From NCBI GenBank assembly GCA_025936735.1, contig JAICSU010000011.1, positions 1 through 34,685 on the forward strand: 34,685 nt of DNA, read 5' to 3'. The stretch comes from Amnibacterium sp. (lineage in GTDB: Bacteria > Actinomycetota > Actinomycetes > Actinomycetales > Microbacteriaceae). Below, in pieces: positions 1 through 34,685 of the stretch. Below the pieces are notes generated by a model. The model worked only from the letters and a program-made list of their open reading frames with translations. It had not been told where the DNA came from and did not search any database. How positions within the stretch are numbered: position 1 is the first letter of the stretch; every line of letters begins with the position of its first letter. The position numbers were made by a program, and so were the translations under genes.

Positions 1-231
1 ACGCTGTACGCGATCTCGAAGTCGGGCGGCAAGCTGCAGGAGGCCGGCAAGACCTTCGACGAGGCGCCCTACGGCCTGCCCGTGGCGAAGAACTCGAAGC
101 TCACGCCCGTGCTGCAGAAGGCCGTGCAGGCGCTCATCGACGACGGCACGTACAAGAAGATCCTCGACAAGTGGGGCGTCGCCGACGGCGCCGTCACCAC
201 CGCCGAGATCAACGCGGCCTCCAAGGGCTGA
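1..231 (+). CDS. Amino-acid ABC transporter substrate-binding protein (C-terminal fragment)
   Basis: The first 231 bases are open in frame 1 and end at a TGA. They encode the last 76 residues of a periplasmic-type binding protein whose start lies before the window. The tail, with [13 protein letters not shown] and a helix around [15 protein letters not shown], is the classic C-terminus of SBP family 3 proteins that bind polar amino acids such as glutamine, glutamate or cystine. The permease and ATPase follow immediately on the same strand, so this is the extracytoplasmic receptor of that importer. The ligand cannot be assigned because the binding lobe is missing. Confidence 0.88.
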
Positions 232-236
232 CCCCG

Positions 237-1210
237 GTGTCCGAGGGCATCCAGGCACGGCCGGCGGGGGCGGTCCCCCCGCCGGCCGGCTCGCGTGCCG
301 CGGCGGAGCCGATCAAGGCGGGCAAGCTCCGGCATCCCTGGCGGATCGTCTTCGCGGTCGTCCTGATCGCCCTGGTCGTGCTCTTCGTGATCGACGCCGC
401 CCAGCGGCAGGCCTACGGCTGGCAGTACGTCGGCAAGTACGTGTTCGACCGGCGGATCAGCGCCGCGGCCCTCGTGACCATCCAGCTGACCGTCTACTCG
501 ATGATCATCGGGGTCCTGCTCGGCCTGGTCCTCGCCGTGATGCGACTCTCGCCCAACCCGGTCGTCAAGTCGGTCGCCTGGCTCTACCTCTGGATCTTCC
601 GGGGGACGCCCGTCTACGTGCAGCTCGTGTTCTGGGGGCTCTTCTCACTGATCTATCCGCACATCTTCCTCGGCGTGCCGTGGACGAGCCTCGGGTACTC
701 GCTGAGCCTCGGCTTCATGCAGAACGCGTTCATCATCGCGTTCGTCGGCCTGGCCCTGAACGAGGCGGCCTACATGGCGGAGATCGTCCGCGCCGGCCTG
801 CTCTCCGTGGACACCGGCCAGGAGGAGGCGGCGACGGCGCTCGGCATGTCCTGGTGGCAGACGATGACGCGGATCATCATCCCGCAGGCGATGCGGGTGA
901 TCATCCCGCCGACCGGCAACGAGGTCATCTCGATGCTGAAGACCACCTCGCTGGTGGCGGCGATCCCGCTGACCACGGACCTCTACGGCGTCGCCCGGGA
1001 CATCTCCGCGGTGACCTACACGCCCATCCCGCTGCTGATCGTCGCCTCGCTCTGGTACCTGCTCTTCACCTCGATCCTGATGGTGGGGCAGTTCTTCCTC
1101 GAGAAGCGGTTCTCCCGGGGTGTGAACGCGCGGCGCCCCGATCGGGCCGCAGCCGCCGGAGTGCTGCCCGCCGCCGGCGCACCCGACGGCAACGACCTCG
1201 GAGGGAAGGG

Positions 1211-1214
<4 letters not shown>
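237..1214 (+). CDS. Polar amino-acid ABC transporter permease
   Basis: This 325-residue inner-membrane permease belongs to the His/Glu/Gln family. I chose the GTG at 237 because it lies just after the binding-protein stop; the longer track ORF begins inside that gene. The first 35 residues are Ala/Pro-rich and cytoplasmic. A membrane segment follows at about 38-53, and the BPD_transp_1 domain runs from about residue 73 to 290. The EAA loop that docks the ATPase is visible as [21 protein letters not shown]. The stop overlaps the ATPase start (ATGA), so the two are probably translationally coupled. No second permease is present, so it probably works as a homodimer. Confidence 0.92.
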
Positions 1215-1981
<767 letters not shown>

Positions 1982-2003
1982 ACCCCGACCCCGAAGGAGC
2001 CCG

Positions 2004-2705
2004 GTGCCCCGGACCGCCGTCGTCCTCCAGCACGACCCGACCATCCATCTCGGCAACATCCGCCCGGTGCTCGAGGAGCACGGGTACGCGCTGCGCGTGG
2101 TCGATGTCACGACCGAGGACGTGGATGCGATCGACCCGGCCGAGGCCGACCTCGTCGTCGTGCTCGGCGGGGAGATGGGCGCGTACGAGACCGAGGCGTA
2201 CCCCTTCCTCGAGGCCGAGCAGCGGCTGCTCCGGGCCCGGCTCGCGGCCGAGAGGCCGACGCTCGGCGTCTGCCTGGGGGCGCAGCTCATGGCGGCCGCG
2301 CTCGGCGAGCGCGTCTACAGGGGCGCCACCACGGCGATCGGCTATCGGCCCGTCGAGCCCACCGACGCGGGCGCTGCGTCCCCCATCCGCCACTTCGCGG
2401 GCGTGCCGGTGGTGCAGTGGCACGGCGACACCTTCGAGCTGCCTGCGGGGGCGACGCGCCTCGCCTCCTCGAGCGACTACGCGAACGAGGCGTTCGCGAT
2501 CGGCGGTCACGCCCTGGCCGTGCAGTTCCATCCGGAGGTCACGGATGAGATGCACGAGCGGTGGGTGGCGGACGGGTACAACGAGCTCGACGAGCACGCG
2601 ATCGACGCGGACGAGCTGCGCCGCGAGCGCCAGCGCCACTCGGCACGGATGCAGGAGGCCTCGCGTGCCGCCTTCTCGGAGTGGCTGCGCGGCCTCGCTT
2701 CCTGA
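2004..2705 (+). CDS. Class I glutamine amidotransferase domain protein
   Basis: This 233-residue protein has a GMP-synthase-like class I glutamine amidotransferase fold. The nucleophile is Cys90 in GVCLGAQLMA, and the partner His176 and Glu178 lie in AVQFHPEV, so the catalytic triad is complete. It therefore probably releases ammonia from glutamine or hydrolyses a gamma-glutamyl compound. The GTG start is supported by GAAGGAGC seven bases upstream. The gene lies 22 bases after the amino-acid importer ATPase and is probably cotranscribed with it. No synthetase domain is attached, so the acceptor is unknown; a stand-alone amidase on an imported gamma-glutamyl substrate is an inference from position only. 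Confidence 0.85.
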   Translation: MPRTAVVLQHDPTIHLGNIRPVLEEHGYALRVVDVTTEDVDAIDPAEADLVVVLGGEMGAYETEAYPFLEAEQRLLRARLAAERPTLGVCLGAQLMAAALGERVYRGATTAIGYRPVEPTDAGAASPIRHFAGVPVVQWHGDTFELPAGATRLASSSDYANEAFAIGGHALAVQFHPEVTDEMHERWVADGYNELDEHAIDADELRRERQRHSARMQEASRAAFSEWLRGLAS

Positions 2706-2715
2706 CGACGGCTCA

Positions 2716-2803
2716 GGAGCACTTGGGCAGGCTGTGAACGCCTCGGCAGGCTCCTCGTTCGCCAGGGGCCTGCCGAAGAGCTCCTGGCCTGCTCAGGTGC
2801 TCC
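2716..2803 (+). terminator. Nested inverted repeats after the amidotransferase
   Basis: An outer pair GGAGCAC (2716-2722) and GTGCTCC (2797-2803) encloses an inner pair TCGGCAGG (2743-2750) and CCTGCCGA (2769-2776). The transcript could fold into a long branched stem that would end the upstream operon before the arsR promoter. GCTCAGG occurs as a direct repeat in both outer arms. There is no T-tract, which is usual in high-GC actinobacteria. Confidence 0.5.
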
Positions 2804-2811
2804 CGACGTGG

Positions 2812-2817
2812 TACTTT
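2812..2817 (+). promoter_or_regulatory. -10 element for a leaderless arsR transcript
   Basis: TACTTT matches the actinobacterial -10 consensus TANNNT, and the preceding TGG gives an extended -10. Six bases separate it from the GTG start, so the transcript would begin at or next to the start codon. No Shine-Dalgarno sequence precedes the GTG. The -35 region is weak. Confidence 0.5.
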
Positions 2818-2823
2818 CCCCAT

Positions 2824-3165
2824 GTGGCAACTTCTCCGAGGGGAAACTCGGACGCGCTCGGGCCCGTCTTCGCGGCGCTCGCCGATCCGACGCGCCGACG
2901 GCTCGTCGACGAGCTCCGCGCCGGTGACGCGACGGTGGGCGAGCTCGCCGTCCGCCTCGGCGTCGCCGTCCCCTCCGTCTCGAAGCACCTGACCGTGCTC
3001 GAGGGTGCCGGTCTCGTGTCCCGCGAGCGCGAGGCGCAGTGGCGGCGATGCCGGCTCGAACGGGAGGCCTTCACGCGGCTGAAGGAGTGGGCCGACCACT
3101 ACGAGTCGTTGTGGACCGACAGCCTCGACCGCCTGGATGCGCGGCTCCGGCAGGAGCGGGCATGA
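2824..3165 (+). CDS. ArsR-family winged-helix transcriptional regulator
   Basis: This 113-residue protein is almost entirely an ArsR-type winged-helix domain: VFAALADPTRRRLVDELRAG, then the recognition region GVAVPSVSKHLTVLEGAGLV, then a short C-terminal helix. There is no obvious cysteine metal-binding motif, so it is more like the ArsR regulators paired with AHSA1/SRPBCC genes than a metal sensor. I chose GTG 2824 because homology begins just after it and a -10 hexamer sits six bases upstream; the track ORF extends through the previous gene in another frame. Its stop overlaps the next start (ATGA). It probably autoregulates this three-gene operon. Confidence 0.85.
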   Translation: MATSPRGNSDALGPVFAALADPTRRRLVDELRAGDATVGELAVRLGVAVPSVSKHLTVLEGAGLVSREREAQWRRCRLEREAFTRLKEWADHYESLWTDSLDRLDARLRQERA

Positions 3166-3671
3166 GCGCGGCCCGCGTGACGCGGCTGCGCCACGGGCTC
3201 GACGTCGTCCGCGAGCTGCCGGCCCCGGTCCCCCGCGTCTTCCGCGCCCTCTCCGAGCCCGCCGAGCTCCTGCTCTGGTGGGGACCGCCCGACTACCCGA
3301 TGGTGTGGTGCAGCCTCGACTTCCGCCCGGGAGGCGTGTGGCACTACCGGCTGCGCGGCCGGCGCACCGGCGAGGAGATCTGGGCGCGGGCGGTGTACGG
3401 CGAGATCGCGCCGCCCACCCGGCTGACCTATCTGGAGACGTCCTCCGATCCCGCGGGGTCGGTGACGCACGACCGGCCCCACGCCGATGTGGCCGTCGAG
3501 CTCGCGCCCGCCTCGGACGCCGCCACCGAGCTCACGATCCGCATCCGCCACCGCTCGGCGATGGACCGCGACCGGGCGATCCGCCTCGGCATCGAGACCG
3601 GGCTCGGCCGTGCCCTCGACACCCTCGAGGACGTCTTGAGCCGCACCACCACCCGACAGGAGAACCCATGA
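3162..3671 (+). CDS. SRPBCC (AHSA1-like) domain protein
   Basis: This 169-residue protein has the START-like AHSA1 fold: an N-terminal strand VVRELPAPVPRVFRALSEP, a WWGP element, then FRPGGVWHYRL and the middle strands, and a C-terminal helix. Such proteins form a hydrophobic pocket and very often sit next to an ArsR regulator, where they may bind the signalling ligand or act as an accessory. The ATG at 3162 overlaps the arsR stop by four bases, and its own stop overlaps the following hydrolase start by four bases, so the three are translationally coupled. The ligand is unknown. Confidence 0.85.
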   Translation: MSAARVTRLRHGLDVVRELPAPVPRVFRALSEPAELLLWWGPPDYPMVWCSLDFRPGGVWHYRLRGRRTGEEIWARAVYGEIAPPTRLTYLETSSDPAGSVTHDRPHADVAVELAPASDAATELTIRIRHRSAMDRDRAIRLGIETGLGRALDTLEDVLSRTTTRQENP

Positions 3672-4438
3672 CCGACACCGTGCAGTCCGCGGACGGAACC
3701 GCCATCGCCTACGAGGTCCACGGCGCGGGACCGGTGCTCGTGCTGGTCGACGGGGCGATGTGCTTCCGGGACAGCGGACCGATGCGGGGCATCGCGGACG
3801 CCATCGGCGACCGCCTCCGCGTGGTGCTGTACGACCGCCGTGGCCGCGGGGCCTCAGGCGACACCGCCCCCTACGCCGTCGAACGCGAGATCGAGGACCT
3901 CGCCGCGATCATCGATGCGGTCGGCGCACCCGCCGCGCTGTTCGGCATATCCTCCGGCGGCGCGCTCGCGCTGCGGGCGGCGGCGGCCCTCGACGCCGTC
4001 ACCCGGGTCGCGGTCTACGAGCCGCCCTACATGCCCGAGCCGGCCGTCGCCGGCGCCCACGCCTACACGGCGGAGCTCACGGACGCGCTCGGTCGCGGGG
4101 ACAGGGGCGCAGCCGTCGAGGCGTTCCTGCGCCGGGTCGGCCTGCCCCCTGAGGCGGTCGCGGGCATGCGGCACTCGCCCGCCTGGGCCGGCATGGAGGC
4201 CCTGGCGCCGACGCTCGCCTACGACGACGCCGCCATGGGAGACGGTCGCGTGCCGAGGTTCGACGGTCTCGCCGCTCCGGTGCTCGCACTCGCCGGCGGC
4301 GCGTCTCCCGACTTCCTCCAGTACGGGGCCCGCGCGGTCGCGGAGACGGCGGGCGGCAGGTTCGACGTGCTCGACGGCCAGACCCACGACATCGCCCCCG
4401 GCGTCGCCGCTGCCGCCCTGATCGACTTCGTGAGCTGA
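3668..4438 (+). CDS. Alpha/beta hydrolase
   Basis: This 256-residue cytoplasmic hydrolase has the usual fold. A strand VLVLVDGAM takes the oxyanion-hole position, followed by LYDRRGRGASG. The nucleophile elbow GISSG places Ser95, and the catalytic histidine is probably His240 in GQTHDIAP near the C-terminus. The cap region between about residues 120 and 190 is helical. There is no signal peptide. It is the last gene of the ArsR-SRPBCC-hydrolase operon and overlaps the SRPBCC gene by ATGA. The substrate is unknown; its coupling to a ligand-binding SRPBCC protein suggests a small hydrophobic ester or lactone. Confidence 0.83.
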   Translation: MTDTVQSADGTAIAYEVHGAGPVLVLVDGAMCFRDSGPMRGIADAIGDRLRVVLYDRRGRGASGDTAPYAVEREIEDLAAIIDAVGAPAALFGISSGGALALRAAAALDAVTRVAVYEPPYMPEPAVAGAHAYTAELTDALGRGDRGAAVEAFLRRVGLPPEAVAGMRHSPAWAGMEALAPTLAYDDAAMGDGRVPRFDGLAAPVLALAGGASPDFLQYGARAVAETAGGRFDVLDGQTHDIAPGVAAAALIDFVS

Positions 4439-4466
4439 CGGGTTGGGGCCGCCGGCCCAGCCCGTC
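4437..4466. terminator. Bidirectional hairpin terminator
   Basis: GACGGG and CCCGTC frame an inner TGGGGCC / GGCCCA pairing, making an almost continuous stem of about 13 bp. It overlaps the TGA of the hydrolase on one side and the TGA of the 48-residue minus-strand ORF on the other, so it serves both convergent genes. Confidence 0.7.
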
Positions 4467-4611
4467 AGTGCGACGCCGGGCGCGTCGACCGGCGGTCGGC
4501 GAGACGGACCGCCCTGCCGACGAACAGGGCGACGAGCGCGGCGGCGGCCAGCCAGGCGCCGGTGACCACCGGCACGAGGACGGCGGGCCCGAGCGAGAGC
4601 AGATCGTCCAT
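4465..4611 (-). CDS. Small single-pass membrane protein (48 aa)
   Basis: This ORF is too short for the supplied track. It encodes 48 residues: a short N-terminus MDDLLSLGP, a hydrophobic segment at about residues 9-32 (VLVPVVTGAWLAAAALVALF), and a basic C-terminus rich in Arg. This is a plausible one-pass membrane peptide with a cytoplasmic positive tail. The ATG is preceded by GAAGGAGGC, but the purine run ends only one base from the ATG, too close for normal ribosome binding; a TACGAA hexamer six bases upstream suggests a leaderless start instead. It lies 132 bases downstream of the DUF2156 gene on the same strand, and its stop forms one side of a shared terminator. I do not recognise the family. 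Confidence 0.55.
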   Translation of the reverse strand: MDDLLSLGPAVLVPVVTGAWLAAAALVALFVGRAVRLADRRSTRPASH

Positions 4612-4617
4612 GCCTCC

Positions 4618-4623
4618 TTCGTA
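4618..4623 (-). promoter_or_regulatory. Possible -10 element upstream of the 48-aa gene
   Basis: TACGAA stands six bases before the ATG. It matches TANNNT except for the last base, so it is a weak leaderless-promoter candidate. Confidence 0.3.
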
Positions 4624-4743
4624 CCCGGGCCGCACTGAGACGGCGGAAAGATGCGGGCCGCCCGACGCCCCGCCCTGCGCCGAACCCGGCCATGCCCTGA
4701 CGGCCCGTTCGGACTCGGCGCTGCCCTGAGGGGGCGAACCGGG

Positions 4744-7236
4744 TCAGCGCAGGGCGCCGGCGAGCCGGGCCATGTCCGGCAGCGACATGTCGGGCAGGTA
4801 GGCCCGCGCGATCGCGATCCCGATGCTCGGCAGGGCGAGCGGGTCGGGGAACGCCAGCACCACGGGCCGCAGCTCCGGCTGGAACTTCTCCTTGAACGCG
4901 GCCAGCGACCGGAAGCCGTAGGCGGGCTCGAGGATCCGCGCGAGCGCCCCGAGCGCTCGCGGGAGCTCGCCCTCACCCGACGCCGCGAGCGGAGCGACGG
5001 ACAGGCTGAGGAACTCCGCTCCCTCGTCCCGCAGCTGCAGCGCCATCGAGGCGATGAGGAACTCCATCACCCCGTTCATCCCGCCCGTGCGGCGGCGCAT
5101 GAAGTCGAGGGTCCAGCCGACGACGACGCCGTCGCGGTACGTGGGCAGCCAGCTCGTCACCCCTTCGACCCGGTCGTCGGGACCCACCGCGAGCAGCAGG
5201 CGGACCTCCGGGTCCTTCAGCTCCTCGATCCCGCCGAGCGTGAACTCGAGCTCCGGCAGCCGCCGGTCGGCGACCCACTCCTCCGAGATGGCGGTGATCT
5301 GGGACCGCCGAACGAGGGAGCAGTGCTCCCAGTCGGTTCCCACGGCGGTGACGCCGGCGCGCTCGGCCCGGTTGATCGAGGACCGGACGTCCTGCCACCG
5401 CTTCCCCTTCATGGCGAAGGACCGGGGGTCGATGACCGTGTCCTCGCCGATCAGGAGCGAGGGCCAGGACCGCGCCTCATCACCCAGAGCGTCCGCGAAC
5501 GCGGGCCGCACGGCGTAGAAGACGGGGGTGAGGCCGGCGTCGTCGCAGAAGAGCGCGAACTCCGCGGCGGCCGCCATGCGCCCGTCCTCCGGGCCGACGG
5601 GCTCCCCGACGGTGATGGCGACACCGTTCACCTCGCGGAACGCGACGGCATGGGCCGCGTCGGCGGCGAACCAGTAGCGGTTGCCGCGCCAGAGCGCCAT
5701 GTGCCCGAGCGATCCCGCGGATCCGCGGCGCAGGATCGACCGCACGCGGTCGAGGTCCCCGGTTGCGGGCGCCGCCCGGCGGGACAGTGCGGCGACGGCG
5801 AGCGCGCCGAGCAGCACGAGCCAGGCGATCGGCCCCGTCCAGTCGAAGAGCTGCTCCGCGGCGTCGGTCTGCGGCACGAAGTCGAGCCGCCGGAGTCGGA
5901 GGAATCCGACCGGCACGTACCGCTCGGGCAGGTCGCGAAGCAGGTCGAGCAGGCCGACGTGCGGCACGAACTGCTGCCGCAGCAGGAGTCCGACGCCGAT
6001 GTAGAGCACCGCCGTGGCGGCGAGCCCGCCGGCGACGACGACCGCGAATCCGACGGCAGCGCGGCGCGACGGCCGGACGTCGATGTGCCGGAGCGTCGCG
6101 AGCACGGCGATGGCCACTCCCGCGGGCACCCCGACGGCGAGGATCGTCTGCAGGTTCGGTCCGGCGGCTCCGCTCCGCGTGATCAGCTCGTCCGGGTCGA
6201 GCACGGCGGGCAGGAAGCCGTAGTAGATGCCCGCGAGCACGGCGAGAAGGGCGTTCACGCCGACGGCGACCAGGGCCGCGATGCGCCTGCCGCGCCACAT
6301 CGCGAAGGACGCGAGCAGGAGCACCACGAGCGGGAGCAGGGTCATCAGCACCGCGCCGGGCCCGTTCAGCCGCGCCAGCGCGATGTCGTGGACGCACCCG
6401 GGCGGCGGATGCGGCAGCCGGCATGCCGCGCGGAGGCGGCCGAGCGGCGGCAGGGTGTCACGGAAGAGGAGCCCGAGCGGCCGGAGCAGCCCGTAGCCGC
6501 GGGGAACGGCGAGGGCGACCAGGGGTCCGAGGGCGCTGACGGCGACGAGCGACGCCATCAGGCTCCTCGCCTCATGGTGCGAGCTGCGCGGCCACGTGAG
6601 GGTCGGCCGGCGACGGGCGAGCAGCAGACCGAGCCCGAGGCCGGCGACGGCCGCGAGCAGCCGATAGAGGTCGCCCGGCTGGCCCGAGTACAGCAGCACG
6701 ACGACCGCGCCGGACAGCCCGATCAACCGGATCCGCCGCCGCCACAGCGGACCGCTGACCGCGCTGGCGGTCAGGAGCGCGCCGAGCACCGGCGTGAGGG
6801 GCCCGGCCGCCGGAGCCCCGTCCGCGGGCGTCGTCCAGAAGGCATGGTCGAGCATGCCGAGCGACTGCAGCGCCACCCCGACGGTCACCCCGACGAACGA
6901 GGTCATCATGTAGGCGAGCACGGTCCAGGCGGTGCCGAGCACCCGCTCCACCGGCACGAGCACGGCGAGCACCGCGAGGACGCCGACGACGAGCCCCACG
7001 ACCGTCCGCGGCACGAAGATCCCGGCCCAGAGGGCGATCAGCTCGAGCGGGTGGTGACCCGCGGCGGACGGGGGCACCTCCGCCAGCAGGGGCGCGCGCA
7101 CCAGCGAACCGTCGGCGATGCCGACGACCACGAGCAGCACGGCCAGCACGCAGGAGGCAGGGCTCCTCCGCACCGCGTGCAGCAGTCGGCGCGCGGATGC
7201 GGTGTGGCCAGGCGAGGTGGCGACGGCGGCGCTCAC
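4744..7236 (-). CDS. MprF/LysX-like DUF2156 membrane protein (aminoacyl-lipid synthase candidate)
   Basis: This 830-residue protein has two parts. The first roughly 500 residues are a multi-pass membrane domain with many hydrophobic helices, for example LAVLLVVVGIA and VVGLVVGVLAVLAVLVPVERVLG. The rest is a soluble DUF2156 (GNAT-like) domain beginning near GDLDRVRSILRRGSAGSLGHMALW and including NRYWFAADAAHAVAF, FAMKGKRWQDVRSSINRAERAG and GGMNGVMEFLIASMAL. This is the arrangement of tRNA-dependent phosphatidylglycerol aminoacyl transferases that move Lys or Ala onto membrane lipid. I chose the GTG at 7236 because it overlaps the upstream hydrolase stop (GTGA); the track ORF's 1155 residues include out-of-frame sequence. 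The amino acid and lipid acceptor are not predictable from sequence alone. Confidence 0.85.
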   Translation of the reverse strand: MSAAVATSPGHTASARRLLHAVRRSPASCVLAVLLVVVGIADGSLVRAPLLAEVPPSAAGHHPLELIALWAGIFVPRTVVGLVVGVLAVLAVLVPVERVLGTAWTVLAYMMTSFVGVTVGVALQSLGMLDHAFWTTPADGAPAAGPLTPVLGALLTASAVSGPLWRRRIRLIGLSGAVVVLLYSGQPGDLYRLLAAVAGLGLGLLLARRRPTLTWPRSSHHEARSLMASLVAVSALGPLVALAVPRGYGLLRPLGLLFRDTLPPLGRLRAACRLPHPPPGCVHDIALARLNGPGAVLMTLLPLVVLLLASFAMWRGRRIAALVAVGVNALLAVLAGIYYGFLPAVLDPDELITRSGAAGPNLQTILAVGVPAGVAIAVLATLRHIDVRPSRRAAVGFAVVVAGGLAATAVLYIGVGLLLRQQFVPHVGLLDLLRDLPERYVPVGFLRLRRLDFVPQTDAAEQLFDWTGPIAWLVLLGALAVAALSRRAAPATGDLDRVRSILRRGSAGSLGHMALWRGNRYWFAADAAHAVAFREVNGVAITVGEPVGPEDGRMAAAAEFALFCDDAGLTPVFYAVRPAFADALGDEARSWPSLLIGEDTVIDPRSFAMKGKRWQDVRSSINRAERAGVTAVGTDWEHCSLVRRSQITAISEEWVADRRLPELEFTLGGIEELKDPEVRLLLAVGPDDRVEGVTSWLPTYRDGVVVGWTLDFMRRRTGGMNGVMEFLIASMALQLRDEGAEFLSLSVAPLAASGEGELPRALGALARILEPAYGFRSLAAFKEKFQPELRPVVLAFPDPLALPSIGIAIARAYLPDMSLPDMARLAGALR

Positions 7237-8528
7237 GAGATCCCCCACCACGGCAGGAGCTCGGGAAGGCCCCAGGCGAACCCCGCCGCCCCCGTGTTCC
7301 AGTTGTGCGCGAGGCCGGGCAGCACCCGGGTCGTCGTGCGCATGCCGGCGGCGCGCGACGCGGCGGCGAGCTCCGGCGTCGCCGCCCCGTAGCGCTTGTC
7401 GCCTGCGCCCACGCAGTAGAGCGCGAACGTGTGCCGGTAGGGCGCCAGTCGATGCATGATCGCGATGGGCTGGGCGGCCTCCCACGCGGTCCGACTGCCC
7501 CGGAAGGCGTCGTGCAGGGTGCGAGCGATCGACCCGTTGATCGGGCCGAGCTCCGAGGAGATCGCGAGGTACGACCCGAAGATCGCGGGGAAGCCCGCTC
7601 CGAACTGCGCGGCGCAGGTGCCGCCCTCCGAGAAGCCCGCCACGGTCCATTCCCGCCGGTTCGGCGCGACCGGCAGGTTCCGCAGCACCCACTCCCGCAC
7701 GTCGTCGACCACGTACCGCTGCACGTTCCCCATCCGTGAGTCCACGCACATCGGGTTCACGTTCGGGGCACCGAGCTGGTCGGGCGCGACGACGACGGGG
7801 GCCAGCCCGTGATGCGCGCGGGCGATCCCGTCCAGGGTGGCCTGCAGGTTCCCGGCGAGGAAGACGTCGGAGGGGCCACCCGGCTGGCCGGAGAAGGCGA
7901 TCACGACCGGCAGCCGCGGCGGGTGGGCCACCCGGGCGGCGGGCGGCAAGTAGATCCAGGCGGGCCGGGCGTGCCAGTGCGAATCGGTGCCGGGGATGTC
8001 GACGGTGCCGGTCGTCGGCAGGGAGGCCGGCGCCCGCCAGCCGCGCAGGGCCGCCACCGCATCGTCGCCGGAGTGCACGGACAGGGCCGAGATGTCCGTG
8101 ACGCCGAACACGTCGCCGAGCTTGGGGAAGTAGGCCACGTCCCTGTTGATCATCAGGCCGCCCGCTGCGACGGCGACCACGATCGTGAGCACCGCGACGA
8201 CCCTGCGCCACCAGCGCGTCCCCACGAGGTTGCCGATGGCGAGCCCGACCCCCGCGCCCGCTCCGGCGGCGGCGGCTCGGATGACCAGGGAGGCGGGGAC
8301 GCCGAACAGGTCGTCGACGTCGACCACGACGACCACGAGGAGGGAACCGGCGAGGGCGCCGATGCCGGCCGCGAGCAGCACGAGGGGCTCCCAGATCCGG
8401 ACACGCATGCGGACGCCGGGCATCGGCAGCAGCAGCGCGAGGGCGAGCACGCCGGCGACCGCGTAGACCGGTGCCAGCACGCGCACCGACTCGATCGGCA
8501 GCCCAAGCAGCCAGCCCTGCGGCGTCAC
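7233..8528 (-). CDS. Membrane-anchored alpha/beta hydrolase (esterase family)
   Basis: This protein is about 431 residues. Four membrane segments come first (near VLAPVYAVAGVLALALLL, EPLVLLAAGIGALAGSLLVVVVV, SLVIRAAAAGAGAGVGLAI and VVAVLTIVVAVAAGGLMI). A PF00756-like esterase domain follows and would face outside the cell. Visible elements are LPVVIAFSGQPGG, VVVAPDQLG, the nucleophile elbow VAGFSEGG and a late LPGLAHNW histidine. The start is uncertain: GTG 8528 gives a short N-terminus before the first helix and has AGGG seven bases upstream, while GTG 8579 would add 17 residues. Its stop overlaps the DUF2156 start, so the two are translationally coupled. A role in removing aminoacyl groups from lipid made by its partner is an inference. 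Confidence 0.8.
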   Translation of the reverse strand: MTPQGWLLGLPIESVRVLAPVYAVAGVLALALLLPMPGVRMRVRIWEPLVLLAAGIGALAGSLLVVVVVDVDDLFGVPASLVIRAAAAGAGAGVGLAIGNLVGTRWWRRVVAVLTIVVAVAAGGLMINRDVAYFPKLGDVFGVTDISALSVHSGDDAVAALRGWRAPASLPTTGTVDIPGTDSHWHARPAWIYLPPAARVAHPPRLPVVIAFSGQPGGPSDVFLAGNLQATLDGIARAHHGLAPVVVAPDQLGAPNVNPMCVDSRMGNVQRYVVDDVREWVLRNLPVAPNRREWTVAGFSEGGTCAAQFGAGFPAIFGSYLAISSELGPINGSIARTLHDAFRGSRTAWEAAQPIAIMHRLAPYRHTFALYCVGAGDKRYGAATPELAAASRAAGMRTTTRVLPGLAHNWNTGAAGFAWGLPELLPWWGIS

Positions 8529-8742
8529 GGTCGTGCCCTGCGGCCCGGACGGACCCCCCAGGATCGCATCGGCGATCACCTCCGACGCGCCATCCTCACC
8601 GCCGTGCGCTGAGGTGCCGCAAAGGATCACCCGCGCGGCCACCCTCGTCGTGTTCGGCCGGCTCGGAGGCGGCATGCCGCAGCCTCGAAGGCGATGTCCG
8701 GGTGGGCGCGACACCATCCGGACCAAGAAGAGGGAGGACGAC

Positions 8743-9336
8743 ATGCCCGACGAGCCAGGCAACCAGACCCCGAACACGCCCGATGTGAGCGAGACGGAGC
8801 TGCGCGAGCAGAAGGTCGACGAGCTCCGCCGGGAGGCCCGCGACGCGGGCGTCTCGGGGGCGTCCGACATGAAGAAGGAGGAGCTGGTCCACGCGGTGGC
8901 CGAGGCCCGCTCCGGCGGGGACGGCGCCGAGGAGGACGACGCGTCGCGAGGCGCGGGTCCCGACGGCGGGCACGTCCGCACCGGCCCCGACACGTCGAAG
9001 TCGCTGAAGTACTCGCAGGAGGTCACCTCCACCGATCAGGACCCGGAGCGGCCGGGGCGCAGCCTCGTCACCACCCACCACGACGTGATCCGGGATTGGG
9101 CGGAGTCGCGCGGCGGCCGGCCCGCGACCGTGCCGGGGACCGAGCACGGCGACCACCTCGGCGTGCTCCGGCTCGACTTCGGCGGCGACGACAGCGGGCT
9201 CCGCCACGTCTCCTGGGACGAGTGGTTCGCCACCTTCGACGACCGGCGGCTCAACTTCATCTACCAGGAGGAGCGCTCGGACGGGCACACGTCCACGTTC
9301 TTCCGGCTGGAGAGCCCGGACCGCGAGGACGCCTGA
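8743..9336 (+). CDS. Rho_N-domain protein with conserved acidic C-terminal domain
   Basis: This 197-residue hydrophilic protein has an N-terminal Rho_N/SAP-like helix-extended-loop-helix at about residues 19-50 (REQKVDELRREARDAGVSG, then KKEELVHAVAEA). An acidic linker follows, then a C-terminal domain starting at LVTTHHDVIRDWAESRGGRP and including HLGVLRLDFGG, VSWDEWFATFDDRRLNFIYQ and TSTFFRLESP. I recall this C-terminal domain from many hypothetical proteins that pair it with Rho_N or plasmid-stability domains; its function is not known to me. AGGGAGG five bases before the ATG fixes the start. It is transcribed divergently from the hydrolase/DUF2156 operon across about 210 bases. Confidence 0.8.
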   Translation: MPDEPGNQTPNTPDVSETELREQKVDELRREARDAGVSGASDMKKEELVHAVAEARSGGDGAEEDDASRGAGPDGGHVRTGPDTSKSLKYSQEVTSTDQDPERPGRSLVTTHHDVIRDWAESRGGRPATVPGTEHGDHLGVLRLDFGGDDSGLRHVSWDEWFATFDDRRLNFIYQEERSDGHTSTFFRLESPDREDA

Positions 9337-9380
9337 CCGGGCGCTGGCGCGAGCGGACGCGGGGCCGCAGAGTTGGTCTC

Positions 9381-9992
9381 GTGATCGAGGGATTCGAGAA
9401 GGACGCCTGGGAGCAGCACTGGCGGGACGCGCTGCGCGCCGGCGCCCTCGACGCTCCCAACCCGTACCTCACGGACGAGATCGGCACACTGAGGCCGGCG
9501 AGGGCGCTGGACGCCGGCTGCGGCACAGGCGCCGACGCCGTGTGGCTCGCGCAGCACGGCTGGACCGTCACGGGCGTCGACATCGCCCCCAGCGCGCTCG
9601 CCGCCGCAGCGGACCGGGCCACGCGGGCTGGCGCATCGGTGACGTGGATCGAGGCGGACCTCACGAGCTGGGCACCCGAGGCGCCGTTCGATCTCGTGTT
9701 CACCGGCTACGCGCACGCGTCCATCCCGCAGCTGGACCTGTACCGCCGGCTCGGCCAGTGGGTGGCGCCCGGCGGCACGCTGCTGGTCGTGGGGCACAGC
9801 GGGCATCCGGGCGCGGCGGGCCACGGCGACCAGCCCCCGGAGGGCTCGAGGGTCACGCTTCCCGACATGACGGCGCTCTTCGAGCCGAGCCGATGGCGGA
9901 TCCGCACGGCGCGGGAGGACACGGCGGCCGTGCCCGGCCACCCGGTGCGCCACCACGACGTGATCGTGCGGGCGGAGCGGCTGCCGGCCTGA
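9381..9992 (+). CDS. SAM-dependent class I methyltransferase
   Basis: This 203-residue Rossmann-fold methyltransferase shows motif I as ALDAGCGTGADAVWLA at about residues 37-52, an acidic end to strand 2 in TVTGVDIAPSAL, motif II-like WIEADLTSW, then FDLVFTGYAHASIP and a C-terminal GGTLLVVGHSG strand. The early WEQHWRDAL is typical of small-molecule methyltransferases of the TPMT/Methyltransf_25 type. The GTG at 9381 is the only reasonable start; no Shine-Dalgarno sequence precedes it. It follows the Rho_N gene by 44 bases and may share its transcript. The substrate is unknown. Confidence 0.82.
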   Translation: MIEGFEKDAWEQHWRDALRAGALDAPNPYLTDEIGTLRPARALDAGCGTGADAVWLAQHGWTVTGVDIAPSALAAAADRATRAGASVTWIEADLTSWAPEAPFDLVFTGYAHASIPQLDLYRRLGQWVAPGGTLLVVGHSGHPGAAGHGDQPPEGSRVTLPDMTALFEPSRWRIRTAREDTAAVPGHPVRHHDVIVRAERLPA

Positions 9993-10005
9993 GGCGCCGG
10001 CAGCC
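9979..10005. terminator. Bidirectional hairpin terminator
   Basis: A perfect 9-bp stem, GGCTGCCGG (9979-9987) and CCGGCAGCC (9997-10005), has a 9-base loop that contains the methyltransferase stop codon. It lies between that gene and the convergent isomerase-like gene. Confidence 0.75.
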
Positions 10006-10018
10006 ACTGCCCGACCGG

Positions 10019-11026
10019 TCAGCCGCGTCCGCTGGAGAAGGCGGCGTCGAAGGCCGTGGCGGAGGGGGTGAGGGCGTTGGCGCGGACGAACTCGAGCGCC
10101 TGTGGGGCGCCGATGAGGCGGTCCATGCCGGCGTCCTCCCACTCCACCGACAAGGGGCCGTCGTAGCCGATCGCGTTCAACGCCCGGAAGCACTGCTGCC
10201 ACGGCACGTCACCGAGCCCGACGGAGACGAAGTCCCAGCCGCGTCGCGGGTCCGCCCACGGCAGGTGCGAGGACAGCCGCCCGTTGCGGCCGTTACCGGT
10301 CTGCACCTTGGAGTCCTTGCAGTGCACGTGGTAGATCCGGTCCGCGAAGTCGAGGATGAAGCCGACCGGGTCGATCTGCTGCCACACCATGTGGCTCGGA
10401 TCCCAGTTGAGACCGAACGCCGGCCGGTTCCCGATCGCCTCCAACATCCGCTTCGCGGTCCAGTAGTCGTAAGCGATCTCGCTGGGATGCACCTCGAACG
10501 CGAACCGCACCCCCACCTCGTCGAACACGTCCAGGATCGGGTTGAACCGGTCCGCGAAGTCCCGGAACCCGGCCTCGACCATCTCATCCGGCACCGGCGG
10601 GAACATCGCCACCGTCTTCCAGATCGACGACCCCGTGAACCCCGTGACGGTCTTCACGCCGAGGGCCTTCGCCATGCGGGCGGTGTCCTTCAGCTCCTCC
10701 GCGGCGCGCCGCCGCACGCCCTCGGGCTCGCCGTCGCCCCAGACGCGGTCGGGCACGATGCCGCGGTGGCGCGCGTCGATCGGGTCGTCGCAGACGGCCT
10801 GGCCGACGAGGTGGTTCGAGATCGTCCACACCTGCAAGCCGTTCCTCTCCAGGATCGCCCTCCGGCCCGCCACATACTCCGCATCCGCGTGCCGGGCGAC
10901 GTCGAGGTGGTCACCCCAACAGGCGATCTCCAGCCCGTCATACCCCCACTCCCCCGCCAGCCGCGCCACCTCCTCGAACGGCAGATCGGCCCACTGGCCG
11001 GTGAACAACGTGATGGGACGAGTCAT
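10019..11026 (-). CDS. Sugar phosphate isomerase/epimerase (TIM-barrel) family protein
   Basis: This 335-residue protein is an AP-endonuclease-2-like TIM barrel. Ordered motifs are [40 protein letters not shown] with a metal-binding Glu and His, [10 protein letters not shown] with a metal-site Asp and His, [11 protein letters not shown] and LSVEWED near the end. These fit a divalent-metal xylose-isomerase-like enzyme acting on a sugar or inositol derivative. GAAGGAGA six bases before the ATG fixes the start. Relatives are commonly next to Gfo/Idh/MocA oxidoreductases, but none is here, so the substrate remains open. Confidence 0.87.
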
Positions 11027-11066
11027 GAGGTCTCCTTCGCGAGCAGGGTGCGGATCGGCGGGAGCG

Positions 11067-11095
11067 GTCGGCGCGAGCCGGCCGGCTCAGCCGAC
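11067..11095 (-). repeat. Hairpin upstream of the isomerase gene
   Basis: GTCGGC and GCCGAC enclose GAGCCGG and CCGGCTC, giving a 13-bp stem with a small internal bulge. It lies between the HNH gene stop and the isomerase start, both on the minus strand. It could end the HNH gene transcript, or it could be a leader structure for the isomerase. Confidence 0.5.
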
Positions 11096-11191
11096 GCCGC
11101 TACCCACATTGGTACTCGCTACTGAGGGATCCGCTCCACTCCGCGTGCGGGCCGGCCCGGTGACCGGCGACGACCGTGCTGCCCGTCACCG

Positions 11192-12574
11192 TCAGTCGGC
11201 GCGGCCGGGTGGGTCGCCGGCGAGGTGGATGCGGTGTCGTTGCATCCGGTGCCGGGGCAGGGGGTCGCCGCGCCACCGTTTGGGGACGAGGTGGGGTGCC
11301 CGGTTGTGGAGGCGGATCTCCCACTGGTCGGTCGAGTGGATCAGATGGTGGTGGTACGAGCACAGGAGCACACCGTTGTCGATGTCGGTGGTGCCGCCGT
11401 CCCGGCGGACCCATTTGATGTGGTGGCCTTCGGTCCAGGCGACCGGGGCGGTGCAGCCGGGCCACGCGCAGCCGCCGTCCCGGGCCGCGAGGGCTCTCTT
11501 CTGGGCTCGGCTGAAGAGTCGCTGTTTCGTGCCGAGGTAGAGCGGCTCCCCGCCGTCTCCGGTCACCACGACCCGGGTCGAACCGGCGCACTGCAGCCGC
11601 TGCACCGTGGGGATCGAGATCCGGCCCGACGCCCCGTCCGCCCACCCGCAGCCGCGCCCGGTCTGAAGGTCGGCGGCGGTGACGTGGACGATCACCTCGG
11701 GCTCGGCGGCGGTGCTGCTGGCGCTGTCCGCCTCGGCCCGCAGCCCGGCCTTGAGGATGTCGACCAGGGTGTCGTGGTCGAACTGCGGCTTGGAGCGCTG
11801 GTCGCCGTCGGCCTCGTGCCATTCGCAGTCGTCCGCACAGTCCTCCGCCGGCTGCCGCGTCCACTGCACCCCGCGGCGATGTGACGCGATCGCCGCCTTG
11901 AGCAGCGCCGTGATCTCCGGCTCGGTCTTCAACACCGTGGTGGTGATCCCATCGGGACCTTCGCGTCCGATCTTCAGGCTCCGGTTGCGGTGCGCGGCGT
12001 CCTCGGCCGGCTTGGTCCCGTCGGGGTCCAGGACGGCCTGCCACACCTCGGCCTGCACCCGCAGCAGATCCGGCGACAACGTCTCAGCGCTCTCCACGAG
12101 GGCGGCCTCGGCGACCTCGAGCTGCTCCCGCCCGGCACGCCGGGCCACCGCGCCGAGCGCGTCGACGATCACCCGCGCCGCATCCACCCCGATCGCGCCG
12201 GCCTCGAGCGCGGCGGCCACGTGGGCCCACCGGGACGGGATCACCTCGCCGGTGATCGACAGCCCGGCCCGGACCCGGAGTCCCAGCGCGGTGCGCCGCC
12301 GCGCCTCCCGCGTGCCGATCCGCAGCTGCCGGGCCAACAGGTCGGTCGCGTCCCGGTCACCGTGCTGCTTGGCGAGCGACGCATCGCCGAGCTGCTCCCG
12401 GGACCGCCAGGCGACCTCACCGGCCAGCGCGACCCGACGGGCGTCCGCGAGGCGGCCGATGGCCTCCCACGCCTCGCTCTGTTCCAGCAGCCGGCAGTCG
12501 TCCAGCACCGCCGGTCGGCAGGCGACGGCGGCCAGCGCGAGGGCTTCCGCCGCCAGCTGCTCGATCACCTGCAT
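11192..12574 (-). CDS. DUF222 / HNH endonuclease (13E12-type repeat protein)
   Basis: This 460-residue protein has an N-terminal helical DUF222 region (VIEQLAAEALALAAVAC through the Arg-rich RRRTALGLRVRAGL) and a C-terminal HNH nuclease motif. The motif reads CAWPGC, then EGHHIKWVRRDGG, NGVLLC and HHHLIH, so the paired zinc cysteines, the HH dyad and the Asn are all present. Such genes are multicopy in many actinobacteria and are known as 13E12 repeats in Mycobacterium; they may be mobile nucleases. ATG 12574 was preferred because CACGAT, with an extended TG, stands six bases upstream; GTG 12580 is the alternative. Confidence 0.85.
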   Translation of the reverse strand: MQVIEQLAAEALALAAVACRPAVLDDCRLLEQSEAWEAIGRLADARRVALAGEVAWRSREQLGDASLAKQHGDRDATDLLARQLRIGTREARRRTALGLRVRAGLSITGEVIPSRWAHVAAALEAGAIGVDAARVIVDALGAVARRAGREQLEVAEAALVESAETLSPDLLRVQAEVWQAVLDPDGTKPAEDAAHRNRSLKIGREGPDGITTTVLKTEPEITALLKAAIASHRRGVQWTRQPAEDCADDCEWHEADGDQRSKPQFDHDTLVDILKAGLRAEADSASSTAAEPEVIVHVTAADLQTGRGCGWADGASGRISIPTVQRLQCAGSTRVVVTGDGGEPLYLGTKQRLFSRAQKRALAARDGGCAWPGCTAPVAWTEGHHIKWVRRDGGTTDIDNGVLLCSYHHHLIHSTDQWEIRLHNRAPHLVPKRWRGDPLPRHRMQRHRIHLAGDPPGRAD

Positions 12575-12580
12575 GCGCAC

Positions 12581-12586
12581 ATCGTG
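12581..12586 (-). promoter_or_regulatory. Possible extended -10 for the HNH gene
   Basis: CACGAT is preceded by TGT and followed by exactly six bases and then ATG. It matches the -10 consensus only at the second and sixth positions, so this is a weak leaderless candidate. Confidence 0.25.
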
Positions 12587-12693
12587 ACACCGCCCACCGA
12601 CAGCCCCTGACGACCGAGAGAGCCCGCCGACCAGGGAAACGTCGTCCACAGGGCGCTCGGCCAGAACGGGCCTGGGGAGGAACGGATGCCGCG

Positions 12694-12711
12694 AAAACGT
12701 GCGGGCGCACG
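12694..12711 (-). terminator. Rho-independent terminator of the alpha/beta hydrolase gene
   Basis: On the minus strand CGTGC-GCCC-GCACG is followed directly by TTTT, eight bases past the hydrolase stop. It is the only hairpin I found in the window with a real T-run. Confidence 0.6.
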
Positions 12712-12719
12712 CTGTCCCC

Positions 12720-13472
12720 TCAGGTCGCGGCCGGTCCGGCCAGGTGGCGCACGAAGAACCGGGTGTCGACCCGGTCCGCCGGAACGCGGAAGTGAGACCC
12801 CGGGAAGGCGTGCAGGGTCTTGTCCTCCGACGCGAAGGCCTCGAACAGCGCGATGCCCGATGCCCGGTCGAGCTCGGGATCGTCCCACGGCAGCAGGACC
12901 TCGACGGGGACCGTCACCTTCCTCGCCGCCTCCAGCAGCCAGTCGTAGGCGAGGGAGCCACCGACGATGAGGGCACGGATCCGCGGTTCGGCGGCGGCCA
13001 GCGGGACACCGATCGCGGTCGCGAGGGTCATGCCGGACCAACCGAGCGGCACGTCCGGCCCGATCTCGGGGAGCGCCAGCAGCGCGTCGATGGCGGCTCG
13101 CCACTCCGGCACGGACCGCTCGGCGAGCGAGCGGTTGAACGGATCGAGCACCGGACCAAGTGGCCTCCCGTCCTCGCGGGCGCGTCGCATCGCAGTCACC
13201 CACCGCGCGTCCTCGTCCGATCGCGGCCGGTCGCCGTGACCCGGCGCGTCCAGGGCGACGGCGGCGAAGCCGTCACGGATGACGGCCTGACGTGCGCGGG
13301 CGACGAGGCCCGGTGCCCGCTTGTGCAGGCCACCGCCGTGACCGAGGAGGAGCAGGGGCGCTCCCGGAGTGGGCGGAAACGCTGCCCAGAGGACGCCGGG
13401 GACGTCCCCGAGGGTGAAGTCGCGCTCCACCACCCCGTCTGCGGTCGTCGAGCTGCTGAAGCGGAGGTGCAT
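12720..13472 (-). CDS. Alpha/beta hydrolase (dienelactone-hydrolase-like)
   Basis: This 250-residue cytoplasmic hydrolase shows PLLLLGHGGGLHK as the oxyanion strand, VALDAPGHGDR, and the nucleophile Ser146 in GWSGM, where Met replaces the final Gly of the usual GxSxG. An acidic residue lies in LLPWDDPEL and the catalytic His227 in FPGSHFRVP. The opening MHLRFSSSTTADGVVERDF is a recognisable N-terminus of an actinobacterial hydrolase family. I chose the ATG at 13472 rather than the longer track start because the homology begins there and AAAGG stands nine bases upstream. The substrate is unknown. Confidence 0.82.
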   Translation of the reverse strand: MHLRFSSSTTADGVVERDFTLGDVPGVLWAAFPPTPGAPLLLLGHGGGLHKRAPGLVARARQAVIRDGFAAVALDAPGHGDRPRSDEDARWVTAMRRAREDGRPLGPVLDPFNRSLAERSVPEWRAAIDALLALPEIGPDVPLGWSGMTLATAIGVPLAAAEPRIRALIVGGSLAYDWLLEAARKVTVPVEVLLPWDDPELDRASGIALFEAFASEDKTLHAFPGSHFRVPADRVDTRFFVRHLAGPAAT

Positions 13473-13591
13473 GAGGATGCCTTTCCGACCGTATCCGCGC
13501 CGCGATCCCGCCACAAGCGTCGCCCATGCCAGGAGCGTCCGCGGAACGTCCGCCCCATGCGCGAGAGTGGAGGGGTGCTGAAGGCTGCCCC

Positions 13592-14506
13592 ATGACCCGC
13601 CGCGGATGGGTGCTGTTCGTCGCCCTCGGGCTGATCTGGGGCGTGCCGTACCTGTTCATCCGGATCGCAGTGACCGAGCTCGACCCGGTGTTCGTGGCGT
13701 TCGGACGCACCACGATCGGGGCGCTCCTGCTGCTGCCCCTCGCGATCCGTGCGAAGGCGCTCCGGCCCCTGCTCGCGCACTGGAAGGCCCTGCTGATCTA
13801 CACGGTCGTCGAGATCGTCGGCCCGTGGGTGCTGCTCGGCCACGCGGAGACGACCCTGAACAGCTCGACGACCGGGCTGCTCATCGCGACCGTGCCGATC
13901 GCGACGGCCGTGCTCGTCACCACCCTCGGTCACGACCGGCTCTCCCCGCGACGCGTCGTCGGCCTCGCCATCGGGTTCTGCGGCGTCGGATCGCTCGTCG
14001 GGCTCGACTTCCAGCCGCACGACGGCGTCGCCGTGCTCGAGGTGCTCGCCGTCGTGGTCGGCTACGCGGTCGGGCCCATCATCATCACCCGCTTCCTCGC
14101 GGACCTGCCCTCGATCGGCGTGGTCACGGGCTCGCTGATCATCGCGACGGTGGCCTACGCCCCGTTCGCGCTCCCCCGCTGGCCGGTCGCGCCCTCCGCG
14201 GGCGTGCTCGTCGCGGTGCTCGTGCTCGCGGTGCTGTGCACGGCGACGGCGTTCCTCGTGATGTTCGCGCTCATCGCCGAGGTGGGACCGGCCCGGATGA
14301 GCCTGATCACGTACGTCAACCCGGTCGTCGCGGTGTCGCTCGGCGCGCTCGTGCTCCACGAACCGATCACCATCGGCCTGGCGATCGGGTTCCCGCTCAT
14401 CCTGATCGGCTCCGTGCTCGGCACGTGGCGCAACCGCCGCCCGACCGCGGTGGCGGACGCGGCTCCCGTCGCCGCCGTCGGCGGGCGTCCGTCCGACGCC
14501 GGATAG
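13592..14506 (+). CDS. EamA/DMT-superfamily transporter
   Basis: This 304-residue inner-membrane protein has about ten hydrophobic helices in two EamA repeats. The first begins at WVLFVALGLIWGVPYLFIRIAV and the second near VLEVLAVVVGYAVGPIIITRFL. Late EamA hallmarks include RMSLITYVNPVVAVSLGALVLHEPIT and GFPLILIGSVLGTW. Such carriers export metabolites or drugs; the substrate cannot be read from sequence. AAGG eight bases upstream supports the ATG at 13592; the track extends the ORF upstream into the promoter. It is divergent from the dienelactone-hydrolase-like gene and convergent with metI. Confidence 0.88.
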   Translation: MTRRGWVLFVALGLIWGVPYLFIRIAVTELDPVFVAFGRTTIGALLLLPLAIRAKALRPLLAHWKALLIYTVVEIVGPWVLLGHAETTLNSSTTGLLIATVPIATAVLVTTLGHDRLSPRRVVGLAIGFCGVGSLVGLDFQPHDGVAVLEVLAVVVGYAVGPIIITRFLADLPSIGVVTGSLIIATVAYAPFALPRWPVAPSAGVLVAVLVLAVLCTATAFLVMFALIAEVGPARMSLITYVNPVVAVSLGALVLHEPITIGLAIGFPLILIGSVLGTWRNRRPTAVADAAPVAAVGGRPSDAG

Positions 14507-14531
14507 CGTCGATCGGGATCCGGCCGCCTCG

Positions 14532-14546
14532 ACGGGGCTCCCCCGG
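14532..14546. terminator. Short GC hairpin between EamA gene and metI
   Basis: ACGGGG-CTC-CCCCGGT can form a stem of about five pairs just after the metI stop and 26 bases after the EamA stop. It is a modest candidate terminator without a T-run. Confidence 0.35.
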
Positions 14547-15206
14547 TCAGCGGCGGAGCGCCGTGCGCGCGAGCGCGTTGCCGGCGAACTGGCCCACCTG
14601 CACGAGCACGATGATCGTCGCGACCGTGAGGTAGACGATCGGCCAGTTGTACCGCTGCGCCCCGTAGGTGATCGCGAAGTCGCCGAGGCCGCCGCCCCCG
14701 ATCGCGCCGACCTGGGCGGTCATGTCGACGATGCCGACGAACAGGAACGTGTAGCCGAGCACGAGCGGTCCGAGGCCCTCGGGGATCAGCACCGTGGCGA
14801 TGATGCGCACCGGGCCCGCGCCCGCCGCCCGTGCCGCCTCGAGCACGCCCGGCTCGACGCCCACCAGGCTCTGCTCGACGATGCGGGAGACGGCGAACGC
14901 CGCCGCGACGGACAGCGCGAAGGCGCCCGCCGTCGGGCCGATCGTCGTGCCGACCACGAGGATGGTCAACGGGTCGATGGCGGTCACGAAGATGATGAAC
15001 GGGATCGGCCGGACGATGTTCACGACGACGTTCAGCACCGTGTAGGCGGCCCGGTTCGCGAGCAGGCCGCCCGACCTCGTCGTGGCGAGAGCGACGCCGA
15101 GCACGAGCCCCACCACGCCGGACGCGACGAGCGAGATCACGACGATGTAGAGCGTGTCCCAGATGGCCTGCACGTACTGGGGCAGGTCAGCGATCAGCTC
15201 GTCCAT
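14547..15206 (-). CDS. metI: D-methionine ABC transporter permease MetI
   Basis: This 219-residue permease begins MDELIADLPQYVQAIWDTLYIV, with five or six membrane helices, the conserved NIVRPIPFIIFVTAIDP loop, and an EAA-type coupling loop in VEPGVLEAARAAGAGPVRIIATVLIPEGLGPLVLG. These features are diagnostic for MetI. It forms a homodimer in the methionine importer MetNIQ. The ATG at 15206 lies one base after the metN stop, and its ribosome-binding site GGAGGAGGG lies inside the end of metN, so the two are coupled. It is the last gene of the metQ-metN-metI operon. Confidence 0.94.
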   Translation of the reverse strand: MDELIADLPQYVQAIWDTLYIVVISLVASGVVGLVLGVALATTRSGGLLANRAAYTVLNVVVNIVRPIPFIIFVTAIDPLTILVVGTTIGPTAGAFALSVAAAFAVSRIVEQSLVGVEPGVLEAARAAGAGPVRIIATVLIPEGLGPLVLGYTFLFVGIVDMTAQVGAIGGGGLGDFAITYGAQRYNWPIVYLTVATIIVLVQVGQFAGNALARTALRR

Positions 15207-15207
15207 C

Positions 15208-16221
15208 TCAGCCCTCCTCCACGACGTCGAGGTCGGTGCGCCGCAGCGCGTCGAGGAGGCGGTGGACGGCGTCCTCCGCTCCCTCGAGGGCGTAGGTGAG
15301 CGCGCCGACCGGTCGCTCCGCTATCTCGCTGATCCCGCCGAACACCAGCTGCTCCCCGACGCCGTGGGCGGCGAAGGCGCGCGAGAGCTCCGCGGTGAAG
15401 CCCTTCCGGTCCGGCACGCGGATCGTCACGAGCCGGCCCGCGTGGGACGCGCGGAGCCGGGCCACGGTGTCCGGGGACGGCCGGTCGTGCAGCACGGTGC
15501 GCACGAAGCGGGCGGCGGCGGGCGTCGTCGGCGTGGCGAAGACGTCGTAGAGGTCCCCGTTCTCGATCACCCGGCCGTTCTCCATGACCGCCACCCGGTC
15601 GGCGATCGCGCGGATCGCGTCCATCTCGTGGGTGATGAGCACGATCGTGACGCCGAGCTCCCGGTTCACCCGGGCCAGCAGCGCGAGCACGTCGGCGGTC
15701 GTCTCCGGGTCGAGCGCGCTCGTGGCCTCATCGGCGAGCAGGATCCGGGGATCCCGCGCGAGCGCCCTCGCGATCCCCACGCGCTGCTTCTGACCGCCGG
15801 AGAGCTGCTCGGGGAACTGGTGCGCGCGGTCGAGCAGCCCGACGAAATCGAGCAGCCGCGCGACGGTACGGTCGCGGTCGGCGCGCGGCATGCCCGCGAC
15901 CGTGAGCGGGTACGCCACGTTGCCGGCCACCGTGCGCGACCGGAACAGGTTGAACTGCTGGAAGATCATCCCGATCCCGCCCCGGATCTCCCGTAGTCGC
16001 CGTTCGGGGAGGGCGCTGATCTCGTCGTCGCCGACGAACACCTGTCCCTCGGTGGGCCGCTCCAGTCCGTTGACGAGGCGGACGAGGGTGCTCTTGCCGG
16101 CGCCCGAGTAGCCGATCACGCCCTGGACGCCGCCCTCCTCGATGTCGAGCGTCACGTGGTCGAGCGCGACCGCGTCGCCGTACCGCTTCGACACGTCGCG
16201 GATGCGCACGAGCGCGCCCAT
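15208..16221 (-). CDS. metN: Methionine ABC transporter ATP-binding protein MetN
   Basis: This 337-residue ATPase carries Walker A GYSGAGKST, the Q-loop FQQFNLF, the signature LSGGQKQRV, Walker B with LLADEATSALD and the H-loop THEMDAI. After about residue 260 comes a C-terminal NIL/ACT-like domain (RLVTIRVPDRKGFTAELSRAFA and FGGISEIAERPVGALTYAL), which in MetN binds methionine and inhibits transport when intracellular methionine is high. The ATG at 16221 follows GGGGGAG at six bases; the track's earlier ATG adds eleven poorly fitting residues. Expression is therefore likely controlled both at RNA level and by transinhibition. Confidence 0.94.
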   Translation of the reverse strand: MGALVRIRDVSKRYGDAVALDHVTLDIEEGGVQGVIGYSGAGKSTLVRLVNGLERPTEGQVFVGDDEISALPERRLREIRGGIGMIFQQFNLFRSRTVAGNVAYPLTVAGMPRADRDRTVARLLDFVGLLDRAHQFPEQLSGGQKQRVGIARALARDPRILLADEATSALDPETTADVLALLARVNRELGVTIVLITHEMDAIRAIADRVAVMENGRVIENGDLYDVFATPTTPAAARFVRTVLHDRPSPDTVARLRASHAGRLVTIRVPDRKGFTAELSRAFAAHGVGEQLVFGGISEIAERPVGALTYALEGAEDAVHRLLDALRRTDLDVVEEG

Positions 16222-16257
16222 CTGCTCCCCCTTCTCGCTCCGCCGGCCGGACACCGC

Positions 16258-16290
16258 GGCGAGCCCGCTCGTGCGCCGAGCGGGCCCGCC
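16258..16290 (-). repeat. Intercistronic hairpin between metQ and metN
   Basis: GGCG-G-GCCCGCTCG pairs with CGAGCGGGC-T-CGCC around a five-base loop, giving a 14-bp stem with one wobble. It lies in the gap between the metQ stop and the metN ribosome-binding site. Such elements often stop part of the transcription or protect the upstream message, so more binding protein than ATPase is made. Confidence 0.65.
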
Positions 16291-16302
16291 GTTGAAGTCC
16301 GG

Positions 16303-17271
16303 TCAGCCGTTCGCGGCCTGTGCGTCGGCCTGCAGCTTCGCGAGCTCCGCCTGCAGCGCCTTCGGGCTAGCCGTGCGGAACACGGCCGTGCCGCCCTCGT
16401 CCTTCGTGACGGCGGCCTCGACGGAGGGGTCGTGGTACAGCGCCGCGAGCTTCAGGTAGAGCGGCTTCGCCGCATCCGCCTTCCGCGCGACGAACACGTT
16501 CACGTACGGGGCGGCGATCGCGCTGGACGGGTCGTCCTTCCCGATCACGTCGGATGCCGGCAGCTTCGCGGCCGTCGCGTAGTTGACGTTGACGATCGCG
16601 GCGGCGACGGAGCCGCTCTGCAGCGCCTGGGCCGTCTGCGATGCGTCGAGCGGGGTGACGGTCACCTTCGACGCCGTGACGTCCTTGTCGCTCGAGTACG
16701 CCGTGCCGCCGTTCTTCAGGGTCACGAGCCCGGCGCCCTGCAGCACGAGGAGGGCGCGCGCCTCGTTGATCGCGTCGTTGGGGATCGCGACCTTCGCGCC
16801 GGCGGGCAGCGACGCCGTCGAGCGGTACTTCAGCGAGTAGAGCGGCAGCGGGTAGACGGCGGTCGCGCCGACCGGCTGCAGCGAGTCGTGGTTCGTCACG
16901 TTGTACGAGGCGAGGAACTGGAGGTGCTGGAACTCGTTGAGGTCCGTCTGGCCCTGGCTGAGGGCCGGGTTCGGCCGGCTGTAGTCGGAGAAGTTGACCA
17001 GCTTGACGACCACGTTCAGCTTCTTCCTGGCCAGCGACGTGAAGACGCGCCAGTGCGATTCCGACGCGTCGGCGACCCCGATCGTGACGGTGGTCGCCTT
17101 CGTGGCGCCCGCCGCCGCGGCGGACGACGGCGGCCGGACGGCGAGAACGACGCCGATAACGATCGCGACGACGGCGACGGCCGCCACGACGATCCCGGCG
17201 GCGAGTCGGCCGGTGCGGCGAGGCTTGTGCGGGAGCTGCGGTGCGCTGTCCTGCGCGCTCGGTGTGCTCAT
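16303..17271 (-). CDS. metQ: Methionine ABC transporter substrate-binding protein MetQ
   Basis: This 322-residue binding protein belongs to the NlpA/MetQ family: ATTVTIGVADASESHWRVF, the ligand-region NFSDYSRPNPALSQGQTDLNEFQHL, IPNDAINEARALLVLQGAGL and the late VNVFVARKADAAKPLYLKL. It probably binds methionine outside the cell and delivers it to MetI. The N-terminus has a cytoplasmic stretch, then one hydrophobic helix at about residues 23-45. No cysteine follows, so there is no lipobox: it looks anchored by an uncleaved or ordinary signal helix rather than lipidated, unlike classical MetQ. ATG 17271 is supported by GGGGGA nine bases upstream. It heads the metQ-metN-metI operon. Confidence 0.9.
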   Translation of the reverse strand: MSTPSAQDSAPQLPHKPRRTGRLAAGIVVAAVAVVAIVIGVVLAVRPPSSAAAAGATKATTVTIGVADASESHWRVFTSLARKKLNVVVKLVNFSDYSRPNPALSQGQTDLNEFQHLQFLASYNVTNHDSLQPVGATAVYPLPLYSLKYRSTASLPAGAKVAIPNDAINEARALLVLQGAGLVTLKNGGTAYSSDKDVTASKVTVTPLDASQTAQALQSGSVAAAIVNVNYATAAKLPASDVIGKDDPSSAIAAPYVNVFVARKADAAKPLYLKLAALYHDPSVEAAVTKDEGGTAVFRTASPKALQAELAKLQADAQAANG

Positions 17272-17300
17272 GGAAAGGGGTCCCCCTGTGCTGTGGGTGG

Positions 17301-17352
17301 GACGGCCCTCCCTACGGGCGGCCGTCGCGCGATCCGGCGATCGCCCGGATCG
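17301..17352 (-). promoter_or_regulatory. Two hairpins in the metQ leader
   Basis: GACGGCC / GGCCGTC (17301-17326) and CGATCCGG / CCGGATCG (17330-17352) are two adjacent inverted repeats 30-80 bases before metQ. The loop of the second contains CGATCGC. They could be attenuator stems, operators or both. I found no match to the SAM-I box sequences I know, so this is not called a SAM riboswitch. Confidence 0.5.
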
Positions 17353-17475
17353 ATGGTGCGGGCAGGCCCTCCGGATGTCGAAACGGGGCGGTAACACTCG
17401 GTCATGCAGGCTCACCCGCGAAGGCCGGCTGCGCCCGTCGCTTCAGTAGGGTCGGTCCGGCCGGAAGGAGCGGTG

Positions 17476-18609
17476 ATGGTCGAGGACGTCGCGGTCGACG
17501 GCACCGTCGTCGTCGGGCTCGGCGGCATCGGCTCGGCGGCCGCGCTCGCCCTCGCCGATCGCGGCGAGACCGTCGTGGGGCTGGACCCACGGCCGCCGGG
17601 CCACACGGAGGGCTCCTCGCACGGGCACACCCGTCTCGTGCGCCTGGCCTACTTCGAGGATCCGGCGTACGTGCCGATGACGGTCCGCGCCTGGCGGCTG
17701 TGGCAGCGACTCGAGCGACGCTCCGGCGAGCGGCTGCTCACGGCCTCCGGGGTGATCGCGCTCGCGCCGGCCGGGGACCCCGGCCGGCTCGTGCCCGCGA
17801 CGGTCGAGGCCGCCGCCCGGTACGGGCTGCCCGTCGAGCACCTCGAGGCGGCCGCGGTCCGCGATCGGTACCCGGCCCTGTCCGTCCCGGACGGATGGGA
17901 GGCGGTGCTCGAGCCGGAGGCGGGCTTCGTCGACCCGGAAGCGACGGTCAGGACCCTGCACCGCCTCGCGCGGGACGCCGGCGCCGACCTCCGACCCGAG
18001 ACCGTCGAGGCGATCGAGTACGGCGACCGCCCCGTCGTGCACACCGCGCGCACCCGCTACCACCCGCGGAAGGTCGTCCTCACCGCGGGCCCCTGGGCGC
18101 CCGCTCTGCTCGAGGAGCGCCTGCCGCTGACCGTGACCCGCAAGGTGGTCGCCCACTTCACACCACGGGACCCGGACGGGCTCGGGCCGGACCGGCTGCC
18201 GGGATTCCTGACCGGCGACGGCGGCGCGCTGCACTACGGCTTCCCGCTGCTCCCGGGCGACGGCGTGAAGATCGCCCGGCACGACGGAGGTGCGGCGACG
18301 ACGCCGGCGACCGTCGACCGCACCGTCCGGCCCGAGGAGGTCGAGGCGCTGCGCGCCGAGCTCGCGCGCCTGATCCCCGCAGCGGCGGGGCCGCTCCTCC
18401 GCGCCTACACGTGCCTCTACACGATGAGCCCCGACGGCGACTTCGTGCTCGGACCCCTGCCCTGGGCTCCGTCCTGCATCGTCGCGACCGGATGCTCCGG
18501 GCACGCCTTCAAGTTCGTCCCGCTCCTCGGCGAGGTGCTCGCCGATCTCGTCCTCGGCGCCGCGCCGGCGGTGGACGTCGGCTTCCTGTCACCCGCCCGG
18601 TTCGCCTGA
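17476..18609 (+). CDS. FAD-dependent N-methyl amino-acid oxidase (sarcosine / N-methyltryptophan oxidase type)
   Basis: This 377-residue flavoprotein starts with the dinucleotide-binding strand TVVVGLGGIGSAAALALADRG and the MSOX-family GSSHGHTRLVRLAYFEDPAYV. Cys313 in TCLYTMSPDGDF corresponds to the cysteine that holds FAD covalently in monomeric sarcosine oxidase and MTOX, and GCSGHAFKFVP is the C-terminal flavin-contact signature. It probably demethylates a secondary amino acid, giving formaldehyde and hydrogen peroxide. ATG 17476 was chosen over GTG 17473 because GGAAGGAG is five bases from the ATG. A TAGGGT hexamer at 17447 is a possible -10. It is divergent from metQ across about 200 bases, so both share one regulatory region. 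Confidence 0.88.
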   Translation: MVEDVAVDGTVVVGLGGIGSAAALALADRGETVVGLDPRPPGHTEGSSHGHTRLVRLAYFEDPAYVPMTVRAWRLWQRLERRSGERLLTASGVIALAPAGDPGRLVPATVEAAARYGLPVEHLEAAAVRDRYPALSVPDGWEAVLEPEAGFVDPEATVRTLHRLARDAGADLRPETVEAIEYGDRPVVHTARTRYHPRKVVLTAGPWAPALLEERLPLTVTRKVVAHFTPRDPDGLGPDRLPGFLTGDGGALHYGFPLLPGDGVKIARHDGGAATTPATVDRTVRPEEVEALRAELARLIPAAAGPLLRAYTCLYTMSPDGDFVLGPLPWAPSCIVATGCSGHAFKFVPLLGEVLADLVLGAAPAVDVGFLSPARFA

Positions 18610-18618
18610 ACCCGACCC

Positions 18619-19476
18619 TCAGGTCAGGTGGAGCTCGGCCGCCAGCGCCCGCAGCGCCGGCACGATGTCGCCGGAGGCCGGCTGCACCTGCACGCACACG
18701 TGGTCCGCGCCGGCGTCGAGGTGCGCCCGGACGGCCGCGGCGAGCGCCGGCGCGTCGCCGTGCACGACGATGCGGTCGAGCAGCGCGTCGCTGCCCTCGC
18801 CGGCGACGTCCTGCGGCGTGAACCCGCCGCGCAGCATCGTCCGCGTGTAGTTCTCCATGCCCAGGTAACGGGTGAGGAACGCCCGCCCGCTGCGCCTCGC
18901 GGACGACGGATCGGGGTCGAGCACGACGGTCTGCTCCGGCGCGACGAGCGCGTCCGGGCCGAGCGCCTCCCGCTCCTCGGCCGTCTGCGGGGGGATCGTC
19001 AGGTACGGGTGGGTGCCTGCGCTGCGCTCGGCCGCGAGGGCGAGCATCCGCGGTCCGAGCGCGGAGAGCACCCTCGCCCGGACGGGCACGCCGCCCTCGT
19101 CGAGGACGTCGAGGTAGCGGCCCATGGCCTCGATCGGCCGAGCCCGCTCCGGTGTCGCCTCGCGGTGACCGGACCCGATGCCGAGCAGCAGCCGCCCCGG
19201 GTGCCGCGCCTCGATCCGGTGGTACGACTCCGCGAGCTCCGCCGCGTCCGAGTTCCAGATGTTGACGATGCCCGTCGCGACCTGCAGGCGCTCCGTCGCG
19301 TCGAGGAGGGCCTCCGCGAGCCGGAGGTCCGACGGGGGCGAGCCGCCGATCCAGACCGTCCCGTAGCCGAGCGCCTCGATCGAGCGCACGAGCGCCGCGT
19401 CCAGATGGTCCCCGTGGCGCCACACCCCGACCTCGCCGAGCCGCCGCTGCCAGTCCGACCCCCGCGCGGTTCCCAT
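18619..19476 (-). CDS. LLM-class F420-dependent oxidoreductase (TIGR03620-like)
   Basis: This 285-residue TIM-barrel protein belongs to the luciferase-like family. Visible are VRSIEALGYGTVWIGGSPPSDL, ATGIVNIWNSDAAELAESYHRIEA, RLLLGIGSGHREATPERARPIEAM and the late AALRAHLDAGADHVCVQVQP. The layout matches the TIGR03620 subgroup that uses coenzyme F420; the substrate is unknown. I chose the ATG at 19476 because TACCCT lies six bases upstream, whereas the track extends 43 Gly/Ala-rich residues further. It converges with the oxidase gene with only nine bases between their stops. Confidence 0.85.
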   Translation of the reverse strand: MGTARGSDWQRRLGEVGVWRHGDHLDAALVRSIEALGYGTVWIGGSPPSDLRLAEALLDATERLQVATGIVNIWNSDAAELAESYHRIEARHPGRLLLGIGSGHREATPERARPIEAMGRYLDVLDEGGVPVRARVLSALGPRMLALAAERSAGTHPYLTIPPQTAEEREALGPDALVAPEQTVVLDPDPSSARRSGRAFLTRYLGMENYTRTMLRGGFTPQDVAGEGSDALLDRIVVHGDAPALAAAVRAHLDAGADHVCVQVQPASGDIVPALRALAAELHLT

Positions 19477-19482
19477 GTCCTC

Positions 19483-19488
19483 AGGGTA
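19483..19488 (-). promoter_or_regulatory. -10 element for a leaderless LLM oxidoreductase transcript
   Basis: TACCCT fits TANNNT and is followed by exactly six bases and the ATG. A GAGG in the spacer is too near the start to act as a normal ribosome-binding site. Confidence 0.5.
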
Positions 19489-19607
19489 GGCATCACGGGC
19501 GCTCCCTCGCCGAGGACGTCGCCCTGCTCCCCAGCCGCCCGTCGCTGCACTCCCCGCTGCCGCCCAGGTTCCCCGCGAACCATCGGGCCGCGGGGAAGGA
19601 GGCACGG

Positions 19608-20753
19608 ATGCGCGCCATGGTGTACCGAGGGCCCTACAAGATCCGGGTCGAGGAGAAGGACGTGCCCCGGATCGAGCACCCGAACGACGCGATCGTCCGG
19701 GTGACGCTCGCCGCGATCTGCGGATCCGACCTGCACCTGTACCACGGGATGATGCCCGACACCCGGATCGGGACGACCTTCGGCCACGAGTTCATCGGGG
19801 TGGTCGAGGAGGTCGGCTCGTCGGTGCAGCGCCTCACGCGCGGCGACCGGGTCATGGTGCCGTTCAACGTCTACTGCGGCTCCTGCTACTTCTGCGCGCG
19901 GGGCCTCTACTCGAACTGCCACAACGTGAACCCGAACGCCACCGCCGTCGGGGGGATCTACGGGTACTCCCACACCACGGGCGGGTACGACGGCGGCCAG
20001 GCGGAGTACGTGCGGGTGCCGTTCGCCGACGTCGGCCCGCAGATCATCCCCGACTGGATGTCCGACGAGGACGCCGTGCTGCTCACCGACGCCGTCGCGA
20101 CGGGCTACTTCGGGGCGCAGCTCGGCGAGATCGCGGAGGGGGACACGGTCGTCGTGCTGGGCGCGGGCCCCGTCGGGCTGTACGCCGCCCGATCCGCGTG
20201 GCTGATGGGCGCGGGCCGCGTGATCGTGATCGACCATCTCGACTACCGGCTCGCCAAGGCGCGGGACTTCGCCTACGCCGAGACGCTGAACTTCACCGAG
20301 GTCGACGACGTCGTGGTCTGGATGAAGAAGGCGACGGACTACCTCGGCGCCGACGTCGTCATCGACGCGGCCGGCGCCGAGGCGGACGGCAGCTTCGTGC
20401 AGCAGGTCACGAGCACGAAGCTGAAGCTGCAGGGCGGCTCCCCTGTCGCGCTGAACTGGGCGATCGACGGCGCCCGCAAGGGCGGGACCGTCGCGGTCGT
20501 CGGCGCGTACGGCCCGATCTTCAGCGCCGTGAAGTTCGGCGACGCGCTGAACAAGGGGCTGACGCTGCGGATGAACCAGACGCCGGTGAAGCGGCAGTGG
20601 CCGCGGCTGTTCGAGCACATGCAGAACGGCTACCTGAAGCCGAGCGACATCGTGAGCCACCGCATCCCGCTCGAGCACATCGCGGACGGCTACCACCTGT
20701 TCTCCGCGAAGCTCGACGACTGCATCAAGGTCCTGATCGAACCGGGCGCCTGA
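19608..20753 (+). CDS. Zinc-dependent alcohol dehydrogenase (formaldehyde-dehydrogenase-like)
   Basis: This 381-residue MDR enzyme shows the catalytic zinc ligands in CGSDLHLYHG and GHEFIG, the structural zinc cysteines in CGSCYFCARGLYSNC, and the Rossmann motif VVVLGAGPVGLYAARSA. The inserted stretch KLQGGSPVALNWAIDGARKGGTVAVVG is typical of the subgroup similar to glutathione-independent formaldehyde dehydrogenase. It may oxidise formaldehyde or an alcohol with NAD. AGGAGG about six bases upstream supports ATG 19608. A conserved protein of unknown function follows after 13 bases, indicating an operon. The sarcosine-oxidase-like gene 1 kb upstream would release formaldehyde, which may be functionally linked. 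Confidence 0.88.
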   Translation: MRAMVYRGPYKIRVEEKDVPRIEHPNDAIVRVTLAAICGSDLHLYHGMMPDTRIGTTFGHEFIGVVEEVGSSVQRLTRGDRVMVPFNVYCGSCYFCARGLYSNCHNVNPNATAVGGIYGYSHTTGGYDGGQAEYVRVPFADVGPQIIPDWMSDEDAVLLTDAVATGYFGAQLGEIAEGDTVVVLGAGPVGLYAARSAWLMGAGRVIVIDHLDYRLAKARDFAYAETLNFTEVDDVVVWMKKATDYLGADVVIDAAGAEADGSFVQQVTSTKLKLQGGSPVALNWAIDGARKGGTVAVVGAYGPIFSAVKFGDALNKGLTLRMNQTPVKRQWPRLFEHMQNGYLKPSDIVSHRIPLEHIADGYHLFSAKLDDCIKVLIEPGA

Positions 20754-20766
20754 GGGGACGACGACG

Positions 20767-21348
20767 ATGACCGACGTGAACCGGCCGTACGTGGCCGACA
20801 AGCCCGCCGAGCGCCCCACGAACGAGGAGCTGCGGGCGCGGATCCCCGGCTGGGGCGCGGACCTCGACCCCGCCGACCGGCCGTCGACCCCGAAGGAGCG
20901 GTTCGACCCCGGCGCCACCGGGGCCCACTGGGAGTTCCCGGACCGGCAGGAGGAGACGTTCCCGCGGGAACGGTCGATCGAGCACGGGATGCTTCCCCCG
21001 GTCTTCGGCACCGTGGCGCCGCTGCACGGCCTCTCCGGGCTCATCCGCCGGACGGCGTACGCCCGCTTCGGGGAGGGACGGCTGGCGCACTGGCTGCTCC
21101 TCATCGTGGGCGACCGCGTGGAGTCCACCGGCGCCCACCTCCGCGCGGCCCTCGCGCTGCGCCCGGACGACCCGGTGACCGAGACCGGCGTGCTCACGGA
21201 GAGCGCAGAGCGGGAGCTCGCGGCGTTCCGCTCCTCCCGCGCCGACACGAGCCACCGCTGGATCGACCCGCTGCTCGTCGCGGGGCCGTGGGTGATCACG
21301 GGCTGGATCGGCTGGCGGATCCTGCGCGCGGTGCTGCGGCGCCGCTGA
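20767..21348 (+). CDS. Conserved hypothetical protein paired with zinc ADH
   Basis: This 193-residue protein starts MTDVNRPYVADKPAERPTNEELRARIPGWGADLD and has a Pro/Asp-rich N-terminus, then LSGLIRRTAYARFGEGRLAHWLLLIVGDRVE, where the Ala/Leu-rich stretch may form an amphipathic or membrane helix. A C-terminal segment LLVAGPWVITGWIGWRILRAVLRRR looks like a tail anchor. I recall similar proteins just downstream of the same ADH type in other bacteria, but no function. GAGGGG upstream of the ATG supports the start, and it is 13 bases after the ADH stop, so the pair is probably cotranscribed. Confidence 0.75.
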   Translation: MTDVNRPYVADKPAERPTNEELRARIPGWGADLDPADRPSTPKERFDPGATGAHWEFPDRQEETFPRERSIEHGMLPPVFGTVAPLHGLSGLIRRTAYARFGEGRLAHWLLLIVGDRVESTGAHLRAALALRPDDPVTETGVLTESAERELAAFRSSRADTSHRWIDPLLVAGPWVITGWIGWRILRAVLRRR

Positions 21349-21424
21349 CGGCTCCATGGTCGCGCCGCAAGGCGCTGGGAGAGGGCTCGGGGCGAGCGCC
21401 CTGGCCGCGTCCCGGTTGCAGGCC

Positions 21425-21430
21425 TACCCT
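21425..21430 (+). promoter_or_regulatory. Possible -10 for the DUF151 gene
   Basis: TACCCT, preceded by GGCC, lies 34 bases before the start and leaves room for a short leader with its GGGGGAGG ribosome-binding site. Confidence 0.35.
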
Positions 21431-21463
21431 GGCCCACCGACGACGTTGGGGGAGGTGCACCAA

Positions 21464-21973
21464 GTGGTCCCGGTGCGTGTGCTCGGTCTCGTGGTGGACG
21501 CCCGGATGCAGCCGGTCGTGCTGCTCACGCCGCTCGACAGTGACGAGCGGCCGCGCACGCTCGTCCCGATCTGGGTCGGCGCTCAGGAGGCCGCGTCGAT
21601 CTCGATCGCCGTGAACGGGGAGGACGCTCCCCGGCCGCTCTCGCACGACCTCATGCAGCGCCTTCTCCACGCCGTCGGCGCCACGCTCGACCGGGTGGAC
21701 GTCACCCGGATCGAGGAGGGGACCTTCTACGCGGAGCTGAGCCTCACCACCTCCGCCGGGCACCTGCGCATCGACTGCCGCCCGTCCGACGGGATCGCCC
21801 TGGCGTGCCGCGTCGGTGCGCCGCTGTTCGTCGCGGAGGCGGTGATCGCGGACGCGGGGGTGCTCGAGGACGACGGGACGGACGCGGCCGAGCCCGAGGA
21901 GGAGGCGGAGGAGAAGGTGGCGGAGTTCCGGCGCTTCCTGGACGAGGTCGATCCGGAGGACTTCCAGGGCTGA
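21464..21973 (+). CDS. Bifunctional nuclease family protein (DUF151)
   Basis: This 169-residue protein is the BFN/DUF151 domain from its first residues, VVPVRVLGLVVDARMQPVVLLTPL, followed by TLVPIWVGAQEAASISIAVNG, PRPLSHDLMQRLLHAVGATLDRV and IDCRPSDGIALACRVGAPLFV. Family members in plants and bacteria are reported to have RNase and DNase activity, but their bacterial role is unclear. A Glu-rich acidic tail ends it. I chose GTG 21464 because GGGGGAGG stands eight bases upstream and the family starts there; the longer ORF covers the intergenic region. It converges with a truncated beta-propeller gene. Confidence 0.85.
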   Translation: MVPVRVLGLVVDARMQPVVLLTPLDSDERPRTLVPIWVGAQEAASISIAVNGEDAPRPLSHDLMQRLLHAVGATLDRVDVTRIEEGTFYAELSLTTSAGHLRIDCRPSDGIALACRVGAPLFVAEAVIADAGVLEDDGTDAAEPEEEAEEKVAEFRRFLDEVDPEDFQG

Positions 21974-21980
21974 GCGGCGC

Positions 21981-22757
21981 CTACCGGGGATAGGAGACGA
22001 CCGCGAATCGCCGTCCGGTCGGCTCCCAGCCGTTCACGTTCATCGTGCCCTGCCCTCCGGTGAACCGCGCGACGGTCGTCGCCTCGCCCCAGGCGTCGCC
22101 CTCGACGACCTTCACCTCGACGTCCCGGTCGGCCGGGTGGCCGGTGGTGCCGGACGGGTAGGCGAGGTAGTAGGCGTGCGAGCCGGTCGGAGCGACGTGC
22201 GGGAACCAGTTGACCCGATCGTCGAAGGTGAGCTGCTCGAGGTCGCTGCCGTCGGGGCGGATGCGCGCGATCTGCGCGTGCCCGTCGAAGCGCTCGGTGT
22301 TGAAGAGGATCCACTCACCGTCAGGCGAGTACTCGCACCCGTCGGTGGGGGCGTCGCCGTCGGTGAGCTGCCGCAGGTCCGTGCCGTCGGCCGCGATGGT
22401 GAACACGTTCGACCGGGCGGTGCCGAAGTCCCCGCCGATGCCCGAAGCGGGTTCGAGGCCGATGAACGCGAGCGTGCCGCCGTCCGGTGACACCCCGTGC
22501 AGGAAGTGCATGAGCCCGGGCCGGTCGGCCGGGCCCCCGGTGATCCGCACGGCGGGTCCGCCGCCGAGCGGCAGCCGGTAGAGGTGCCAGTCGTTCGCGG
22601 AGGCGAACACGTGGGACCCGTCGGGGTCGAGCACGTGGTCGTTGTTCAGCGGCGGGTGCCCCTCCGTCGGGATCCGCTCGAGGACCGGCTCGTCGAGCGG
22701 CAGGCGCGGGTGCGGTTCCCGCGGCGCCCGGGTGGGGGGATCCGGTAGACAGGGCAC
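21981..22757 (-). pseudogene. 5'-truncated TolB-like beta-propeller protein
   Basis: This 258-residue reading frame has clear repeated propeller blades: LNNDHVLDPDGSHVFASAND, LHGVSPDGGTLAFIGLE, CEYSPDGEWILFNTERFDGHAQI and QLTFDDRVNWFPHVAPTGSHA. These are typical of TolB/WD40-like periplasmic or cytoplasmic proteins of about 290 residues. In relatives I recall, some 60-75 residues precede the LNNDHVL blade; here only about 36 exist, and the first 17 (PCLPDPPTRAPREPH) look like translated intergenic DNA. The upstream region holds the start of the divergent UvrA-like gene, so the missing blade appears lost. The GTG at 22757 may not be functional. Pseudogene status is an inference. Confidence 0.55.
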
Positions 22758-22794
22758 GCGTCCGGCGCGACGGGCCGGACCGGACGGAGCGACG

Positions 22795-25173
<2,379 letters not shown>

Positions 25174-25201
25174 GCAGCCACCGGGTGTCCTTCCCGTTCT
25201 G

Positions 25202-25207
25202 TACTGT
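25202..25207 (+). promoter_or_regulatory. -10 element for a leaderless MFS transcript
   Basis: TACTGT matches TANNNT, is preceded by TG, and is followed by exactly six bases and the GTG start of the MFS gene. There is no Shine-Dalgarno sequence. Confidence 0.5.
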
Positions 25208-25213
25208 CCCGGG

Positions 25214-26503
25214 GTGACCGAGCAGACGACGGCGGAGGCGGCCGCCGCGCGACGAGCCTGGCGGCTCTCGCTCGCCGGCACGCTCATCTCCTCGCTCGGC
25301 ACCGGGCTCACCCTGCCGTTCCTCATCGTGTACCTGCACAGCGTGCGGCACCTGTCCCTTCCGCTCGCCGGCGTGCTCGTCGCGATCTCCGCCGTCGTCG
25401 GCATGGCCACGACCGCGGTGGGCGGCCCCCTCGGCGACCGCATCGGACTCGGGCGCGTGTTCGTGCTCGGCCTCCTTGCCCAGGCGATCGGCACGGGCCT
25501 GCTCGCCGTCGGCGGCGGCGTTCCCGAAGCGGCGGTCGCGATCGCGCTCACCGCGGCCGGGAACGGCACGGCATGGCCGTCCCTGAACGGGCTCATCGCG
25601 CACCAGGTGCCGCTCGCCGAGCAGCCCCGGGCCTTCGCCCTGCGGTTCGGCGTGCTGAACGCCGGGATCGGCGTCGGCGGCCTCGCGTCGGGGTGGATCG
25701 TCGCCCTGGACAACCCCGCGAGCTTCTCCCTGATCTACGGGATCGACGCGGGCAGCACGGCGCTGTTCGCCGCGCTCGCGCTGATCGGCATGCGGGGCGC
25801 GCCCGGCTTCCGCGCGGTCGGCCATGCGCCCGTGCGACGGGCGGATGCGGGCGAGCGGCCCACGCACGGCTACCGCGCCGTGCTCGCGGACCGGGCCTTC
25901 GTCGCCTACCTCGCGTGCGCCCTCGCGCTCGGGGTCTTCGGCTACGCGCAGCTGAACGGGCCGTGGGCGGCGTTCGCCACCCTCATCGGCCACGCGACAC
26001 CCCGCGTGGTCGGCATCGCCTTCGCGGCGAACACCGCCGCGATCGTGGTGTCCCAGCTCGCCGTGGTGCGGCTCACCCGGCGCTGGCGGCGCACGCGGCT
26101 GCTGGCGCTGACCGCCGCGTTCTGGACGGTCGCCTGGGCCGCGACCGGGCTCGCGGCGCTGCCTGCGCTGCGGGGGCTGCCCGCCGACGCGATGCTGGTG
26201 ATCTCCCTGGCCGTCTTCGGCCTGGGCGAGACCTTCCTCAGCCCGGTGAACGGCGCGATGCCCAACGTGCTCGCGCCACCCCATCTCCGCGCCCGCTACA
26301 ACGCCCTCGCCGCCATGACCTGGCCGGTCGGCGAGCTCATCGGGCCGCCGCTCGCCGGGCTGCTGCTCGGCGGTCCGGTCCCCGCCTCCTGGGTGCTGCT
26401 GATCGCCGCCGGCACCGCGCTGACCGCCGCCGGCGCCCTCGCCCTCGCCCGCCTGCTGCCCGCGTCGGCGAACCGTCCCCCCGCCGAGGTCCTCGCGGTC
26501 TGA
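25214..26503 (+). CDS. MFS transporter (drug-export type)
   Basis: This 429-residue protein has about twelve hydrophobic helices. Early ones are LAGTLISSLGTGLTLPFLIVYL and LAGVLVAISAVVGMATTAVGG, the latter followed by the MFS motif A-like GDRIGLGRV. The second half starts near FVAYLACALALGVFGYAQL. Its character is that of a cytoplasmic-membrane exporter of the YajR/MdtH type. GTG 25214 is used because TACTGT sits six bases upstream. It is 40 bases downstream of the UvrA-like gene and on the same strand, so it may have its own promoter as well as readthrough. A drug-efflux role is inferred from that neighbour. Confidence 0.87.
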   Translation: MTEQTTAEAAAARRAWRLSLAGTLISSLGTGLTLPFLIVYLHSVRHLSLPLAGVLVAISAVVGMATTAVGGPLGDRIGLGRVFVLGLLAQAIGTGLLAVGGGVPEAAVAIALTAAGNGTAWPSLNGLIAHQVPLAEQPRAFALRFGVLNAGIGVGGLASGWIVALDNPASFSLIYGIDAGSTALFAALALIGMRGAPGFRAVGHAPVRRADAGERPTHGYRAVLADRAFVAYLACALALGVFGYAQLNGPWAAFATLIGHATPRVVGIAFAANTAAIVVSQLAVVRLTRRWRRTRLLALTAAFWTVAWAATGLAALPALRGLPADAMLVISLAVFGLGETFLSPVNGAMPNVLAPPHLRARYNALAAMTWPVGELIGPPLAGLLLGGPVPASWVLLIAAGTALTAAGALALARLLPASANRPPAEVLAV

Positions 26504-26520
26504 TCCGTCCTCGCCACCGC

Positions 26521-26545
26521 GTCTGCGGTCCGTGCGGACGCAGAC
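26521..26545 (+). terminator. Hairpin after the MFS gene
   Basis: GTCTGC-G-GTCC-GTGC-GGAC-GCAGAC forms a stem of ten pairs with one bulged G, 18 bases after the MFS stop and before the PhyH promoter region. It is a likely transcription terminator. Confidence 0.6.
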
Positions 26546-26574
26546 CCGTCCTGGCGACTCGAAGGCGCGCTGCC

Positions 26575-26580
26575 TACGAT
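26575..26580 (+). promoter_or_regulatory. Possible -10 for the PhyH gene
   Basis: TACGAT, preceded by GCC, fits TANNNT. The start codon is 52 bases further on, so this would give an ordinary leader of about 45 bases carrying the GAGGAGG ribosome-binding site. Confidence 0.4.
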
Positions 26581-26632
26581 GCGATCGGCGCCGCTGCCGG
26601 TGCCCTTCCCGTATCTCCCAGAGGAGGCACCC

Positions 26633-27514
26633 ATGAGCGACACGGCCACCCTCGAGTCCCTGAGCATCGGCCGGCCCGACCCGCTGCCCATCCCGGCGGG
26701 TGCCGACGACGAGGTGCGCGGCATCGTCGAGGGGATCTACGGCGACGGCATCATCGGCAAGAAGGGCGCCTTCTCGCGGGAGTTCGCCCGGGACATGGCC
26801 GAGGACATCTACCGGGCCTTCCACGAGGCCCTCCCCCGCCCGCGGGGAGCGGTCGGCCGCGGGCGGCGGCGCTTCTACGTCGAGATCCACCCCGAGCAGC
26901 TGCGGGGCTGGCTCGAACTGGTCGATCACCCGTGGGTGCGCACCGTCTCCGAGGCGATCCTCGGCCCCGACTACCAGATCGTCGAGCTCGGCTTCGACAT
27001 CCCCTTCCCCGGGGCCACCGACCAGCCGTGGCACCGCGACTTCCGCATGCCGGAGGCCACGAAGCAGGACAAGCGGCTCACCTCGCTCGCGTTCAACCTC
27101 ACCGCCGTGGACACGACGGAGGAGATGGGGCCGTTCGAGATCGCGCCGGGCACCCAGTTCGACTGGTCGCCGGAGTTCGACCACGAGATGTTCCCGCCGA
27201 AGTCGATGTGGTCCCGCTACGAGGAGCGCGCCGTGCGCAAGTACCCGAAGATGGGCGACATCTCAGCACGCAGCGCCCTCACCATCCATCACGGCACGCG
27301 GAGCATCTCCGAGACCCCGCGGCCGGTGCTCGTCCTCGGCGTCGACGCACCGGGGGCCGGGAACGCGGAGCACCACGACATGGCGGTGACGCGCGGCTTC
27401 TACGACTCCCTCCCCGAGCGCGTGCAGCGGCACCTCGTCTGCCCGATCGTCGACGAGCTCACGCCGATCACGCAGAAGCACGACATCGAGGGCCTGATGA
27501 TGGGCGAGGCCTGA
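26633..27514 (+). CDS. Phytanoyl-CoA dioxygenase (PhyH) family protein
   Basis: This 293-residue enzyme is a Fe(II)/2-oxoglutarate oxygenase of the PhyH family. The iron site appears as His134 and Asp136 in PWHRDFRM plus a distal His at 219 or 220 in TIHHGTRSIS. Arg223, or the Arg of ETPRPVLVLGV, would hold 2-oxoglutarate. VELGFDIPFPGATDQ and MGPFEIAPGTQFDW are surrounding PhyH signatures. It hydroxylates an unknown small molecule in the cytoplasm. GAGGAGG seven bases before the ATG fixes the start. It stands alone between two hairpins, so it appears monocistronic. Confidence 0.86.
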   Translation: MSDTATLESLSIGRPDPLPIPAGADDEVRGIVEGIYGDGIIGKKGAFSREFARDMAEDIYRAFHEALPRPRGAVGRGRRRFYVEIHPEQLRGWLELVDHPWVRTVSEAILGPDYQIVELGFDIPFPGATDQPWHRDFRMPEATKQDKRLTSLAFNLTAVDTTEEMGPFEIAPGTQFDWSPEFDHEMFPPKSMWSRYEERAVRKYPKMGDISARSALTIHHGTRSISETPRPVLVLGVDAPGAGNAEHHDMAVTRGFYDSLPERVQRHLVCPIVDELTPITQKHDIEGLMMGEA

Positions 27515-27537
27515 CCCTCCGGTCACGCATGCGGTTC

Positions 27538-27590
27538 GCGTCGCGATTCGTGCCGCTCCGCCGCGGTTGATGCGGCCCGAATCGCGATGC
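27538..27590 (+). terminator. Long hairpin after PhyH gene
   Basis: GCGTCGCGATTCG pairs with CGAATCGCGATGC (one G-T wobble) and an inner GCCGC pairs with GCGGC around a 15-base loop. This 18-bp structure lies 24 bases past the PhyH stop. Confidence 0.7.
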
Positions 27591-27676
27591 GGGGCTGCTG
27601 TCCCGCCGGGCGCGCCGGAGCAGCGGCACACGGCCTCCCCGCATCTGCCTCAGAGCCCTCTCAGGCCCATGAGGCC

Positions 27677-27682
27677 TACCGT
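27677..27682 (+). promoter_or_regulatory. -10 element for a leaderless zinc-ribbon transcript
   Basis: TACCGT fits TANNNT; six bases (CGCGGC) separate it from the ATG of the 41-residue gene. No ribosome-binding site is present. Confidence 0.5.
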
Positions 27683-27688
27683 CGCGGC

Positions 27689-27814
27689 ATGGATGTGCAC
27701 GGGGACGACCCGCCCGACTGCCCGCGCTGCCTGCACACGCTGAGCTGGACCGGGACGGACCGGTACCCGTTCTGGGAGTGCGCGCACTGCGGGTTCTTCG
27801 CCTCGACCCTCTGA
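27689..27814 (+). CDS. Small zinc-ribbon protein (41 aa)
   Basis: This 41-residue protein contains two CxxC knuckles, CPRC and CAHC, separated by a 19-residue stretch with aromatic residues (TLSWTGTDRYPFWE). Such a pair binds one zinc ion, like a minimal zinc ribbon. I chose the ATG at 27689 rather than the longer track ORF because TACCGT sits exactly six bases upstream and because the extra upstream residues show no conserved character. It is convergent with the FAD monooxygenase, with three bases between stops. Function unknown; a nucleic-acid or protein-binding role is typical for such ribbons. Confidence 0.7.
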   Translation: MDVHGDDPPDCPRCLHTLSWTGTDRYPFWECAHCGFFASTL

Positions 27815-27817
27815 CGC

Positions 27818-29005
27818 TCAGCCGGCGAGCACCGGCGCCGCCCAGTCGATGCGGTACCGCAGTTCGGGGCCCATCGTCTTCTCCGCGTCCATCCGGCGGA
27901 ACAGCACGGGCATCACCGCCTGCATCAGGCGACGGCCGACCGGTCCCGGCGTCTTCGACGAGTTGATCCGGGCGCCCCGCCGCGCCACGGCCTCGACGCG
28001 CTCGCGCCGAAGCCTCTCGTAGGCGGCGAACGCCTCACCGGGCTCCGGCAGGTCCCGGAGGCAGCGGGCCAGCTCGACACCGCTCTCGATCGCGAGCGAC
28101 GCGCCCTGGCCGGTGCTGTTCGACGGGGCGTGCACGGCGTCTCCGGCGAGCACCATCCGTCCCCGCCACCAGTGCGGCACCGGCGGCATGATGTGGATGG
28201 CGCCGGTGACGTCCAGGGTGGCGGGCGTCGTCCGCTCGGCGAGCAGGCCGCTCGGGTCGTCCCCGGCGTAGGTCTCCCGCAGCACCCGCAGCCAGTGCTC
28301 CGCCGGGATCGCCCGGGCCTCCCTCAGCGACAGGTACCGCTCCGACGGCAGGTTCGCTCCCCACACGACCTCGCCGTCCGGCTCCGGCCAGTAGAGGGAG
28401 TAGGCGCGGCGGCCGAACGCGAACGTCATGCCGTCGAACGCGACGTCGGCCCGCACCCGCCCGCCGAAGCTGAGCAGACCGGTGTACCGGGGGCCGGGGT
28501 TCGCGGGGTCGATCAGACCGCGGACGGTGGACCGGACCCCGTCCGCGCCGACGAGCACCTCGGCGGTGGCGTCGTCGCCGTCCTCGAAGCGGGCGGTGAT
28601 GCTCGCCCTGCCCTCCTCGACGGCGACGAGTCGGCTGCCGTACCGGAAGGCCACCCCGTTCCGGGCGGCGTGCTCGCGCAGCACGCGGTGCAGCTCGCCC
28701 CTGCGCACCATGCGCATCGGCTCGACGTCGGGGAGCTGCGGCAGGAGGCCGAGGTCCCGGCCGGCGACGGTCATCCGGGTGCGGGCGATGGGCAAGCCGA
28801 TGCCGCGTACGGCGTCGCCGACGCCGATGAGATCGAGGGCGGCCAGGCCGTTGGCGGCGATCGCGAGGCTGCCGCCGATGCCGGCACCGGGGGTCGGGTA
28901 GGCCTCGTGCACGGCGGCGTCGATGCCGGCGAGGCGCAGCGCCGTCGCGGTGACGGCGCCGGCGATGCCGCCGCCGATGACGAGGGCGGTGGTGGGACGG
29001 GACAT
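27818..29005 (-). CDS. FAD-dependent monooxygenase (aromatic hydroxylase type)
   Basis: This 395-residue flavoprotein shows the three PHBH-family fingerprints: GxGxxG as LVIGGGIAGAVTATAL, the DG motif as VLVGADGVRSTVR and the GD motif as MVLAGDAVHAPSNSTGQGASLAIE. The enzyme would bind FAD and NAD(P)H in the cytoplasm and hydroxylate an aromatic compound or antibiotic. The family includes phenol hydroxylases and TetX-like drug-inactivating enzymes. AAGGAG eight bases before the ATG supports the start. It lies downstream of the PadR regulator but is separated by a strong hairpin, so it probably has its own promoter, possibly PadR-controlled. Confidence 0.87.
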   Translation of the reverse strand: MSRPTTALVIGGGIAGAVTATALRLAGIDAAVHEAYPTPGAGIGGSLAIAANGLAALDLIGVGDAVRGIGLPIARTRMTVAGRDLGLLPQLPDVEPMRMVRRGELHRVLREHAARNGVAFRYGSRLVAVEEGRASITARFEDGDDATAEVLVGADGVRSTVRGLIDPANPGPRYTGLLSFGGRVRADVAFDGMTFAFGRRAYSLYWPEPDGEVVWGANLPSERYLSLREARAIPAEHWLRVLRETYAGDDPSGLLAERTTPATLDVTGAIHIMPPVPHWWRGRMVLAGDAVHAPSNSTGQGASLAIESGVELARCLRDLPEPGEAFAAYERLRRERVEAVARRGARINSSKTPGPVGRRLMQAVMPVLFRRMDAEKTMGPELRYRIDWAAPVLAG

Positions 29006-29023
29006 GGGGGAACTCCTTCGGGA

Positions 29024-29040
29024 GGCGGCGTCGAGCCGCC
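29024..29040 (-). repeat. Hairpin in the monooxygenase leader
   Basis: GGCGGC and GCCGCC pair around GTCGA, just upstream of the monooxygenase ribosome-binding site. Pairing could affect access to the AAGGAG, though no antisequester was found. Confidence 0.35.
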
Positions 29041-29135
29041 GTGGATCGCTGGATCGGGGACCCGCGGGAGATTCCGGCTACTGTCTGGTTGCCACCTCGT
29101 GGCCGGATCGCCCTCGGGCGAACGCTGTGAGGAAT

Positions 29136-29169
29136 GCCCCGGAGCGGCGTTGCCGCGCCGCTCCGGGGC
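29136..29169 (-). terminator. 14-bp hairpin terminator after padR-type gene
   Basis: GCCCCGGAGCGGCG (29136-29149) and CGCCGCTCCGGGGC (29156-29169) are perfect complements with a six-base loop. It begins four bases past the PadR stop, so most PadR transcripts should end here. No T-run follows. Confidence 0.75.
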
Positions 29170-29173
29170 GGGT

Positions 29174-29806
29174 TCAGGTCGTCGCGGGGCCGCCCCCTTC
29201 CGCCGAGGGGCCGATCGTGCCCGCGTCGTGCGCGTGCTGCCACATCGCGAGGTCGGGGAACGAACCGGCCTCGAGCTCGTCGAGCAGGCCGCGGATCCAG
29301 GCGATCTCGGCCGCCTGCATGGCCATCCCGTACTCGTCCTCGACGAGGAACAGCCGGGGCACCCCGGCGCCCTCCCTGGCCAGCCGCTCCCGTCGCTGCT
29401 GGAGCACGGCTTCGAGTCGCGTCATCCGCTCCCGGAGCAGGACGACCGCGTCGGCCGGTGGCACGGCGGAGAGCATCGAGAGGCCGGCCGCGAACGCCGG
29501 ATGCTCCGGAGTGGGCGTGCCGACCAGCTCGCGCGTCCAGTCGGCCATCTCGGCGACGCCCGCATCCGTGATCCGGTAGATGGTCCGCTCGGGGCGGGCC
29601 CCCGCACGGTCGGTGCCGGTCGCCTCGACGAGGCCGTGCCGCTCGAGGTTCTTCACCACCGTGTACAGCGAGCCCCACTTGACGTCCATGTCGTCGTCCT
29701 TGCCCTGCTCGCGGATCGTCGTGGCGATCTCGTAGCGGTGCATCGGGCCCTGGGCGAGCGTGCCGAGCACGGCGAGGCCGAGCAGGTTCGTCACCGCACG
29801 CGCCAT
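29174..29806 (-). CDS. PadR-family transcriptional regulator
   Basis: This 210-residue regulator begins with the PadR winged helix: LGLAVLGTLAQGPMHRYEIATTIRE, then SLYTVVKNLERHGLVEATGTDR and RTIYRITDAG. A coiled or helical C-terminal region of about 110 residues (with ALRERMTRLEAVLQQRRERLA-like heptads) probably forms the dimer. PadR proteins repress genes for phenolics or drug resistance and release on ligand binding. AAAGGAGGGG before the ATG is a strong ribosome-binding site. It lies 55 bases after a frameshifted MFS gene and before an FAD monooxygenase on the same strand, a combination typical of a PadR-controlled detoxification group. Confidence 0.88.
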   Translation of the reverse strand: MARAVTNLLGLAVLGTLAQGPMHRYEIATTIREQGKDDDMDVKWGSLYTVVKNLERHGLVEATGTDRAGARPERTIYRITDAGVAEMADWTRELVGTPTPEHPAFAAGLSMLSAVPPADAVVLLRERMTRLEAVLQQRRERLAREGAGVPRLFLVEDEYGMAMQAAEIAWIRGLLDELEAGSFPDLAMWQHAHDAGTIGPSAEGGGPATT

Positions 29807-29817
29807 CGCCCCTCCTT

Positions 29818-29847
29818 TACTCGTGTGCGAATATACGCCGGCGAGTA
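29818..29847 (-). promoter_or_regulatory. padR promoter with inverted repeat
   Basis: A -10 TATATT (minus strand, 29830-29835) is enclosed by the inverted repeat TACTCG (29818-29823) and CGAGTA (29842-29847). The repeat is placed so that a bound dimer would cover the -10, as expected for autorepression. The -35 is poor. Whether PadR binds this exact site is inference. Confidence 0.5.
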
Positions 29848-29861
29848 GCAGAGGGGAAGGG

Positions 29862-31066
29862 TCAGATCTCCTGGGCGCCGAGCCTCGCCGGTGGGCGCGA
29901 CCGGGCCAGGCCCGGCGTGAGGGCCGCCGTGACGATGAGGGACATCACCGCCAGGACGCCCATGGTCGTGGCGGCGGCCGTCGCGCCTCCACCCAGGAGC
30001 CCGGCCAGGCCCCCGGCGAGCACCGCGCCGACCCCTTGCATGCCGGACAGGCCGGTGCCGAAGAGGCCCAGCACCTGACCGCGCATCGCCGGGTCGGTCC
30101 GGGTGACGAGCCGCTCCTGCAGGGGCAGGCTGGCCGCGTAGCCGATCGAGGCGACGAAGCCCAGCGCGGCAGCGACCGCCGGGGAGGGATGCGCCAGGAA
30201 GGCGAGGTACGGCAGCGCGAGCAGGACGCGGAGCGGCTGCACGAGACGCTCCCGGATGCCCTCCGGCACGAAACGTCCGACCACCACGTCGCCGAGGAGC
30301 ATCCCGGCCGCCGTCACCGCGTAGAGATACCCCGCGTACCGGCCCGCGAACGGCACGAACAGGGCCTCGCACCCCACGATGAGACCGTTGGGGACGCAGA
30401 GGGACAGCAGCACCGTCCGGATCACCGCCGAGCCGAGCAGCTCCCGGTTGCCGCGCGTCGAGCGGCGGACCGGGGCCGTGTCGACCGCCCTCGGTGCGTG
30501 GTCCGCGACGCCGAACCGGACGATCGGCACCGCCGCGAGGCTCGCCGCCCCCGCGATCACGAACAGCTGCCATGGCTCGAACACGGCGAGCAGCAGGCCG
30601 CCGGCCGCGTAGCCGACGATCTGCATCCCGCCGACCGCGAGGTTCATCGTCGCGCGCCCGAACACGTAACCTCCGGGGGGAGGATGTCCGCGACGAGGGC
30701 GAGCATGCTCCCGCCCGTCGCCGACATCGCGAGCCACGGCAGCGCCAGCAGCACGAACCGCGTCCCCCAGGGCAGGCCCGGCAGCGCCTGCAGGCCGTCC
30801 GCCCCCGCCGACACCGCCGCCACGAGCAGCAGCGCGGTGCGCGGGCGAAGCAGGTCCGACCAGGCGCCGAGGAACCACGACGCGGCGAGGCGGACGAGCG
30901 GGCCGCCGAAGATGGACAGCGCGGCGAGCAGCGGTGACCCGGTCGTGGCGTAGGTGGTCGTGCCGAGCGCCAGCCCGGACACCGATGCGCTGCCCATGCT
31001 CAGGCACTGGACGGCGAAGAGCGCCCGGAACTCCGGGATGCCGAAGAGCTGTCGGTAGGTGCGCAT
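29862..31066 (-). pseudogene. MFS transporter split by a single-base frameshift
   Basis: Two minus-strand frames together make one normal MFS protein of about 400 residues. The first frame starts at ATG 31066 with MRTYRQLFGIPEFRALFAVQCL and runs through helices to LALVADILPPE, where it shifts and stops at 30644. The second frame, starting near 30674, continues GYVFGRATMNLAVGGMQIVGYAAGG to the stop at 29862. The join falls at or beside a run of six C on the minus strand (30675-30680) followed by GGAGG; one extra base would restore the frame. It could be a true mutation, a sequencing error or phase variation. A padR-type gene follows 55 bases downstream. Confidence 0.8.
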
Positions 31067-31100
31067 GGACGGCTGCGTCTCCCATCGCTCGGTCCCTGCA

Positions 31101-31106
31101 TAGTGT
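31101..31106 (+). promoter_or_regulatory. Possible -10 for the leader-ORF / membrane protein operon
   Basis: TAGTGT fits TANNNT. A strong purine-rich ribosome-binding site (GGAGGGAGG) begins just after it, and the leader ORF starts at 31125. The site lies in the short divergent region with the frameshifted MFS gene. Confidence 0.4.
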
Positions 31107-31124
31107 GAAGGAGGGAGGCGAGCG

Positions 31125-31190
31125 ATGAGGGCCGGTCCGCTCGGCGTGCGGGACACGCCGTCGCTCGCCATGGCAGGCGGCCGGCCGTGA
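31125..31190 (+). CDS. Leader ORF of 21 residues, overlapping the next gene
   Basis: This tiny ORF encodes MRAGPLGVRDTPSLAMAGGRP. Its ATG follows an unusually strong Shine-Dalgarno run (GGAGGGAGG). Its stop overlaps the GTG start of the following membrane-protein gene by four bases (GTGA), whereas that GTG has only a weak ribosome-binding site of its own. The arrangement suggests translational coupling, in which ribosomes finishing the leader re-initiate downstream. The peptide has no recognisable domain and may have no function of its own. It is too short for the track. Confidence 0.5.
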   Translation: MRAGPLGVRDTPSLAMAGGRP

Positions 31191-31777
31191 CGAGCGCGGG
31201 AACGACGGAGACCGCGACCCTCCGCCGGCCATGGTCGACCGTCGCCTGGGTGGCGGTCCCCGTGCTCGCCGGGCTCGTGCAGCTGCTGCGCGGCGAGGCG
31301 GCCGACGCCGTGATCTTCCTCGTGCCCGCGCTGCTGCTCGCGGCGGACGCCGCCGGTGCGCTGCCGAAGCCGCGGCCCTCCCCGCTGCGGGCGCGCCGGC
31401 TGCTCGCCGCCGGAACGGTGGTCGCCGGGCTGGTGCTCATCCTCACGCCGAGGCACGGCACCGCGGATGCGGCCGCCGTGGGGCTGCTGGGCCTCGCCGT
31501 GCTCGCGGCCGCCTGGCCCGATCCCCCAGCACGGCTCGAGGAGCAGCCACGGCGGGCGCGCCGCTCCGCCGTGCTCTGGGCGACGATCGCCGTGGCGATC
31601 GCTGCGTGGGAGCTGCTCGCCTTCCTGCTCGGCCTCCCCTCCGCGAGCGCCTCCTTCCGGCATCCGGCGATCTCGGACCTGCTCGACCCCGTCGCCGACA
31701 CGGCGGGAGGACGGGTGGTGCTCGTCACCGCCTGGGCGCTCGCGGGGCTCGCCCTGCTGAACCGGGGGCGGCGCTGA
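31187..31777 (+). CDS. Multi-pass membrane protein of unknown function
   Basis: This 196-residue protein has about six hydrophobic stretches, including STVAWVAVPVLAGLVQLL, AVIFLVPALLLAADAAGAL, RRLLAAGTVVAGLVLIL, AAAVGLLGLAVLAAAW, SAVLWATIAVAIAAWELLAFLLG and VVLVTAWALAGLALL. Charged linkers between helices are Arg-rich. I do not recognise the family. The GTG start overlaps the 21-residue leader ORF, and the stop overlaps the next small membrane gene by one base (TGATG), so all three are likely translated together. Confidence 0.75.
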   Translation: MTSAGTTETATLRRPWSTVAWVAVPVLAGLVQLLRGEAADAVIFLVPALLLAADAAGALPKPRPSPLRARRLLAAGTVVAGLVLILTPRHGTADAAAVGLLGLAVLAAAWPDPPARLEEQPRRARRSAVLWATIAVAIAAWELLAFLLGLPSASASFRHPAISDLLDPVADTAGGRVVLVTAWALAGLALLNRGRR

Positions 31778-31986
31778 TGCGGGTGCTCACCATCGCCGTG
31801 TACGGGGTGCTCGTGCTGGCGGCGGTCGTGCTGACCGTGCTCGCCCACCGGAGGCCAGGATCGGTCGACGGCCTCGGGGCCGTGCTGGACCGCGGGCTCG
31901 CGTCGCGGCCGGCCCGGGTCGTCGTCCTGCTGCTCTGGCTCTGGCTCGGCTGGCACTTCTTCGTCGGCGCCACCGTGACGCCGTGA
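31777..31986 (+). CDS. Small two-helix membrane protein (69 aa)
   Basis: This 69-residue protein has one helix at the start (VLTIAVYGVLVLAAVVLTVLA) and a second near the end (VVVLLLWLWLGWHFFVG), with an Arg-containing loop between. It resembles small actinobacterial membrane proteins of the DUF6186 type, but I am not certain. Its ATG overlaps the previous stop by one base. The pair probably acts as a membrane unit; the role is unknown. Confidence 0.7.
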   Translation: MRVLTIAVYGVLVLAAVVLTVLAHRRPGSVDGLGAVLDRGLASRPARVVVLLLWLWLGWHFFVGATVTP

Positions 31987-31999
31987 GCGGCGCCCGTGG

Positions 32000-32005
32000 T
32001 GGAAT
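32000..32005 (+). promoter_or_regulatory. Weak -10-like element of the acyl-CoA dehydrogenase
   Basis: TGGAAT, preceded by TGG, lies exactly six bases before the GTG start. It lacks the conserved second-position A, so this leaderless call is weak. Confidence 0.25.
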
Positions 32006-32011
32006 GCGCAG

Positions 32012-33205
32012 GTGACCGCGACGACCACCCCGCTCGAGCAGCGCCCGATCGACCTGCTCGCCCTCGAGGACCAGCTCACCGAGCGCGAGCGCGACTGGCG
32101 CGACGGCGTCCGCGCCCTCGTGGCCGACCGGATCCGCCCGAACGCCGCGCGCTGGTTCGCCGACGCGACCTTCCCCGCCGACCTCGTGCCCGATCTCGGA
32201 CGGGCCGGGCTGCTGGGCGCCCACCTCACGGGCTACGGCTGCGCGGGACGCAGCGCCGTCGAGTACGGGCTCGCCGCCATGGAGCTCGAGGCCGGTGACT
32301 CCGGCATCCGCACCCTGGTGTCGGTGCAGGGGTCGCTGGCGATGACCGCGATCGCCCGGTACGGCACGGAGGCGCAGCGGGAGCGATGGCTGCCCGCGAT
32401 GGCGTCGGGCGCGGTCCTCGGCTGCTTCGGCCTCACGGAGCCGGAGGCCGGGTCCGACCCCGCAGGGATGCGCACCACCGCGACGCGCGCGTCCGACGGC
32501 GGCTGGTCGATCACGGGCAGCAAGCGCTGGATCGGCCTCGCCTCCGTGGCGGAGATCGCGGTGATCTGGGCCCGCACCGACGAGGGCGTGCGGGCGTTCC
32601 TCGTGCCGACCGCGACGCCCGGCTTCACCGCGACGCCGATCGAACCGAAGCTGTCGATGCGCGCCTCCATCCAGTGCGACATCGTGCTCGACGACGTGCG
32701 GCTCCCGCCCGACGCGCAGCTGCCGGAGGCCCGCGGGCTGGGCGCCGCCCTCCGATGCCTGGGCGAGGCCCGCTACGGGATCGTGTGGGGCGCCATGGGC
32801 GCCGCCCGCGACGCCATGGAGGTCGCGGTCGCCTACGCGAAGCAGCGCGAGCAGTTCGGGTCCCGGATCGCCGCGTTCCAGCTCACGCAGCAGAAGCTCG
32901 TCGACATGCAGCTCGAGATCGAGAAGGGCGTGCTGCTCGCCCTGCACCTCGGCCGGCTGAAGGACGCCGGGCGGTTGACACCCGAGCAGGTGTCGCTCGG
33001 CAAGCTCAACAACGTGCGGGAGGCGCTCGAGGTGTGCCGGCAGGCGCGGACGATCCTCGGCGGCAACGGCGTCGCGGCCGACCTGTCGCCGCTGCGGCAC
33101 GCGCTGAACCTCGAGAGCGTGCGCACCTACGAGGGGACGGACGAGGTGCACACCCTCGTGCTCGGAGCCGCGATCACGGGGATACCCGCCTTCCGGCTCG
33201 GCTGA
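32012..33205 (+). CDS. Acyl-CoA dehydrogenase (glutaryl-CoA dehydrogenase-like)
   Basis: This 397-residue FAD enzyme follows the family order: an N-terminal helical domain (EDQLTERERDWRDGVRAL), LGCFGLTEPEAGSDPAGM at the flavin site, SKRWIGLASVAEIAVIWART, then AKQREQFGSRIAAFQLTQQKL and ILGGNGVAADLSP. The end RTYEGTDEVHTLVLG holds Glu374 in the catalytic-base position used by glutaryl-CoA dehydrogenase. It dehydrogenates an acyl-CoA, probably glutaryl-CoA or a branched or short acyl-CoA, and passes electrons to ETF. There is no Shine-Dalgarno sequence before the GTG. It follows the small membrane gene by 25 bases but may start its own leaderless transcript. Confidence 0.87.
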   Translation: MTATTTPLEQRPIDLLALEDQLTERERDWRDGVRALVADRIRPNAARWFADATFPADLVPDLGRAGLLGAHLTGYGCAGRSAVEYGLAAMELEAGDSGIRTLVSVQGSLAMTAIARYGTEAQRERWLPAMASGAVLGCFGLTEPEAGSDPAGMRTTATRASDGGWSITGSKRWIGLASVAEIAVIWARTDEGVRAFLVPTATPGFTATPIEPKLSMRASIQCDIVLDDVRLPPDAQLPEARGLGAALRCLGEARYGIVWGAMGAARDAMEVAVAYAKQREQFGSRIAAFQLTQQKLVDMQLEIEKGVLLALHLGRLKDAGRLTPEQVSLGKLNNVREALEVCRQARTILGGNGVAADLSPLRHALNLESVRTYEGTDEVHTLVLGAAITGIPAFRLG

Positions 33206-33224
33206 CGTCGAGCGGGCACTCGGC

Positions 33225-33238
33225 CGCCCCTACGGGCG
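33225..33238. terminator. Small bidirectional hairpin
   Basis: CGCCC-CTAC-GGGCG overlaps the anti-sigma stop codon and stands 20 bases past the dehydrogenase stop. It is short, but placed for both convergent genes. Confidence 0.4.
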
Positions 33239-33928
33239 CAGGGTCGCGCTGGCGAGCACCGCTCCGGTGTCCGTGCGGATGTCGACGGTGCGGATGGCGC
33301 TGCGCGGGATGCTCGTCGCGGCCGTGAGGCCCGAGGCGCCGTCGCCGTGCGCGGCCCACGTGGCGACGACCGCGGTGCGCCCCGCCGTCGTCGTGACGAC
33401 GAGCCGATAGCCGGAGCTCGCGTACGAGCCGACCGAGCCGGCCGAGGCCTCGGGGTAGGAGCAGGACCACGCCAGCTTCGTGCCCCACGGCACGGCGGTG
33501 GCCGTCAGCTCCGCGGAGACGGCCGATCCGTGCACGGGCGCGAGGCGGGTGGCGGCGATGGAGGGGCCGGCGGGCGCGGGCCCGAGCGCGGCCTCGCCGA
33601 GCGCGACCCCGCCGAACCCCGCGACGACGACCGCCGCCGCGCCGGCCAGCGCGACGAGCCTCCGGCGCCGGTGCACCCGTCTGGCCAGGTGGGCCACCGT
33701 GGACGGGCCCTCGCGCCGCTCACCGGGCTCCTCCGGCAGGTCGCGGAGCGCGTCCGCCGACGGCCGGTCGAGCCGCGCGAGCACGCCCGGCATCCCGGCG
33801 AGCTCGGCGACCCGGCCGGCGCACTCGTCGCAGCGCTCGAGGTGCCCCTCGAACTCGAGCCGCTCCCCCGAGCTGAGCGCACCGAGCACGTAGGCGGCAT
33901 CCCACTCGGCGAACGGGTCGGCGCTCAT
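33230..33928 (-). CDS. Anti-sigma factor (zinc-finger ZAS/RskA type)
   Basis: This 232-residue protein has a cytoplasmic ZAS domain. Its HLERCDEC sequence gives the His-x3-Cys-x2-Cys zinc site. A single membrane helix follows around LVALAGAAAVVVAGFGGVAL (about residues 95-115), then an extracellular RskA-like domain ending WAAHGDGASGLTAATSIPRSAIRTVDIRTDTG. It would hold the paired ECF sigma inactive until an outside signal triggers release. Its ATG overlaps the sigma stop (ATGA), so the pair is coupled. The specific signal is unknown. Confidence 0.87.
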   Translation of the reverse strand: MSADPFAEWDAAYVLGALSSGERLEFEGHLERCDECAGRVAELAGMPGVLARLDRPSADALRDLPEEPGERREGPSTVAHLARRVHRRRRLVALAGAAAVVVAGFGGVALGEAALGPAPAGPSIAATRLAPVHGSAVSAELTATAVPWGTKLAWSCSYPEASAGSVGSYASSGYRLVVTTTAGRTAVVATWAAHGDGASGLTAATSIPRSAIRTVDIRTDTGAVLASATLRP

Positions 33929-34449
33929 CGGGTCACCCCCCGCTCCTGCAGGGCGAGCCGCAGGGCGCGCATCCCGTAGTGGAGGCGCGACTTCACCGTG
34001 CCCTCCGGCACTCCCAGCCGCTCCGCGATCTCGCGCACCGACCGGCCGCCCCAGTAGGCGTCGATGAGCACGGTGCGGTGCTCCGGCGACAGGCCGGTCA
34101 GCGCATCGCTGAGCAGGATGCGGTCGAGCAGGGCGTCGGCCGCATCGCCGACGGCCTGCTCCGGCACCGCGTCGACGGCGACCTCGCGGTTGTGGTGGGC
34201 GCTGCGCAGCTCGTCGACGATCAGGTTGCGGGCGACCGTGAACAGCCATGCGCGTGCCGAGCCGGGACTCCCGCTGACCGACGCGGGGTGGCGCCAGGCC
34301 CGGGCGAACGTCTCCTGCACGACGTCCTCCGCCGACTCGCGGTCACGCGCGTGCCGTTGCGCGTACCGCAGCAGGTCCCCGCCGTGCTCGTCCTGCAGCG
34401 CGCGGATGAGCGCGATCGAGGGGTCTGGCCGTCGCCGCACCGCGCGCAT
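33925..34449 (-). CDS. ECF-type RNA polymerase sigma factor
   Basis: This 174-residue sigma factor has region 2 (LLRYAQRHARDRESAEDVVQETFARAW) and region 4 (LSPEHRTVLIDAYWGGRSVREIAERLGVPEGTVKSRLHYGMRAL) with no region 3, as in ECF sigmas of the SigK/SigL class. It directs RNA polymerase to stress promoters and is controlled by the downstream anti-sigma. I chose ATG 34449, the most downstream start before the conserved domain; ATG 34554 in the track would add 35 Pro-rich residues. A candidate self-recognised promoter (TGAACC, CGTC) lies about 80 bases upstream. Confidence 0.87.
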   Translation of the reverse strand: MRAVRRRPDPSIALIRALQDEHGGDLLRYAQRHARDRESAEDVVQETFARAWRHPASVSGSPGSARAWLFTVARNLIVDELRSAHHNREVAVDAVPEQAVGDAADALLDRILLSDALTGLSPEHRTVLIDAYWGGRSVREIAERLGVPEGTVKSRLHYGMRALRLALQERGVTR

Positions 34450-34527
34450 CAGGCGCGCACCTCGGAGCGTCGGCGGCGGCTTCGGGATGACATGGGCGGG
34501 TTCCTGTTCACAGGGTCTCACTCCTAC

Positions 34528-34553
34528 GACGGATCCGACGCCCATCCGGTTCA
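34528..34553 (-). promoter_or_regulatory. Candidate ECF-type autoregulated promoter
   Basis: TGAACC (34548-34553) and CGTC (34528-34531) are separated by 16 bases on the minus strand. This matches the AAC...CGTC pattern of many ECF promoters. It would give a leader of about 70 bases before the sigma ATG. The match is by eye. Confidence 0.5.
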
Positions 34554-34592
34554 TCCGGCCGCACGGATCGGGGGCCCGCCGTCGCGCGGTGG

Positions 34593-34598
34593 AAGGAT
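34593..34598 (+). promoter_or_regulatory. Weak -10-like element of the DUF3054-like gene
   Basis: AAGGAT, preceded by TGG as in an extended -10, is followed by six bases and the GTG start. The first position does not fit TANNNT, so it is weak. Confidence 0.25.
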
Positions 34599-34604
34599 GG
34601 AACC

Positions 34605-34685
34605 GTGAAGAGCCTGCCGCCGGTCGCCGTGGCGGCCGTCGTGGACGTCGTGCTCGTCGTCGTGTTCGTGCTGATCGGCCGCACC
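34605..34685 (+). CDS. DUF3054-like membrane protein (N-terminal fragment)
   Basis: The window ends inside this gene. The first 27 residues read VKSLPPVAVAAVVDVVLVVVFVLIGR, a hydrophobic helix with the Asp and final IGR-type ending that I recall from DUF3054 proteins, which are small four-helix membrane proteins. The GTG start has no ribosome-binding site and has AAGGAT six bases upstream. The identification is tentative because so little is visible. Confidence 0.5.
   Translation, partial: MKSLPPVAVAAVVDVVLVVVFVLIGRT

Follow-up and report, generated by a model that had tools for sequence, protein, structure and literature searches.

A PesT-like membrane esterase gene overlaps an AlaDAGS-like synthase gene in Amnibacterium sp.: a probable make-and-transfer pair for aminoacyl lipids

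What does a membrane-anchored esterase do when its gene runs directly into that of an aminoacyl-lipid synthase? The question is raised by a 34,685-nucleotide stretch of an Amnibacterium sp. contig (JAICSU010000011.1), hereafter the window, where two such genes overlap on the minus strand. The initial annotation had suggested that they could be a make-and-remove switch, in which one enzyme adds amino acids to membrane lipids and the other takes them off, so tuning surface charge and antimicrobial resistance. We hypothesize instead, and consider it probable, that the two genes are a pesT-alaDAGS operon, in which the synthase makes aminoacyl-diacylglycerol (aminoacyl-DAG) and the esterase passes the amino acid to phosphatidylglycerol (PG). 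The argument draws on the following features.

7233 to 8528, minus strand: PesT-like membrane esterase, 431 aa, GTG start at 8528 (open reading frame; PF00756, E=6.6e-11; PesT homology)
8136 to 8486, minus strand: four transmembrane helices, residues 15-131 (AlphaFold2 helices; loop charges)
7245 to 8012, minus strand: alpha/beta-hydrolase domain, residues 173-428 (AlphaFold2 and Foldseek)
7629 to 7631, minus strand: predicted nucleophile Ser300 in GFSEGG (invariant in 36 aligned sequences)
7398 to 7400, minus strand: predicted triad residue Asp377 (invariant in 15 and at least 90% conserved in 36 aligned sequences)
7305 to 7307, minus strand: predicted triad residue His408 (invariant in 36 aligned sequences)
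7233 to 7236, minus strand: GTGA stop/start overlap from esterase to synthase (sequence)
4744 to 7236, minus strand: AlaDAGS-like aminoacyl-lipid synthase, 830 aa (PF09924; AlaDAGS homology; AlaDAGS clade)
4852 to 5739, minus strand: GNAT-like aminoacyl transferase domain of the synthase, PF09924, residues 500-795 (Pfam; Foldseek)

The first gene is what the initial annotation took it to be, a membrane esterase with a GFSEGG motif and four helices. The Pfam Esterase domain covers residues 191-411 of the open reading frame, and an AlphaFold2 model built on a 36-sequence alignment (mean pLDDT 89.3) places helices at residues 15-33, 43-71, 81-101 and 106-131, followed by the alpha/beta-hydrolase domain. 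The reading frame is real, because 35 homologues keep it as protein at 24-78% identity, with Ser300 and His408 invariant and Asp377 kept in at least 90%, a conserved triad-like set of residues. High-GC open reading frames also run along the plus strand here. The charges of the membrane loops (+2, -2, +3), together with a cysteine pair, C261/C305, that is invariant among the 36 aligned sequences, suggest that the catalytic domain lies outside the cell. Foldseek matches the model to esterase D, feruloyl esterases and S-formylglutathione hydrolases, the latter two being the best matches, and the sequence profile reaches the Ag85/PS1 mycolyltransferases as well as feruloyl esterases. The superfamily comprises both hydrolases and acyltransferases, and the fold alone decides neither direction.

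The overlap with a DUF2156/MprF-like gene is likewise borne out: the esterase stop codon TGA (7235-7233) shares bases with the synthase start codon GTG (7236-7234), and the synthase, a full-length member of the MprF family, has LPG_synthase_C as its Pfam domain (PF09924, also called DUF2156; E=5.1e-73). Foldseek finds that its transferase domain resembles the LPG/APG synthase domains 4v36, 4v35 and 6lv0, and that the whole model has both MprF and the soluble domains of MprF among its matches; the NCBIfam equivalog for MprF as a bifunctional LPG flippase/synthetase scores 135 bits, below its cut-off of 600. LysX was considered and rejected as the identity of this protein, which falls in a different clade, scores 128 bits against a cut-off of 742 with the NCBIfam LysX model, and ends after PF09924, where a search for a LysRS domain did not match it. 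The N-terminal 215 aa (6592-7236) form a region common to the AlaDAGS of Corynebacterium glutamicum; a rhomboid-like N-terminus, suggested by eye, was discarded, as no rhomboid stood among the best 50 Foldseek matches. A scan of 4300-9000 for promoters and terminators found none. Elsewhere in the window, a 485-aa open reading frame (11192-12649, minus strand) appears by eye to be of the DUF222/HNH endonuclease type.

A lack of association in other genomes was among the outcomes that the initial annotation named as refuting its reading, and the synteny check it proposed, whether this hydrolase adjoins DUF2156 genes elsewhere, revealed a strong association. Among 40 genomes, the window's own and those of its relatives, 17 hold the esterase; PF09924 is present in all 17 of these, as against 5 of the 23 without the esterase (Fisher p=3e-7, kinship ignored). 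By coordinates the esterase lies beside the PF09924 gene in 15 of the 17, the exceptions being genomes G022 and G026. A class-wide sample of 297 genomes gave 88 esterase matches at E<=1e-20 in 60 genomes, window included, from which 70 were taken with their flanks (17 were left out, mostly the weakest, and some flanks end at contig edges). A synthase lies within about 6 kb in 33 of these 70 loci, where a rough estimate expects about 0.3 by chance; a single family, f19, supplies 33 of the 70 sampled loci, and kinship inflates all of these counts. Adjacency is thus some 100 times above chance, across several orientations and families, and the pairing is not a chance one.

Arrangements nevertheless vary: the esterase precedes the synthase in the window's own family and others, the synthase precedes the esterase in the LysX types and in family f33, and divergent and convergent pairs also occur. 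Once duplicate loci and one paralogue had been taken out by hand, there were 35 distinct pairs with the esterase gene first, and in 31 of them the two genes share an A/GTGA overlap. The overlap, together with the conserved gene order, suggests translational coupling of the two genes. Roughly half of the esterase homologues from the class-wide sample have no adjoining synthase, and PesT-family esterases may therefore have other roles; full-length PesT-like esterases in synthase-free neighbourhoods are found in L101 (G022), L032 (G166), L027 (G154) and L029 (G131). A Corynebacterium locus, L107 (G358), sets a PesT-like esterase beside a very divergent LPG-family synthase (3321-5933 of that locus, minus strand; 170 bits, branch length 3.65).

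Which pathway the pair serves is best approached through its homologues in C. glutamicum. We take genome G708 to be strain ATCC 13032, since a search of the genus Corynebacterium found its PorA to be 100% identical to that of C. glutamicum. At one locus of this genome (L157) an esterase gene is followed, 2 bases downstream, by that of an 832-aa synthase, the pair published as pesT and alaDAGS (PMC10580965). Aligned with AlaDAGS across 764 aa, the window synthase shows 33% identity (E=9e-116); for the window esterase and PesT the alignment spans 307 aa at 31% (E=1e-40). A tree built from 63 synthase domains puts the window protein and C. glutamicum AlaDAGS inside one 28-row set (support 96/94), and a further branch (100/99) parts the AlaDAGS-type half from LysX and other types. 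The esterase tree, made by a quick method with SH-aLRT support only, groups the window protein with AlaDAGS-linked relatives, with unlinked paralogues interspersed. Judged by homology, the window pair is an actinobacterial version of the known pesT-alaDAGS pair, and the pairing itself is not new; what is gained is that two previously unannotated genes can be assigned to a lipid-modification pathway already described.

Smith et al. in 2015 reportedly found that Ala-PG needs the synthase AlaDAGS plus a putative esterase encoded upstream; we take this role of PesT from a later paper of that laboratory. AlaDAGS makes Ala-DAG, and the Ala-PG of C. glutamicum arises through a downstream pathway, whose lysine counterpart is described as transfer from aminoacyl-DAG to PG; a double mutant without pesT and alaDAGS was used in the same study (Gill et al. 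2023, PMC10580965). Because the published reading for the C. glutamicum homologues is Ala-DAG followed by Ala-PG, the same mechanism is the likeliest one for the window pair, for which we infer substrate, amino acid, topology and direction of transfer alike. On the cytoplasmic side the synthase would accept from aminoacyl-tRNA an amino acid that is probably alanine, and would attach it to diacylglycerol; the membrane part of the enzyme probably assists the product in moving outward. In the esterase domain, predicted to lie outside, Ser300 would then attack the aminoacyl ester, and the amino acid would pass from aminoacyl-diacylglycerol to phosphatidylglycerol, giving aminoacyl-PG. There is reason to doubt the proposed tuning of antimicrobial resistance in the AlaDAGS branch, because in published work neither growth nor resistance nor virulence was affected by Ala-DAG (Gill et al. 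2023, PMC10580965).

The initial annotation's functional link between the two genes within an aminoacyl-lipid pathway is thus retained, but its direction is not: among characterised homologues the nearest, PesT, is linked to the production of Ala-PG, and AlaDAGS-clade placement together with PesT homology likely favours transfer over removal. In other words, the esterase probably serves to form aminoacyl-PG and not to break down aminoacyl lipid. That it is nonetheless a true hydrolase, removing the amino acid from its partner's lipid, is in our judgement unlikely. Most of its fold matches are hydrolases, and a synthase and its dedicated hydrolase do share an operon elsewhere, as lpiA-acvB in Agrobacterium shows (PMC13197417, PMC13135905). 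However, the known proteobacterial aminoacyl-lipid hydrolases AcvB, VirJ and PA0919 are homologous to one another and form one family, and membership of the window esterase in AcvB/VirJ was rejected, as it belongs to a different Pfam family, with PF00756 alone found at E<=1. Another type of aminoacyl-PG hydrolase is AhyD of Enterococcus faecium. Removal is also disfavoured by passages of a preprint on M. marinum, in which disruption of the lysX-adjacent Rv1639c/MMAR_2446 caused no significant change in lysyl-DAG (PMC12637418).

A transfer pair could also handle an amino acid other than alanine, such as lysine, or use PG as its first acceptor, and would then yield a different aminoacyl lipid. 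The sequence gives no confident specificity, and a PDB sequence search with the synthase puts the lysyl-PG synthase 4v36 (80 bits) above the alanyl enzyme 4v34 (63 bits); yet the synthase sits in the AlaDAGS clade and lacks the LysRS domain, and we regard this variant as quite improbable. There is very little chance that the esterase acts on some other envelope ester, for example of a glycolipid, teichoic acid or acyl-sugar, and shares only its location with lipid aminoacylation, as its kinship in fold to feruloyl esterases, its profile match to mycolyltransferases and its many synthase-free homologues might suggest, given adjacency so far above chance in several orientations and families and a synthase in every one of the 17 relatives that hold it.

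The make-and-transfer reading of the window pair bears on a wider question, for PesT-family esterases also lie beside lysX. In 11 loci of the class sample (L036, L037, L039, L040, L044, L045, L049, L050, L058, L061 and L063) the esterase gene is downstream of lysX, and in three Corynebacterium loci (L110, L139 and L141) the two are convergent. We provisionally place Rv1639c/MMAR_2446 in the PesT-like family, because genes of this family lie next to lysX in Mycobacterium-like genomes and because Rv1639c is reported to have a putative esterase domain (PMC9504009). Tentatively, and with the odds rather against it, one might generalise that PesT-family esterases are the second enzyme of actinobacterial aminoacyl-DAG pathways, moving alanine (AlaDAGS) or lysine (LysX) to PG. 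If this is true, such esterases would convert Lys-DAG into Lys-PG, whose origin in C. pseudotuberculosis was ascribed to an undefined downstream pathway (Gill et al. 2023, PMC10580965). The lysX-adjacent esterase is a reasonable candidate for that step, and synteny with lysX thereby offers a concrete candidate gene for the origin of Lys-PG where LysX makes only Lys-DAG, although the reported M. marinum mutant of such a gene kept its lysyl-DAG level, the one lipid that the passages on it give (PMC12637418).

Set against known systems, the window pair stands closest to pesT-alaDAGS of C. glutamicum, with which it shares adjacency, gene order, domains, sizes, the conserved Ser/Asp/His and homology over most of the length. 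The C. glutamicum genes, however, are 2 bases apart whereas those of the window overlap by 4, and identity is only 31-33%, so that the function of the window pair is a prediction. Rv1640c-Rv1639c, in which LysX makes lysyl-DAG, likewise joins an MprF-family synthase to a PF00756 membrane esterase, but LysX belongs to another clade and carries a lysyl-tRNA synthetase domain that the window synthase lacks, and at lysX loci the esterase follows the synthase in Mycobacterium-like genomes, or converges with it in some Corynebacterium, whereas in the window it comes first. AcvB/VirJ with LpiA, the lysyl-PG hydrolase operon of Agrobacterium, also combines a synthase and a serine alpha/beta-hydrolase; AcvB, however, comes from a different family, has two domains and is soluble in the periplasm, and its hydrolysis has been demonstrated, whereas for the window esterase, known from sequence and model, hydrolysis would be a putative activity. 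The Antigen 85/PS1 mycolyltransferases share the fold superfamily of the window esterase and match its profile weakly, and they move acyl groups outside the cell from mycolate donors, but they are secreted, whereas the window esterase is anchored by four helices.
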